A stretch of 64,000 nt of DNA from the NCBI RefSeq assembly GCF_009834345.1, contig NZ_CP035042.1, positions 2,604,001 through 2,668,000 on the forward strand, in the 5' to 3' direction. The notes below the pieces were generated by a model. The model was given only the letters and a program-made list of their open reading frames with translations, did not search any database and was not told where the DNA came from. Made by a program: the position numbers and the translations under genes. Positions 1 through 64,000 of this stretch are shown here, piece after piece; positions within the stretch are counted from its first letter, which is position 1; every line of letters starts with the position of its first letter. This stretch comes from Billgrantia tianxiuensis. Lineage in GTDB: Bacteria > Pseudomonadota > Gammaproteobacteria > Pseudomonadales > Halomonadaceae.

Positions 1-288
1 CGCCGTCAGCCGTACGCGCAGCGAGCGCTCGGTATCGGGCTCACGCTCGGCGTCGTGCAGCTTCCATACGCCGTAGAGCTGATTGTGCGAATAGAGCACG
101 CGACCGTCGTCGAAGCGGGTCAGCAGCGCCTTGCCCCAGCTGTCCACGGCCGTGACCTCACGCCCCATCAGCGAGTCGGCCTCGGCGGCCAGTTCGGGGA
201 AGGCGAACCACACGGACTCCAGCCGCCTGCCGGCAAGCTGCTCGTGCAGGCGGTCGGCGGCACGGCGGATCTCAGGGCCTTCGGGCAT
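1..288 (-). CDS. nei: Endonuclease VIII (Nei), partial: N-terminal 96 residues
   Basis: This is a base-excision repair DNA glycosylase/AP lyase that removes oxidised pyrimidines. The protein begins [14 protein letters not shown]. That is the Fpg/Nei-family start: the mature N-terminal proline is the catalytic nucleophile and Glu3 (E2 after Met removal) is the second catalytic residue. The stretches [16 protein letters not shown] and [11 protein letters not shown] follow closely the E. coli Nei pattern, which separates it from Fpg (MutM). The ATG at 288 is preceded by an AAGGA ribosome-binding site. The C-terminal part, including the helix-two-turn-helix and zinc finger, lies beyond position 1 and cannot be judged. 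It lies downstream of uvrB on the same strand, separated by 350 bp that hold a structured repeat. Confidence 0.93.
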
Positions 289-344
289 CCCTTTTCCTTA
301 CGATCTCAGCAACGAATCCGGCGATCATGGCGCTCGGGGCTGAT

Positions 345-450
345 CCGCGGACAGGCCTATGAGGAGGCGCTGTGAACCCATCCCTGGGCGCTACTTTTGC
401 CATCCCTGGCAAAAGACCTCCTCTTCGGCCTGCCCCCGGCGCCCCTCGCT
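345..450. repeat. Structured intergenic repeat, copy A
   Basis: This 106-bp element is 85% identical (90 of 106 positions) to a second copy at 9569-9674. It can fold into an outer stem (349-367 with 417-435, 16 of 19 paired) enclosing two hairpins. One is CCCA-TCCC-TGGG at 377-388. The other is a perfect 9-bp stem with a TCCC loop at 394-415. Several differences between the copies preserve pairing, so the structure itself seems to be under selection. The element lies between uvrB and nei. It encodes nothing convincing. Confidence 0.8.
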
Positions 451-638
451 CCGTGGCATTCTGACTCCTCGATATACGTAAGAGCATCTGTGGATTGGCG
501 TCGCGAGCGAAGAGAGGTTGCCCGCCGCCGGAGCGCAGCAACCGGAGTTGACTTGCTGCTCAATGAGGATTGCGACGGTTCGACGCCTCGATACCGCCGG
601 CGGGCAAGATATCGAGCGCAGCAGGCACTCAACGGCGC
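451..638. other. Non-coding remainder of the uvrB-nei gap
   Basis: No gene is supported here. Two nested inverted pairs can be seen: CTCGATAT (468-475) with ATATCGAG (609-616), and TTGCCCGCCG (519-528) with CGGCGGGCAA (597-606). The nesting suggests a second folded or decayed mobile-element-like unit of about 150 bp, but the loops are long and there is no second copy in the window, so this is only a suggestion. Confidence 0.35.
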
Positions 639-2660
639 CTACCCCAAAGCCAGCTGCCGCTCCTTGAGCTCATGCAGCCGGTCTCGCAGCCTGGCCGCCT
701 CCTCGAACTCCAGGTTCTGAGCCGCCTCGAACATGGCATCCTCGACCCGCGAGACCTCCTTGGCCAGATCGGTCGGTGAGAGTTCGCCGAGATCGTAGAT
801 CGCCGCGCCCTCGGCCACCTTGCGCTCGCTGCGCCGCCCCTTGCCCTTGCGTCCCGGGGCCTGGGCCGCCTCCATGATGTCGGCCACCGAGCGCGTCACG
901 GTGGTGGGCGTAATGCCGTGCTTCTCGTTGTGGGCGATCTGCTTGGCGCGGCGCCGCTCGGTCTCGTCGATGGCGCGGCGCATGGAATCGGTCACCCGGT
1001 CGGCATAGAGGATCGCCTTGCCGTGGGCGTTGCGCGCCGCCCGGCCGATGGTCTGGATCAGAGAGCGCTCGTTGCGCAGGAAGCCCTCCTTGTCGGCATC
1101 GAGGATCGCCACCAGCGAGACCTCGGGGATGTCGAGGCCCTCGCGCAGCAGGTTGATGCCCACCAGCACATCGAACTTGCCCAGGCGCAGGTCGCGGATG
1201 ATCTCCACCCGCTCCACCGTATCGATGTCCGAGTGCAGGTAGCGCACCCGCACGTCGTGTTCGTCGAGGTACTCGGTGAGGTCCTCCGCCATGCGCTTGG
1301 TCAGGGTGGTGACGAGTACCCGCTCGCCCACCTCGGCGCGCAGGCGAATCTCGGAGAGCAGGTCGTCGACCTGGGTCGAGGCCGGACGCACCTCGATCTC
1401 GGGATCGACAAGCCCGGTGGGGCGCACCACCTGCTCCACCACCTGGCCGGCGTGCTCGGCCTCGTAGGGCCCCGGGGTGGCCGAGACGAAGATCGTCTGC
1501 GGGCAGATGCGTTCCCACTCCTCGAAGGTCATCGGGCGGTTGTCCAGCGCCGAGGGCAGGCGGAAGCCGTACTCGACCAGGGTCTCCTTGCGCGAGCGGT
1601 CACCCTTGTACATGCCGCCGACCTGAGGAACGCTGACGTGGGATTCGTCGATGAACAGCAGCGCGTCGTCCGGCAGGTAGTCGAAGAAAGTGGGCGGCGG
1701 CTCTCCGGGATTGCGGCCCGAAAGATAGCGCGAGTAGTTCTCGATGCCGTTGCAGTAGCCCAGCTCGTTCATCATCTCGAGGTCGTAGAGGGTGCGCTGC
1801 TCCAACCGCTGGGCCTCGACCAGGCGGTCGTTCTTGCGCAGCCACTCCAGGCGTTCGACCAGCTCGGCCTTGATCGCATCGGCGGCCGAGATGATCGTCT
1901 CCCGCGGCGTCACGTAGTGGCTCTTGGGATAGATGGTCATGCGCGGCACCTGGCCGCGCACTTCACCGGTAAGCGGGTCGAACAGCCGGATCGAGTCGAT
2001 CTCGTCATCGAACAGCTCGACCCGCACCGCTTCCTCGTCGGAATCGGCCGGGTAGATGTCGATCACGTCGCCACGCACCCGGTAGGTACCACGCTTGAAG
2101 TCCATGTCGTTGCGGGTGTACTGCAGCTCGGCCAGGCGGCGCAGGAAGCTGCGCTGATCGATCAGCTCGCCGCGGGTGAAGTGCAGGCGCATCTTCAGGT
2201 ACTGGTCGGGATCGCCGAGGCCGTAGATCGCCGAGACCGAGACCACGATCAGCGCATCGCGGCGTTCGAGCAGCGCCTTGGTCGCCGACAACCGCATCTG
2301 CTCGATGTGGTCGTTTATCGAGGCATCCTTCTCGATGAAGGTATCCGACGAGGGAACGTAGGCTTCCGGCTGGTAGTAGTCGTAGTAGGAGACGAAGTAT
2401 TCGATGGCGTTATCGGGGAAGAAAGACTTGAACTCCCCGTAGAGCTGCGCAGCCAGGGTCTTGTTGGGCGCCATGACGATGGTGGGCCGCTGCAGCCGCT
2501 CCACCACGTTGGCCATGGTGAAGGTCTTGCCCGAGCCGGTCACGCCAAGCAGCGTCTGGTGGGCCAGCCCGGACTCGAGCCCCCGAATCAGGCCTTCTAT
2601 GGCGGAAGGCTGATCGCCAGCGGGCTTGAAGTTGGCATTGAGGCGAAACGGCTTGCTCAT
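639..2660 (-). CDS. uvrB: Excinuclease ABC subunit B
   Basis: UvrB is the damage-verifying helicase of nucleotide excision repair. UvrA loads it on DNA and it recruits UvrC. The 673-residue protein has Walker A GVTGSGKT at about residues 39-46, the beta-hairpin region [20 protein letters not shown] near residue 95, a LLFIDESH Walker B, the helicase motifs [12 protein letters not shown] and QTIGRAARN, and a C-terminal UVR motif ([14 protein letters not shown]) that contacts UvrC. The ATG at 2660 is chosen because GGGAGC lies just upstream; a TTG 12 bases earlier would add four residues. Length and motifs are normal for the family, and the gene is intact. Confidence 0.98.
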
Positions 2661-2680
2661 GGCAGCTCCCAACAGGCCTC

Positions 2681-2698
2681 AGGCGCCGAAGGGCGCCT
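2681..2698 (-). terminator. GC-rich hairpin between the osmC-like gene and uvrB
   Basis: AGGCGCC-GAAG-GGCGCCT forms a perfect 7-bp stem with a GNRA-like loop, extended by imperfect CAGGCC/GGCCTG flanks. It lies downstream of the OsmC-like gene on the minus strand and just upstream of the uvrB start. No U-tract follows, so it may be a weak terminator or part of the uvrB leader. Confidence 0.35.
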
Positions 2699-2751
2699 GG
2701 CCTGGTATCAACGTCCAATGTAGCCGCTATTGCGGCGGTGACGCAGAAAGG

Positions 2752-3174
2752 CTACGCCCCGGCGATAGCGGCGCTGCTCGTGGTGACCTCCACAGTGGCA
2801 CTGGTCATAAGGCGATGGATGGGGCACTTGTCGCTGATCTCCTCCAGCCGCGCCCGCTGATCGGCATCCTCGATGCCATGAAAGGTCATCACCACTTCGA
2901 GTCGGTAAACGCCCTTGCGTTCCTCGCTGTCGTCGCGGTTGATCCTGACGCTGATCCCCTCGAGCGGCCACTGCTTGCGCCGGGCGTACATCTGGGCAGT
3001 GATCGCCTTGCAGGCACCAAGCGAGAGGTCGAAATAGTCATGCGGGTCCGGTGCACTCCCCTCGCCGCCGAAGGCCACGGGCACATCAGAGTAGAGATCC
3101 TCGAACCCTTCAATATGGACCCGCTGACGAAAGATGCTGTTGCGCTCGCTGACGATCTCGATGGACTTGTGCAT
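2752..3174 (-). CDS. OsmC/Ohr family peroxiredoxin-like protein
   Basis: This 140-residue cytosolic protein has the OsmC fold signature. One conserved cysteine is in LSLGACKAITAQMYARRK (Cys55) and the second is in ISDKCPIHRLM near residue 118, the pair that forms the redox centre reducing organic hydroperoxides. The SDVPVAFGGEGSAPDPHDYF stretch places it in the broad OsmC/YhfA-like branch rather than classical Ohr. The ATG at 3174 fits the family start; an upstream in-frame extension looks non-native. It lies 16 bp downstream of a small HMA-like gene on the same strand, so the two are probably co-transcribed. The substrate is unknown. Confidence 0.88.
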   Translation of the reverse strand: MHKSIEIVSERNSIFRQRVHIEGFEDLYSDVPVAFGGEGSAPDPHDYFDLSLGACKAITAQMYARRKQWPLEGISVRINRDDSEERKGVYRLEVVMTFHGIEDADQRARLEEISDKCPIHRLMTSATVEVTTSSAAIAGA

Positions 3175-3190
3175 GAACGATTCCGCTCGG

Positions 3191-3388
3191 TTACTTGATC
3201 TCGATGGGAAGCTTGAGAGCCTGGACGGCACGAATCAGCGCCTCGCGACTGACGCGCCCTTCCACTTCCGCCCCATGGCGCCCCACCTCGGCGCTCTCCA
3301 CGCCATCCACCATCATCAGGGCCGTGGTAATGCGGTTGACCTGGTCGGCGTTCTCCACGCCACTGAAACTGAGCGACTGCTGTGGCAT
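3191..3388 (-). CDS. Small HMA-fold-like protein lacking the CxxC metal motif
   Basis: This 65-residue protein (MPQQSLSFSGVENADQVNRI...) has the beta-alpha-beta pattern and the VDGVESAEV turn of heavy-metal-associated domains, but no cysteine at all. It therefore probably does not bind copper as CopZ-type chaperones do. The ATG at 3388 has a good GGGGAG ribosome-binding site seven bases upstream. The alternative ATG at 3406 has none. The stop is 16 bp before the OsmC-like gene, which suggests an operon. The function is not known; an HMA-like fold used for protein contact is one possibility. Confidence 0.7.
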   Translation of the reverse strand: MPQQSLSFSGVENADQVNRITTALMMVDGVESAEVGRHGAEVEGRVSREALIRAVQALKLPIEIK

Positions 3389-3526
3389 GCCTGACTCCCC
3401 GGGCATGGAATAGGAAAGCACGAGTCTAACATGGCAACCCTGAAGCGGCAGCCGCTTGCATTCCCGCCGCCCTGCCCGCATACCATTGGCCATATCCCTG
3501 ACATGACGACCCGGAGCCATACAGGC

Positions 3527-4567
3527 ATGAACGATTGGATAACCGCCCTGGAAGGGCGATACCTGAGCGACGAGCGGGTGACGTTCGACACCTCCGAGCC
3601 CGCCCGCCAGGCCATGGAGCGTACCGTCATCACCCCACTCGTTCACCTTGGCGTGCTGGATGTCAGCGGCCCTGGTGCCGACAAGCTGCTACAGGGCCAG
3701 ACCAGCGCCCAAGTCGATCTCGCCAATGGCAGCTTCGCCCCGCTGACCTGCTTCTGCAGCGCCAAGGGGCGCATGCTGGCCAACGCTCAGTTGCTGCGCA
3801 TCGATGCCGAGCGCTACCGCCTGATCCTGCATCGCGGCCTGCTCGAGCCGCTGCGCGACCACCTGAAGAAGTTCGCGCCGTTCTACAAGAGCGAACTTGC
3901 CATCCGCGACGATCTGGTACTGCTGGGGCTGATCGGCAAGGAAGCCCAGGCCCTGGCGGAAGTCCGCTTCGATGCCGTCCCGCCCGCCGTCTGGCACCAG
4001 TCGGGAGACGAGACGGTGCAACTGCTGGCCCACCCGGGGCCACAGCATCGGCTGCTGGCCTGCCTGCCGCTGGAGCAGGCCGAGGCAGTCGCCACCCGGC
4101 TCAGCGAACAGGCGGCTCCGGTCGGCAACGCCGTGTGGTGCCTGCAGGACATCCAGGCCGGGCTCGCCTGGCTGACGCCAGCCCACCAGGATGCTCTGCT
4201 GCCGCAGATGATCAACTGGGAGGCGCTGGGTGGCATCAGCTTCAAGAAGGGCTGCTACACCGGCCAGGAAGTGGTGGCACGTGCCCACTTCCGCGGCCAG
4301 GTGAAGAAGCGCCTGGCCCGCGCGCAGTTGGAAGGAAGCCGGCTGCCCGAACTCGGCGCCAGCGTGGTCGATGCCGATGGCAAGGCTGCAGGTGAGATCG
4401 TGGCAGCAGAGCTCGATGCCTACGGTCAGGCCGAAATTCTCGCCGTACTCACCACCCGGGAGGATATCGGACCACTCAGCGTCGACGGTCAGGCCGTCAA
4501 ATTGCTGAAGCTGCCCTACCCGATCGAGCGTCTCGACCCGGAGAACCTGACCCAGGCAAGCGCCTAG
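3527..4567 (+). CDS. ygfZ: YgfZ/GcvT-like folate-binding protein (Fe-S cluster repair, tRNA modification)
   Basis: YgfZ is a tetrahydrofolate-binding protein of the GcvT fold that supports iron-sulfur enzymes such as the tRNA methylthiotransferase MiaB. The 346-residue product carries the signature KGCYTGQEVVAR (K-G-C-Y-T-G-Q-E) with its functional cysteine, and the N-terminal folate-domain segment LLQGQTSAQVD. The start at 3527 (MNDWITALEG) matches the family; further upstream ATGs would add a non-homologous tail. The gene converges on the TatD-type hydrolase: both stop codons are the TAG halves of one CTAG palindrome at 4564-4567. Confidence 0.94.
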   Translation: MNDWITALEGRYLSDERVTFDTSEPARQAMERTVITPLVHLGVLDVSGPGADKLLQGQTSAQVDLANGSFAPLTCFCSAKGRMLANAQLLRIDAERYRLILHRGLLEPLRDHLKKFAPFYKSELAIRDDLVLLGLIGKEAQALAEVRFDAVPPAVWHQSGDETVQLLAHPGPQHRLLACLPLEQAEAVATRLSEQAAPVGNAVWCLQDIQAGLAWLTPAHQDALLPQMINWEALGGISFKKGCYTGQEVVARAHFRGQVKKRLARAQLEGSRLPELGASVVDADGKAAGEIVAAELDAYGQAEILAVLTTREDIGPLSVDGQAVKLLKLPYPIERLDPENLTQASA

Positions 4568-5331
4568 GGCAAGTCCAAGCCGAACACCCGCTTGGCGGTC
4601 GCCGTGCTCTGGGCGGCGACCGCCTCCGTGGTCTCGCCGCGCAGCTTCGCCACCATTTCGCAGACCTGGACGATGCGTGCCGGCTCGTTGCGCTGCCCCT
4701 GGTAGCCGCACAGCGGCATGTCGGGGCTGTCGGTCTCGAGCACGAAGCCATCCTCGGGCAGGCTCTTCACCGCGCGCCACAGGCGCTGGGCGCGTTCGTA
4801 GGTGACCGCACCACCCAGCCCCACCACGAAGCCGAGGTCGAGAAACTTCCAGGCCTGATCCGGCGAGCCGGCGAAAGCGTGAATCAAACCGCCCGCTGGG
4901 AGATCGAGCTGGCGCAGCCGCTTCGAGACCTTGTCGTTGGCGTGCACGCAGTGGATCACCACCGGCAGGTGGCGCGCCTTGGCCAGACGCAACTGGGCAC
5001 TGAACAGCTCCCACTGGTCGTCCAGGGTCTCTTCGAAGCGCGCGTCGATGCCGCATTCGCCCAGCGCCCGCACCTCGGGATGATCATCCAGCATTTGCGC
5101 CAGCGCCTCGACGTCGCCCTCGCCGTGTTCATGCATGAAATAGGGATGAAGACCCAGGCTGACGTGGACGTCATCGCGCTGGCCGAGCGCCAGCACGTCG
5201 GGCCAGCGCTCGCGAGTGGTACCCGGCACCATGAAGTGGCCGACACCGGCCGTCCTGGCGCGGTCGAACATCGCTTCGCGGTCGTCGTCGAAGGCCTCGA
5301 AGTCGAGATGACAGTGGGCGTCGATCAACAT
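4564..5331 (-). CDS. yjjV: TatD-family metal-dependent hydrolase (YjjV-like)
   Basis: This is a 255-residue TIM-barrel metallohydrolase. Metal ligands are recognisable as DAHCHLD at residues 4-10, GECGID (Glu), VVIHCVHAND (His), GLIHAF (His) and ETDSPDMP (Asp). The segment DSPDMPLCGYQGQRNEP is close to the YjjV branch rather than TatD itself. TatD relatives act as DNases or D-aminoacyl-tRNA editing enzymes; the YjjV substrate is unsettled. The ATG at 5331 (MLIDAHCH) is the natural family start. Its stop codon overlaps that of ygfZ by 4 bp tail to tail. Confidence 0.92.
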   Translation of the reverse strand: MLIDAHCHLDFEAFDDDREAMFDRARTAGVGHFMVPGTTRERWPDVLALGQRDDVHVSLGLHPYFMHEHGEGDVEALAQMLDDHPEVRALGECGIDARFEETLDDQWELFSAQLRLAKARHLPVVIHCVHANDKVSKRLRQLDLPAGGLIHAFAGSPDQAWKFLDLGFVVGLGGAVTYERAQRLWRAVKSLPEDGFVLETDSPDMPLCGYQGQRNEPARIVQVCEMVAKLRGETTEAVAAQSTATAKRVFGLDLP

Positions 5332-5371
5332 CCGTGTCGTGCTCCCTTGCGTGATAATGGCCACGCCTGAG

Positions 5372-5392
5372 CCCGAGTCACTCCGACTCGGG
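5372..5392 (-). terminator. Hairpin overlapping the mscL stop codon
   Basis: CCCGAGTC (5372-5379) and GACTCGGG (5385-5392) form a perfect 8-bp stem with a 5-base loop that includes the last codons and stop of mscL. No U-run follows on the minus strand, so intrinsic termination is uncertain. Confidence 0.3.
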
Positions 5393-5866
5393 TTGCATCG
5401 CAGGCAACTGCGAGGTGCAGGCCGGACAGCGGGTAGCCGGTATGGGGATTTTGCTCAGGCAGTAAGGACAATCCTTGACCGTCGGCGCCGCCGCCGTCTC
5501 GGGAGGATAGGCGAGGTTCTTGAGCCGATTGATGTTGCGGATCAGCAGGAAAGTGGCGAAAGCAACGATCAGGAACGACAGTACGGCATTGAGGAACAGA
5601 CCGTAGTTGAGCGTCACCGCGCCGGCCGCCTGGGCCTGTTCCAGAGTGTGGTAGACCTCGTCGCCAGGACCGTCACGCAGCACCAGGAACTGGTTGGTAA
5701 AGTTCATCCCACCCGTCGCCAGGCTGATCAACGGGGTGAACACATCCCGCACCAGACTGTTGACGATGGAAGTGAAGGCGGCGCCGATGATGATGCCCAC
5801 CGCCATGTCTACCACGTTCCCCTTGACCGCAAACTCGCGGAACTCCTTCAGCATCTTCGATGCCAT
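5378..5866 (-). CDS. mscL: Large-conductance mechanosensitive channel MscL with C-terminal zinc ribbon
   Basis: MscL is the inner-membrane emergency valve that opens on hypo-osmotic shock, which is relevant to a halophile. TM1 is at about residues 16-45 ([16 protein letters not shown], the gating helix) and TM2 at about 88-110. The protein has 162 residues, while E. coli MscL has 136. The extra length is a C-terminal double CxxC module, Cys133/136 and Cys147/150 (CPYC and CPAC), which looks like a zinc ribbon and replaces the usual amphipathic helix. The periplasmic loop is also long. The start ATG at 5866 is preceded by a GAGAG site. Confidence 0.96.
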
Positions 5867-5915
5867 TGGAATCTCTCCCCAACCTCACACTGAGTCGCCA
5901 CCTGGCCTGCTCGAC

Positions 5916-7505
5916 TCAGTGCTCGCGGGTTGCCGCAAAGCGAATCTCCGGCCAGCGCTCCTGGGTCATCTGCAGATTGACCCTCGTGGGGGCAATATAA
6001 GTCAGGTAGCCGCCGCCATCCAGCGCCAGGTTGGCGCTCGCCTTGCGCTTGAACTCCTCGAGTTTCTTGGCGTCGTCGCAGTAGATCCAGCGCGCGGTCT
6101 GCACGTTGACCGGCTCGTAGACGCAATCGACCTTGTACTCCTCCTTGAGGCGATGCGCGACCACGTCGAACTGCAGGGTGCCCACGGCGCCGAGAATCAA
6201 GTCGTTGTTGTCCAGCGGCTGGAACAGCTGGGTGGCGCCCTCCTCTGAGAGCTGCTGGAGCCCCTTCTGCAGCGCCTTGAGCTTGAGCGGATCCTTGAGT
6301 TGCACACGCTTGAACAGCTCCGGGGCGAAGTGCGGAATGCCGGTGAAGCGCATGTCCTCGCCCATGGTGAAGGTATCGCCGATCTGGATGGTGCCGTGGT
6401 TGTGCAAGCCGATGATGTCACCGGGCCAGGCCTCCTCGACGTGGGCGCGGTCGGAGGCCATGAAGGTGAGGGCATCGGCAATCTTGACGTCCTTGCCGAT
6501 ACGCACGTGGCGCATCTTCATGTTCTTCTCGTACTTGCCCGAGCACACCCGCAGGAAGGCGATGCGATCGCGATGCTTGGGGTCCATGTTGGCCTGGATC
6601 TTGAAAACGAAGCCGGTGAAGCGCGAGTCCTCGGCCTCCACGGTACGGGTGTCGGTCTCGCGCGGCTGCGGCGACGGCGCGTATTCGACGAAGCCGTCGA
6701 GCATCTCGCGCACGCCGAAGTTGCCCATGGCGGTACCGAAGTAGACCGGGGTCAGCTCACCGCGACGGTAGGCGTCGAGATCGAACTCGTGAGAAGCGCC
6801 GCGCACCAGTTCCACCTCCATGCGCAGCTCCTCGGCCTGCTCGGCACCCAGCACCTCGTCGACCTCGGGGTTGTCGAGCCCCTCGATGCGCTTGTCGTCC
6901 GGGATACGGTTGCCCTGCCCCTGGGTGTAGAGATGAATCACGTCGTTGTAGAGGTGATAAACGCCCTTGAAGTGGCGCCCCATGCCGATCGGCCAAGTCA
7001 TGGGCGCACACTGGATGTTCAGCACCGTCTCCACTTCGTCCATCACCTCGATGGGATCGCGGATGTCGCGGTCCATCTTGTTGACGAAGGTGAGGATCGG
7101 CGTAGTGCGCAGGCGGCACACTTCCATCAGCTTGATGGTGCGCTCTTCGACACCCTTGGCACCGTCGATCACCATCAGCGCCGAATCCACCGCCGTCAGC
7201 GTGCGGTAGGTGTCTTCGGAGAAGTCCTCGTGCCCCGGCGTGTCGAGCAGGTTGACCATGCGCCCGCCATAGGGGAACTGCATCACCGAGGTGGTCACCG
7301 AGATACCCCGCTCCTGCTCCATCTTCATCCAGTCGGAGGTAGCGTGGCGGTCGTTGCGCTTGCTCTTCACCGAACCGGCGAGCTGGATGGCATTTCCGAA
7401 CAGCAGCATCTTCTCGGTAATGGTGGTCTTGCCCGCATCGGGGTGCGAGATGATGGCGAAGGTTCTACGCAGCCCGACTTCACGGGCCAGATCGGCAGCT
7501 GACAT
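5916..7505 (-). CDS. prfC: Peptide chain release factor 3
   Basis: RF3 is the translational GTPase that recycles RF1/RF2 from the ribosome after peptide release. The 529-residue protein has the G1 loop SHPDAGKTT, switch regions [13 protein letters not shown] and [16 protein letters not shown] (G4), a translational-GTPase domain II and the RF3 C-terminal domain ([23 protein letters not shown]). Its length is the same as E. coli RF3. It is transcribed divergently from regB, with a 187-bp gap. The gene is intact. Confidence 0.98.
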
Positions 7506-7692
7506 CAGATAGTTTCGTCGTCATTGGCACCGCGGGGCGGTGCGTGAATGGTGAAGTGGCACGCATTCTACGGTTTTGCCCGACTCAGTTGTAGGGCGAC
7601 GACGCGAATGGCTACTGCCGGGTTCGCGCCCAGCCTGAGCGAATGGCGGCACGACACGGTATCATGTGGGCGGATTCATCGCTGGAGCCCCC

Positions 7693-8958
7693 ATGCCAAC
7701 CGCCCCGCCCCTGCCGCTTTCCACGCCCAGCCGCAACCTGATTCGCCTGACCATCGTGCGAGGCATCACTTGGACCGGTTTCCTGGCGGCGGTCATCGTG
7801 GGTATCGAGCTGCTCCACTTCGAGCTGGAGGTACCCGCCGTCATCGGCGTGATCGTGTGCATGGGGCTGGTCAACCTGTTCACCTGGTGGCGACTCGGCC
7901 GCCAGTGGGCGGTCAGCCATACCGAATACGTGCTGCACCTGCTGGCCGACATCTTCGGGCTGACGCTGCTGTTCTACCTTACCGGCGGTTCCAACAATCC
8001 TTTCATCAACTATTACCTGGTACCGGTCACCATTGCCGCCGCCACCCTGCCCTGGCGCTACGCCTGGATCGTCGCTTCGGCGGCCATGGCCTCGTACACG
8101 CTGTTGATGTGGGATTACCATCCGGTGCCGCAGTTCGCCCATTATCACGAGGGCTTTGGCGTCAACCTGCACGTGCTGGGCATGTGGCTCAACTTTGGCC
8201 TATCGGCGGGGCTCGTGACGTTCTTCATCTTCAAGATGGCCCACGCCCTGCGCAGCCGCGAACGGGCCCTTTCCCAGACCCGCGAATCCGCTCTGCGCAA
8301 CGAGCAGATCGTCGCGGTGGCCACCCAGGCGGCAGGCACCGCCCACGAGCTGGGAACGCCGCTATCGACGATGGCGGTGCTGCTCGCCGAAATGCGCGAG
8401 GATGCTCGCGACAACCCTGAGCTGATCGAAGATATCGAATTGCTGCGTCGCCAGGTCGACGTGTGCAAATCGCGGTTGCGCCATCTGGTGGAGAGCGCCG
8501 ACCGACGGCGCATGGCCGAGCCCGAGGTGCGCGATGCGCGCGACTGGCTCCAGGGAGTCGTGCAGCGCTGGCTGGTGTTGCGCCCCGACGTCAGCTACCG
8601 CCTCGAGATCAGCGAACAGCGCGGCACGCCCTGGCTGAAGGTCGACACGACGCTGGATCAGGCCATCACCAACCTGCTCAACAACGCCGCCGACGCCAAT
8701 CCGGACGACATCAACATTCGTCTCGACTGGAACGCCGAGGAGACGGTGATCGACATCCGCGACCACGGTCCCGGCGTCACCCTGGATATTGCCGACCAGT
8801 TGGGCGAGACCTTCGTCTCGACCAAGAGCAAGGGGCTGGGCATCGGCCTGTTCCTGACCCACGCCACCATCAACCGCTTCGGCGGCGGCGTGAGGCTGTA
8901 TAATCATCCTGACGGGGGGACGCTGACTGAAGTGATCCTGCCGCACAGTGAGCCCTGA
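7693..8958 (+). CDS. regB: RegB/PrrB-type redox-sensing histidine kinase
   Basis: This is a 421-residue inner-membrane sensor kinase with about six N-terminal transmembrane segments and a cytoplasmic kinase domain. The quinone-sensing heptad GGSNNPF (98-104) matches GGxxNPF. The H-box AGTAHELGTPLSTM contains the phosphorylated His218. Cys258 in QVDVCKSRL aligns with the redox-active cysteine of RegB. The N box (ITNLLNNAADAN) and G boxes (DHGPGV, GLGIGLFLTHA) follow. The ATG at 7693 has GGAG five bases upstream. With regA 14 bp downstream it forms the two-component pair that in other proteobacteria tunes respiration and redox metabolism. Confidence 0.93.
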   Translation: MPTAPPLPLSTPSRNLIRLTIVRGITWTGFLAAVIVGIELLHFELEVPAVIGVIVCMGLVNLFTWWRLGRQWAVSHTEYVLHLLADIFGLTLLFYLTGGSNNPFINYYLVPVTIAAATLPWRYAWIVASAAMASYTLLMWDYHPVPQFAHYHEGFGVNLHVLGMWLNFGLSAGLVTFFIFKMAHALRSRERALSQTRESALRNEQIVAVATQAAGTAHELGTPLSTMAVLLAEMREDARDNPELIEDIELLRRQVDVCKSRLRHLVESADRRRMAEPEVRDARDWLQGVVQRWLVLRPDVSYRLEISEQRGTPWLKVDTTLDQAITNLLNNAADANPDDINIRLDWNAEETVIDIRDHGPGVTLDIADQLGETFVSTKSKGLGIGLFLTHATINRFGGGVRLYNHPDGGTLTEVILPHSEP

Positions 8959-8972
8959 GCGACGAGGACACC

Positions 8973-9512
8973 ATGCAAGACGCCGAAACACGCCTGCTGA
9001 TCGTCGACGACGACGAAATGTTCTGCCACGTGCTCTCCCGCGCCCTGGGCCGGCGCGGCTACGAGGTGCTGGTGGCCAACGATGCCGAGCAGGCAATCGC
9101 CCTGGCCCGCCGTCACCGCCCCGAGCTGGCCACCCTCGATCTCAAGCTGGAGCACAGCTCGGGCCTGAAGCTGCTGCCGGAGCTGCTCGAGGTGGTGCCG
9201 AGCTGTCGTGTCGTGGTGCTGACCGGCTACTCCAGCATCGCCACCGCCGTGGAAGCGATCAAGCTCGGCGCAGTCAACTACCTGTGCAAGCCCGCCGATG
9301 CCGACGAGATCCTGACCGCACTGGAGCGGGAACAGGGCGACCCGGATGCCGAGGTGGCCGACAACCCGCCCTCGATCAACCGCATCGCCTGGGAGCATAT
9401 CCAGAAGGTTCTGCAGGAGCACGACGGCAATATCTCCGCCACCGCCCGCGCCCTGGGCATGCACCGCCGCACCCTGCAGCGCAAGCTGCAGAAGCGGCCA
9501 GTGCGGCGCTGA
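8973..9512 (+). CDS. regA: RegA/PrrA/ActR-type response regulator
   Basis: This 179-residue DNA-binding regulator is the partner of RegB. The receiver domain has the acidic pocket DDDE (12-15), phospho-Asp56 in LATLDLKLE, the Thr in VVLTGYSSIATAVEAIKLGA, and Lys in YLCKPADADE. The C-terminal Fis-type helix-turn-helix, SATARALGMHRRTLQRKLQKR, is nearly invariant in RegA proteins. The gene starts 14 bp after regB, so they are co-transcribed. Downstream lies copy B of the structured repeat, which may help end the transcript. Confidence 0.95.
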   Translation: MQDAETRLLIVDDDEMFCHVLSRALGRRGYEVLVANDAEQAIALARRHRPELATLDLKLEHSSGLKLLPELLEVVPSCRVVVLTGYSSIATAVEAIKLGAVNYLCKPADADEILTALEREQGDPDAEVADNPPSINRIAWEHIQKVLQEHDGNISATARALGMHRRTLQRKLQKRPVRR

Positions 9513-9568
9513 CTTTCCAGCGTGGCGAGGTTTCGGCTGCCAGGTTGGAGGTTGACGTCGCGACTTTC

Positions 9569-9674
9569 CCGGCGACAGGTCTGCGCGGAGGCGCTGTAAA
9601 CCCATCCCTGGGCGCTACTTTTTCCTTCCCTGGAAAAAGACCTCCGCTTCGACCTGTCCCCGGTGCCGCTCGCG
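9569..9674. repeat. Structured intergenic repeat, copy B
   Basis: This is the second copy of the 106-bp element at 345-450. It lies between the convergent regA and bdhA genes. It keeps the outer stem and both inner hairpins. Compared with copy A, three stem positions have changed on both sides at once: C-G at 9586/9646 for A-T, T-A at 9580/9652 for C-G, and T-A at 9623/9634 for G-C. The CTTTTTCC/GGAAAAAG hairpin could also act as a terminator. Confidence 0.8.
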
Positions 9675-9696
9675 TGAGTAGCAATTTCCGTAGCGC

Positions 9697-10470
9697 TTAT
9701 TGAGCCGTCCAGCCCAGATCAATATTCCAGCTCGAGCCGCTCACCGCGCCTGCCGCATCCGAAGCCAGGTAGGCCACCAGCGCCGACACTTCTTCAGGAT
9801 CGATCAGGCGCTTGACCGCGGCGTTCTTGAGCATGATCTGCTCCACCACGTCCTGCTCGTCCATGTTATGCAAGCGGGCCTGGTCGGCGATCTGGTTCTC
9901 CACCAAGGGTGTCTTGACGTAGGCCGGGCAGATGGCATTGGCGGTGATCCCCTGCGGGCCGCCCTCCAGCGCCGCCGTCTTGGTCAGCCCGATCAACCCG
10001 TGCTTGGCGCTGATATAGGCCGACTTGCCCGGCGAGGCGACCTGGGCATGCACGGAGGCGATGTTGACGATCCGCCCCCAGCCGTTCCGGCGCATCGAGG
10101 GCCAGGCCGCCTGGGTCAGCAGGAAAGGAGCCGTCAGCATCAGGTCGATGATCTGCCGCCACTTGGCTTCGGGGAAATCCTCGATCGGCGAGACATGCTG
10201 GATGCCGGCGTTGTTGACCAGAATGTCGACCCGCCCGAAGCGCTGGATCGCCTCCGCCACGGCCCCCTTGCAGGCCTCGCCGTCGGTGAGATCGGCCTGG
10301 TAGAACGCCGCCCCGGCAGCGTCGGCCTTGTCCTTGGCCTGCTCATTGAAATCGACGGCCAGCACCTGGTGGCCGAGTTCACGGAACTGGCGTACCACGG
10401 CCTCGCCGATACCGCTGGCGGTTCCCGTCACCAGGGCGACGCGTGGCACGGAAGTCGTTGTGTTGGTCAT
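9697..10470 (-). CDS. bdhA: 3-hydroxybutyrate dehydrogenase
   Basis: This is a 257-residue short-chain dehydrogenase that interconverts D-3-hydroxybutyrate and acetoacetate with NAD. The cofactor motif TGTASGIG (15-22), NNAGIQH, the catalytic Ser in NIASVHAQVASPGKSAYISAKHG, and the YxxxK pair (SAYISAKHG) are all present. The stretches HAQVASPGKSAY and GWTAQ at the C-terminus are typical of bacterial 3-hydroxybutyrate dehydrogenases rather than other SDRs. AAGGA lies upstream of the ATG. The CoA-transferase genes 3 kb away would take the acetoacetate onward to acetoacetyl-CoA, for example in turnover of stored polyhydroxybutyrate. Confidence 0.9.
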   Translation of the reverse strand: MTNTTTSVPRVALVTGTASGIGEAVVRQFRELGHQVLAVDFNEQAKDKADAAGAAFYQADLTDGEACKGAVAEAIQRFGRVDILVNNAGIQHVSPIEDFPEAKWRQIIDLMLTAPFLLTQAAWPSMRRNGWGRIVNIASVHAQVASPGKSAYISAKHGLIGLTKTAALEGGPQGITANAICPAYVKTPLVENQIADQARLHNMDEQDVVEQIMLKNAAVKRLIDPEEVSALVAYLASDAAGAVSGSSWNIDLGWTAQ

Positions 10471-10562
10471 GGGGTAAATCCTTCTACACGGCGTTGGAAG
10501 TTCGCGGGTCCTTCAGCATAAGCCCGGGGTTGCGAACAAGGCCAGCCTGAAAAGCCCGCGAA

Positions 10563-11009
10563 CTACTGCTCCTCCGCCGGCGTCATCACCTTGGTCATCA
10601 GACGCTGGGCCAGGCGGCTGCCCTCCTCGCGTGTCTCCAGGTCGGACAGGTCGTCGAGCAGCTCGCAGCGCCACAGCCAGATACCCTCTTCCAGCGTCTC
10701 GGCGACGAAGGGGTAGCGGCCCGAAGGCAGCGCAAAGGCCCGGCACTCGCCTTCGCTCGGCGGGGCGGCGCTGGCAAAGACCGGAAACAGCACGAGAGAT
10801 AGCGAGACGGGACTGATCAAGGCGCCAACCAGATAGTCGCGTCCGGTCGCCGTCACGCCATCGTCCGGACAGACCTGGAAACACAACGCATCGACCTCGA
10901 GGCGCGGGTTGCGACCCGGCGCTGCTTCGAGCGCAGCGCCATGCCGTCGCTTCCAGGCCTGGGCCATCTCGTTCAGGCGCTGGTATTGCTCGGGCGTCGG
11001 GGCCAGCAT
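10563..11009 (-). CDS. HybE-like [NiFe]-hydrogenase assembly chaperone family protein
   Basis: This 148-residue protein resembles the HybE family: an NPRLEVDALCFQV segment, then GALISPVSLSLVLFP, which matches the HybE core GxLITPWxLxLVLLP, and a C-terminal MTPAEEQ tail. HybE binds the Tat-signal small subunit of hydrogenase 2 during assembly. No hydrogenase genes are in the window, so the role here is open. AAGGAG lies seven bases before the ATG. It is divergent from the suhB-like gene. The family assignment rests on pattern memory and is moderate. Confidence 0.6.
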   Translation of the reverse strand: MLAPTPEQYQRLNEMAQAWKRRHGAALEAAPGRNPRLEVDALCFQVCPDDGVTATGRDYLVGALISPVSLSLVLFPVFASAAPPSEGECRAFALPSGRYPFVAETLEEGIWLWRCELLDDLSDLETREEGSRLAQRLMTKVMTPAEEQ

Positions 11010-11107
11010 GGCACACTCCTTGGTAAGCTGAGGGGCACAGACGTCCCGTTCGGCAGGACGCCTCGCGACTGCTATTCTGGCAGGTCCATGCGCAACGAGG
11101 AATGCTC

Positions 11108-11928
11108 ATGCTCCCCCAGCAGCGTCTAGAGCTGGCCGTCTCCATTGCTCTGGAGGCCGGCGAACGGATCGTCGTGGCCAGGAACCAACAGACCTTCAAC
11201 CAGCAGCTCAAGAATGGGCACGAACTCGTCACCGACGTGGACGTCGCGATCGACACGCTGATCAGTGAGCGGCTCGACGCCACCCTGCCCGGCGAACAGC
11301 GCCTCAGCGAGGAGCTTGCCCCCGACCGCGAGGTGGCGCATACGGCCGAGTCGCTGTGGGTCATCGACCCCATCGACGGTACCGTCAACTTCGCGCATGG
11401 CTTGCACCACGTGGCCGTTTCCATCGCCTGGATGAGTGAAGGCAAGACCCGCCTGGGCGTGGTACATGCCCCTTCCTCGGCGAGACCTATACCGCCTTGT
11501 ACGGCCAGGGGGCCTGGCGCAACGGCAAACCGATCCACGCCAGCCGCACCACCAACCTGCAGCGCTGCCTGGTCGGCACCGGTTTTCCCTACCGCCGCGA
11601 CAGTCGCCCGCCGCTGATGCGCCGGCTGATGGCCGTACTGGAGCACTGTCAGGATGTGCGGCGCAACGGCTCGGCCGCTCTCGATCTGTGCGACGTGGCC
11701 TGCGGGCGCCTGGATGCCTACTACGAGAGCGTCTCGCCCTGGGATTTCGCCGCCGGCGTGCTGATCGCCCGCGAGGCCGGCGCCCGTGCCGGTCACCTCT
11801 ACCCCTGCCCCAAGGGGATCCCGGAGGATCTTTACGGCGAGAACCTGCTGGTCAGCGCCCCGGAGATCCATGCCGAGCTGGGTGAGCTGCTGCGTGCAGC
11901 CGACGCCAATGAGCTGCGTCTCTACTGA
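11108..11928 (+). pseudogene. Inositol-1-monophosphatase family protein (SuhB-like), frameshifted
   Basis: This gene encodes a Mg-dependent phosphatase of the inositol monophosphatase superfamily. The first part (MLPQQRLELAVSIALEAGERI ... WVIDPIDGTVNFAHGLHHVAVSIAW) has the metal-binding motif DPIDGTVNF. The second part, in another frame, continues ALYGQGAWRNGKPIHAS ... SPWDFAAGVLIAREAG with the second metal motif WDFAAG. A single missing base at about 11470-11473 (GCCCCTTCCTCGG, expected VHAPFLGETYTALYG) joins them into a 273-residue protein of normal length. GAGGA lies six bases before the ATG at 11108. Nothing else is damaged, so a sequencing error is likely. A MITE-like element abuts the stop codon. 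Confidence 0.85.
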
Positions 11929-12012
11929 GGGAAACGCTGAACAAATCGACGAGCGAGATGAAGCGCAACGCAGCGATTCGCTCGCGCAGGCATTTGTGCA
12001 GTGTTTCCTGAG
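11926..12012. mobile_element. Putative 79-bp MITE with 4-bp target duplication at the suhB-like stop codon
   Basis: Positions 11930-12008 begin GGAAACGCTGAACAAAT and end with ATTTGTGCAGTGTTTCC, terminal inverted repeats matching at 15 of 17 positions. A second internal pair, GAGCGA (11951-11956) and TCGCTC (11978-11983), extends the fold. The flanks are TGAG on both sides (11926-11929 and 12009-12012), as expected for a 4-bp target duplication. The left TGAG contains the TGA stop of the upstream gene. There is no transposase, so it would be a non-autonomous element. Confidence 0.65.
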
Positions 12013-12125
12013 TGCGCGCAGGCAATAGTAGCCTGCAATCGATCCACTAGTAGTGTCCTATTGGCCGTCAGGGGCGCCATCCGTCACAATGACGGCACTC
12101 ATTACCCCCTTCAGGAGACATTCGT

Positions 12126-12386
12126 ATGTTCGTGGTCATCTTCGGTCGTCCCGGCTGCCCCTTTTGCGTACGCGCCCAGACCCTTGCCGAGCGTCTGGAA
12201 AGCGCCAACGTGATCGAGGGCCACCGCTACGTGGACATCTGGGCCGAAGGCATCAGCAAGGCCGACCTGGAGAAGACCATCGGCAAGCCGGTGTCGACCG
12301 TCCCGCAGGTCTTCATCGACCAGACCCACGTCGGCGGTTTCACCGAATTCGACCAGTACGTGCGCGACAACGCCCTTCTGGCGTGA
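12126..12386 (+). CDS. grxA: Glutaredoxin 1 (GrxA)
   Basis: This is an 86-residue dithiol glutaredoxin that uses glutathione to reduce protein disulfides, including ribonucleotide reductase. The active site is CPFC at residues 11-14 (FGRPGCPFCVRA). The cis-proline motif is STVPQVFID, and GGFTEFDQYV is the glutathione-binding GG(F)-D segment. AGGAG lies eight bases before the ATG. The length and the VDIWAEGISKADLEKTIGK stretch fit the GrxA branch rather than GrxC or monothiol GrxD. Confidence 0.93.
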   Translation: MFVVIFGRPGCPFCVRAQTLAERLESANVIEGHRYVDIWAEGISKADLEKTIGKPVSTVPQVFIDQTHVGGFTEFDQYVRDNALLA

Positions 12387-12402
12387 CCCTTTCTTTTGTA
12401 CC

Positions 12403-12427
12403 GGGCCCGGCTCGCCACCCCGGGCCC
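12403..12427 (+). terminator. GC hairpin downstream of grxA
   Basis: GGGCCCGG (12403-12410) pairs perfectly with CCGGGCCC (12420-12427) across a 9-base loop. It is 16 bp after the grxA stop, but no U-tract follows, so termination is uncertain. Confidence 0.3.
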
Positions 12428-12538
12428 AAGCCAGCGTTCATTTCCCGTTTAACGTTTTCCCCCGCGTTGAAAGACGTTCCTCGCCAAGCCCTATACTGAG
12501 GTCTAATGCTTGGCGCATCTGGACAAAGGAACGGCACG

Positions 12539-13306
12539 ATGCAAAGGGAAGAATTCCTCCAGCAACTCTGGCTCGACTACATCCATCATCACCCGGATGT
12601 GGGGATGCTTCGCCTGTGGCCGACAGATGCGCCGGTCGAGTACCTGACCCTACTTACGCTCGACCAGTCGCCATTCGCCGAACAGGACCTGTTGCCGACT
12701 CTCGGCCATCTCGGCTATCGCCCCGTACATCGCTATGCCATGGCCGATCGCGGCCTGCTGGTATCGTTACTGGCCCCGCCCGACGACGGCACCTGGCTGG
12801 TGCTGGCCGAGCTACAGCTCAGCAGCCTGTCGCGCGAGCCACGCAACATGCTGACCGCGCTAGTCAGCCATACCCACCCGCAGGACACCCGCGGCAAGAA
12901 CCTGTTGTGTCGGGGACGCCCCTGGGCCATGCCCAGCTGGGAGCTCTACAGCCTGCTCTACGAGGCCCATCCGCTGGCCGGCTGGATCGCGGTCATGGGG
13001 CCGAGCGTGCATCATGCCGGCTTCGATTGCGAGCGCCTTGGCCATCGCTTCGACAAGCTCGATGCCGCCCTTGCCGCAGCCGGCCTGGCAGGTAGCGAGG
13101 ACCGCCATCACGGAGTCTTTCCCGTCTCACCACTGCTCCAGTACCGCTTCTACCCCACCTGCTCGCAGCGCCTTGCCTTTGCCGATGGGGACGAACACCG
13201 CATCGGCCTGGGCGGTCTGGCGCTGATGCAGAAGCGCCTGAGCAGCGACCATGAGCGCGCCGTGGAACTGCTGCTGCCGCATCACACCCGCTGCGAGATC
13301 ACCTGA
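12539..13306 (+). CDS. DUF1338-like protein (2-oxoadipate dioxygenase/decarboxylase HglS superfamily)
   Basis: This 255-residue protein has the DUF1338 layout. It begins FLQQLWLDYIHHHPD, has LPTLGHLGYRPVHRYAMADRGLLVSLLAPP in the middle, and a GWIAVMGPSVHHAGFDCERL segment whose His aligns with the metal-binding His of the NHFTV motif. The HglS branch converts 2-oxoadipate to 2-hydroxyglutarate in lysine breakdown. This protein is shorter than HglS (about 460 residues) and may belong to a separate subgroup. AAAGGA precedes the chosen ATG by eight bases. The exact substrate is not inferable. Confidence 0.6.
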   Translation: MQREEFLQQLWLDYIHHHPDVGMLRLWPTDAPVEYLTLLTLDQSPFAEQDLLPTLGHLGYRPVHRYAMADRGLLVSLLAPPDDGTWLVLAELQLSSLSREPRNMLTALVSHTHPQDTRGKNLLCRGRPWAMPSWELYSLLYEAHPLAGWIAVMGPSVHHAGFDCERLGHRFDKLDAALAAAGLAGSEDRHHGVFPVSPLLQYRFYPTCSQRLAFADGDEHRIGLGGLALMQKRLSSDHERAVELLLPHHTRCEIT

Positions 13307-13329
13307 GACGGCCGTCGTCAGCCACCGAA

Positions 13330-13360
13330 AGCGTTATCCACAGAAATTGTGGATAACGCT
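13330..13360. promoter_or_regulatory. Head-to-head pair of perfect DnaA boxes
   Basis: The consensus DnaA box TTATCCACA (13334-13342) and its exact inverse TGTGGATAA (13348-13356) are separated by 5 bp inside a 13-bp perfect inverted repeat (AGCGTTATCCACA). An AT-rich stretch with a GATC follows at about 13415-13440. No U-run follows the repeat, so it is unlike an intrinsic terminator. Confidence 0.7.
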
Positions 13361-13448
13361 GTGCAAGACGCTGTGGTAACCGACATCGGGCCGGAAACAG
13401 CGCGCTCCGGTGACATTGATCATAAAATCATCACATGCCGAAACAGAA

Positions 13449-13471
13449 AGGCCCGGGCCAAGCCCGGGCCT
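13449..13471 (-). terminator. Rho-independent terminator of the scoAB operon
   Basis: AGGCCCGGGC (13449-13458) and GCCCGGGCCT (13462-13471) form a perfect 10-bp stem with a 3-base loop. On the minus strand it is followed by TTTCTGTTT, a usable U-tract. It is 21 bp after the scoB stop. Confidence 0.85.
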
Positions 13472-13492
13472 GAAAGTGCCGTCCAGAGAGGC

Positions 13493-14151
13493 TCAGTCGA
13501 ATGTCATTTCCGGTACGTGATCGGGCACGATCAGCTTGCCGGCGGTCTTTTCGACGATCTCCTCGACGCTCACCCCGGGCGCACGCTCCTTGAGGACGAA
13601 AGCACCGTTCTCGATCTCCAGGTAAGCGAGGTCGGTCAGCACCCGGTTGATGCAACCGGCGCCGGTCAGCGGCAGCGTGCACTTCTCGAGCAGCTTGGAT
13701 TCACCATGCTTGGAGGCGTGGGTCATGGTACAGATGATGTTCTCGGCACCCGCCACCAGGTCCATGGCCCCGCCCATGCCCTTGATCAGCTTGCCCGGTA
13801 CCATCCAGGAGGCAATGTTGCCTTCCTGGTCGACCTCGAAGGCGCCGAGCACGGTGAGGTCGACATGGCCGCCACGGATCATGGCGAAGGATTCCGCTGA
13901 ATGGAAGATGGCCGCGCCGGGGCGCGCCGTCACGGTCTGCTTGCCGGCGTTGATCATGTCCGGGTCGACCTCGTCCTCGGTGGGGAAGCGCCCCATGCCG
14001 AGCAGGCCGTTTTCCGATTGCAGCATCACATCGATGCCCTCGGGACGTAGTTGGCTACCAGGGTCGGAATGCCGATCCCCAAGTTGACGTAGAAGCCGTC
14101 CTTCAACTCTTGCGCCACGCGCTGCGCCATCTGTTCGCGAGTCAGTGCCAT
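13493..14151 (-). pseudogene. scoB: 3-oxoacid CoA-transferase subunit B, frameshifted
   Basis: This gene encodes the beta subunit of succinyl-CoA:3-ketoacid (acetoacetate) CoA-transferase. The N-terminal part MALTREQMAQRVAQELKDGFYVNLGIGIPTLVANYVP and the C-terminal part MLQSENGLLGMGRFP ... LEKCTLPLTGAGCINRVLTDLAYLEI are both conserved. The catalytic glutamate is in LQSENGLLG. One base is missing in a G run at 14042-14044 (CCC for CCCC on the coding strand), between them. With it restored the product is 219 residues, normal for the family. It follows scoA by 77 bp. A strong terminator lies downstream. The symbol assumes the acetoacetate-specific enzyme because of the nearby bdhA. Confidence 0.85.
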
Positions 14152-14228
14152 CTTGTTTGCCTCTTGTGTTCGGTGGAGAAGCGGAAAATCGATGCCGGCG
14201 GTGAGCCGGCGCCTGAACGGCGAAGGGT

Positions 14229-14930
14229 TCAACCCTCGCGTACGGTGCGCTTCTCGATACGCTTCTCGAAGGTGCCCTGGATAATGCGATCGACGTAAAT
14301 GCCCGGCGTATGGATCTGGTCGGGACGCAGCTCGCCCGGCTCGACGATCTCCTCGACCTCCACCACGGTGACCTTGCCGCAGGTGGCGGCCAGCGGGTTG
14401 AAGTTCTGCGCCGTGTCGCGGTAGATCACGTTGCCATAGCGGTCGGCCTTCCAGCCCTTGACGATGGCGAAGTCGGCGTGGAACGCCTCCTCGAGGATGT
14501 AGTGACGCCCGTTGAACTCGCGCACCTCCTTGCCCTCGCCGATCGGCGTGCCGTAACCGGTGGCGGTGTAGAAAGCGGGAATACCGGCGCCGCCGGCGCG
14601 CATCTTCTCGGCCAGGGTTCCCTGCGGCGTCAGGATCACTTCGATCTCTTCGTTGAGCATCTGTTGCTCGAACAGGGCGTTCTCGCCCACGTAGGAGGCA
14701 TAGAAGCGCTTGATTTGTTTGTCTTCCAGCAGCAGGCCCAGGCCGAATCCGTCGACGCCGCAGTTGTTGGAGATGACCGTGAGATCCTTGACGCCCCGAC
14801 GCTTGATCTCGGCAATCAGGTTTTCGGGGATACCGCACAGGCCAAAGCCCCCGGCAACGACGGTCATGCCGCTCTCGATGCCAGCCATTGCCTCTTCGTA
14901 GGAGTACACGCGCTTGTCGAATCCGGACAT
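14229..14930 (-). CDS. scoA: 3-oxoacid CoA-transferase subunit A
   Basis: This is the alpha subunit (233 residues) of a heterodimeric CoA-transferase. It starts [21 protein letters not shown] and carries [16 protein letters not shown], the CoA-binding glycine-rich loop, then [20 protein letters not shown] and [16 protein letters not shown]. These are strongly conserved in bacterial SCOT/AtoD-type A subunits. It would pair with scoB to convert acetoacetate plus succinyl-CoA to acetoacetyl-CoA. The ATG at 14930 is chosen because the reading frame upstream of it has no family similarity. A LysR regulator is divergent, 130 bp away. Confidence 0.92.
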
Positions 14931-15060
14931 CGCAAAGCCTCGTCTTGTTGTGAAGTGGGTAAATTGACGGTAGCAGACAGTGTTGACCCACCCCATATAT
15001 TTGTTAAGTTTGTTTTTTTTATGAATTGATATGAATGATTTATAAAATGAGCCAGCCGAC
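14931..15060. promoter_or_regulatory. Divergent scoA/lysR promoter region
   Basis: This 130-bp gap between divergent scoAB and the LysR gene is clearly AT-rich at 14990-15050 (TTTGTTAAGTTTG, then a T8 run and two ATGAAT repeats). A LysR operator controlling both directions is expected here by family habit. No single T-N11-A box stands out enough to name. Confidence 0.5.
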
Positions 15061-15954
15061 ATGACCGCCAAGCAGTTGCGGGCCTTCCTTGCCGTGGCCC
15101 AGACGTTGAGCTTCACCCAGGCCTGCGAAAGGCTACACCTCTCCCAGCCGGCATTGAGCCTGGCCATCAAGGGCCTGGAGGAAACCCTGGGTGGTCCGCT
15201 ACTGATTCGCAGCACACGCAGCGTTCGCCTCACGCCGGAGGGCGAGACCCTGCTGCCATTGGCCAAGCGCCTGCTGGCCGACTGGGACAACACCGAGGAG
15301 CTGCTGCGCCAGCGCTTCACCCTGCAGCTCGGCCGCGTGGCATTGGCGGCGATGCCATCGGTCGCCTGCAATCGGCTGCCTAGCGCCCTGCGCCGCTTTC
15401 GCGAGCGCTTTCCGCGGGTCAACGTGACGGTACATGACGTGATCAACGAGGAAGTGATCGACATGGTGCGCCGCCAGCAGGTCGAGCTCGGTATCGCCTT
15501 CGAACCGGAAACCCGCGAGGGCATCGATTTCCTGCCGCTGTTCGACGACACCTTCGTGGCCGTCCTGCCGCCAGACTCACCCTCGGCGGCGGCCGACTCG
15601 ATCGACTGGAAGACGCTGCTCGCGCACGACTTCATTACCCTGCAACGCCCCTCCATGGTGCGCATCCTGCTGGAGCAGGCGCTGGCCCGCCGGCATACCG
15701 AGCTGCCGGTCGCCTTCGAGAGCCACCAACTCGCCACCGTCGGCCGCATGGTGGCCAGCGGCCTGGGTGTCAGCGCCGTACCGACGCTGTGCCGCGAGCA
15801 GATGCACGAACTCGGCGCGCGCTGCGTGCCGCTCTTCGATCCGCAGATACGCCGCACCGTGGGCGTGGTCCTGAGCGCCGGTCAGGAACTCTCGACTGCG
15901 GCGCGGGCATTGCACGAAGTGCTGCAAACGACGCTGTGCGAACCGTCAGCGTGA
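15061..15954 (+). CDS. LysR-family transcriptional regulator, probably of scoAB
   Basis: This 297-residue regulator has an N-terminal winged helix-turn-helix ([40 protein letters not shown]) and a C-terminal periplasmic-binding-like effector domain starting near residue 90. It is divergent from the CoA-transferase genes, the classical LysR arrangement in which the regulator controls the neighbouring operon. The ribosome-binding site is weak. The effector is unknown; acetoacetate or another short ketoacid would be a reasonable guess. Confidence 0.9.
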
Positions 15955-16055
15955 GTGGAAGCGCTGGCACAGGCTGCTAGGCAGTCAGGGCCTGATCCAT
16001 TAGCATGTGCGGCTATTCGTCGATAAGTGCCATGACGCAACTCGAGGAGTCAGGA

Positions 16056-16925
16056 ATGTCGACCCTGAAAGGGCTCGTCAGCGTGCTGTTACTGGTGATC
16101 ACCACCCTTTTCTGGTCGGTCCCCCTGATCCTTTTGACACTGCTCAAGCTGATCACACCGACACGTTCCTTGCGGCTGATCGTACTGCGGGGGCTCAATG
16201 GCGTGGCGCTCAACTGGATCGGCTGCAACCTGTGGTGGATGCGTCGCTGGCTGAAGCCCCGCCTCGAGGCGACCCTGCCCGAGGGGCTTTCACCCGAGCA
16301 GCGCTGGCTGGTGATCTCCAACCACCGCAGTTGGACCGACATCTTCATGCTGCTGATGGTCCTGCACCGGCAAATCCCGATGCCGCGTTTCTTCCTCAAG
16401 CAGCAGCTGATCTGGATTCCTATCGTGGGGCTCGCCTGGTGGGCGCTCGAGTATCCCTTCATGCGCCGCTACAGCCGCGAGCAGATCGAACGCAACCCGC
16501 ACCTGGCCCACATCGACCGCCAGGCCACCGAACGCATGTGCGAGCGTGCCCGCGAGATGCCCATCGCCATCTTCAACTTCGTTGAAGGCACGCGTTTTAC
16601 CCCGGCCAAGCGCGACGCGCAAAATAGCCCCTTCCGCCACCTGCTGCGACCCAAGGCCGGCGGTATCGCCCAGGTACTCAGCCTGCTCGGCGAACAGCTC
16701 GACGGCATCCTGGACGTCACGCTGCACTACGCGAACCCCCGACCTACCTTCTGGGGTTTCCTGTGTGGCCGCGAAGGTCCGATCACTCTCGAGGCAAGGC
16801 ACCGTGACGTACCGGCCTGGATGCTCGACGGCAGCTACCATGACGACCCGCACTACAAGGAACGCTTCCACTCATGGCTCAATGCCCTGTGGCAGGAAAA
16901 AGACCAGGCGCTCGAATCGCGCTGA
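16056..16925 (+). CDS. 1-acyl-sn-glycerol-3-phosphate acyltransferase family protein (YihG-like)
   Basis: This is a 289-residue membrane-bound acyltransferase. An N-terminal hydrophobic segment (about residues 6-35) is followed by the PlsC motif NHRSWTD (the catalytic HX4D), then FFLKQQLIWIPIVGLAWWALEYPFM and the lysophospholipid-binding motif FVEGTR. This order matches the E. coli YihG/YihG-like branch, which adjusts fatty acid positions in phospholipids. GAGGAG upstream of the ATG at 16056 supports that start over an upstream one. Its 3' end overlaps the next gene by 52 bp. Confidence 0.85.
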   Translation: MSTLKGLVSVLLLVITTLFWSVPLILLTLLKLITPTRSLRLIVLRGLNGVALNWIGCNLWWMRRWLKPRLEATLPEGLSPEQRWLVISNHRSWTDIFMLLMVLHRQIPMPRFFLKQQLIWIPIVGLAWWALEYPFMRRYSREQIERNPHLAHIDRQATERMCERAREMPIAIFNFVEGTRFTPAKRDAQNSPFRHLLRPKAGGIAQVLSLLGEQLDGILDVTLHYANPRPTFWGFLCGREGPITLEARHRDVPAWMLDGSYHDDPHYKERFHSWLNALWQEKDQALESR

Positions 16926-17842
16926 CGCTGCTCTGCTTGCTGTCGCTGTTGCTTCTCGCCGGCTGCGCTTCGCCCCGCGGCAGTGGCGAGGTCCAGCGTA
17001 GCAGCGATCCGGGAATCGCCGGACAGTGGGTCGTGGTACAGCGCGGCGACACCCTGGGCAGCATTGCCGCCCGCGCCGACGTACCGCTTGCCCGCCTCCA
17101 GCGCTTCAATCCCGACGTCAACCCCAACCGGCTGGCAGTCGGTCAGCGGCTGTTGATACCGACTCAACAGGAGCGCGCTCCTTCCGGCGGTCCCTATCGC
17201 TATCAGGTGCGTCCAGGCGATACCTATTCGGCCATTGCCCGCCGCTTCGGCACCACACCGGCGCGCATCCAATCGGCCAATCCCGGGGTCGAGCCGACTC
17301 GACTGCGGGTGGGCCAGATCGTCCAGGTGCCACTACGCGGCTCGGGCAGCGCCGTGGCAAGCTCTTCGTCCTCGTCAGGCGCCGCCTCCACCAGCCGTTC
17401 CAGCGGTAGCTCGAGCACGCCTGCGCGTTCGGCGAGTCCCTCACCCGCGCCCAGCTCGCTGCCCGCCTCGGCGCGCAACTGGCCCTGGCCGCTCGAGGAC
17501 TACCGCATCGTGCGTGCCTACGGCACCGACAACAACGGCACCCTGCAACCGATGCTGCTGGCCACCAATCGCGGCGCCCGGGCCAGAGCGGTCGCCGACG
17601 GCGACGTGCGCTTCGCCGGTAGCATGCGCCAGTTGGGCCGCGTGGTCATCGTGCACCACGCCGACAACCTGCAGAGCGTCTACGCCCTGTGCGACAATCT
17701 GCTGGTGAACGATGGTGCACGGGTCACGCGTGGTACGCCGGTCTGCGAAGTCGGTTTCAGCAACGCCACCGAACGCTTCGATCTACTCTTCGACATGCGG
17801 CTCGGGGGCAAGCCGATCGATCCCCGCCGCGTGCTGCGCTGA
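16874..17842 (+). CDS. LysM lipoprotein with degenerate LytM (M23) domain
   Basis: The 322-residue protein has a lipoprotein signal with lipobox LLAGC (Cys31), two LysM repeats (VVVQRGDTLGSIAARADV... and YQVRPGDTYSAIARRFGT...), a Ser/Pro-rich linker at about 160-200, and a C-terminal LytM-like domain. The zinc ligands of active M23 peptidases (HxGxD and HxH) are missing: RAYGTDNNG and LLFDMRL stand in their place. It is therefore likely a non-catalytic activator of amidases, in the manner of NlpD/EnvC, acting at the cell envelope. Its start lies inside the acyltransferase gene. Confidence 0.85.
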   Translation: MAQCPVAGKRPGARIALTLLCLLSLLLLAGCASPRGSGEVQRSSDPGIAGQWVVVQRGDTLGSIAARADVPLARLQRFNPDVNPNRLAVGQRLLIPTQQERAPSGGPYRYQVRPGDTYSAIARRFGTTPARIQSANPGVEPTRLRVGQIVQVPLRGSGSAVASSSSSSGAASTSRSSGSSSTPARSASPSPAPSSLPASARNWPWPLEDYRIVRAYGTDNNGTLQPMLLATNRGARARAVADGDVRFAGSMRQLGRVVIVHHADNLQSVYALCDNLLVNDGARVTRGTPVCEVGFSNATERFDLLFDMRLGGKPIDPRRVLR

Positions 17843-17865
17843 GATAGGGAATCGAGGAGAGCACC

Positions 17866-18522
17866 ATGCCAGGCTGGGAGCGACTCTCGACCACACCTCT
17901 CCTGGCTCGCTATCAGGGTGTACTCGGTGAACCCAGGGCCAGCGAGGTGCTCGACAGGCTGGACGCCTCGCTGGACTGGCAGCAGCCCAGCCTGCGTCTG
18001 TACGGACGCGAGCACCCCATCCCGCGTCGACAGGTGTGGATGGGTGAGCCCGAGGCGTGCTACCGCTACTCGGGGCGCGACTTCATGCCGGTCGCCTGGG
18101 ATCCGGAAATCCTCGCAATACGCGACCGGATCGCCACCCTGCTGGCGGCGCAGGGCCTCGAAGTCACCTTCAACAGTGTGCTGCTCAACCGCTATGCCGA
18201 CGGCCACGAGCGCATGGGCTGGCACAGCGACGACGAGCCCGAACTCGGTCAGGACCCCATCGTCGGCGCCGTGACGCTAGGCGCCGAACGACCGCTGCGG
18301 TTTCGCTGGAAGCATGGCGCGGGTGAACCGTTCAACGTCTGGCTACCCCACGACAGCCTGTTACTGATGGGACCCGGTTGCCAGACCCTGTTGCAGCACG
18401 CGCTGCTGCCTCGGCGCATCCCCGGGCTGCGTATCAGCCTGACGTTTCGCCAGATTCACTGGCCGGCAGGGAACGTTGGTGGCATCAGCGCGCCTGGCGA
18501 TAGAGCCCCCACAGAATCGTGA
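17866..18522 (+). CDS. alkB: AlkB-family Fe(II)/2-oxoglutarate dioxygenase (DNA repair)
   Basis: This 218-residue dioxygenase is closer to the ALKBH2/3-like branch than to E. coli AlkB. The iron site is HxD in MGWHSDDEPELG plus the distal His in LLQHALLPR. The 2-oxoglutarate-binding Arg is in RRIPGLRISLTFR, and NSVLLNRYADGHERMGWH is the nucleotide-recognition segment. It removes alkyl groups from DNA or RNA bases by oxidation. GAGGAG lies before the ATG. The last 38 bp overlap, tail to tail, the end of the polysaccharide ligase gene. Confidence 0.92.
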   Translation: MPGWERLSTTPLLARYQGVLGEPRASEVLDRLDASLDWQQPSLRLYGREHPIPRRQVWMGEPEACYRYSGRDFMPVAWDPEILAIRDRIATLLAAQGLEVTFNSVLLNRYADGHERMGWHSDDEPELGQDPIVGAVTLGAERPLRFRWKHGAGEPFNVWLPHDSLLLMGPGCQTLLQHALLPRRIPGLRISLTFRQIHWPAGNVGGISAPGDRAPTES

Positions 18523-19758
18523 TCAACAGCGCATAGACCAGCCCACCGGCGGGATACGCCAGGAAGCTGTAGGTCAGGCCGAAGTCGATGAACGCCACCG
18601 GCACCAACGTGCCCGCCACCGCCAATGCCCGGCGCTCGCCGGAGCCGGCACTGACACCGCGCGCAAACAGCCAAAGCGGCATGAAGTAGAGCGCCAGCAG
18701 AGCCAGCAGCCCCGGCAGCCCCCGCTTGACCCAAGCATCGAGCACGTCATTGTGGGCGTGCCAGAAACGTCCCAGCGAAGGATGCTGCACACCCTCGGCG
18801 CCACGCTCGCGCATGGCATCCTGATAGCCGCTGCCTCCCCAGCCCGTCAGGGGACGCTCCAGGATCAGCTGTGAGGAGCCGCGCCACATCTCCAGCCTGG
18901 CACTGACCGAGGTCATCTCGTCATCGCCCGCCACATACTGACGCATGCTGTCGATGGCATTATCCACCCGAGTGGCCACGCCGGTCTGCGGCATCACGTA
19001 GAGGCTCCCCAATAGCGCCATCAGGGCGGCAATCAGGGTCACCCGCCAGCTCAGCGACAAGCGGCGCCCATGCCCACGGTAGAGCACCCAGACGGCCAGC
19101 GGTAGGCCGATCCAGCCCCCCGTGAACCGGAAAACGCCGAGGTGATCAGTCCGGCCAGGCCTCCGGCAATCAGCAGCAGCGACCAGGGCCAGCGTTCCCG
19201 GCGCGCAAACGACCAGCTCAAGCCGGCAAAACACAGCAGTCCCAACAGCAGACCGAGATTACCGAACAGGATGGCATGCAACGGCTCGTGGCCACTCGCC
19301 CGCGCCGTTCCCTCGACGACACGCTGCCACACGGCCCACCCGCTTGCCGCCAGGCTGCCCAGCGCCAAACCGGCCCAGAGCCAAGTGACGGGCATCCTGG
19401 CTCTGGCGAAGGCCAGCAACGTCACCATGCCAAGGGCAAAAGGCCAGGCGTCGGCCAGGCCATCCGCCCCCTCCCCATGCAATAGCAGCATGACGATCCA
19501 GATGAGTCCTTGCAGCCCCAGCGCTCCCAGGAGCAGCAGATCCTGGCGACTGGGGAACGCCGCCATCTGGCCCTCCTCGCCGAGCCAAGCCGTCAACAGC
19601 AGCAGTGGCGGCACAAGGATAAGCAGGGTCCATGGCAGTACCAGCATCGCCGCGCCCAGCAGCAGCATGGCCGCGGCCGTCAGCCAGGTCTGGTAAAGCA
19701 CCTTCAGGTGGCGGGGCATGGCCCCGGCGGGAGGTTGACAGGAGTTGTCTTCGATCAT
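18485..19758 (-). pseudogene. O-antigen ligase/polymerase family membrane protein (Wzy_C), frameshifted
   Basis: This is a polytopic membrane protein at the far end of the polysaccharide operon. About ten hydrophobic segments can be seen over the two pieces. The Wzy_C/WaaL signature is present: RPLTGWGGSGYQDAM and the periplasmic H-x-H-N in RFWHAHNDVLDAWVKRG. One C is missing from the C6 run at 19116-19121. Restoring it joins SAFSGSRG to GWIGLPLAVW and gives a 424-residue protein. It could be the WaaL-type ligase or the Wzy polymerase; a second such protein lies at 28737-30079. The start at 19758 has no clear ribosome-binding site, so it is the least certain part. Confidence 0.8.
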
Positions 19759-19905
19759 GGCAAAAGTTCGTCCGTTGATACGCTGCCGTGAACGGCGCCA
19801 GGGCGCGCTGCCCTCCTGGCTCTCCTGGCGCCGTGATGTCACATTACCTCTCAGCATAGTGGAATCGATGCGGGGTGGAACCGATACCCACCGCGCAGGC
19901 TTGCT

Positions 19906-21756
19906 TCACTCCACGGTGACCGACTTGGCCAAATTACGCGGCTGATCGACATCGGTACCCCGGACCACCGCCACGTGATAGGCCAGCAACTGTAGCGGCA
20001 GGGTATAGACGATCGGTGCCAGGAAGCGGCAGCAACCGGGTACCTTGACGACTGTCATGCCCTCCTCTTGCTCCAGGCCGCTCTCGGGATCGGCAAAGAC
20101 CAGCAGTTGGCCTCCCCGCGCCCGGACTTCCTGCAGGTTAGACTTGAGTTTGTCGATCAGTTCATCCATGGGAGCCAGCGCCACGACCGGCATGCTGCCA
20201 TCGATCAACGCCAGCGGACCATGCTTCAGTTCACCGGCGGGATAGGCTTCGGCATGGATGTAGGAAATCTCCTTGAGCTTGAGCGCCCCCTCCAGGGCGA
20301 TCGGCATTTGTGCACCGCGGCCCAGGAACAGAGTATGGCGGTAGTCGGCGAAGCCCTTGGCCAGGGCGGCGATCTCACCGTCGAGCTGCAGCGTATCCCC
20401 CAGCAAGGTCGGCAGGTAGCGCAGTCGATGCACCAGCCTGGCCGTCAGGTCGCGGTCGCCGCCATGCAGCTGGCGCAGTGCCAGCGCCACCAGCATCAGC
20501 GAGGTCAGCTGAGTGGTGAACGCCTTGGTCGAAGCCACGCCGATCTCGGGCCCGGCATGAGTCATCAGGCTGAGGTCGGATTCGCGCACCAGCGAGCTGC
20601 CCGGCACGTTGCAGATCGCCAGCGTCCCGACATAATTCTCCTCCTGGCGCTTGCGTGCATGACGCAACGCGGCCAGGGTATCGGCCGTCTCGCCTGACTG
20701 CGACAGGGTCAGCAGCAGCGTCCCGGGAGGCGCCACCACGTCGCGATAGCGGTACTCCGAGGCGATCTCCACCTGGCACGGCACACCCGCCAGTGCCTCG
20801 ATCCAGTAACGCGCCACCATGCCAGCATGATAGCTGGTGCCACAGGCTACCAGATGGATCTGGCGGGTCCTGCCGAGCAGCTGACGGGCCTGGGGGCCAA
20901 ACGCCTCGATCAGCACCTGATCGCTGCCCAGGCGTCCTTCCAGGGCATTGGCCACGGCGACTGGCTGTTCGTGGATCTCCTTGAGCATGTAGTGCTCGAA
21001 CTCGCCCTTGCCGACGGCCTGGTCGTCGTGCTCATAGCGCAGCACCTCGCGCACCACGGGTTGGCGGATGCCCGCGGCATCGACCCCATGCACGACGCAG
21101 CCCTTGCGAGTCGCCTCCACCAGGTCCCCGTCTTCCAGGTAGACGAAACGGTCCGTCACCGTCAGCAGCGCCAAAGGATCGGACCCCAGGTAGCAACCCT
21201 GGTCGGAGATACCGACCACCAGCGGGCTGCCATGACGCGCACCGACGACCCGGTCGGGCCTGTCGGCATCGATCACCCCCAGGGCATAGGCGCCCTCGAG
21301 GCGGGACACCGCAGCCCCGACCGCGGCCAGCAGTTCGCCATGTACCTTGAGTTCGCGTTCGACCAGATGCGCTACCACCTCGGTATCGGTGGCCGAAGTG
21401 AAGACGTAGCCATCGGCAATGAGCTCGGCCTTGAGCGCCTGGTGATTCTCGATGATGCCATTGTGCACCACGGCGATTCGTCCCGAGACGTGGGGATGCG
21501 CATTGTCCTGGCTGGGCTCGCCATGGGTCGCCCAGCGCGTATGCGCCACACCGGTCAGGCCCGTCAGCGGCGCCGCCGAGAGCAGGCGCTCCAGAGCCGC
21601 CACCTTGCCCACCTCACGAGCGCGGCCCAACTTGCCGGGGGCCTCCACCAGGGCGACACCCGCTGAATCGTAGCCTCGATACTCGAGGCGCTTGAGACCT
21701 TCCATCAGAATGGGCAGGACGTTGTCCGAACCCACGGCAGCTACGATGCCACACAT
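19906..21756 (-). CDS. glmS: Glutamine-fructose-6-phosphate aminotransferase
   Basis: GlmS makes glucosamine-6-phosphate, the first committed step to UDP-GlcNAc. The 616-residue enzyme starts MCGIVAAVG, with Cys2 as glutaminase nucleophile, and has HTRWATHGEPSQDNAHPH. The SIS isomerase domains follow (LVACGTSYHAGMVARYW, LSQSGETADTL). It ends in DQPRNLAKSVTVE, the universal GlmS tail. GGAGAAC lies before the ATG at 21756. Its place in the polysaccharide operon, just after the bacillosamine genes, fits local supply of amino sugar precursor. No glmS ribozyme is visible upstream, as expected outside Firmicutes. Confidence 0.97.
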   Translation of the reverse strand: MCGIVAAVGSDNVLPILMEGLKRLEYRGYDSAGVALVEAPGKLGRAREVGKVAALERLLSAAPLTGLTGVAHTRWATHGEPSQDNAHPHVSGRIAVVHNGIIENHQALKAELIADGYVFTSATDTEVVAHLVERELKVHGELLAAVGAAVSRLEGAYALGVIDADRPDRVVGARHGSPLVVGISDQGCYLGSDPLALLTVTDRFVYLEDGDLVEATRKGCVVHGVDAAGIRQPVVREVLRYEHDDQAVGKGEFEHYMLKEIHEQPVAVANALEGRLGSDQVLIEAFGPQARQLLGRTRQIHLVACGTSYHAGMVARYWIEALAGVPCQVEIASEYRYRDVVAPPGTLLLTLSQSGETADTLAALRHARKRQEENYVGTLAICNVPGSSLVRESDLSLMTHAGPEIGVASTKAFTTQLTSLMLVALALRQLHGGDRDLTARLVHRLRYLPTLLGDTLQLDGEIAALAKGFADYRHTLFLGRGAQMPIALEGALKLKEISYIHAEAYPAGELKHGPLALIDGSMPVVALAPMDELIDKLKSNLQEVRARGGQLLVFADPESGLEQEEGMTVVKVPGCCRFLAPIVYTLPLQLLAYHVAVVRGTDVDQPRNLAKSVTVE

Positions 21757-21886
21757 GTTCTGTTCTCCATGAACGGTGCCACGGCCGTGGCCGATGTGCA
21801 CGCTTTGGGCGATTCGTGGTGCGATGCACCGGCTGCGATGAGAGTCGGCCGTCGACCTTCCTGGGCGACGGCCTGCGATACCGTTC

Positions 21887-23853
21887 CTACTTGTGGCGCT
21901 CCAGCACCGGGCGCAGCGGCGTCACCGCCGTGTTCGACACCGGTGTGAGTGCCTCGCGGCGACGCTTCTCCAGCCATACCCGGTCGACGATGTCACCCTC
22001 CGGCCGATACGCGGTCGGCGCCTCCAGCAACAACCGGCGAATGCCGTCGTGATGGAAGTTGCGGCACGCCTCGAACAGACGATCGAGGAAGTTCTCGAGC
22101 CGCGGCCACTCCCAGAACACTTCCTGGGCGGTCATGATGCGCGGATGCGACGTCGGCGCGACGTCCTCGCCCACCAGCAGCTCCTCGAACAGTTTCTCGC
22201 CGGGCCGCAGTCCGCTGTAGGCAATGGCGATGTCGCCATCCGGGCTGCGTTCGTCGCGCACCCTGAGCCCCGACAGCCGCACCATCTGGCGCGCCAGGTC
22301 GGCGATGCGTACCGGCTCGCCCATGTCGAGGACGAAGACGTCTCCCCGCGAGCCATGGCGCCGGCCTGGATGACCAACTGGGCCGCTTCGGGAATGGTCA
22401 TGAAGAAACGGGTGATGTCCGGATGGGTCACGGTGATCGGCCCGCCCGCCTGGATCTGCTCGCGGAACAGCGGTACCACCGAGCCGCTGGAGCCCAGCAC
22501 GTTACCGAAGCGCACCATGCAGAAACGGGTGGTGTCCTGGTGCTTGGCGAAGGCCTGGCAGATGAGTTCGGCCAGCCGCTTGGTGGTGCCCATCACATTG
22601 GTCGGGCGCACCGCCTTGTCGGTGGAAACCAATACGAAGGTCTCGACGCCGGCATCCATCGCCGCGCGGGCCGTCGACAGAGTGCCGAAGACATTGTTCT
22701 GCACGCCCTCGACCACGTTGTGCTCCACCATCGGCACATGCTTGTAGGCTGCCGCATGGTAGACGGTCTGCACCTCGTAGGCCTTCATCACGGTGGTCAG
22801 CCGCTGCCGGTGCTGCACCGATCCCAGCAGCGCCTCGACGCGCACCTCGAGCCCTTCATCGGCGGCGATTCGGCGCAGGTCCTGCTCGATGCGATAGAGC
22901 GCGAACTCGGAGATGTCGAGCAGCAGCAACCGCTTCGGGCCGTGACGCAGGATCTGGCGACACAGCTCGGAGCCGATGGAGCCGCCGGCCCCGCTCACCA
23001 ACACCACCTTGCCGCGGATGTTGGCCTCCATCAGGGTCGGATTGGGTGGTACCGGATCGCGCCCCAGCAGATCCTCCACCGCCACGTCGCGCACCTCGCT
23101 GATCCGGGCGCGGCCGGTCACCATGTCGACCACCCCGGGGATCGTCTGTACCGGGAAGCCTTGGGGCTCGAGTTCGGCCAGGATCTCGCGCCGCCGCGCC
23201 CGGCTGGCGCTAGGCATGGCCAGCAACACCCGTTCGGCGCCGTAGGTGTCGGCCAGGTAGCCGAGCTGGCGCGGCGGATAGACCTTGAGCCCCTCGATAT
23301 AGGTGTTCTGCAGGCTCACCGCGTCGTCGACGAAGGCGATCGGCAGATACTCCTGACCGTGACTGAGCGAGACCGCCAGCTGGCGACCGGCCGAACCGGC
23401 GCCGTAGATCACCACACGCGGCTTGTGGCGGATCTGGCTGCGCAGGTAAATGGCACGCAGCCCGAAGCGCACCCCGCCGATGGTGAGCAGCGCCAGCATC
23501 GCGTAGATGAAAGGCACGCTGCGCGGGATGCCCAGGGCGAACAGGTAACTGGCCAGCGGCAGCGACAGCGCCGATACCACCACGCCGATCACTACCGCGC
23601 GAATCGCCTTCGGCCCCAGATAGCGGATCACCGCCCGGTAGAAGCCGAGCCGGACGTAGATCGCCAGGCTCAACGGAATCATCACCAGCAGCGCCATCCA
23701 GGTACGAGCCTCCGCCAATGGCGCCCAGCTCTCCAGGCGCAGCAGCATGGCCAGCAGGAAGCTCACCGCGATCAGCACGCAATCCACCGTCAACTGGATG
23801 GTGCGCTTCTGCCGCCGCGGCAGGCGGAACAGGGATTGCAGCAGGTTTCGCAT
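21887..23853 (-). pseudogene. pglF: UDP-GlcNAc 4,6-dehydratase, membrane type (WbpM/PglF), frameshifted
   Basis: This gene encodes the long membrane form of nucleoside-diphosphate-sugar 4,6-dehydratase. Four N-terminal transmembrane helices (about residues 17-125) precede a CoA-binding-like domain (GAGSAGRQLAVSL) and the SDR catalytic domain (GAGGSIGSELCRQ, STDKAVRPTNVMGTTKR, where Met replaces the usual Tyr as in WbpM). One base is missing from the C4 run at 22344-22347. Restoring it joins AMARGGDVFVLD to [15 protein letters not shown] and gives 655 residues, close to WbpM. Product UDP-4-keto-6-deoxy-GlcNAc would feed the adjacent PglE-like aminotransferase. Confidence 0.87.
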
Positions 23854-23903
23854 ATCGTCTCTCCATGACGCGGGCGCCGATACGCCCGCCGGGTTCCGGG
23901 GCG

Positions 23904-25085
23904 TCAGGCGCAGGCCCGCGCCATGACCTCTTCGATCACCGCACAGGTCCGCGCGACCTCGTCCTCGGTCAGCGTCGGATGACACAGGAACATCAAGCTG
24001 GTCTCGCCCAGTTCGCGGGCCACGGGTAGCGGCGCCTTGGGACGCCAGCCGGTGCCGTCGAACGCCTTCTCGCGATACACCTCCGAGCACGAACCCGAGA
24101 AGCAAGGCACTCCGGCGGCGTTGATCTCGTCCATGACACGGTCACGATCCCAACCCGGCGCCAGCCGCTCGGGTTCGACGAAGACGTAACACTTGTAGGC
24201 CGCATGGTCGCAGTGGGTCGGCACCCGGGGAACGCGCAGTCCCGGGGAACCGGCCGCGGCCTGCCAGATGCGCGAGGCATGGCGCTGGCGCGCGACCTTC
24301 CACTGCGGCATGCGAGCCAGTTGAATACGCCCGATGGCAGCCTGCATCTCGGTAAGCCGCCAGTTGGTGCCGAAGCTTTCGTGCAACCAGCGAAAACCGG
24401 GCGGGTGATCGCGCTCATAGACCGCCTCCCAGCTCTTGCCGTGATCCTTGAAGGCCCACATACGCCGCCACAGCTCGCCATCGCTGGTGGTCACCATGCC
24501 GCCCTCACCGCCGGTGGTCATGATCTTGTCCTGGCAGAACGACCAGCATCCCACGTGCCCGATGCTGCCCACGCTGCGTCCGTGGTAGCGGGCCCCGTGG
24601 GCCTGGGCGCAGTCCTCAATCACATACAGCCCGTGGCGCTCGGCCAGCTTCATGAGCGCATCCATCTCACACGGCCAGCCGGCCAAGTGAACGGCAACGA
24701 TCGCCCGGGTACGCGGTGTGATCTTCTCGGCCACGCTCGCCGCGGTGATGTTCTGCGAGTCACGGTCGACGTCGGCGAACACCGGCCGGGCGCCTGCCAT
24801 GACGATGCTTGAAACAGAGGCCAGGAAAGTGCGCGAGGTGACAATCACCTCATCGCTGGGGTCCTGGCCGACACCGAGCCCGTGCAGGGCAAGGTCGAGG
24901 GCAACGGTGCCGTTGGCCACGGCAATGGCGTATTCGCTGTCGGCGAAACGACGGAACTCGCGCTCGAATTCCCGGCATTCGTCGCCAGTCCAGTAGTTGA
25001 CCCGGTTGGAAAGCAGGACGCGGGCCACCGCATCGGCTTCTTCACGGGTATAGGCAGGCCAGGGGGAAAAGGATCCATTGAGCAT
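23904..25085 (-). CDS. pglE: PLP-dependent DegT/DnrJ-type sugar aminotransferase (PglE-like)
   Basis: This is a 393-residue sugar aminotransferase of the DegT/DnrJ/EryC1 family. The PLP-binding lysine is in CWSFCQDKIMTTGGEGGM, with the preceding acidic residue in VIEDCAQAHGARY. It probably aminates the 4-keto sugar made by the neighbouring 4,6-dehydratase to give UDP-4-amino-4,6-dideoxy-GlcNAc. The start codon overlaps the stop of the acetyltransferase gene by one base (TAATG), which indicates translational coupling. The PglE label rests on the gene set around it. Perosamine synthase-like enzymes share the fold. Confidence 0.85.
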   Translation of the reverse strand: MLNGSFSPWPAYTREEADAVARVLLSNRVNYWTGDECREFEREFRRFADSEYAIAVANGTVALDLALHGLGVGQDPSDEVIVTSRTFLASVSSIVMAGARPVFADVDRDSQNITAASVAEKITPRTRAIVAVHLAGWPCEMDALMKLAERHGLYVIEDCAQAHGARYHGRSVGSIGHVGCWSFCQDKIMTTGGEGGMVTTSDGELWRRMWAFKDHGKSWEAVYERDHPPGFRWLHESFGTNWRLTEMQAAIGRIQLARMPQWKVARQRHASRIWQAAAGSPGLRVPRVPTHCDHAAYKCYVFVEPERLAPGWDRDRVMDEINAAGVPCFSGSCSEVYREKAFDGTGWRPKAPLPVARELGETSLMFLCHPTLTEDEVARTCAVIEEVMARACA

Positions 25086-25810
25086 TACGATCTTCCTTGC
25101 GGTGAAAGCAGGTCGAAGCGAAGTACGTTCGAGGTGTCGGGAGGCGTGGTGTCGTCGTCGCCGTCATCGTCCTTCGCCGATGACGGCAACGGTCGGGCCG
25201 GTACGCCGCCCACCACCAGGTAACCGTCGATGTCGGACACCACAGCCGCACCGGCACCCACCATCACGCCCTCGCCGATGGCCACGCCCTGGCGCACCAC
25301 GGCACCGGCGCCGATCCAACTGGTACGTCCGATTTCCACGTCGCCGGCCACGTTGGCGCCTGGCGCCACGTGTACACAGGCACCCAGCCGGCAGTCGTGG
25401 TCCACCGTGGCGGCGGAGTTGACGATGGCGCCCATGCCAAGCTCGGCGAAGGCGTTGACCACCGCCCCGGCCATGACCACGCTGCCCGGCCCGAGACGCG
25501 CCATGGGACTTACCGTGGCACGCGGATGGACCAGCGACACGATCCTGGCACCCTGCGCCAGCAAGGCCTCGAGCTTGGCTTCGCGTATGCCGTTGTGACC
25601 AATCGCCACCACCACGCCATCGAAGCTGGGCAGGTCGCGCAGCAGCATGGGTAGCGTGCCCTGCACCTGCCAGTGTTCGAGCCGGGTCTTCTGCGGCCAG
25701 GCATCGTCATAGAAGACCAGGTCCTGCCAGCCGGCATGGATGGCAATGTCCGCCACCACCTTGCCGTGGCCGCTGGCGCCGAGAATGGCGAGACGACGGC
25801 GATTACTCAT
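25085..25810 (-). CDS. pglD: Left-handed beta-helix sugar O/N-acetyltransferase (PglD/NeuD-like)
   Basis: This 241-residue acyltransferase has an N-terminal Rossmann-like domain (RRLAILGASGHGKVVADIA) that binds the UDP-sugar and a C-terminal hexapeptide beta-helix (NSAATVDHDCRLGACVHVAPGANV..., ending VVGGVPARPL). This is the exact domain order of PglD, which acetylates the 4-amino group to give UDP-diNAc-bacillosamine; NeuD-type proteins share it. The His in VDHDCRLG fits the catalytic base. GGAGG lies eight bases before the ATG at 25810. It overlaps the phosphoglycosyl transferase gene by 8 bp. Confidence 0.87.
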   Translation of the reverse strand: MSNRRRLAILGASGHGKVVADIAIHAGWQDLVFYDDAWPQKTRLEHWQVQGTLPMLLRDLPSFDGVVVAIGHNGIREAKLEALLAQGARIVSLVHPRATVSPMARLGPGSVVMAGAVVNAFAELGMGAIVNSAATVDHDCRLGACVHVAPGANVAGDVEIGRTSWIGAGAVVRQGVAIGEGVMVGAGAAVVSDIDGYLVVGGVPARPLPSSAKDDDGDDDTTPPDTSNVLRFDLLSPQGRS

Positions 25811-26402
25811 GACGATGACCTCCACGGAACCGCGGCATGGCGACATCGCCGTCGTGGGCGATGCCTTCACGAACCAACACCTTCTTCACGGTCAGCAGCA
25901 GGATGCGCAGGTCGAGCCACAACGAGCGGTTGTCGACGTACCACACGTCGAGCTCGAACTTCTGTTCCCAGGAGAGCGCGTTGCGCCCGTTGACCTGCGC
26001 CCAGCCGGTCACGCCCGGGCGCACTTCGTGGCGTCGCGCCTGGCGCGGCGTGTAGAGCGGCAGGTACTCCATCAGCAGCGGACGCGGCCCGACCAGGCTC
26101 ATGTCGCCCCGGAGCACGTTCCACAACTCCGGCAACTCATCGAGGCTGGCCGCGCGCAACCGCTGTCCCAGCGGCGTGAGGCGCGCCGCGTCGGGCAGCG
26201 GATTGCCGTCACGGTCGACGGCATCGCGCATGGTGCGAAACTTGACCATCTCGAACGGACGCCCGTGCAATCCCGGACGGGTCTGGCGGAACAGCACCGG
26301 CGAGCCGAGCCTCAGCCGTACCAGCAGAGCCACCATGAGCAGTACCGGGGAGAGCAGCACCAAGGCCACCAGGGACAGGACGATATCGAACAGTCGCTTC
26401 AT
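25803..26402 (-). CDS. pglC: Initiating sugar-1-phosphate transferase, monotopic (PglC-like)
   Basis: This 199-residue small phosphoglycosyl transferase has one N-terminal membrane hairpin (about 8-30) and the PGT signatures KFRTMRD, the catalytic Asp-Glu pair in AASLDELPELWNVLRGDMSLVGPRP, and RHEVRPGVTGWAQVNGRN. It lacks the extra membrane domain of WcaJ/WbaP, so it is of PglC size. It would load the first sugar-1-phosphate, perhaps diNAc-bacillosamine, onto undecaprenyl phosphate at the inner membrane. ATGA overlaps with the upstream glycosyltransferase stop. Confidence 0.92.
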   Translation of the reverse strand: MKRLFDIVLSLVALVLLSPVLLMVALLVRLRLGSPVLFRQTRPGLHGRPFEMVKFRTMRDAVDRDGNPLPDAARLTPLGQRLRAASLDELPELWNVLRGDMSLVGPRPLLMEYLPLYTPRQARRHEVRPGVTGWAQVNGRNALSWEQKFELDVWYVDNRSLWLDLRILLLTVKKVLVREGIAHDGDVAMPRFRGGHRHE

Positions 26403-27647
26403 TGCCTCTCATCCATGACGTCGTTCATGATCCCGGCCAGGCGCTCGGCCAGAATCCGGTAGTCGTAGACGGCTTCCATATGGGCCCGCCCGGCCCGGCC
26501 CATGCGCGCCCGCTCCTCGTGCGGCAGCGCGATCAGCCGTTCGATCGCCTCGGCCAGGGTCTGGGGGTCTTCGGGGGGAACCGTGATGCCGGCCCCGGCT
26601 TCGGCAACGGGGTCGTTGACCGCCGCCGAGGCGATGATCACGGGACGCGCGGCGGCCATGTAGTCGAACAGCTTGTTCATGCTGATGCCGAAGCGGTAGA
26701 GCTTGGGCAGGTCGCGTACGGTAATGACGAAGGCATCGGCCTCGCGCGCCAGCGCCGGTATGTCGCGCTTGGGTACCGGCGGCTCGAAGCGCACCCAGCG
26801 CCCGTCGAGCCCGAGCCGATTGGCCTGGCTCATCAACTCCTGCTTGGCCGGTCCATCGCCGATCAGGCGCAGCTGTACCGGCACCTCGCCCTTGCGCCTG
26901 CCCTGCTTGACGATCGCCATGGCCTCCAGCAGGTCGCCGAGGCCGTTGGCCTCGCCGTGGCTGCCGAAGTACATCAGCGACAGCGGCATCTCGGGGGGCG
27001 CGGTGCCGGCGGGCTGGCATCGGGAAACTCGGCGAGATCGACCCCGTTGGACAGCCACACCACCCGCTCCTCCGGCACACCCAGCGGAGTGATGTAGTCC
27101 ACCGCCCGCGGCAACAGGGTCAGCACACGCCGCGCACGGCGATACAGGAAGGTCTCGAGCCAGCGCAGCGCGCGGGTCATTGCCGCGCCCTCCCGAAGGC
27201 GGCCCATGTCGATCAGGGTCTGCGGCCACAGGTCGCGCACCTCGAACACGAACGGCACGCGATGCCGGCGCGCCAGCCACCAACCGGCCAGCGCGGCAAA
27301 GGGATGCACGCTCGAGCCGACGATCAGATCGGGACGCTCCAGCCCGGCCAGGCGCGACGGGCGCACCGCCTGCCAGGTGTACTCCAGCATGTTCTTCATG
27401 CGCCCCCGCCGTTGCCGCGATAGCTCGAAGTACGCAGCCACAAGAAACGCGCTTCACCGCAGTTCTCCAGTCGCCACGGCTCGCCACGCTCCAGGCGCTG
27501 CTCGCCGCTGGGGTGATCGACGCTCGAGGCGATCAGGGTGGCATGCCAGCCATGCGCCGGCAGATGCTTGGCGAGCTGGTAGTGACGGGCGCCGCCGGCC
27601 GCGTCGGGGTGTTTGGCATAGTGGTTCAGGATCCAGACGTGTCTCAT
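26399..27647 (-). pseudogene. GT4-family glycosyltransferase (WbuB-like), two frameshifts
   Basis: This gene encodes a cytoplasmic GT-B fold glycosyltransferase of the polysaccharide locus. The N-terminus MRHVWILNHYAKHPDAAGGARHY and the middle FVFEVRDLWPQTLIDMGRLREG resemble WbuB-type GT4 enzymes. The C-terminal nucleotide-binding part (YFGSHGEANGLGDLLEAM, RFGISMNKLFDYMAAARPVI, the EX7E-like region) follows. Single C/G residues are missing at 27403-27407 and at 26993-26998. Restoring both gives a 416-residue protein with no other lesion. GAGGA precedes the ATG at 27647. Donor and acceptor sugars are not inferable. Confidence 0.85.
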
Positions 27648-27658
27648 GCCATCCTCAG

Positions 27659-28777
27659 TCAGCGGGAAAGGGCGCGATAAAGGTCCAGCAGCTTGCGTTC
27701 CTCCTGCTGCCAGTTGTAACGCTCGGCCACGGCCCGCTGGCCGTTCCTGCCCATCTCGCGGGCGCGCTCGGGTCGGGTCACGATGAAGTCGATGGCTTCG
27801 GCGATGGCTTCCGGGTCGAGGGGATCGACGCAGATCCCGCAATCGCTGCCCTCGACGATCTCGCGCCACAGCGGAAAGTCGGAGGCGATCACCGGCAGCC
27901 CGGCGCTCATGTACTCGAACATCTTCACCGGCAAGGCATCGAGGTAGTTGATGATCGGATGCAGCGTGACCAGCCCGGCAATCGAACTGGCCATCACCCG
28001 GCGTACGCCGTCACGGTCGAGATAGCCATGCGCCTCGACCCGGGACCAGCCGGCATAGGTCATGACCTCCTGCTCCAGGGCGAGGGTCTTGAAATCGCCG
28101 GCAAGCTGCAGCCGGCAATCCTGCTCGACCCGCTCCATGGCGCGCACTATCTCGCGTATGCCGCGAACCTCGGCGATGCCGCCCACGTAGCACACCATCG
28201 GCACCTCCCCCACGCCGGCGGTCAGGCGCGCATCGGGCGCACCGTCGAGTTCGCCCAGCATGGGGAAGTTGTTGACGTCCACGACCCGCGGATGAAACTC
28301 GCCGAAGCGATCACGAATGTAGGGGGTGGCCGCCACCACGGCATCGAAGTGGCGGCAAACCCGGCGTTGGTATGCTTCGACCCCGCGTGAAAGCACCTGA
28401 CGCGTGACCTTGCCGAGATAGTGCTTGGCCAGCATCTGGCGTGGGAGGTCTTCGTGAGCGTCATACACCACGCACTTGCCCAGGCGCTTGAGCCGCCGCC
28501 CCACGGGCATCAGCTCAGGGTCGTGGAGATGATAGAGATCGGCCTCGAGCCCCTTGGCCCGCTCGAAGACACGCCGCGTGGTCTTCACGATGCGGTTGAC
28601 CCGCCCGGGCAGGCGTCCGACATCGGCGATGGCCACGCCATCCCGTGTCTCGTCGCCCTCGCCATCGGCGACGACCAGCGTCACCGAGTGGCCGTCGGCG
28701 GCCAGCGAACGGCACTGCTTGTGAAAAATGCGAGTGTCATAGCGCGGATGGGCGGAGGTCAGGTGTGCCACTTTCAT
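27659..28777 (-). CDS. GT4-family glycosyltransferase
   Basis: This 372-residue GT-B enzyme is intact. The N-terminal domain begins MKVAHLTSAHPRYDTRIFHKQCRSLA, a start common in polysaccharide-locus GT4 proteins. DLYHLHDPELMP and VYDAHEDLPRQM lie in the acceptor domain. The C-terminal domain has CYVGGIAEVRGIREIV, and KMFEYMSAGLPVIASDFPLWREIVEG is the donor-binding EX7E motif region. The ATG at 28777 lies inside the 3' end of the Wzy-like gene (40-bp overlap). Its stop is 11 bp before the WbuB-like gene. The sugar specificity is unknown. Confidence 0.9.
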   Translation of the reverse strand: MKVAHLTSAHPRYDTRIFHKQCRSLAADGHSVTLVVADGEGDETRDGVAIADVGRLPGRVNRIVKTTRRVFERAKGLEADLYHLHDPELMPVGRRLKRLGKCVVYDAHEDLPRQMLAKHYLGKVTRQVLSRGVEAYQRRVCRHFDAVVAATPYIRDRFGEFHPRVVDVNNFPMLGELDGAPDARLTAGVGEVPMVCYVGGIAEVRGIREIVRAMERVEQDCRLQLAGDFKTLALEQEVMTYAGWSRVEAHGYLDRDGVRRVMASSIAGLVTLHPIINYLDALPVKMFEYMSAGLPVIASDFPLWREIVEGSDCGICVDPLDPEAIAEAIDFIVTRPERAREMGRNGQRAVAERYNWQQEERKLLDLYRALSR

Positions 28778-30079
28778 TATCGTTGCGTCCTTGTGAGTCC
28801 CTTGCAGCGTCATGCTGCCCCGATTCGTCATGGTGGGCGCCGGTCGCGCCGTCCTGCCGTGCGGTATCGCTGCCTGGTGCCCAGCGCGCCGTGGCCAGGG
28901 CATTGGCATAGGCGCCCCACCCCAGTGCCGGCAGTGGCCAGAACACCGGCTTGGCCAGCACGATCAACAGCAGGCAGACGAAGTTGATGGAAAAAGCGAA
29001 CACCCACCCGGCGGCACGGTCGCCGACGACGAGCATGCGGTAGGCGGCGCCGAAGAAAGCGCTGACCGTCAATCCCAGATAGAGCACGAAGCCCAGCAGC
29101 CCGTAGTTGACCCAGGCGGAGAGCATGCTGTGGGCATAGCCGCCGGTCACTTCCGCCGAACTGATGTGACCGCCGAAGCGCCCCAGCAGCGGGTTCTCCA
29201 GGATCTGCTCGACGGCACGCTGGCCGAGATTCTGGCGCGCCAGCCACGAACTGGTTCCCGACAGGTCGAGGATCTGCAGTTGGCGGCTACCGGCCAGCGC
29301 TTCGAACTGGCTGACCACCAGCGCGATAAGGGCCGCGACCACGGCCAGCAGCGTAAGCATGTACTTGACGCTCATGCCCGCCCACAGCGTCAGCAGCAAC
29401 GTCGAGAGCGCGAGAAGGCGTACAGCTCCGAACGCGCTCCCAGCACGAACATGACGAAGGCGCCGAGCACGATCAGCGCGGCGCGCACCACCGCGCGCTC
29501 GCTGACCGCGATCAGGAATACCAGCAGTACCAGGGCACTGCGGGCATACCCCTGATAAGTGGAAACGTTCTCGCCACCCTCGGCCTCGATCATCCGCCGG
29601 GCGAAGAACATCCACTGGCCGGTGGTCGCGACGTGGAACAGCAGATAGGCGGCGATCAGCACGAAGGCGATCCAGAAAGCGCGAATCAACCGCGGCGATG
29701 CGAGCGGTACGCGATACCCCATCACGAACAGCACCAGCCACAGCACCAGCGTCTCGATGGTCTGGATCAGTGCCGCGCGCATGACGCCACCGCCGAGCAG
29801 GACGTAGTTGGCCACGGCCCACAGCAGGACATAGGCAAACAGCGCGAACGCCAGCAGCGCATAACCGCGCGTCGTGCTGAGCAATGAGTAGAGCTGGGAC
29901 GGCAACAGCGCGCAGTAGACGACGAACATCATCACCGACACCACGCCGAACAGGCCCCCCAGCAGCGCCGGGATCATCCCCATCGCCACCAGCGTGTGAT
30001 ACAGGATGAAGCCCGGAAAGAGCACGAAGAAGCCGATGGCGGAAGCGCGCGCCGTCAGAGCATCACCGGACAGGATCAT
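28737..30079 (-). pseudogene. Wzy-like O-antigen/capsule polymerase, frameshifted
   Basis: This is a polytopic protein with about eleven hydrophobic segments and a large periplasmic loop containing the RQNLGQRAVEQILENPLLGRFGGHISSAEVTGGYAHSMLSAW type stretch, whose His-Ser and nearby Arg are the usual O-antigen polymerase/ligase signature. One base is missing at about 29411-29415, where GARSELYAF should continue into LALSTLLLTLWAGM. The restored length is 447 residues. Its position in the middle of the locus, between the deacetylase-like gene and the glycosyltransferases, makes it the better Wzy candidate of the two in the window. Confidence 0.8.
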
Positions 30080-30098
30080 GCCGATACCCCTGGATCGC

Positions 30099-31543
30099 TC
30101 AATCGGCCAGTACGCGTTCGTAGAGATCGCGCTGGGCCGAGGTGGTCAGTTCGGAGTTGTGCCACAACAGGCTGAAGGTTCCGCCCACGGCACGGCAGCG
30201 CCCCTTGAGCCGACTGAAGCACTCGAAGGCTTCCTCACCCGTGCCAAGCCCCAGGTAGAGCGACGAAATCACCGAAGCCTCCATGGCGATCAAAGGCCGG
30301 ATACGCAGCGCCAGCGGCTCTCCCTTGACCGGATCGAATGCCGGGTACTCGAAGCAAGTGCCACAACGGAAGCCGGGGGCTTCGGCATAGCCCAGCGTGG
30401 TGTCGTAATCGAGGCCGGCCTGCACGTAGCCCTGCAGGGTCAGCGGCATCTGCCAGCGCAGGTAGTGCATGCGCCCGCCCCACTGAGCCTGCTCGATCCC
30501 CTCCTCGGCACACACCCGGCGCAGGCGTCCGGCCTCGTTGGCCAACTCCTTGGGATTGCGGAAAGTGTGGTAGCTGGGATGCAGGCCGATCTCGTGGCCC
30601 CGCGCATGGATACGCCGCATGAGGTCGCGCATGGCCGGATGCTCCGGCTCGTAGTCGGCGTCCTTGCGCGGATCGGTACGCCACAGATGAAGTAGAACGC
30701 ACTGGTCAAGCCGTGCGCTCCGATACGTTCATCAACCAATCGAAGGTATTGAGCGGATCGAGCGGGTGCAGCCGGCGACGGGTACACAGGCGAATCCAAG
30801 GACCGACCAGCAGCGCCTGGGGCGGCCATGGCGCAGGGTGTCGCCCAGCATGACCCGGGCCAGCTTGATGTCGCGGGCAAAGCCGTAGCGACTGGGGCGA
30901 TCGACGTCATGACTCGGACGCAGGGCGAAAGCGTGCTGGCGCAGATTCACCTGGGGCCACTGGCAGCGAATCACCTGGCCCAGTACCGCCAGCCACTCAT
31001 CGACCACCGGCCGCTCCAGATAGCCGTGGCGACCGGCATGGGAGGCGCTGGCGGGGAAACGACTGTGGCGGTCGAGCACCTGGCATCGACCTCTTCCTGG
31101 CGCGACAGCATCCAGTAGGTCAGGCCCAGGATGTCATAATGGATCGCCAGTCCATCCGGCATCGGCTCCACCAGCGGCCGGGCAGGCTGGCAGCACCCGG
31201 TGCCGGCAGCGGCATGTCCAGCGGTGCGCTGAAGCCCTCGGCCGCTGCGTCCCACTGAGCGTGTGGTAGATCCACGCCGCCAGGTAGAAGCCCGGTTGCA
31301 GGCGTCGAACAGCAGATACCCCGGAGCTTCGGCATGCCGCAGATAGAGTCGTTCGGGGCCGTCGCGTTCCAGGCGCAGCGGCAGTCCGAAGCGCTCCAGC
31401 AGGATCTGCTCCAGCCAGACGAGTACCGGTTCGCCCGTCGCCGCGGCCGCTGCCGAGACGCTGGGTTGGCTACCCGGTATTTGGGGTGTCTTCGGTGCGG
31501 CGTTCAGCCGTACCCGGGAATTCCGATCATGCAATGCAGTCAT
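30099..31543 (-). pseudogene. Polysaccharide deacetylase-like protein, seven apparent frameshifts
   Basis: Joining the frames gives a carbohydrate-esterase-4-like protein of 483 residues. Recognisable segments are LTYWMLSRQEEV, RHGYLERPVVDEWLAVL, RPSHDVDRPSRYGFARDI (the Asp-containing CE4 motif), the bridge NTFDWLMNVSE...HGLTSAFYFICG, TDPRKDADYEPEHPAMRDLMRRIHARGHEIGLHPSYHTF (the HPSY metal site), and FSLLWHNSEL. Single-base deletions are inferred at about 31293, 31262, 31180, 31081, 30820, 30714 and 30680. All are minus one and there is no in-frame nonsense mutation. Deacetylases of this kind in capsule loci modify the glycan. As the sequence stands the gene is inactive. Confidence 0.82.
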
Positions 31544-31548
31544 GTCAT

Positions 31549-32474
31549 TCACTTGGATTCCCTCTTCATCAATGTACGGGCCGTGACGTATGCCTCGCGA
31601 GCCAACTGGCGGATACCGCGTTGGCTGATGGCGTAGTGGCATACCAGCCGCCCGCCCCATGCCTCCTTCATCTCCGCCACCGGCGCGATGTTGGCGCCAA
31701 TGAAGTCGAAGACGGTGCATCCCTGACGGTCGAAGAAATCCAGCGCCTCCTCGGCTACCAGATTGTTGACACCATCTTTCATGGCTTCGGTCTTCATGCC
31801 CGCCGACCAGGCCAGGGCATGGCCGCCCGGCACGAACAGACAGACACGGGTTCCCATCGCTTCCCCTTCGCCGTTGCGCGCCAGGAAGCAGACGAAGTGC
31901 TCGGGCCCCATCAGCTCGGCCAGGCGCGCGAGCTCCCCGGCGTCGAGGCGGTAGTCGAATCCCTTGCGGGCTTCCGGCCCCGCCAGGCAGTCGGCCACGG
32001 CGGCATAGTCCTCGGTGATCTCGCAGCGATAGCCCAGCCGGCGACACTTGCGTGCTTTCTTGCGCGCATTGGGGTCGATGGCCGCTTCACGCGTGGCGAT
32101 GTCGAGGTGATAGGTGTAGCGCGGGCGCGCCGCCATGTTGGCCCATTCGAAGGGCCGCACGTCGTCCGCCACCGAAGATAGGCTGAGACTGCCGCCGAAC
32201 TCGCACTGCTGCAGGTATTCGGCCAACCGGGTCAGCGCCAGGCGCTTGCGTCGGTTGCGCGATGCAGGCCGCTCGCTGGTGCACTGGAAGTCGATGGGCA
32301 GATGAGGATTGCGTGGCGGCGTCACCAGGCGACCGTGCCGGTTGCGATAGAGCACGGTCTCGAGCCGCCAGCCATCGCCCTTGTCGGGCTCGAGGATCAG
32401 CGGTTCGGCCGTGAGCCCCAGCGCTGCTCGTTGAAGCGGATCCATCCGGCATGGAACAAGGGATCGTTGTTCAT
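31549..32474 (-). pseudogene. FemAB/GNAT-like acyltransferase of polysaccharide locus, frameshifted
   Basis: This gene encodes a protein of the Acetyltransf_6 (FemAB-related) kind. It starts MNNDPLFHAGWIRFNEQRWG and continues, after one base missing in the C4 run at 32416-32419, as LTAEPLILEPDKGDGWRLETV. The C-terminal half has ARKKARKCRRLGYRCEIT, FLARNGEGEAMGTRVCLFV and KDGVNNLVAEEALDFFDRQG, the usual double-GNAT pattern. The restored length is 308 residues. Related proteins attach acyl or aminoacyl groups to exopolysaccharide sugars. Its start overlaps the previous GNAT gene stop (ATGA), and its stop is 5 bp before the deacetylase-like gene. Confidence 0.8.
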
Positions 32475-33133
32475 GGTACGGCTTTCCTTTCCGTCTCCGG
32501 TGTGGGGGGCTGCGGTTCGGGGTCCGCCCCGGGCTCATGGGCCGCCCCATCGTGGTAGTCGTCGTCGAAGTCGCAAACCAGGTAGTAACGCTGCTCGCCG
32601 CTGTCCGGGTCGTGGTAGCGCTCGGCGATGCGAAAACCGAGCCGCAGGCTCGGCTTGAGTGAAGCGACGTTGTCGGCCGAGATGCGCGCGGAGTAGCCGC
32701 GTACGCCGTTGGCACGAAAATGCAGGATGGCGGTGCGCCGCAGCTCGGTTGCCAGCCCCCTGCCCCGATGCGCCGGATGCACGCCGCTGAAGTTGGAATG
32801 AACCCGGCCTTCGCGCAGGTCGCGACGGCTGAAGCCATAGAACGCCGCCCCCACCACATGGCCTTCGATATCCAGGGCAACCACGCCGAGGCGGTCCCCT
32901 GCCAGGCGGTACAGCCAGCGTCGCGGCAGATCCAGCGGCTGGCCATCGTGCAGGTCGGTATACAGCGCCAGCGCCCCCGGCAAATGGCTGCGCCCCATGG
33001 CACAGAGCCGGTAGCCGTCGTGGCAGCGCAGCGGCACGGCGGAAAACCCGCGGATTCGCCGCAGGTTGCGGGCGATCAGCGCGGCCGCTTCGAAAGCGAG
33101 CCGGAGATATCGCTTCGGTGCGTTGACGTTCAT
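32471..33133 (-). CDS. GNAT family N-acetyltransferase
   Basis: This 220-residue protein has the GNAT core: EGHVVGAAFYGFSRRDLREGRVHSNFSGVHP, then the acetyl-CoA loop HRGRGLATELRR, and SADNVASLKPSLRLGFR. In a polysaccharide operon it could acetylate an amino sugar or a sugar hydroxyl. The start at 33133 overlaps the asparagine-synthase-like gene stop as ATGA. The C-terminal 25 residues are Pro/Glu-rich and probably disordered. The substrate is unknown. Confidence 0.85.
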   Translation of the reverse strand: MNVNAPKRYLRLAFEAAALIARNLRRIRGFSAVPLRCHDGYRLCAMGRSHLPGALALYTDLHDGQPLDLPRRWLYRLAGDRLGVVALDIEGHVVGAAFYGFSRRDLREGRVHSNFSGVHPAHRGRGLATELRRTAILHFRANGVRGYSARISADNVASLKPSLRLGFRIAERYHDPDSGEQRYYLVCDFDDDYHDGAAHEPGADPEPQPPTPETERKAVP

Positions 33134-34761
33134 GATCGACTGAACCTCTCGAGGAAGAGCTGTGCCGCGACTCCATTGTGCGAATAGCCCTGGGAGCGCA
33201 GGCGTTCGAGGGCTTCGGGAGGAAAGCGTCCCGTGGAAGCCAGGGTGTTGCCCTGGGCCAGGCCTGGCAGCAGTCGCTTCGCCAGGCGTTTGACGTGCGC
33301 CCCCGGGCCGCGACGGAAAGCGGCCAGGCGAGTCAGGCGTGCGCGCAGGCTTCGGCGCGACTGCTGTGCGGCGTTGCCCAGCGGCGCGCTGTGGCCGCTG
33401 ACCTCGGCAAACAGCTTCTCGACGAAGGTGACGTAGCCGGAGCGGCGCTCGAGCCAGTGGCGCGGCACCGATTGCCAGAACGCCATGAAGTCGCGGTCGT
33501 AGAGCGGCATCCACCAGTCATGGCCGAAGAATTCGAAGCAGCGCACCGAGTTGACGATGAACTTGGCCTGGCGCTCCTGCCAGCCGAACAGCACGAACTG
33601 ACGAATGAACTCATCGGGGTCCAAGGCTTCGTCCAGCGGGTAGTCTTGCGCCAGGCGCGGCAATACCCGTTCGCGGAAGAGTGCCTCGCCCTCGGCGCTC
33701 TCGTTCAAGATGAAGTGCCGCTGGCGCAGCGCCTCGGTCAGCTCGCCCGCCTCCATCAGGCGCCCCGCCCGCTTGGCCTCGAACACGCTCGAAAGCAGGA
33801 AACCGGTCACGCAGCAGTGGCCCGGCACGAACAGCGAACCCGGTTCGACCTTGCCCTGCTCCGTCAACAGCTTGACCGCCAGCCAGTCCTGCATGTTGAC
33901 GATGCCGCTCCAGCCCGAAGCCCACTGCTGGTAGCGCCAGTACTCCTCACTGTCGGCGACCTGGCTCCACGCCTCCTGGCTGTACTCGACGAAGGTCCAC
34001 GGCAGCCCAAGGCTCTGGGCCACCTCGCGACTCACCTTCGCCTCCTGATTGTCACGATGGCCGTAGGCATAGGTCAGCACTCGGGGATAACCGCAGCGTG
34101 CCAGCAGCGTGGCGATCAGGCGCGAATCGTAGCCACCGCTGAGGGGCACCACGATCTGTCGACCGTTGGCCATCCTGACCAACTGCTGACAGGCCTCCTC
34201 GACCACCTCTTCGAGCCGGATCAGGCGCCGGTCGTCGTCACGATCGGACATGCCGTAGTACTGGAAGCTGAAATATCGCTCCACGGAGAGCGTCAGCCCC
34301 AGGTCGGAATCGCTGACGATCAGGGCCTCGCCGGCACGCAGTTGCTTGACCCGGCGAAACAGCGTGTCCTGGCCGGTCACGTACCCGGCCAGCTCGAAAT
34401 CGGCCCGCGCTTCGTCGTGAATCTGCGTTTCGTCGACTTGCTGGCGCACCCAGTCGGCATCATCGCTCAGGTACACGTCGCCAGCATGCACGCCGTAGTA
34501 CAGTGGGATAGAGCGCACGCGATCCACGGCCGCCACCATGTCGTTGCCCCTGCGCCGCACCAGGGCGTAGAACCCATTGAGATCGCCCATGCGCTTGCGC
34601 CACGCCTCGATGCCTTCGGCCAGCTCCAGCTGCTTGAGGGCACCGCTGGCGGAAAGGCGATGCCCGTTCAGCCAGGCACTGCCGCATACGTGGCCGTCAT
34701 CGCCCGACAGCGTGCACTCCTGCCAGCGCGGGGAAGAAAAGTGACAATGTATCGAACTCAT
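33130..34761 (-). CDS. Asparagine synthase-like amidotransferase lacking the glutaminase cysteine
   Basis: The 543-residue protein has an N-terminal glutaminase-like domain and a C-terminal ATP-pyrophosphatase domain with the PP-loop VPLSGGYDSRLIA (about residue 215) and the motif FFGHDWWMPLYDRDFMAFW. True class-II amidotransferases start MC; this one starts MSSIHC and has no Cys2, so glutamine hydrolysis in the usual way is unlikely. AsnB homologues in O-antigen loci amidate uronic acids, which would suit the wbpA-E product. ATGA overlaps link it to the genes on both sides. The exact reaction is inferred. Confidence 0.85.
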   Translation of the reverse strand: MSSIHCHFSSPRWQECTLSGDDGHVCGSAWLNGHRLSASGALKQLELAEGIEAWRKRMGDLNGFYALVRRRGNDMVAAVDRVRSIPLYYGVHAGDVYLSDDADWVRQQVDETQIHDEARADFELAGYVTGQDTLFRRVKQLRAGEALIVSDSDLGLTLSVERYFSFQYYGMSDRDDDRRLIRLEEVVEEACQQLVRMANGRQIVVPLSGGYDSRLIATLLARCGYPRVLTYAYGHRDNQEAKVSREVAQSLGLPWTFVEYSQEAWSQVADSEEYWRYQQWASGWSGIVNMQDWLAVKLLTEQGKVEPGSLFVPGHCCVTGFLLSSVFEAKRAGRLMEAGELTEALRQRHFILNESAEGEALFRERVLPRLAQDYPLDEALDPDEFIRQFVLFGWQERQAKFIVNSVRCFEFFGHDWWMPLYDRDFMAFWQSVPRHWLERRSGYVTFVEKLFAEVSGHSAPLGNAAQQSRRSLRARLTRLAAFRRGPGAHVKRLAKRLLPGLAQGNTLASTGRFPPEALERLRSQGYSHNGVAAQLFLERFSRS

Positions 34762-36203
34762 GAATAGGCCTTTCGAAACAGGAGGAGATAACGCACTCCC
34801 ACCAGCACGCCGCTGAGCGGCAGTGCGACGCTCCACGGCAGCCACGCGGGTGCGAACCATCCAGCCACCATCAGCGGCACCAGCAGCACCAGGCTCCAGG
34901 CCAGCGCAGAGAGAGTGGCCATCGCCAGGACGGACAAACGGTTGCCGGTCAGGTGGGCAATCCAGGCGAGGAAACCGACCCAGCAGGCAGCACTGCCCAG
35001 GGAGAACAGCGCCACCGTCAGCAGCAGATCATCGAGCGCCGCGCCGATCGCGATCGCCACCACACGCACGCCGAGCAGCAGCGTCTGGAAGGCCAACCCC
35101 TGGCCCTGGCGCTCCAGCACCGAGAACAGATGACTCAACGGCGAGGTGATGAACACCAAGTAGAGCCACGGCGCCATCCAGCGCGCGAACTCGCCGGCCT
35201 CACGCCAGCGCTCGCCGAAGACCATGGCGAACAGTTCCGGGCCGATGAGCGCCAGCACCACGGCTACCGGCATGGCGATGTGCGCCAGCATGGCGTGCAC
35301 CTTGGCCACCAGTGCGCCCAGTGCGCCGCGCCGTTGCGACTCGGCGGCACTGGCGAAAAACACCTTGCCGACGGCCTCGCCGATCAACGACATCGGCATC
35401 GCCAGCACGCGATGCGCCAGCGCGTAGAGCCCCGCCGCCACCGGGCTGAACAGGGCGGCGAAGAGCAGCGGCGGGAGCTGCTTGCCAAGGGTGTTGAACA
35501 AGCCCGACCAGGTGGAAAACAACGGGAACTTGCGATAGCGCAGCGCCGCCGCCCAGACACCGGCCAGGCTGACGCGCTGATCGGCGACGGCACGCAGCGC
35601 CGGGCGCGCCAGGGTTAGCGTACCGGCTCCCTGACCCGCGGCATGCCCGAGCAACAGGCCGCCTCCGCCTAGGGGGCTGGCGGCGAGCTGGATCGCCAGC
35701 AGCGCCAGGGACTGCTTGATGCGTGTCGTCGCGATCTGGGAGAAGGCGCGCGTGCGTACCGCCCAGTGGCTGACCGCCTGATAACCGCCGGCCAAGGCCA
35801 CGCCCAAGGGCAGCAGCCACAGCCAGGCGGCCAAGGCCGGTACGCCAAGCGCCTCGGCCAATGCCCTTCCTCCCACTACCACCAGCAATAGCGCCGCCAG
35901 AGTGGTGAGCGCCACCACCACCAGGCTGAGCGCCAATACCTCGGCAGCCTCGCGATCGGTTTCGGGCAGCGGAATCGCCAGCTGGTAACGACCGCTGGCC
36001 ACCACGGTGAACAAGGCCAGCAGGCCCCCGTAGACCGCCAGCAGGCCGAAATCCTCCGGGGCGTAGAGCCGGGTCAACAGCGGTGCCGCCGCGATGGTCA
36101 GCAGCTGCGCACCCGCCGTGCCGCCCACAAGCACGCTCACCCCGCGAGCGAAGGCATGGGTCGGCAGCAGACGCCTGGCCGGTATGACGAGCCGATTCAG
36201 CAC
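34758..36203 (-). CDS. wzx: Wzx-like oligosaccharide flippase (MATE/MOP fold)
   Basis: The 481-residue polytopic protein has about twelve hydrophobic segments and the polysaccharide-flippase pattern: ARGVSVLVGGTAGAQLLTIAAAPLLTRLYAPEDFGLLAVYGG, then the central IGEAVGKVFFASAAESQRRG loop. It would move lipid-linked repeat units across the inner membrane in a Wzy-dependent pathway. Its 3' end overlaps the asparagine-synthase-like gene by 4 bp. The gene follows wbpE by 26 bp and is intact. Confidence 0.88.
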   Translation of the reverse strand: MLNRLVIPARRLLPTHAFARGVSVLVGGTAGAQLLTIAAAPLLTRLYAPEDFGLLAVYGGLLALFTVVASGRYQLAIPLPETDREAAEVLALSLVVVALTTLAALLLVVVGGRALAEALGVPALAAWLWLLPLGVALAGGYQAVSHWAVRTRAFSQIATTRIKQSLALLAIQLAASPLGGGGLLLGHAAGQGAGTLTLARPALRAVADQRVSLAGVWAAALRYRKFPLFSTWSGLFNTLGKQLPPLLFAALFSPVAAGLYALAHRVLAMPMSLIGEAVGKVFFASAAESQRRGALGALVAKVHAMLAHIAMPVAVVLALIGPELFAMVFGERWREAGEFARWMAPWLYLVFITSPLSHLFSVLERQGQGLAFQTLLLGVRVVAIAIGAALDDLLLTVALFSLGSAACWVGFLAWIAHLTGNRLSVLAMATLSALAWSLVLLVPLMVAGWFAPAWLPWSVALPLSGVLVGVRYLLLFRKAYS

Positions 36204-36229
36204 GTGATGTCTCTCCTTGACAGGTGGCC

Positions 36230-37315
36230 TCAGGCCACCGCTTCTCCGAGTGCCGTAACGATGCGCTCCTGATCCTCGGCGCTGAGATAAGGGTGCATCG
36301 GCAGGCTGATCACCCGGCGCGAGGCCGCATTGCCAACCGGCAGGTCCACGGCCGGATCGGCCACCGCCGGCTGCTGGTTGAGCGGAATCGGGTAATGCAC
36401 GGCGGTCGGGATGCCGGCCTCGGCCAGGCGCGCGATCACCACCTCACGGTCGTCGACTTCCACCGTGTACTGGGCATAGGCGCTGGTGTTGTAGGGCGCC
36501 ACATGAGGCGAGTCGAAGCCATGGGCGCGCAGCAGCCGGCCATAGCGCTCGGCCACCTGCTCGCGCAGCTTGAGCTCCTCGTCGAGGATGTCTAGCTTGG
36601 GCAGCAGGATGGCGGCCTGCAGCGTATCCAGGCGGCTGTTGACGCCGATCCTGACGTGGTAATAGCGCCGCCCCTGACCGTGCCGGGCAATCTGGCGCAG
36701 CACCTTGGCCAGCTCGTCGTCATCGGTAAACAGCGCCCCGCCATCGCCGTAGCAGCCCAGCGGCTTGCTGGGAAAGAACGAGGTGGTGGCGATGCTCGAC
36801 AGACTGCACGAGCGCCGCCCGCGATAGGTGGCGCCAAAGCTCTGGGCTCCGTCCTCGATCACCGGGATGCCATGACGTCCGGCAATCTCGTTGATGGCGT
36901 CCATGTCGGCGCACTGGCCATAGAGCGAAACCGGAATGATCGCGCGGGTGCGCGGCGTGATCGCGGCTTCCAGCTTCTCCGGGTCGAGCAGGTAGGTGCG
37001 CGGGTCAACGTCGACGTAGACCGGGCGCGCACCCAACAGTGCCACGGTCTCGGCGGTGGCGATGTAGGTGAAGCCCGGGGTGATCACCTCGTCACCGGGG
37101 GCGATACCCAGCGCCATCTGCGCGATCTGCAGCGCATCGGTGCCGTTGGCACAGGTGATGCAGTGGCGCACGCCGACATAGTCGGCCAGGCGCGCCTCGA
37201 GTTCGTCCACCTCGGGGCCGAGGATGTACTTGCCGTGATCGAGCACGTTGCGAATGCCGGCATTGATGCGATCGCGAATACGCACCTGCTGGGCCTTAAG
37301 ATCGATGAACTCCAT
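36230..37315 (-). CDS. wbpE: UDP-2-acetamido-3-keto-glucuronate aminotransferase
   Basis: This 361-residue DegT-type aminotransferase begins MEFIDLKAQQVRIRDRINAGI. The PLP lysine is in TTSFFPSKPLGCYGDGGALF, with the acidic VIEDGAQSFGATY before it. Together with WbpB it converts UDP-GlcNAc-uronate to the 3-amino derivative. The sequence is in frame with wbpD, with no stop between, as written. A missing G in the 37344-37348 run would restore a stop at 37332-37334. AAGGA ten bases before the ATG supports independent translation. Confidence 0.93.
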   Translation of the reverse strand: MEFIDLKAQQVRIRDRINAGIRNVLDHGKYILGPEVDELEARLADYVGVRHCITCANGTDALQIAQMALGIAPGDEVITPGFTYIATAETVALLGARPVYVDVDPRTYLLDPEKLEAAITPRTRAIIPVSLYGQCADMDAINEIAGRHGIPVIEDGAQSFGATYRGRRSCSLSSIATTSFFPSKPLGCYGDGGALFTDDDELAKVLRQIARHGQGRRYYHVRIGVNSRLDTLQAAILLPKLDILDEELKLREQVAERYGRLLRAHGFDSPHVAPYNTSAYAQYTVEVDDREVVIARLAEAGIPTAVHYPIPLNQQPAVADPAVDLPVGNAASRRVISLPMHPYLSAEDQERIVTALGEAVA

Positions 37316-37331
37316 GCGACGGGTGTCCTTG

Positions 37332-37962
37332 TCAGTGGCGGCGCCCCCTTCCTGCGCCGGGATGCAGCGGAGCCTCTTCCCTTCGAGCCGATAGCAATCG
37401 CCGGTGTGCGGGCAGGTCACTTCGCCCTCGCCCTCCAATGGCAGCTCGAGACGCTCACCATGACGGCTCATCCAGCCCTGCTGGCGGGCGGGCACCCCAG
37501 CATCAGCGCAAAATCGGGCACGTCCCGGTTGATCACCGCACCGGCGCCGATGAAGGCATGGCGGCCCACGGTCACCCCGCACACGATGGTGCAGTTGGCG
37601 CCGAGGGTCGCTCCCTCGCGCACCAGGGTGTCGCGGTACTCGTCCTTGCGTTCGACCAGTGAACGCGGGTTGTAGACGTTGGTGAAGACCATGCTCGGGC
37701 CGCAAAAGACACCCGCCTCGAGGGTGACGTTGTCGTACACCGAGACGTTGTTCTGCACCTTGCAGTGATCGCCGATCACCACCCGGTTGCCGACGAAGAC
37801 GTTCTGCCCCAGCGAAACGCCGCGACCGATCCGAGCCCCGCCGCAAACGTGCACGAAGTGCCACACGCGGGACGATTCGCCGATCTCGGCGCCGGGGTCG
37901 ACAATGGCGCTGGGATGGATCTGGACGCCGGGGTAACGGTTTTCGAGCGCTTGGCTATCCAT
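37332..37962 (-). pseudogene. wbpD: UDP-sugar N-acetyltransferase WbpD, frameshifted
   Basis: This gene encodes a left-handed beta-helix acetyltransferase that acetylates the 3-amino sugar to UDP-GlcNAc3NAcA. The N-terminal part ([34 protein letters not shown]...) runs to FALMLG. The rest, [36 protein letters not shown], is in another frame and matches the WbpD tail, including CPHTGD. One base is missing at 37495-37498, and a second at 37344-37348 is inferred because it restores a stop codon. The restored length is about 210 residues. GAGG lies seven bases before the ATG at 37962. Confidence 0.87.
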
Positions 37963-37970
37963 GGCGAGCC

Positions 37971-40267
<2,297 letters not shown>

Positions 40268-40399
40268 GACGCTTCCATGGTTTTCGAGTGGTAGTGATCG
40301 ACGCTGGGCCCGGCGACAGCACATTGCGGCCCGCGGCTTCGCGTCAGGGAACGGCCTGCTCAGGCAGGCACGGTCAGGACCCTGCTGCGCACATCGCGC

Positions 40400-42598
40400 T
40401 CAGGTCTCGGTGGTCTTGTAGGCATAGTGGTAATAGCCGTAGCCATAACTGGTGGCGGCCTTGCGCTCGATGGCGTTGAGAATGCCGCCCTTGACCTTGA
40501 CACCGCTGCTCTCGAGCCGACGGATGGCCACATCGACTTCGCGCGGCGGGTTGAGCCCGAAGCGGGCCACCATCAGCGTGGTACCGCAGTGATGGCCGAT
40601 GACGGCGGCATCGGTCACGGCAAGGATTGGCGGCGTATCGACGATGACCAGGTCGAAGCGCTCGCTGAGTGCATCGAGCAACCGGGAGAAACGCTCGCTC
40701 ATGAGCAGCTCGGCCGGATTGGGTGGCGCCTTACCCCGCGCCACGTAGCTCAGCCCATTGATGGGCGACTGACGAATGACCTGGTCGAGTTCGGCCTTGT
40801 TGGAGAGCACCTCGGACAGGCCGCCCTTGCTGTCGGCATTGAAGGCGGTGTGCACGTGGCCCTTGCGCATGTCGGCGTCCAGAATCAGTACACGCTGACC
40901 GCTCTGGGCGATTACCGCCCCGAGGTTGATGCAGATGAAGCTCTTGCCGATGTTCGGGCTCGGCCCGGTGATCATCAGCCGGTTGTCGCTCGCCTCGAGC
41001 ATGGCGAAATGCAGCGAGGTACGCAGGCCACGCAAGGCCTCGACCGCCGTGTCGCCGGGAGCGTTCTGGGCCAAGACCCCATTGGCCACCGCACGGCCGC
41101 GGCGTCGATTATGGCGCTTGACCCGCCGCACCAGCTTCTGCTGGTCGTCGGAGAGCGGCACGGTGGCATAGACCGGCAGGCCGAGATCCTCGATCTGCTC
41201 CGCGCTCTCCACGCCGCGGTTGAGAATGCTACGCACGATGACGAATGCCACCGCCAGGAAGGCACCGACCAGGGTCAGCATGGCCACCGTTACCGGCTTG
41301 CGCGGTTCCACCGGCCCCGGCTGGGCAACGGCATCGTCGAGGATGCGCACGTTGCCCACGGTGCTGGCCTTGGTGATGCTCATCTCCTGGATCTTGTTGA
41401 GCAGCTGCACGTAGACCTGCTGGGTCACTTCCACGTCACGCGACATGCGCAGGATCTGCTGCTGGGTTTCGGGCAGGTCGTGGATCCGCTCGTTGAGCCG
41501 CTCACGATCGCGCTCCAGGTTGTTGCGCTTCTCCATCATCGCGGCATAGAGCGGGTGCGAGGCGTTGTAGCGCCGGCTCAGTTCGGCCTGCTCCATCTCC
41601 AGCTCGCTGAGACGGGCGTCGAGTTCCACCACGCGGTCCAGCACCGAGCGAGTCTCGATATTGAGGTCGACACTCTCGTGCTGCATGCGGAACGCATTCA
41701 GCGCATCCTCGGCGGCGGCCAGCTCGGTGCGCACCTGGGGCACCTGTGCCTCGAGGAATTCGAGACTCTGCTCCGCCTCGGCGCTCTGGCGCTCGACATT
41801 CTGGGTCAGGTAGATCTGTCCGATGACGCTCAGGGTGCGCTGGGCGCGACGGGGATCCTCATCGAGCAGGGTCATGTTGAACACGCCGCTATCACGACCG
41901 CGTTGCGCGACACTGAAGCGTGAACGGAGCTGGTTGATGGCAGCCAGGCGAGTGCGCCTCACCACGGTGAACTCGGCGCCCTCGCCGGCTTCCAGCTCCG
42001 CCACGCGCAGCTCGATGCGTCCCTCGTCGAAGCTCTCGGTGGTGCCGACGCGCCCCTCACCGAGCAGCTCTTCGCCGTGATAGAGCCGATAGCCGTCGTC
42101 GATGCCGGCCACCAGGCGCAGCGCACGCCCCAACCACTCGTGATCGACGCGCAGCTCGCCGACGTTGAGATATTCGCCGGCCCATACACTGCGGCGCGCG
42201 AACTCGGGCCGCTCCATACCCCGTCGCACCAAGTAGCCGCCAACCACGGGGAAGCGGGTCGGTATCACGTCGATATCGAGGCGCTCCTGGTCGACCGCCT
42301 GCCCCAGCACCATTCGCGAGCGCAGGATTTCCAGCTCGGCATCGGCCTTGGGTTCCTCGCCCAGGATCGAGCGAACTTCGGCGAGCGGATTGCTCAGTCC
42401 GGTCTTGCCTTCCACCTGGACCAGCGCATCGGCGCGAAAGATCGGCGTGGCCAGCTGCACATGTATCACGGCAGCCAGAGCGAAGATCGCCGTCACCAGC
42501 ATGATCAGCCATTTGTTGTCCAGCAGGACGCCGAACAGCCTGCCCAGATCGATGTCGTCGTAACCTGGGCGCGAGCCCGTCTTTGTCTCTTTCACCAT
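40400..42598 (-). CDS. wzc: Wzc-type polysaccharide co-polymerase and tyrosine autokinase
   Basis: The 732-residue inner-membrane protein controls chain length and export. A Wzz-like periplasmic domain lies between TM1 (about 31-51) and TM2 (about 425-447), with coiled coils between 260 and 380. The cytoplasmic BY-kinase domain follows, with Walker A GPSPNIGKSF, Walker A' LILDADMRKG, and Walker B DLVIVDTPP. The C-terminus is a tyrosine cluster (SYGYGYYHYAYK) that is phosphorylated in trans and dephosphorylated by Wzb. AGGA lies before the ATG at 42598. Wza and Wzb are directly upstream. Confidence 0.97.
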   Translation of the reverse strand: MVKETKTGSRPGYDDIDLGRLFGVLLDNKWLIMLVTAIFALAAVIHVQLATPIFRADALVQVEGKTGLSNPLAEVRSILGEEPKADAELEILRSRMVLGQAVDQERLDIDVIPTRFPVVGGYLVRRGMERPEFARRSVWAGEYLNVGELRVDHEWLGRALRLVAGIDDGYRLYHGEELLGEGRVGTTESFDEGRIELRVAELEAGEGAEFTVVRRTRLAAINQLRSRFSVAQRGRDSGVFNMTLLDEDPRRAQRTLSVIGQIYLTQNVERQSAEAEQSLEFLEAQVPQVRTELAAAEDALNAFRMQHESVDLNIETRSVLDRVVELDARLSELEMEQAELSRRYNASHPLYAAMMEKRNNLERDRERLNERIHDLPETQQQILRMSRDVEVTQQVYVQLLNKIQEMSITKASTVGNVRILDDAVAQPGPVEPRKPVTVAMLTLVGAFLAVAFVIVRSILNRGVESAEQIEDLGLPVYATVPLSDDQQKLVRRVKRHNRRRGRAVANGVLAQNAPGDTAVEALRGLRTSLHFAMLEASDNRLMITGPSPNIGKSFICINLGAVIAQSGQRVLILDADMRKGHVHTAFNADSKGGLSEVLSNKAELDQVIRQSPINGLSYVARGKAPPNPAELLMSERFSRLLDALSERFDLVIVDTPPILAVTDAAVIGHHCGTTLMVARFGLNPPREVDVAIRRLESSGVKVKGGILNAIERKAATSYGYGYYHYAYKTTET

Positions 42599-42635
42599 TG
42601 ATAGAGTCCTGGCGTGAAAAGGTGGATCGTTCGCG

Positions 42636-43094
42636 TCAGCCTCGAGGGCTACCGAGGCGTGACTGCCACAGCCGTGCCGCTTCGGTGAGCTGTCGATGCA
42701 CGCGCACAAAGACCTCTTCGTTCCTGCGATAGGGGTCGGGGATGTCTACCCCCTTGCCCGTCTCACTCGGCAGCCAGCGCCCGAAGCACATGGTCTTGCC
42801 GGTGGCGAAGGGAAAACGCTCGGCAAGGGCGAGACGCTGCCCCTCGCTCATGACCAGAATCAGGTCGGCATCCCTGATCATTCCGGCGTCGATCTGGCGC
42901 GCCCGGTGATCGGAAAGGTCGAGCCCATCGGCCTCCGCCAGTCGCGCGGCAGTGGGCTCCGCACTGTGCCCCACCAGAGCCCCCAGGCCCGCCGAGGCGA
43001 TGCGATGACCGGGTAGCGCCCGCTTGAGCAACGCCTCCCCGACCGGACTGCGACAGATATTGCCGGTGCACACCACCAGAACCTCCTGAAACAT
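42636..43094 (-). CDS. wzb: Low-molecular-weight protein-tyrosine phosphatase Wzb
   Basis: This 152-residue cytosolic phosphatase has the P-loop CTGNICRSP (Cys9 nucleophile, Arg15) and the general-acid loop DIPDPYRRNEE. It dephosphorylates the tyrosine tail of Wzc and so permits cycles of polymer export. It lies 9 bp after wza and 37 bp before wzc. The order wza-wzb-wzc is the classical one for group 1 and 4 capsule and colanic acid loci. Length is typical. Confidence 0.95.
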   Translation of the reverse strand: MFQEVLVVCTGNICRSPVGEALLKRALPGHRIASAGLGALVGHSAEPTAARLAEADGLDLSDHRARQIDAGMIRDADLILVMSEGQRLALAERFPFATGKTMCFGRWLPSETGKGVDIPDPYRRNEEVFVRVHRQLTEAARLWQSRLGSPRG

Positions 43095-43103
43095 TGCCTC
43101 CCC

Positions 43104-44249
43104 CTACTCGCCGATACGTTCCAGTTCACGCCCGGTTCGGGTGGTCTGATAGATGCTGCTGACCGTAGGCAGAAGCTGGCGCACCACCCGGTTCCAGCGT
43201 CCCAGCGGCGTCGTGGTGACATACACCACGTCGGTGGGCTGCAAGGTGAACTCAGCCCCCAGCATCAGGGCGGTCGCATTGCGCGCATCGAGCTGGTAGA
43301 CCGTGGCGAGCTTGTCACTGTCCGCAGGAGCCCGGCGGATGACGAAGATGCCCGAGGCATTGGCGTTGCCCTCGTTCATACCGCCGGCCTCGGAGAGCGC
43401 ATCGGTCAGCGTGAGCCGGCTTGCCCCCATGGGCAGGCTTTTCGGCTCGCGCACCTCGCCCATGACGTAGACCTTCTGGTCGCTGTTGTCGGGAACATGC
43501 AGGACATCGCCGTCGCGCAGCAGCAGGTTCTGATCGAGGCGCCCGCGATTGAGCATCTCGTGCAGGGAGACGCGAATTTCCTCACCGTCCCGCGTCAGCA
43601 GTACATCGTGCCAGTTGGCGTGCTCCGCCAAGCCGCCGGACAGGTTGATCGCATCGAGCACGCTTATAGGCACGTTGCGAATCGCCAGCGGGCCGGGATC
43701 CTGCACCGCGCCGGTGACGTTCACTTTCTGCGAGTTGTACTGGGCAACCTGGACTTCGACCTGAGGCATGGCCACGTAGGGCTCCAGCCCGCGGGCGATG
43801 ATGTCGCGCACTTCGCGCACCGTACGCCCCTCCACCGGAATGCGGCCGATGAAGGGATAGAAGATGGTGCCGTCGCTGTGCACGGTATTGCCCGATTCCG
43901 CGGCACTGCGCTCGCCGCCGGCGGGAATCGTCAGCTCCGGATGGCCATAGACGATGACCGTGAGCACATCGCCCTTGCCGATGTGGTAGTCATAGCCGCT
44001 GATGCCCTCGCGCAGCGCCTCGCTGACCTTGCCGAACTCCTCCGGCGTCCGGGCTGCCTCGACCTCCTGGCGCTGGCTGCGCACCAGCCCGAAGGTAATG
44101 GGTTCAATATCGACCAGATCGTCGATCGGGGCGGAATCGGCGCGATAATCGATATGCCCGCCGGGAGCAAAGGCGCATCCACCCAGGGCAAACAGCCCGA
44201 ACACGAAAAGCACACGACCCATCCGGGGTCGCAGAAAGTAGTGATTCAT
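43104..44249 (-). CDS. wza: Outer-membrane polysaccharide export lipoprotein Wza
   Basis: This 381-residue lipoprotein forms the octameric exit channel. The signal peptide ends in the lipobox ALGGC (Cys25). The polysaccharide-export domain (YDYHIGKGDVLTVIVYGHPELTIPAGG) and SLBB domains (VNVTGAVQDPGPLAI..., KVYVMGEVREPKSLPMG...) follow, and an amphipathic C-terminal helix could cross the outer membrane. It is the first gene of the minus-strand export and polysaccharide operon. Its long upstream region contains two TGTC-N7-GACA palindromes and an ops element. Confidence 0.96.
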   Translation of the reverse strand: MNHYFLRPRMGRVLFVFGLFALGGCAFAPGGHIDYRADSAPIDDLVDIEPITFGLVRSQRQEVEAARTPEEFGKVSEALREGISGYDYHIGKGDVLTVIVYGHPELTIPAGGERSAAESGNTVHSDGTIFYPFIGRIPVEGRTVREVRDIIARGLEPYVAMPQVEVQVAQYNSQKVNVTGAVQDPGPLAIRNVPISVLDAINLSGGLAEHANWHDVLLTRDGEEIRVSLHEMLNRGRLDQNLLLRDGDVLHVPDNSDQKVYVMGEVREPKSLPMGASRLTLTDALSEAGGMNEGNANASGIFVIRRAPADSDKLATVYQLDARNATALMLGAEFTLQPTDVVYVTTTPLGRWNRVVRQLLPTVSSIYQTTRTGRELERIGE

Positions 44250-44290
44250 CGACTCTTCACTCGCTGGTCATTATTAACCTTTACCCTGCC

Positions 44291-44442
44291 TGTCTCTTTA
44301 AGACACCATTACATGTCTCTCTTATTATTCACTCAATGTCGCCAACCAGTGACACAGAAAGAAACAAACAACTAACACCTATCTCCTACACATTTCTTAC
44401 CATGACACTCTTTTCAGACACTAGCGTTGTCGTTCGGCGACA
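44291..44442. promoter_or_regulatory. Paired TGTC-N7-GACA palindromes upstream of wza
   Basis: Two perfect palindromes, TGTCT-CTTTA-AGACA (44291-44305) and TGTCG-TTCGG-CGACA (44428-44442), fit TGTC-N7-GACA. Their centres are 137 bp apart, close to 13 turns of B-DNA. Extra half-sites AGACA or TGTCT occur at 44314, 44416 and 44471, and a looser TGTC-N10-GACA spans 44337-44354. No known regulator is assigned. Confidence 0.45.
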
Positions 44443-44551
44443 TCAGCTAGCTTAAACTGTCGCCCTACTTAGACACCTTGAATTTCAAGAACCAAAACCA
44501 AAGTATTCTTAATATCCTGACAAAACACCCTTCTTCATGAGACCGGCGCGG

Positions 44552-44564
44552 GCACGCTACCGCC
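44552..44564 (-). promoter_or_regulatory. ops element (RfaH recruitment) of a JUMPStart-like leader
   Basis: On the minus strand the sequence reads GGCGGTAGCGTGC, carrying the full GGCGGTAG ops core with the following CGTGC seen in enteric ops sites. The bases before it, GTTTAACCTCGT, align loosely with the TGTTAAGCCAGG part of JUMPStart. It is 302 bp upstream of wza and points along the long minus-strand operon. An RfaH homologue acting as an anti-terminator is implied but not seen in this window. Confidence 0.7.
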
Positions 44565-45029
44565 ACGAGGTTAAACGACAATCCCCGAAGCCAATCGCAA
44601 TACCTTGATCCACAAGGCATAATTCAACCATCGGCACAAGCCGTGGCACGATGGAAACTCAAGGAGATTGATAAGACGGGGCCCTCACTTCCATGCAAGG
44701 AACCAAGTTGATGAGGCTAGAATAATCTTTTTTTTTGCTTATCACTACCCCTGACCAGGCTTTACACATTTTTTTACCATACTATACAAAAGGAAAAGCT
44801 AAAATAAGATAAGTTTCTTTCCAGCAATCTTCAATTGGGGTATCAATTCAGCATTCCAGATACCCCCATGACTTTAAAGTGTCGCGGGGGTAATTCTATT
44901 CTGGCCTATCTGAATTGCCTGCCACAGGCAGGCAGGCCGGATCGTGATTCCAAGTCGACATAGGGAACGCACCATTCGGCCACTCGCCCCGCCGGTGATT
45001 GCCGGCGCAACAGAAGGAGCCATATCGAT

Positions 45030-45374
45030 ATGCTTGAAACCATGAGACTCGGTCCCGCGAAGCTGCGACGACGCGTGGTCACCCTGGCAGGCGTGACCCT
45101 GCTGGGCCTGGCGCCACTGGCCCTGGCTCAGCAAGCCACGTTGCCCCAGGGAACACCGGGCGCCCCGGGCAATTCAGCCAACACTCCCGCACCAGCTGCG
45201 GTGGCAAGCGGCGGCCTCGCCACCGGCATTGGTGCCGGCGTCGAGGCCCCGGGCAATTCCGGCCAGGCTCTGGCCGGCGCCGTTAGCCGGGGAGCCGTTG
45301 GCATCGGCGTAGCGATCGGTGCCACCGGCACCGGCACGGGTACTGGCACCGGAACCGGTACCGGGACGCGCTGA
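45030..45374 (+). CDS. gfcA: GfcA/YjbE-like small secreted protein
   Basis: This 114-residue protein has a signal peptide (AGVTLLGLAPLALAQQ) and a low-complexity mature part rich in Ala, Gly and Thr. It ends in eight Thr-Gly pairs and TR, encoded by an ACCGGC-type tandem array at 45324-45368. E. coli YjbE also ends in a Thr-rich tail, and the three genes after this one match GfcB, GfcC and GfcD, so position supports the name. Function is unknown. AAGGAG lies nine bases before the ATG. Its stop overlaps the next start as TGATG. Confidence 0.75.
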   Translation: MLETMRLGPAKLRRRVVTLAGVTLLGLAPLALAQQATLPQGTPGAPGNSANTPAPAAVASGGLATGIGAGVEAPGNSGQALAGAVSRGAVGIGVAIGATGTGTGTGTGTGTGTR

Positions 45375-46129
45375 TGAGTCGTGACAGACGGTACAGAGAT
45401 GTTGGTGTGCCGATCCAGGACCGCCGCAAGGCGGTCCTGCTTTGGCGCTGGCTGTTACTGGGGGGAATGATCGTGGGCCTTACGGCCTGCGCACAGGGTG
45501 GGCAGCTGACACCGATGGGAGCCACGCTGTTTGGCGACAGGCATGGCGAGGATCCGTCAGCCCAGGCAGAAGCCCTGCCCTATGCATCGCTGGTGGCCCG
45601 CAGCCAGGGCAACCAGGCACTGCTGATCATGGCACATCGCAGCGGAGAGCATGGCCGCGATACCTATTGGCAAGCCGGGGATCGCGCCACTCTACATCTA
45701 CGCGACGGCTTGCCCGCCAGCACGGCCGGCTTCGAGGAGATTCTGCTGGGACGGCAGTACTCGGGCGACACCGGTTCGAATCGCTACCGGGTCCATGTCC
45801 ATTGGAGAGATGCCAGCGGGCAGGAGTGGCAGGACGTGGCGACGGCGGAACGCACCTGCGAACCGGCCCGGCCCGTCGAGCTGCCCTTGATTCACCTGGC
45901 ACTGGAACGTTGTACGGAACGGCTCGACTGGGCGAGCCGCAATACGCATACCCGCGGGGTGTACTGGCGCGATCCGGTCAGCCTGCGGATCTGGGGGGGT
46001 GACATGGCGCTCTGGCCGGACGGTCCACGCCTGCGTTGGCAGGTGGCGAGACCCTGGTGGAGCGATGCCGAGGACACCGGACGCGACGTTGGGCAAGACG
46101 CCGAGCCCAACAGCGCGTCATCGTCGTGA
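45374..46129 (+). CDS. gfcB: GfcB/YjbF-family lipoprotein
   Basis: This 251-residue protein has a membrane-targeting start with a lipobox-like VGLTAC (Cys39), preceded by an unusually long charged N-region. The mature part has the YjbF pattern: LVARSQGNQALLIMAHRSGE, RQYSGDTGSNRYRVHVHWRDA and DPVSLRIWGGDMALWPDGPRLRWQVARPW. In E. coli, GfcB and YjbF are outer-membrane lipoproteins of group 4 capsule or exopolysaccharide secretion. It is translationally coupled to gfcA. Confidence 0.8.
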   Translation: MSRDRRYRDVGVPIQDRRKAVLLWRWLLLGGMIVGLTACAQGGQLTPMGATLFGDRHGEDPSAQAEALPYASLVARSQGNQALLIMAHRSGEHGRDTYWQAGDRATLHLRDGLPASTAGFEEILLGRQYSGDTGSNRYRVHVHWRDASGQEWQDVATAERTCEPARPVELPLIHLALERCTERLDWASRNTHTRGVYWRDPVSLRIWGGDMALWPDGPRLRWQVARPWWSDAEDTGRDVGQDAEPNSASSS

Positions 46130-46143
46130 CAAAGAGAACGAGC

Positions 46144-46932
46144 ATGCCCCAACGTCACCACTCTCCTGCCTGCCATTGGTGCGCAGTCGGCCTGAGCGCA
46201 CTACTGGCCGCTTTTCTTCCCCTACAGAGCAAGGCCGATGCCCCCCGACTCTCGCACCTGTGGCTGGAGCAGCATGCGCTGCCAGAGGCACCCGCCTACA
46301 GCTACTACCTGCTGACGCGGCACCAAGCACCGCAGCAACGCCAGGCAAGGCGCCTGCAGCAAGAGCTGGCGACGCTGAGCGATTGGTACTCGCTGGCCGG
46401 CCATACAGGAGCGGCCCAGGGCCTGCGTCAATGGCAAACCGCGCTTGCCGAGCTGGAGGAGTCGCCGGGGCGCACACCGGCCAGAGCCGATCTTGCCGCC
46501 CTACTCGCCTCGCCACAGCACGACCCCTTGCAGGAGAGCCTGGCCGAAGTCGGTCACTGTGTCATGCCCGAGTGGATCGAACTGTGGCATTTCGGCGGCG
46601 TAACCCGGCACCGCTGGACCCCTGGATTGAGTCTAGGCGACCTGCTTCGTCGTCAGCCGCGCTCCCATTGGTCCCGCGCCGACGAGGCCTGGCTGATCGC
46701 ACCGCAGAGTGAGCCCCGCCGTATCGGCATAGCGGCCTGGAATGCCAGCGATGCCCCACTGGCCGCCGGCAGTCGGATCGCACTCGCACTTCCCGAGCCG
46801 GTACAGGAAGCCGACTGGATCAACCGGGCGCTGCCCGGCTTCCTGGCGACCCGCCTCCCTGGCGATACCTGCCACATCATCGAGTTACCGGACATGGCGG
46901 ATCGAGCCGGCGCGGGAGGGCCCGCACGATGA
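46144..46932 (+). CDS. gfcC: GfcC/YjbG-family periplasmic capsule protein
   Basis: This 262-residue protein has a signal peptide (VGLSALLAAFLPLQSKADA) and the capsule-biosynthesis GfcC domain. Segments include YYLLTRHQAPQQRQARRLQQ, FGGVTRHRWTPGLSLGDLLRRQP with an SLBB-like beta-grasp flavour, and AWLIAPQSEPRRIGIAAWN. The ATG at 46144 gives a proper signal peptide; a longer upstream frame does not. Its stop overlaps the gfcD start as ATGA. It probably assists Wza-dependent export in the periplasm. Confidence 0.82.
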   Translation: MPQRHHSPACHWCAVGLSALLAAFLPLQSKADAPRLSHLWLEQHALPEAPAYSYYLLTRHQAPQQRQARRLQQELATLSDWYSLAGHTGAAQGLRQWQTALAELEESPGRTPARADLAALLASPQHDPLQESLAEVGHCVMPEWIELWHFGGVTRHRWTPGLSLGDLLRRQPRSHWSRADEAWLIAPQSEPRRIGIAAWNASDAPLAAGSRIALALPEPVQEADWINRALPGFLATRLPGDTCHIIELPDMADRAGAGGPAR

Positions 46933-49042
46933 AGCAGCCCGGCATACGAACGCTGTCGCTCACCCCATTGGCCTTTGCCATTGCCATGGCCGCAACCGGA
47001 GCAGCCATCGCCGACCCGGGCCAACCGCGACTGGGCAGCGGACAGGGCGATTTCGGTGGAGCCGGTCTGATGCAGACCCCTAGCGCGCGGATGCAGCCGC
47101 TCGGCGGCTTCGCCTTCTCGCTTTCACGTACAGCACCCTATCGACGCTACAGCCTGTTCTTTCAGCCCACCGCATGGCTCGAAGCCGGCTTCCGCTACGT
47201 CGAGGTGGAGAATCGCCGCTATCTGGCCGCGACCGGCGACCGCAACAACCTCGACAAGGGCATCGATTTCAAGGTGAGGCTACGCGAGGAGGATCGCTAC
47301 TGGCCGCAGATCGCCATCGGCGCCCGCGACATCGGCGGCACCGGCCTGTTCGCGGGCGAATATCTGGTGGCCAGCAAACGCTGGCACGACTTCGATTTCT
47401 CCCTGGGGATCGGCTGGGGCTATCTCGGCAACCAGGAGGATTTCACCAACCCCTTGGCCCGACTCGACGAGCGTTTCGAACGCCGCTCCGGATTCTCCTC
47501 GGGGGTGACGGCGGCAGCGTCAACCTTGGCAGCCTGTTCAGCGGCCGCAGCGCCCTGTTCGGTGGCATCGAATACCAGACCCCATGGGAACCGCTGGTCC
47601 TGCAACTGGAATTGGAAGGCAACGACTATCGGCACGAACCCCAGCGCAACCACCAACAGCAGGATTCACGCGTCAATCTCGGCGCTCGCCTGCAGCTGAC
47701 GGACAGCATCGAACTCAAAGCTGGCTGGCAACGCGGCAATACCGCCATGCTCGGGATCAGCTTCTCAACCAACCTGGCCACCGTTTCCCAGGTCAAACGC
47801 GACCCGCCTCCGGCCGATCTGGCAGCGGCTCCCGCCACACATGACGGCGACTGGAACGGACTCAGCCGGGAACTGGAAGCCAACGCCGGCCTTGGCGTCT
47901 ACCGGATCCATCAAGACGGCTCCAGTGTCGTGGTGGAGGGCGAGCCCACGCGTTACCGCTCCCTGGCCGAGAGCGAGCAGCGCGCCGGGCGCCTGCTGCA
48001 CAATCATCTGGGCAGCGAGGTGGAAACCTTCCGCTTCCGCTGGCACGAGCGCGGCATGGCACTGCGCGAAAGCGTGCACCAGCGCGACGACCTGGTCGCC
48101 GCCATCGATTCCAGCGAGCATGCCGTCGCCTATCGTCATGGGATCTACTCCCATGCCCTGCTTGAGCCCGAGCAGGGAGAGCTGCTGTACGAGTCCACGC
48201 CCCGCGGCTTCTCCTACAGTCTCGAACCGCAGCTCGAACAGAACTTCGGCGGTCCGGACGGCTACCTCTATCGGCTTTCCGCCAACTTCGACAGCGAATA
48301 CCGCTTCAACGCCAACGGCTGGCTCTCGGCCACGCTGAGCTACACGGTGGACGACAACCTCGACAAGTACCGCTACGTCGGCCCGTCCGATCTGCCACGG
48401 GTGCGGACCCACATCGGCGATTATCTGGCGGAAACCGACATCGGCATCAGCAACCTCCAGTACACCCATACCGGCCACCTGGGCGGCGACTGGTATGCCA
48501 TGGGTTACGGCGGCCTGCTCGAGACGATGTTCGCCGGTGTAGGCGGCGAACTGCTCTATCGCCCCTTCAACGGCGACGTGGCCGTCGGCCTCGATGTCAA
48601 CTGGGTCAAGCAGCGCGATTTCGACCAGCGCTTCGACATGCGCGACTACTCTACCTGGACGGGTCACCTGACCGGATACTGGCAGACCGACATCGAAGAC
48701 ATGCTGGCCAAGGTCAGCGTGGGTCGCTACCTGGCCGGGGATCTCGGCATGACCTTCGATGTGTCCCGCGAGTTCGACTCCGGCGTCAGGTTAGGAGGCT
48801 GGGCTACCTTCACCGATGCCGGCAGTGACTTCGGCGAGGGCAGCTTCGACAAGGGAATCTACCTCTCGCTGCCGCTGGACGCCTTCTTCGTCCGCTCCAC
48901 CCGCCAGCGTGCGCAGCTGGCGTGGCGCCCGCTCACGCGGGACGGCGGCGCCCAGCTGGCCCGCCGCCAAGCACTCTACGACCTGACCGAAGAGCGCAGC
49001 ATGGGGCGCTATTGGGAGCAGCAGGCCGATATGATGCGTTAG
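46929..49042 (+). pseudogene. gfcD: GfcD/YjbH-family outer-membrane beta-barrel, frameshifted
   Basis: This gene encodes a large outer-membrane protein of the DUF940 (YjbH) family. It has a signal peptide, then the N-terminal DFGGAGLMQTPSARMQPLGGFAFSLSRTAPYRRYSLFFQPTAWLEAGFRY typical of the family, and C-terminal paired-barrel repeats (YGGLLETMFAGVGGELLYRPFNGDVAVGLDVNWVKQRDF). One G is missing from the run at 47501-47505. Restoring it joins RRSGFSSGG to DGGSVNLGSLFSGRSALFGG and gives 704 residues, normal for the family. A hairpin terminator lies 37 bp downstream. Recent work on YjbH/GfcD suggests dual barrels for polymer export. Confidence 0.87.
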
Positions 49043-49079
49043 GCACTGTACGGAAACCGCCACCGATCGTCGTAATGAC

Positions 49080-49110
49080 GAAGACCACCGCAGCGATCGC
49101 GGTGGTCTTC
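49080..49110. terminator. Hairpin between convergent gfcD and gcvT
   Basis: GAAGACCACCGC (49080-49091) and GCGGTGGTCTTC (49099-49110) form a perfect 12-bp stem with a 7-base loop. It lies between two convergent genes, so it could end both transcripts. Neither side has a clear U-run. Confidence 0.55.
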
Positions 49111-49145
49111 AGGAAAGATAACGGTATAACTGGCTAGCGCTACGC

Positions 49146-50258
49146 TCAGCCGCGGTGGTAGCCCGGCGCCACGAAGGGCATCTTGCTCACCAGCATGGGC
49201 AGCCGCTTGCCCCGTACCTCGGCATAGACGGTACTACCGAGCTCGGCATGGGCGATGTCGACGTACCCCATGGCCACCGGCTTGCCTACGCTTGGCCCGA
49301 AGCCGCCCGACGTCACAGAGCCGATACGCTGGCCCTCTTCATCGAAGAGTTCGGTTCCCTCACGTACCGGCGCGCGCCCTTCGCCCAGCAGGCCGACACG
49401 CTTGCGGCGATGATCCTTGGCATCGACCTGATGCAGGATCACGTCCGCCCCAGGGAAACCGGCCGAACGCTCACCGCCGTGGCGACGCGCCTTGCCAATG
49501 GCCCAGACCAATCCGGCTTCCACCGGCGTGGTCTCGGTATCGATATCGTGACCATAGAGGCACAACCCCGCCTCCAGGCGCAGGGAGTCCCGCGCGCCCA
49601 GGCCGATCGCCTCGACTTCCTCTTCCGCCAGCAGGCGGCGCGCCAATGCCTCGGTCTCGCTGGCCGGCACCGAGATCTCGAAGCCATCCTCGCCGGTGTA
49701 GCCACTGCGGCTCACCCATACGGGCACGCCATCGATCTCGAAGCGACCGTGCTGCATGAACACCATCTCGCAGGCCTGCGGGCAGTGACGGCGCATGACG
49801 TCAGCGGCCTTGGGCCCCTGCAGCGCCAGCAGGCCACGATCCAGCACTTCGATACGGTGCTCGTCGTCGAGTCCCATCTCGAGCAGCGCGACATCCTGCT
49901 CCTTGCAGGCAGCGTTGACGACCAGATAGAGCCCCTCACCAGGATTGGCCACCATCAGATCATCGAGAATGCCCCCTTCCTGCCCCGTGAACAGGGCATA
50001 ACGCTGCATGCCTTCAGGCAAGCCGACGATATCCGCACAAACCAGCGTCTCCAGCGCTTCGGCGGGCCGTGGGCCTTGCAGCAGGATCTGCCCCATGTGG
50101 GAGACATCGAACAGGCCGCAGGCGCTACGGGTGTGTTCGTGCTCCTTCTTGACGCCGAGCGGATATTGCACCGGCATCTCGTAACCGGCAAAGGGCACCA
50201 TCTTGCCCCCCAGCTCGAGATGCAGGTCAAACAGCGGCGTGCGCTTGAGTTGGCTCAT
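49146..50258 (-). CDS. gcvT: Glycine cleavage system T protein (aminomethyltransferase)
   Basis: This 370-residue enzyme transfers the methylene group from lipoyl-GcvH to tetrahydrofolate, releasing ammonia. It starts MSQLKRTPLFDLHLELGGKMVPFAGYEMPVQY. It has SACGLFDVSHMGQI, with the conserved Asp for folate, the region LVVNAACKEQD, and RSGYTGEDGFEISVP. GAGGAA lies seven bases before the ATG at 50258. The rest of the system, gcvH and gcvP, is on the other strand 2 kb away, separated by an amino-acid symporter. Confidence 0.96.
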   Translation of the reverse strand: MSQLKRTPLFDLHLELGGKMVPFAGYEMPVQYPLGVKKEHEHTRSACGLFDVSHMGQILLQGPRPAEALETLVCADIVGLPEGMQRYALFTGQEGGILDDLMVANPGEGLYLVVNAACKEQDVALLEMGLDDEHRIEVLDRGLLALQGPKAADVMRRHCPQACEMVFMQHGRFEIDGVPVWVSRSGYTGEDGFEISVPASETEALARRLLAEEEVEAIGLGARDSLRLEAGLCLYGHDIDTETTPVEAGLVWAIGKARRHGGERSAGFPGADVILHQVDAKDHRRKRVGLLGEGRAPVREGTELFDEEGQRIGSVTSGGFGPSVGKPVAMGYVDIAHAELGSTVYAEVRGKRLPMLVSKMPFVAPGYHRG

Positions 50259-50298
50259 GCAAATTCCTCGTGACATGGATGGTGGGCAAAGGAGGCGG

Positions 50299-50323
50299 GA
50301 CGAGGCGCACGTGGCGCCTCGTC
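50299..50323 (-). terminator. Perfect hairpin after the symporter gene
   Basis: GACGAGGCGC (50299-50308) and GCGCCTCGTC (50314-50323) form a 10-bp stem with a 5-base loop between the symporter stop and gcvT. No U-tract follows, so it may be a weak terminator or a leader structure of gcvT. Confidence 0.45.
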
Positions 50324-50384
50324 GTACGCGAGGCTCCTATCCCCCATGTTGTGACCAAGTGTTAGCCAATAGGGTGGCCGAGTG

Positions 50385-51791
50385 TTATGGCCGGTTGTGG
50401 TCAAGATCCTCGCCCGGCAGTACTTCCTTGCCGTCGAAGTAGTCGCGCGTGACCTTGAACACCACCGGTGACAGCAGCGCCAGGGCAATCAGGTTGGGAA
50501 TGGCCATCATGGCGTTGAAGGTATCGGCCATCAGCCAGATGAAGCCAAGCTGCGCAATCGCACCCAGCGGAATCGCCAGCACGAACAGCACCCGGTAAAG
50601 CATGATCGAACGGGTGCCGAACAGGAACTGGAAGCACTTCTCACCGTAGAACGACCAACCCAGGATGGTGGTGAAAGCGAATACCGCCAGTGCCAGCGAC
50701 ACGATCTGATTGCCCCAGCCGGGCAACGCGGCATCGAAGGAGAGCGCCGTCAGTGAGGCGCCCGCCTCGCCCTCGACCCATACCGTGGAGGTCAGGATCA
50801 CCAACGCGGTAATGGTGCAGATGATGATGGTGTCGATGAAGGTACCGAGCATGGCGATCATACCCTGGCGCACCGGGTTGCGGGTCTTGGCCGCCGCGTG
50901 GGCAATGGGCGCACTACCCAGGCCCGCCTCGTTGGAGAAGATACCGCGTGCCACGCCGAAGCGAATCGCCGCCATCACCGCGGCACCGGCAAAGCCGCCC
51001 ATGGCCGCATGCGGGTTGAAGGCATAGTAGAAGATCATGCTGAAGGCATCGCCGATCTGCCCGGCATTGACGACCAGCACTACGAGGCCCGCCAGCACGT
51101 AGGCGATCCCCATGATCGGTACCAGCTTGCCGGCCACCTTGGCGATGCGCTTGATGCCACCCAGGATCACGGCCCCTGCCAGCACCATGATGACGACGCC
51201 GGTGAGCCAGTGAGGAATGCCGAAGGTCGAATCCAGCGCATCGGCCACTGAGTTGGACTGCACGGTATTGCCGATCCCGAAGGCCGCCACGGCACCGAAG
51301 AAGGCGAAGGCGCCGCCCAGCCACAGCCATTTCCTGCCCAGGCCATTCTTGATGTAGAACATCGGCCCGCCGACGTGGTAGCCGGTGCTGTCGGTTTCAC
51401 GATAACGCACCGCCAACACCGCCTCGGAGAACTTCGTCGCCATGCCGACCAGCGCGGTGATCCACATCCAGAACACCGCACCGGGGCCACCCAGGGCGAT
51501 GGCAGTGGCCACCCCGGCAATGTTACCGGTGCCGATGGTGGCGGAGAGTGCTGTCATCAACGCATTGAAGGGCGAGATCTCACCCTCTTCATCCGCCTTC
51601 TTGGCCTCGCCAGGCGCGGGCTTGGCATCACGCCCCTGCCACATCAGCTTGAAGCCGGTGCCCAGCTTGCGGATAGGCATCAGCTTCAAGCCGATCTGCA
51701 GGTAGAGACCCACCCCAAGCAGCAGGATGAGCATCAACGGTCCCCAGACCACGCCGTTGATGGCGGTGAAGATCGAAGTCAAGGTTTCCAC
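50385..51791 (-). CDS. Alanine/glycine:cation symporter (AGCS family)
   Basis: This is a 468-residue, ten- to eleven-helix inner-membrane symporter that brings in alanine or glycine with sodium. AGCS signatures include FNALMTALSATIGTGNIAGVATAIALGGPGAVFWMW, HVGGPMFYIKNG, and GVARGIFSNEAGLGSAPIAHAAAKT. The start is taken as the GTG at 51791 because GAGGG lies about eight bases upstream; no good ATG is available. Its place between gcvT and gcvHP suggests glycine as a substrate. Confidence 0.92.
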   Translation of the reverse strand: METLTSIFTAINGVVWGPLMLILLLGVGLYLQIGLKLMPIRKLGTGFKLMWQGRDAKPAPGEAKKADEEGEISPFNALMTALSATIGTGNIAGVATAIALGGPGAVFWMWITALVGMATKFSEAVLAVRYRETDSTGYHVGGPMFYIKNGLGRKWLWLGGAFAFFGAVAAFGIGNTVQSNSVADALDSTFGIPHWLTGVVIMVLAGAVILGGIKRIAKVAGKLVPIMGIAYVLAGLVVLVVNAGQIGDAFSMIFYYAFNPHAAMGGFAGAAVMAAIRFGVARGIFSNEAGLGSAPIAHAAAKTRNPVRQGMIAMLGTFIDTIIICTITALVILTSTVWVEGEAGASLTALSFDAALPGWGNQIVSLALAVFAFTTILGWSFYGEKCFQFLFGTRSIMLYRVLFVLAIPLGAIAQLGFIWLMADTFNAMMAIPNLIALALLSPVVFKVTRDYFDGKEVLPGEDLDHNRP

Positions 51792-52265
51792 GAACGTTTC
51801 CCTCTGTTGTATGGACTGTTTTTGTTGCCTTTCTCGAAGTATCGATACGTCGAGACGGCGTACCATAGCGGAAAACGCCAGGAAAGCACCACCTCGACGA
51901 AATGCCTGCTGCACACTTCTCGACGGGTATTGCGTCTGCGCTAGCTTAGCTCGTGTTTCGTATCGGAAACAAATGTCAGCGCCACATCAACTTTCAGATT
52001 GGCGACACGCTTCGGGAGCCGGGGCTAAGACAGCGTTCCCTGTCAGATTAGTGAGCCATGGCAGCAGTGTCGAATTAGCGTCGTCATGCCTCGCGCCCTC
52101 TACCGTAGACGAATGGGACTAGACGCTCGTCCCGGGGCGCGCCACGCTATGGATGCGACGAGTCGAGACTGGCCTGGAAGAGGGCCCGCCTTCAGGCTCG
52201 CCAAACGCCGCCAATGGCGTTAGCATTCGCCCAGTCGGAAAACCTTTTCTTATAGGAAAATCATC
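51792..52265. other. 474-bp gap between the symporter and gcvH
   Basis: No gene or convincing glycine riboswitch is seen. Features that can be pointed out are the inverted repeat TGTTTC-GTATCG-GAAACA (51954-51971), a likely operator; a hairpin AACGCC/GGCGTT at 52204-52221; and TTTTC/GAAAA at 52245-52260, which overlaps the gcvH ribosome-binding site and could partly cover it. Confidence 0.5.
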
Positions 52266-52658
52266 ATGAGCTCGATTCCTGCCAACCTGCGCTACAACGA
52301 CAGTCATGAATGGGTGCTGGACAACGGCGACGGCACCGTCACCATCGGCATCACCGATCATGCTCAGGAAGCCCTGGGAGACGTCGTCTTCGTCGAGCTT
52401 CCCGAGGTCGGCCGCACCCTGGAAAAGGGCGAAGAGTTCGGCGTAATCGAGTCGGTCAAGGCGGCTTCCGACCTCTATGCCCCGTTGGCCGGCGAGATCG
52501 TCGAGGTCAACGAGGCACTGGAGGACGCGCCTGAAACCGTCAACGAATCTCCTTACGAGAATGGTTGGATCATGAAGGTTCGCGTCGAGAATGCAGCCGC
52601 AGTGGAAGCCCTGCTGGATGCCGATGCCTACCAGGCCGTGGTCGACAGCGAAGCCTGA
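52266..52658 (+). CDS. gcvH: Glycine cleavage system H protein
   Basis: This 130-residue lipoyl carrier shuttles the aminomethyl group between GcvP, GcvT and the L protein. The lipoylation lysine is in [15 protein letters not shown], and the flanking [23 protein letters not shown] is highly conserved. An AGGAAAA site precedes the ATG. It is 89 bp before gcvP, so the two form an operon that runs divergently from the symporter. Confidence 0.97.
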
Positions 52659-52747
52659 GCGCGAAGCCTGAGCGCAACGCCCCAGCGCGCCCGGCCGAGC
52701 GGCCGGGCTCCTTTCTTCCTTTACATGTCTCAACGACAGGGTTCTCC

Positions 52748-55642
<2,895 letters not shown>

Positions 55643-55669
55643 CGCGTCGCTGACTGAAGCAGCAAAGCG

Positions 55670-55701
55670 AAACGGCCCGCCGAGCGATCGGCGGGCCGTT
55701 T
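55670..55701. terminator. Bidirectional terminator between gcvP and the T6SS island
   Basis: AACGGCCCGCCG (55671-55682) and CGGCGGGCCGTT (55689-55700) form a 12-bp stem, extendable by one A-T pair, with a 6-base loop. It lies between convergent gcvP and the propeller-like gene and could end both transcripts, though the T-run is short on either side. Confidence 0.75.
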
Positions 55702-55722
55702 GCTGTCGGAGTCAATGAAACG

Positions 55723-56948
55723 TCACCGCCCTACCCACTCCTTGGTCAGGGTGCGCTCCTCGGGATCGTAGCGGTAGACAGTAATCCCGCCCTCGAAGGC
55801 GTGTCCGGTGACCAGCAGGTTGGCCTCGGGGGCCGAGTCGATGCTCAGGTTGCGGGAGTAGTTGTTGACCGAGGGGAAAGGATCGGTGCCCAAATCCAGG
55901 TACGCCTGTGGCCAGGGATTGCCCGCCTCGAACAGTGCGGCATAGGTTGCGCTGGAGCCGTCACGGCGATAATGGCTATGGCCGATACGAAGGAACTCCT
56001 CGCTACCGTTAATAAAGGCGATGGCAATCGTCGTCGGAGTCGACAAGGAGCGGATAGTGCCCCACTTATCAGGTTTGTCTGCCTTCGGAACGGGAATTAG
56101 CTTGCTGTCATCCCAGTATTCATCTTCCCCAGCCCATCCGGCAGATGATCTCGAAAAATGCCGTAATCATAACTGGCCATACCATAGCGCTCGTCTGGCG
56201 CGTCGGTGTTCCAGTAATTGCCAATAGTATTCTCATCACCACTGACCACCCACTGCCCGTCCGGGCTGATGGTGGCATAGGTCTTGGAAGAGTTGCCGGG
56301 CAGCTTCGCCACGGGCGCCAGGGTATCGAGACTCCATAGCGTGACGCCGCCATAGCTTGAAGAAAAGCGGAACTCCTCCTCTTCCCGCACCGGCGGGGAA
56401 TCCTCCAGTTCGCCGCCAGGGCTGCCCGAGCCGCCGGAGACGAAATAACGACCGCCAATAGAGAGGTTCAGCACCTGCCCCGTTCCCGTGAAGCTGGGGC
56501 TACGGCTGTCGCGCAATACGGGGCGCAATGCATCGCCATGACCATGATAGATATTCCAGGTCTCGTTGGCGGAGAGATAATCCTGCATGTCAGAGGACAT
56601 CACATGCCCATAGGTGGGAAAGTGCTCGAACGCTTCGATCACTTCTCCATCTATGCGTTGCACACGGACGACGTCATCGAGATCCTGCCACAGGAAGGCG
56701 TCGCTATCTTCAATAAAGTAGGCGCTGTAGAGGTTGGCCGATTCAGACAGAATCTCTCGCTTCCGCTTCTCCAGGTCCCATAGCACCAGCCGAGAGTCTT
56801 CATGCACGCTGATCACGTAGCGGCCATCCGACGACACGCTTAGCGAGGTCACGGGCTCCAGCCGAGAGAAGAAGAACAAGCCGTACGCAGCCACAGCAAA
56901 GACCAGTGCTGCCCCAGCAATAAGTGCAACCAACTTTCCCTTATTCAT
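55723..56948 (-). pseudogene. Membrane-anchored WD40-like beta-propeller protein, candidate T6SS immunity protein, frameshifted
   Basis: The reconstructed 408-residue protein starts MNKGKLVALIAGAALVFAVAAYG, one membrane anchor at about residues 6-29. The rest would be periplasmic and contains propeller-like repeats (VTSLSVSSDGRYVISVHEDSRLVLWDLE; GGVTLWSLDTLAPVAKL; TYATISPDGQWVVSGDE). One base is missing at about 56131, where LPDG should go on as AGEDEYWDDSKLIPVP. GC content is visibly lower than in neighbouring genes, a sign of transfer. It overlaps the upstream hydrolase gene by 8 bp and closes the island, the position of immunity genes in type VI cargo modules. The immunity role is inference. 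Confidence 0.6.
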
Positions 56949-58828
56949 AACGGCCAAAGCGAGATGACTCCTTGATGCGGTCGTAGATGCCTTCCTTGTA
57001 GCTCTTTTCAAACACCTCATCGCTGGGTATACGCATCCCTGAGTGATCGAACAACCAAAGCGTCTGGTCTACGAAATCGTAATTTTTTGCCCTTAATTTT
57101 CCTTCAACAAAGCGACTCTCATTCCTTACTGCCCCAAACCCAATATGCCCCAGTGCCGCACGCGGTGTCTTCCCTGCCCGCCAATGCCTGGCCACCAGCG
57201 CCTGGAGGGTATCGACATACTGAGCCGCGCGCGCTTCCGAGATCACGGCGTGATGCGCCAGCGGCGCCAACAAATGGTAGGTGGGCAGCGCGTCGCCGCT
57301 GGCCAGGGCGTCTCGCGCTTCCTGCATCGCCTGCTCCTTGAACGCTTGCCAGCCTCGAGCGGCGCGCTCTATGCCGTAGGGGTCCGGCCCCACGGGTGGC
57401 TGGCTAGGAGTCGGTGGCCTCACGGTATGGGCCGGCGCCTTGTCGAGGTAGTACTGGGTGATGGGCGTCGACAGGCCGCTGGGGAACACCCACCATTTCT
57501 TGCCGTAGGCACCGCCTGCCGTCCGATCAGCTCATCCAACCAGTCGTCGGCGCCGAGCGTCTCCAGTAACCAGAGAGCCCCACGGATAGCCTGGTCCCTT
57601 TCGGCCAGTTGCCGCCAGAAGGAGCGAGTGTCTGCCGGCGGCGGCCCGAGTATGCCGTCTTCCTGCGAGAGCAGCACCACCACGTTGCGCACCGCTTTGT
57701 GGGCATCGGGGAAGATGCCCATGCCCAGCGGATGGCTGTCCTGCGAGGGGTCGTTAACCAGCGCGTTGTCCGCCACGGCGGGCTGCCACAGGTAGAGGTT
57801 GTCCAGCACCTGGTAGTGGTCTTGCTCGCCGAGAATATTGAGGGCGGTCAGAATGACACGCGCCCCGAGGGAGTGGCTGATCACGTTGATAGAAATACCA
57901 GCTTCGTGGAGCTGGTTCAGCAGTGCCACCAGGCGGCGCCCCGCTGCCATGGCGTTGAGCTCCGCCTGGAAGAAGTCCACTGTTCCGGTGTCGCCGGACC
58001 AGGCCACGCCAACGATGCGGGTATAAGGGCGCCAGTCGTCGTCCTGCATACCGGCGGCGGCATTGAGCCGGTACTCCATGTGCAGGCACCAGCTGTGTGC
58101 TGCCGAACCGTTGAGCAAAGCTTCCAGTTGATCGGAGCTCGCATCGTTAGACGATGGATAATGATTTCCCCACGCTCTAGGAGGAAGGTGGATCGACACC
58201 CCTTCAACTCCTGCCGAATGGTCGCAATGCGCGCGCTTCCCGAAGGAACCAGCATGGGCCGCTCGGTCACGTCATCGCGCTGCTCCCAGTTGGCGAAGTG
58301 GTGGTAGCCGCCAAAAGGCACATTGTAGCCGTGCAGGAACAGCGTGGCGTTGTTGCCGGCCAGGCGTAGCTGCTCCAATTCCTCGTCGCTTAGCAGGTCC
58401 GGCGCTGACGCATCCGCATCCTTACGCAGATTGATGACGATGGGTGGCGGCAGATAGGTCGCCCGCAACGTGGTTTCGTCCGCGACGACATCGCATTCGG
58501 GCGGAGCCGCCGCTGCCTGCCTCGGGTCGCATGGCTCGTCGTCGACGGCGACGAGGTGCTGGCCCTGAAGGTCACGCAACTGCCAGGCCACCCTGCCGGG
58601 CGTTACGCCCTCGTGGCGACTGATACCATACTCGTCGATACGAGCCGTATACGTACGGCGGGTAATATCGCAAAGCTCCACTTCCGTGCCGGCCGGAAGA
58701 AGTCGCCCCAGGGTGTCACGGTGCTCAATGATGACCGTTACACTCACACAGCAGTGGGCGGGCACGCTGCTACCCGATGTAGAAGCCCGGCTGGGCTGAA
58801 GCGCAGGCGGCGCCAAGGTGTCACTCAT
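56941..58828 (-). pseudogene. Alpha/beta-hydrolase T6SS effector candidate, two frameshifts
   Basis: Joined, this is a 629-residue protein. The N-terminal 110 residues are beta-rich (VSVTVIIEHRDTLGRLLPAG, IDEYGISRHEGVTPGRVAWQL), like the small Ig or transthyretin-like docking domains of VgrG cargo. The hydrolase core follows: LFLHGYNVPFGGYHHF near residue 163 and the nucleophile elbow NVISHSLGARVIL near residue 320, as in DUF900-type hydrolases. The C-terminal part is helical. Single bases are missing at 58199-58202 and about 57508-57515. It starts within the DUF4123 gene stop (ATGA) and lies directly after the vgrG-adaptor pair, so a secreted lipase-like toxin is likely. Catalytic Asp and His are not identified. 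Confidence 0.7.
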
Positions 58829-59628
58829 GAGATCGCCTCATCCGGTTCATGGGCTGTCGTCGCCAGGACACGCAGTTGTGCGAGTCGCTGTTGCCATGGA
58901 TAAGCGTGATGCCCCAAGCGGTCCATCTGCCGGTCCGACAGCGGCGACCGGCGACCCGCCTCGGCAAGCACGCGGCACCCTTCCCACTGGGCATGTTCAG
59001 TTGGAAATGCCAGCGCTTTCATTTGCTCCAGCCAGGTCAAGACGCAGGCTTCGGGCAACTCATATTCCTCGGCAAGCCGACTGCTGAAGACACCTTCCCG
59101 CCAGGCTTCAAGGGCGCGCTGATGCGCCATGGTCAGCACGAACTCCTCGCTCGAAAACGCGAGCTGGCTGTCAGGCAATTTCAGGCGCCAGGCCTTACCG
59201 GCAGCGAAGCCATGCATGAGATGAGCAGGCCCGAGCAACCGAGCGATCTCGTGTGGGCTCAATGCTGCCTCGAGGCCCGCATACAGCCTTGGATCGGCAT
59301 AGCGGAACAGCGCTGGCGGTCCTTCCTGACGACGCACTTGGGTCAAGCTACGCCAGTGCTCGACCAGCGTGGAAAATGGATGGTGCGAGTGAATCTCGAT
59401 GGCCACGCCCTGCTCGACCCAGCGCGCCAGAATAGCCTGGGCATCCGCCGTTGAGGGCAGCACCAGCAGCGGACCGTGTGCCGCATGCTGACGATACGGG
59501 GTTTGCAGGTAGAGCAGTTGGTACGTCGGCGAGTCGTCCGCCTCGAACATGCGCTGCTGCGCCTGCGAGTAAAGCGCCTGGTCAACCAGGTAGAACACCT
59601 GTGCTCGGGAAACGGGCCTCAGCGACAT
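58825..59628 (-). CDS. DUF4123 family T6SS effector adaptor
   Basis: This 267-residue DUF4123 protein has the typical start MSLRPVSRAQVFYLVDQALYSQAQQRMFE and the middle PLLVLPSTADAQAILARWVEQGVAIEIHSHHPFSTLVEHWRSL. DUF4123 proteins (Tap/TEC) load a cognate effector onto the VgrG spike and are encoded between vgrG and the effector, exactly as here. GGAGG lies seven bases before the ATG at 59628. It overlaps the vgrG end by 10 bp and the effector start by 4 bp, so the three are coupled. Confidence 0.9.
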   Translation of the reverse strand: MSLRPVSRAQVFYLVDQALYSQAQQRMFEADDSPTYQLLYLQTPYRQHAAHGPLLVLPSTADAQAILARWVEQGVAIEIHSHHPFSTLVEHWRSLTQVRRQEGPPALFRYADPRLYAGLEAALSPHEIARLLGPAHLMHGFAAGKAWRLKLPDSQLAFSSEEFVLTMAHQRALEAWREGVFSSRLAEEYELPEACVLTWLEQMKALAFPTEHAQWEGCRVLAEAGRRSPLSDRQMDRLGHHAYPWQQRLAQLRVLATTAHEPDEAIS

Positions 59629-61778
59629 GGGCAAGCCTCCCCCAGCGCACAGTCAGCCACCTTCGTGGCATCACCCGTAGCCAGCCGCTGGCAGATCTCG
59701 ATCACCGCGGCCCCCTGCAAGGCGGCAGTCAGCAGTTGCTCGTGCAGAATCGGATCGACCGGCTCGTGGATTTCTGCCGTCGCTCCACCCGGCAATAGCG
59801 CCGCCGCCGCCCCCTGCCCGCTCCCCGCGCCGGGGCTGCCACCGGAGTTGATCCTGACCTGGGCGCCGACGATGGTGATGCCGCTGGGGTCGAGCTTGAG
59901 GAAGCTGCCGCCGGCCTTCAGCGTGATCTCGGCGCCGGCGTCGATCACGGTCTTGCTGCCGGCCTTGTGGTGGATCTCCTGGCCCGCTTCGACGAGCTGG
60001 GCTCGGGCGGTCTTCTCGTGGCGGGTGGCGCCGACAATGAGGTGGTCGTCGCCGTCGACCTGGAGGTGGCGCTGGCCGTGCACGGTGAGGTGGTCGTCGG
60101 CGTGAATCTCGCTGATGCGGTAATGATGCACGGTGAGGTGGCTGTCGTTGCCGATCTCTTCGGTGCGGTCGTTGTTCGTCAGCAGCTCCAGGTCTTTCTG
60201 GGCGTGGAGCCAGATCTGCTCCTGGCCCGCTTCGTCCTCGAAGCGCAGTTCCTGGAAGCCTTCGCCCTGGTGACTCTGGGTGCGGATGACGGTGCGGGTC
60301 TTGTGCTCGGGTAGCGCGTAGGGCGGTGTGCTAACGGCGTTGTAGACCCGCCCGGTGATCAGCGGTTGATCTGGATCGCCCTCCAGGTAGCTGATCAGGA
60401 CCTCATGGCCAATCCTGGGAATCGCCAGGCTGCCGTAGCCGCCGCCGGCCCAGTCCTGGCTGACTCGGAGCCACGCACTCGCCGTTTCGTTGGGCTCGGC
60501 ATAGCGATCCCAGGGGAACTGCACCTTGACCCGGCCGTGCTCGTCGCAATAGATCTCTTCGCCTTCGGGACCGACGACGAAGGCGATCTGAGGGCCGTCG
60601 ACCCGGGGCCGGGGATTGGGCTCGGGGCGCCAGGCCTGGTCGGCGGGCATGAGCACGAGGTCGTTGTGGTAGCGGGTCATGGCTTCCGAGCCTGCCCGAC
60701 CCTGCAGGCCACTATTCCCTTGCCCATCGCCCTGGCCGCCGCTCTGAATGAAGCCGTCCTCTTCCAGCGCCTGGGGCTGCTTGCCGTGGTGGACCACGCC
60801 GAGCACCTGCCAATCGCGGTTGAGTTCGTCGAGGTCATGGTCGGTCAAGGTGAAGCGGGTGCCCGGGGCAAGCTCGGGCAGGTCGCTCTCGGCGTCGGCG
60901 GTGTTGGCGCCACGGCGTAGCGCTTCGAGGCGGATGCGGGTAAAGGCCTGGCCGGAGGCGTCTCGCTTGTAGCGCCCGGGGTAGTCGTAGTGTTCGTAGT
61001 CACTTCTCTGACCGTGCGCCCCAAGATCGCGTGCGGCGTGGTCGTGCAGCTGGCCGTAGGCCGGGTTCTTGAACGAGTAGTCCTTGAGCGTGGCCGAGGC
61101 CGGGGCAACCCGGGCGTGCTGGTGCAGCTTGCGCACGTGGCGCGTGGGCGGCGTGCCGCCGGCGCGGCCGTGGTAGGTGCGCTCGCCCAGGTGGGGCAGC
61201 ACCTGAGGGGCGTCGGCGAACACCAGGCGGTGGGCGGCGCTGGGTGTCTCGCCACCGGTCTCGAAAAACTCATGGAAGTAGAACAGCCCCTCTTCGGCGG
61301 CCAGGCGCTCGACGAAGGCGAGATCGTCTTCCCGGTACTGGGTAAGGTACTCCCGAGACTCGGGTTCGCGGGTGGCGGCAAAGGCGAGATCGGTCAGGCC
61401 ATGCTCGTCGCACAGGGTGTTGAGCACCGTGAGCGGCGAGACCGCCTGGAAGATGCGCGAGTTCTGCCGCAGCGAGAGGCGCCACAGCGCGGGGCGGATC
61501 TCGACCCGATAGAAGGTGTGGCGGTGGCCGCGGTCGCCACGGGCGAACTCGCTGACGATGCCATGAACGCGGCGCAGCACCTCGCCCTCCTGCCAGATCG
61601 TCAGGGTGGCCTCGCGATCGAGGATATCGGTGGCGGAGAGGCGGCCGTCACGGCTGGCGAAGCGCACGCTCAGTTCGAAGGGCTGGGACAGCGCTTCCTT
61701 GTGAGTGAATTCAATGACCGCCAGGTCCTCGGCCCCGGCCAAGGCCAGGGTGAATTGCCATCCATGTGCATCGGCCAA
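59619..61778 (-). CDS. vgrG: VgrG (TssI) spike protein of an orphan T6SS cargo island
   Basis: This 719-residue puncturing-tip protein has the gp27-like N-terminal domain (AVSPLTVLNTLCDEHGLTD..., YREDDLAFVERLAAEEGLFYFHEF), the gp5-like OB fold (IYCDEHGRVKVQFPWDRY), SAWLRVSQDWAGGGYGSLAIPRIGHEVLISYLEGDPDQP, and a C-terminal DUF2345 beta-helix. The last 30 residues are a Cys-rich tail (CQRLATGDATKVADCALGEACPCR), perhaps the cargo contact. The start is a TTG with GGGAGG four bases upstream, an unusual choice but there is no ATG in frame nearby. No T6SS sheath, membrane or baseplate genes and no PAAR gene are in this window. Confidence 0.95.
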   Translation of the reverse strand: MADAHGWQFTLALAGAEDLAVIEFTHKEALSQPFELSVRFASRDGRLSATDILDREATLTIWQEGEVLRRVHGIVSEFARGDRGHRHTFYRVEIRPALWRLSLRQNSRIFQAVSPLTVLNTLCDEHGLTDLAFAATREPESREYLTQYREDDLAFVERLAAEEGLFYFHEFFETGGETPSAAHRLVFADAPQVLPHLGERTYHGRAGGTPPTRHVRKLHQHARVAPASATLKDYSFKNPAYGQLHDHAARDLGAHGQRSDYEHYDYPGRYKRDASGQAFTRIRLEALRRGANTADAESDLPELAPGTRFTLTDHDLDELNRDWQVLGVVHHGKQPQALEEDGFIQSGGQGDGQGNSGLQGRAGSEAMTRYHNDLVLMPADQAWRPEPNPRPRVDGPQIAFVVGPEGEEIYCDEHGRVKVQFPWDRYAEPNETASAWLRVSQDWAGGGYGSLAIPRIGHEVLISYLEGDPDQPLITGRVYNAVSTPPYALPEHKTRTVIRTQSHQGEGFQELRFEDEAGQEQIWLHAQKDLELLTNNDRTEEIGNDSHLTVHHYRISEIHADDHLTVHGQRHLQVDGDDHLIVGATRHEKTARAQLVEAGQEIHHKAGSKTVIDAGAEITLKAGGSFLKLDPSGITIVGAQVRINSGGSPGAGSGQGAAAALLPGGATAEIHEPVDPILHEQLLTAALQGAAVIEICQRLATGDATKVADCALGEACPCR

Positions 61779-61990
61779 TGTGCCTCCCTGCGTCTGGAAG
61801 ATGACGCCACTTTATCGTTGATTAAGAAAATACTGATGCTTCGCGCGAAAAGCTTACCAGCCACGAGAGGGAGTATCTGTGGCACTTCGCTGATAACGGT
61901 GTAGGAAATGACTTACAAAGCAGACTTCGAGACGCTACGCCTAATCGAAGCGTGGCGGATCACTCACCAGCGGCGTGTACCAGCTGGCAG

Positions 61991-62905
61991 CTACAGCGGC
62001 GACACGATATCCCCATGCCCGAAACGCTCACGCATGCGCTGCTCGCGGAATCCCTCCAGCAACCGCGCATAGCGGCGCGGTATCTTGGCACCGGAGCGGC
62101 TGACCAGGTGCAGCGTCTCGTACTCGGTCACCGGCAGGTCGAGTTCCTTGACCTGGCGCTGCCAGGGCGAGGTTTCCAGTACCAGTCGCGACACCACGGT
62201 AAATCCCAGGCCGCGGGCCACTGCATCAAGCACCATCCCCACTTCATTGGTAAAGCCCTGGCGGCGGAACTGGCTCATGGAGCGGAACTCGTCGGGAAAG
62301 TTGCTGCGCAACAGCGCCCCGGCATGATTGATGCCGTCGGAGTAGTTGAGGAAGCCGATACCCATCAGCTCGGTGAGCGAAGTGCCAGCGAAATCGGCCG
62401 GCACCACAAGACACAGCGGCTCCTGATGCCAAAGCCGGCACTCCAGCTCCGGGTGTCGAATCGTTTCGGTGACGATCCCCAGGTCGTGACGCCCCGCCAG
62501 CACATCGGAGACGATCTCGTGGCTGAAGGCGAAGCTGTAGTTGACCGTCAGCCCGGGCGACATCTGCTGCTGACCGAGAATATAGGGGTAGAACATCAGG
62601 CCGACGCTGCCCGGCGAAGCAATTCGGCACTCTCCGGTATCGAGTGCGTCGTCATCGAGCGAATGACGGAACTGCTCGTGCTCGGAGAATAGCCTAAGGC
62701 CGTAGTCATAGGCCCGCCGCCCGGCCTCGGTCAGTGTGAAGCGTCGTCCTTGGCGCTCCAGCAACGGCTTGTCGAGATACTGCTCGAGCTTGCGCACATG
62801 TTGGCTGACGCCAGGTTGCGTCATGTCGAGGTGTCGTGCGGTGCGCGTGAAGCTACCCGTTTCGACCAGCGTGATGAAGGTACGGAAATACTGGGCGTTG
62901 AACAT
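61991..62905 (-). CDS. LysR-family transcriptional regulator
   Basis: This 304-residue regulator has the N-terminal helix-turn-helix (MFNAQYFRTFITLVETGSFTRTARHLDMTQPGVSQHVRKLEQYL) and a periplasmic-binding-like effector domain with IASPGSVGLMFYPYILGQQQ. It is divergent from ppnN, 210 bp apart, so it may control that gene or itself. Its effector is unknown. The 212-bp gap to vgrG shows no other gene. Confidence 0.9.
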   Translation of the reverse strand: MFNAQYFRTFITLVETGSFTRTARHLDMTQPGVSQHVRKLEQYLDKPLLERQGRRFTLTEAGRRAYDYGLRLFSEHEQFRHSLDDDALDTGECRIASPGSVGLMFYPYILGQQQMSPGLTVNYSFAFSHEIVSDVLAGRHDLGIVTETIRHPELECRLWHQEPLCLVVPADFAGTSLTELMGIGFLNYSDGINHAGALLRSNFPDEFRSMSQFRRQGFTNEVGMVLDAVARGLGFTVVSRLVLETSPWQRQVKELDLPVTEYETLHLVSRSGAKIPRRYARLLEGFREQRMRERFGHGDIVSPL

Positions 62906-63115
62906 GGCACATCGCTTGAAGTCAGGGACGAGGTCGAAACCGGATCGCTTAATCCTACCACCGCATGCCCAGTGCTGCAGCGCTGCGCCGTGTCAGCCGC
63001 CGTGATAGCATCGCATTACGACTCGATGAAGAATGAATGACTCTCCTGTCGGCCCAGCCACGTGCTGGCATCAACCGGCCTCGACGGGAGACTCCGACGA
63101 CACAAGGATCGTTGC

Positions 63116-64000
63116 ATGCCCGATACCATCTCCACCACCGTTTCTCCCCTGCGAAGCCTGGAAGTGCTTTCGCAACACGAGGTCAATCGCCTGCGCGATA
63201 CCTCCAAGGCCGGCCTGCACGACCTGCTGCGACGCTGCTCGCTTGCCGTCCTCAGCTCCGGCAGCATGACCGACGACAGCCTGGTACTGATGGAGACCTA
63301 TCACGACTTCGATATCGAAGTGATCCAGCAGGACCGCGGCATTCGCCTCAAGTTGACCAATGCCCCGGCCGAGGCCTTCGTCGATGGCAAGATGATCCGC
63401 GGCATTCGCGAGCATCTTTCCTCGGTGCTGCGCGATATCGTCTATGTCTACAACGAAATTCAGCGCCACTCCCGCTTCGACCTGACCACCGGAGAAGGCA
63501 CCACCAACGCGGTGTTTCATATCCTGCGCAAGGCCGGCACGATGAAACCCGGGCGCGATCCCGGTATCGTGGTGTGTTGGGGCGGGCACTCCATCACCCG
63601 CGAGGAGTACGAGTACACCAAGGACGTCGGCTATCAGTTGGGCCTGCGCGAACTGGATATCTGCACCGGCTGCGGCCCCGGGGCCATGAAGGGGCCGATG
63701 AAAGGGGCCAACCTGGCCCATGCCAAGCAGCGTATCGCCGACGGTCGCTACCTGGGTGTCTCCGAGCCGGGCATCATCGCCGCCGAAGCACCCAATCCGC
63801 TGGTCAACGAACTGGTGGTCATGCCCGACATCGAGAAGCGCCTGGAAGCCTTCGTGCGGCTCGGCCATGGCATCGTGGTCTTCCCTGGAGGCGTCGGTAC
63901 CGCCGAGGAGATACTCTACCTGTTGGGCATTCTGCTCCACCCCGACAATGACGACATGGCCTTGCCGGTCATCTTCACCGGCCCCGCCAATTCGGCCGAG
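63116..64000 (+). CDS. ppnN: Nucleotide 5'-monophosphate nucleosidase PpnN, partial
   Basis: The gene runs off the window; 295 codons are present. PpnN (YgdH) cleaves purine and pyrimidine monophosphates to base and ribose-5-phosphate and is regulated by (p)ppGpp in E. coli. The N-terminal region SPLRSLEVLSQHEVNRLRDTS and the Rossmann core match it: VVCWGGHSI, ELDICTGCGPGAMKGPMKGA, EAPNPLVNELVVMPDIEKRLEAFVRLGHGIVVFPGGVGTAEEILYL. The last is the PGGxGTxxE motif shared with LOG phosphoribohydrolases. AAGGA lies seven bases before the ATG at 63116. E. coli PpnN has 454 residues. Confidence 0.94.
   Translation, partial: MPDTISTTVSPLRSLEVLSQHEVNRLRDTSKAGLHDLLRRCSLAVLSSGSMTDDSLVLMETYHDFDIEVIQQDRGIRLKLTNAPAEAFVDGKMIRGIREHLSSVLRDIVYVYNEIQRHSRFDLTTGEGTTNAVFHILRKAGTMKPGRDPGIVVCWGGHSITREEYEYTKDVGYQLGLRELDICTGCGPGAMKGPMKGANLAHAKQRIADGRYLGVSEPGIIAAEAPNPLVNELVVMPDIEKRLEAFVRLGHGIVVFPGGVGTAEEILYLLGILLHPDNDDMALPVIFTGPANSAE

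Follow-up and report, generated by a model that had tools for sequence, protein, structure and literature searches.

A YPAL/RU-2-related palindrome dispersed in Halomonadaceae may spread paired candidate CsrA/RsmA sites

YPAL/RU-2 of Yersinia (Rfam RF02770, Ysr224) is a dispersed, intergenic palindrome of 167-168 bp in which a clamp stem carries a bulged hairpin H1 (GCCGTAAATACATCCATGTAGGC) and a second hairpin H2 (GCGCCATCCTTGGCGC). Each of the sponge RNAs CsrB/CsrC and RsmX/Y/Z comes from a single gene that has a promoter and a terminator of its own, and the Rsm RNAs contain several GGA hairpins that bind RsmA. Several GGA hairpins likewise bind CsrA in CsrB/C, as a passage of PMC6232918 states. 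Other dispersed extragenic palindromes are the REP/BIME/REPIN sequences with RAYT (TnpA-REP), REP being 20-40 bp in size (an excerpt of PMC3733652), and palindromic intergenic elements of 100-170 bp such as ERIC and other enterobacterial MITEs. ERIC has TA termini and a target duplication (a passage of PMC2229807).

We analysed a 64,000-nucleotide stretch of the Billgrantia tianxiuensis genome, here called the window. A preliminary description had pointed to a diverged repeat pair, copy A (345-450) and copy B (9569-9674), and a gap-free comparison gave 90 of 106 identical positions (85%), as described. The three two-sided changes that it had listed can be read directly off the alignment: the A-T pair 362/422 of copy A is C-G in copy B, 356/428 changes from C-G to T-A, and 399/410 from G-C to T-A. 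The mismatch A-C at 351/433 of copy A is indeed a proper A-T pair in copy B. We found a fourth two-sided pair, 337/444 (G-C to C-G). Over a 33-pair consensus structure, 28 pairs are identical in A and B, four differ on both sides with pairing kept, and one, 339/442, differs on one side. The model covers 336-450 in copy A and 9560-9674 in copy B, so the element exceeds the repeat as first delimited; both extents, on the plus (CATCC) strand, come from the alignment of copies (A1), model R1 and fold z-scores.

Each copy is a palindromic clamp stem carrying two hairpins, H1 and H2. In copy A, the clamp 5' arm (336-367, plus strand) pairs with the 3' arm (416-450, plus strand) in the consensus structure, with support from pair counts. 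Within the clamp follow, all on the plus strand, a conserved GCTGTGAA that includes the unpaired GTGAA bulge (369-376), H1 (CCCA TCCC TGGG, 377-388) and H2 (CTTTTGCC ATCCCT GGCAAAAG, 394-415). Both hairpins were placed by consensus fold and pair counts. The letters of 369-376 are fully or nearly invariant among the 20 own copies in A1, bar one G/A position, and GTnAA is conserved to the same degree as the loops. In copy B, which follows a response-regulator gene, H1 lies at 9601-9612 and H2 at 9618-9639 (plus strand). The loops of the type CCA-TCCC-TGG noted earlier are present, but it may be the opposite strand that carries the information, and there they read CANGGANG. On the minus strand of copy A, the octamer is CAGGGATG in H1 (379-386; octamer table and the consensus in an excerpt of PMC6692469) as well as in H2 (401-408; window hairpin scan and octamer table). 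Copy B has its minus-strand octamers at 9603-9610 in H1 (alignment, consensus fold and octamer table) and, as CAGGGAAG, at 9625-9632 in H2 (window hairpin scan). All four conform to CANGGANG.

The superfamily core of YPAL/RU-2 (H1 with GTnAA bulge, H2, nTCCnT loops and clamp) is found in the Halomonas copies, and the core pattern of these copies is found in the printed RU-2 sequence on its reverse strand. The Halomonas form is shorter than YPAL (about 115-125 bp), and the arms differ. With the Rfam Ysr224 model, matches were obtained for two own copies (E values of 1.3e-4 and 5.7e-4 per genome). Since these score 28-30 bits against a gathering score of 70, which was exceeded in none of 229 genomes, we call the element a relative and not a member of the Rfam family. 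By description, it also resembles ERIC and other enterobacterial MITEs. It shares dispersal with REP/RAYT, but it is about 115 bp long and Y1_Tnp was not matched in this genome.

The genome has about 25 copies of the element, A and B among them, which belong to a Halomonadaceae branch of the superfamily that includes YPAL/RU-2. The search for further copies proposed in the preliminary description returned 28 blastn matches in the 5.0-Mb genome, some being halves of one interrupted copy, and 26 covariance-model matches, one of them short and weak; the resemblance is thus not due to chance. The family was matched in 154 of 201 genomes of Halomonadaceae, this one included. Its spread within the same genus is patchy: two listed genomes lack a match, two have one, and most others have about 18 or at least 18. 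Across the Gammaproteobacteria, the superfamily model R2 found matches in 49 of 229 genomes. Some hold tens of copies; in one genome of 2.2 Mb, model matches numbered 84.

Both loops hold the octamer CNTCCNTG, whose opposite strand is the known CsrA/RsmA consensus. This consensus is given as (A/U)CANGGANG(U/A), and SELEX in E. coli yielded RUACARGGAUGU (an excerpt of PMC6692469). Using a hairpin finder that took no account of loop letters, we found the octamer in both hairpins of 71 of 73 Halomonadaceae copies and 88 of 95 others (47 of 54 non-Halomonadaceae copies once exact-pattern loci were omitted). Positions 2 and 6 vary, corresponding to the two free N, and the other six are fixed. From one GGA to the other, 72 of 73 Halomonadaceae copies have a distance of 22 nt, and 93 of 95 others one of 23 nt. 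UACARGGAUGU itself occurs inside H1 in 51 of 95 non-Halomonadaceae copies (16 of 54 without exact-pattern loci). The likeness to the CsrA site was recognised post hoc and, as H1 and H2 may be duplicates, the octamer may not count as two independent matches. When folded, the GGA strand puts the motif in loops. From the octamer match, we infer that CsrA could bind RNA made from the element. In the accessible parts of open-licence PMC papers, we found no report joining CsrA to YPAL/Ysr224; PMC9029176 mentions both, but those of its CsrA passages available in excerpt do not concern Ysr224.

We favour, with a probability of roughly one half, the reading that a mobile but non-autonomous palindrome distributes pairs of CsrA/RsmA-type RNA sites, for the most part on the 3' side of genes. 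If transcription of a neighbouring gene ran into the element so that the GGA strand was the RNA, a single CsrA/RsmA dimer could bridge the two GGA hairpins of that RNA. CsrA would then be titrated, or the host transcript would gain a CsrA-binding 3' end. Judged from sequence, the element may in this way spread candidate regulator-binding sites through genomes. Like the sponge RNAs, it would offer multiple GGA hairpins, two per copy, in dispersed form. A wider version, in which a class-wide palindrome puts paired high-affinity sites in gene 3' regions so that many host transcripts jointly buffer CsrA, and in which YPAL/Ysr224, classed in published work as a repeat and as an sRNA, is a CsrA ligand family, we regard as tentative, a little short of even odds. 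The conservation of the GTnAA bulge is left unexplained by CsrA and counts against a role of this protein.

The preliminary description had held that the copies are not only a mobile relic. Stems and loops are kept, but the element is also mobile: orthologous sites in relatives may be empty, filled or independently filled, with opposite insertions and, in one case, a nested insert of 81 nt. The nested insert deletes the H2 octamer yet brings another, so that two sites are retained. Filled and empty sites differ too strongly for a target duplication (3-26 bp in YPAL/RU-2) to be read. Paired arms are long and differ in sequence (median of 28 paired bases, maximum of 98, in 78 copies). A general origin of the arms by inverted duplication of the target was weakened by genomes G289 and G467, in which the arms are often related and of similar length, with compensations; here the arms change sequence yet remain nearly perfect. 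A host gene ends within an arm in 2 of 67 copies. Mobilisation by RAYT was rejected, as the Y1_Tnp profile (PF01797, RAYT-type transposase) had no match in this genome; the same profile was positive in 5 of 14 control genomes. Carriage by plasmids or phages was also discarded: one plasmid-collection record (1.8-Mb Halomonas) contained the element, at 11 places, and phage matches were zero.

This insertion history, the patchy distribution within a genus and the long arms of differing sequence would suit an ordinary MITE-like palindrome of the YPAL kind. Here, an enzyme that reads folded single-stranded DNA would keep loops, bulge and stems, CANGGANG would be coincidental and any RNA effects incidental. 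The lack of a G.U preference and, outside Halomonadaceae, of an orientation bias (both below) fit it too. We consider this explanation a serious competitor, if somewhat doubtful. It is opposed by the loops, which in H1 and H2 alike agree with a published protein site at six fixed positions and two free ones, by the missing Y1 transposase and by the near-absence of plasmid and phage records.

To quantify covariation, we used A1, comprising 20 copies from this genome. Two-sided changes occurred at 21 of the 33 consensus pairs, compared with a mean of 9.2 after shuffling. The covariation score was 0.355 (0.122 in shuffled alignments; reached in 0 of 500 shuffles) and fell to 0.037-0.080 when partners were slid by 1-3 columns. 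Relative to shuffled sequences, fold z-scores were -5.3 (plus strand) and -6.0 (minus strand) for copy A, and -5.5 and -7.5 for copy B. The earlier proposal that the folded form matters gains from homologous copies, differences that follow the stems and conserved loops; pairwise double changes are no simple proof of selection. Because stems vary while loops stay conserved, we argue that the folded form is in use. On the side of RNA, all 20 own A1 copies have C.A at the innermost position of the clamp when read on the CATCC strand, hence G.U when read on the GGA strand, which is weak evidence for the GGA strand because the position never varies. Among 1064 H2 cells, the non-Watson-Crick ones were 8 G.T, 5 A.C and 9 others, without a G.U surplus on either strand, and the 33 A1 pairs contained 5 G.T and 5 A.C. 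Such counts are unlike the trace expected from selection on one RNA strand and speak against the CsrA reading.

Hairpins are also swapped as blocks between orthologous copies, as seen for H2 at L001, L012 and L020. Together with the missing preference for G.T over A.C, this makes it probable that exchange at the DNA level, or correction templated by the hairpin, plays a part. A stronger claim would be that such DNA processes (arm correction on a hairpin template, gene conversion between copies) account for most of the covariation, in a relic that presently has no function. The H2 block differences, the scarcity of one-sided standard changes in A1 (4 cells versus 73 two-sided) and arms that change but remain nearly perfect agree with it. 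We think it improbable as the main cause, since these processes would not keep the loop octamers and the bulge.

We sorted 22 own copies by flanking gene direction: 15 have the GGA strand as mRNA strand, 4 have the opposite strand in that role, and 3 lie between convergent genes. Cruder gene calling in Halomonadaceae gave 26 GGA-sense copies versus 12. Outside this family, GGA-sense copies numbered 12 versus 26 (p 0.03) or, by the cruder calling, 14 versus 22 (p 0.24). As the bias is absent or reversed there, orientation was dropped as a general proof of the RNA strand. A consensus scan around copy A alone (200-760) returned no promoter-like and no terminator-like site, unlike the sponge RNAs of CsrB/RsmZ type. 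An sRNA gene family on the CATCC strand, as Rfam draws Ysr224, is very improbable: the Ysr224 model does match that strand (E 0.0045) and Ysr224 copies are reported to differ in expression in Y. ruckeri (a passage of PMC12112432), but of the 19 own copies whose two neighbours run in one direction, 15 have this strand antisense to both, copy A lacks promoter-like and terminator-like sites, and the matches fall under the 70-bit gathering score.

In E. coli, CsrA CLIP peaks occur in 3' UTRs, one of them verified in vitro, and excerpts of the same paper (PMC5694010) attach no post-transcriptional regulation to these 3'-UTR peaks. A bridge to our element through the CsrA peak in the ybjX 3' UTR failed, as RU-2-like DNA is present in just 5 of 5426 E. 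coli genomes and gave no link; an excerpt of PMC2847712 lists 3 YPAL matches in its E. coli genome. All 12 genomes of a first search, this one and 11 relatives, have a single csrA gene. It was detected in 47 of 51 element-bearing and 18 of 20 element-free genomes, similar frequencies that make csrA presence not discriminating. One genome with 10 element matches (G396, 98% complete) had no csrA match, which counts against the CsrA reading; csrA was likewise not matched in G208, G269 and G300 (67-88% complete).

Even without CsrA, the block-replaced hairpins in orthologous copies are a natural system for studying how palindromes rewrite themselves. If CsrA binds the copies, the Ysr224 sRNA family, which stands in a top-20 list of prevalent sRNAs (an excerpt of PMC9029176), could be assigned a partner protein and a strand. 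One could then also test directly why many gammaproteobacterial genomes hold hairpins whose stems drift and whose loops hardly do. A mobile repeat would in that case have a share in fixing how large a global regulon is and how it is wired.

We consider copies A and B, the two intergenic palindromic repeats of the window, to be members of a mobile palindromic repeat family related to the Yersinia repeat YPAL/RU-2 (probability roughly 0.9). Each has a clamp stem with two hairpins, H1 and H2. The modelled extents are 336–450 (copy A) and 9560–9674 (copy B); in both, the element is longer than the 345–450 and 9569–9674 of the preliminary description. The 85% identity claimed there was reproduced (90 of 106 positions), and the three two-sided paired changes and the difference at 351/433 carry the letters reported; a fourth two-sided pair lies at 337/444. 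On each strand, both copies fold far under dinucleotide shuffles (z −5.3 to −7.5). An Rfam scan of the window returned no family at its own gathering score. Another intergenic repeat of ≈ 130 bp (493–624) adjoins copy A. The uvrB-flank query matched it at many places (for example G000:C1:2539311–2539428 and 4323103–4323222, the latter adjoining another element copy) and also in many genomes of the genus.

A blastn search with copy A gave 28 matches in the genome, some being paired halves of a single interrupted copy. From 20 of the copies (alignment A1) we built a covariance model, R1. A1 omits the three expanded copies and three more: L008 and L021, whose 5′ arms each contain a short insertion (in L021, H1 is also largely absent), and L054, found later. 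R1 gave 26 genome matches at E ≤ 1e-3, of which one was short and weak (L054) and three were parts of expanded copies. In A1, 97.7% of 655 cells were paired, two-sided changes occurred at 21 of 33 pairs, and 73 cells were changed on both sides vs 4 on one side. None of the five measures was reached by any of 500 shuffles. Across 31 varied copies, 197 cells were changed on both sides vs 63 in shuffles, and the covariation score was 0.691 vs 0.209; the copies from outside this genome were chosen by a pattern that already fixed bulge and TCC letters, so the comparison bears on the stems alone.

The order of the element is 5′ arm, GCnGTnAA (with GTnAA unpaired), H1, a short linker, H2 (a stem of 7–8 pairs with a six-base loop) and 3′ arm. 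The arms have a median of 28 paired bases (quartiles 26 and 30) in 78 copies, mostly from outside Halomonadaceae but including L100 of this genome; among the genome_contigs loci, perfect pairing extends to 55 pairs. In a Lysobacteraceae MAG (L127, ≈ 2536–2789), the clamp reaches ≈ 100 bp per side. The outer part of this clamp duplicates the ispA 3′ end in inverted orientation, with the stop codon within the arm, and the ispA product aligns with geranyltranstransferases up to the last residues; there are three mismatches in the inner arm and none over the next ≈ 60 positions. At L133, a 1326-nt ORF ends inside the perfect 50-bp right arm, 25 nt from the core. Such long ORFs ending within an arm were found in 2 of 67 copies.

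Counting this genome, R1 matched 154 of 201 in the family (at most the best 18 matches per genome). A core model, R2, built from the 31 varied copies, 8 of them from this genome, matched 49 of 229 genomes under strict filters, again including this one. R2 matches numbered 84 in a Halorhodospira MAG, 37 in a Marinobacter genome and 19 in a Lysobacteraceae MAG. Several contigs of the Halorhodospira MAG terminate within or next to copies, suggesting that the palindromes break short-read assemblies. An exact core pattern occurred in 45 stretches of the GTDB species collection, with titles that include Marinobacter, Parahaliea, Thiohalomonas, Sedimenticola, Halorhodospira, Chromatiales and unnamed Gammaproteobacteria. 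The RU-2/YPAL sequence printed in Table 1b of PMC2759123 has, on its reverse strand, the same core as the Halomonadaceae element. The Rfam model of YPAL (Ysr224, RF02770) matched 24 of 229 class genomes, none above its cut-off. Passages of PMC2229807 describe YPAL target duplications of 3–26 bp, targets that span or adjoin dyad symmetry, and elements co-'translated' (sic) with upstream genes. PMC9029176 lists Ysr224 among the most prevalent sRNAs, a place that its repeat nature may account for.

We sought the orthologous places of 22 of the genome's copies (the three expanded copies and L054 left out) in four genomes of the genus and recovered 86 of 88 locus–genome pairs. Some sites have a shared copy and others none (L007, L011 and L021 in G133 and G119 are examples); elsewhere, the same gap has received copies independently and in opposite orientations (L005 in G157, L013 in G133, L018 in G119 and G157). 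At L014 and L025, G157 has outer tips only, as after deletion between flanking CCGGCG repeats or as in an unfilled site. The uvrB flank of copy A was matched in all 61 genus genomes, and 30 loci were fetched. Six of these (G000 included) have an element with nearly identical outer arms, and a seventh (G155) a truncated element only. Between the arms stand an H1 of CCC/GGG or ATAC/GTA and an H2 of TTTTGCC, CATTCGAC, CCGATTCC or an expanded form, so the hairpins have been replaced in situ. A net insertion of 81 nt in the H2 loop distinguishes G133 and G119 at L020 and L013. Very close genomes differ in having or lacking such an insert, which is a nested mobile module; in six expanded copies it holds a CATCCATG hairpin, and H2's own octamer is broken. 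At L019, L023, L028 and L162, in G119 at L020 and L013, and in G133 at L004, the base of the H2 loop carries an insert that brings a CCATCCATGG hairpin of its own.

Selection on one RNA strand would be expected to leave a G.U preference on that strand, and none was seen in the H2 or A1 cells. H2 was counted with a finder that used TCC in the loop: among 616 cells from 88 Halomonadaceae copies, 602 were Watson–Crick, 4 G.T and 10 of other kinds, and among 448 from 64 other copies the counts were 440, 4 and 4; overall, G.T stood against A.C at 8 vs 5. The 33 pairs of A1 had 635 Watson–Crick, 5 G.T, 5 A.C and 10 other cells. The clamp-closing position at the junction, outside these pairs, is an exception that points to the GGA strand (the reverse of the CATCC strand, which is the plus strand of copies A and B): all 20 A1 rows have C.A there on the CATCC strand, equivalent to G.U on the GGA strand, and in the count that gave 8 vs 5 for H2 this position supplies 74 of 76 clamp A.C cells. 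Being invariant, it proves little. Together with the block replacement, the balance of pair types suggests that the stems are maintained by DNA-level exchange or templated correction, with the loops constrained.

The loop letters match a published CsrA/RsmA site. Requiring bulge letters and pairing while leaving loop letters free, a finder yielded 73 Halomonadaceae copies (19 of them from this genome) and 95 others, related by descent and not independent; copies with other bulges or small indels fall outside these counts. CNTCCNTG was present in both hairpins of 71/73 and 88/95, respectively. Of the 95, 41 came from loci fetched by a pattern containing the octamer letters; without them the count was 47/54, the remaining loci having been fetched via blastn, covariance models or orthologous flanks, free of that requirement. 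Positions 2 and 6 vary. On the opposite strand the octamer reads CANGGANG; in the text of PMC6692469 the RsmE complex consensus is (A/U)CANGGANG(U/A), and that of E. coli CsrA is RUACARGGAUGU. UACARGGAUGU was found in H1 of 51/95 others (16/54 without exact-pattern loci) and 2/73 Halomonadaceae; the longer SELEX form occurred in H2 of none of the 168 copies. The GGA-to-GGA distance is 22 nt in 72/73 Halomonadaceae and 23 nt in 93/95 others. Within the window, CANGGANG in a six-base loop on at least five stem pairs occurred only in the H2 hairpins of copies A and B, a count that is weak alone since 20 first-order random windows gave a mean of 0.4 and a maximum of 2. In Rfam, RF02770 is drawn on the CATCC strand, opposite to the one that reads CANGGANG.

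With flanking genes fixed by third-codon-position divergence, both genes were antisense to the CATCC strand at 15 of the genome's 22 copies, on it at 4 (two-sided binomial, 0.019) and convergent at 3; the genes on either side of copy B converge. By two cruder gene-calling schemes, the counts were 37 vs 11 and 26 vs 12 in Halomonadaceae, and 12 vs 26 and 14 vs 22 in other Gammaproteobacteria, so the orientation argument is valid for Halomonadaceae only and less firm by the cruder calls. Divergent gaps were scarce in the second scheme (3/76 and 7/83). This genome and all 11 relatives searched have a single csrA gene. A csrA match was found in 47 of 51 element-bearing genomes and in 18 of 20 without an element match, so csrA presence is not discriminating. 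Among the 51, no match was found in three genomes that are 67–88% complete (G208, G269, G300) or in one that is 98% complete (G396), a possible counterexample to the CsrA reading.

Whether the element works as a CsrA/RsmA ligand we regard as evenly balanced. CLIP data for E. coli CsrA in PMC5694010 include seven peaks in 3′ UTRs, one confirmed in vitro, to which that account attaches no post-transcriptional regulation; an effect could be small even if CsrA binding is real. To the observed anatomy, covariation, loop octamer, dispersal and turnover, a role as ligand would add transcription of the element on the GGA strand and binding of CsrA to that RNA, which may then titrate CsrA or act at the 3′ end.
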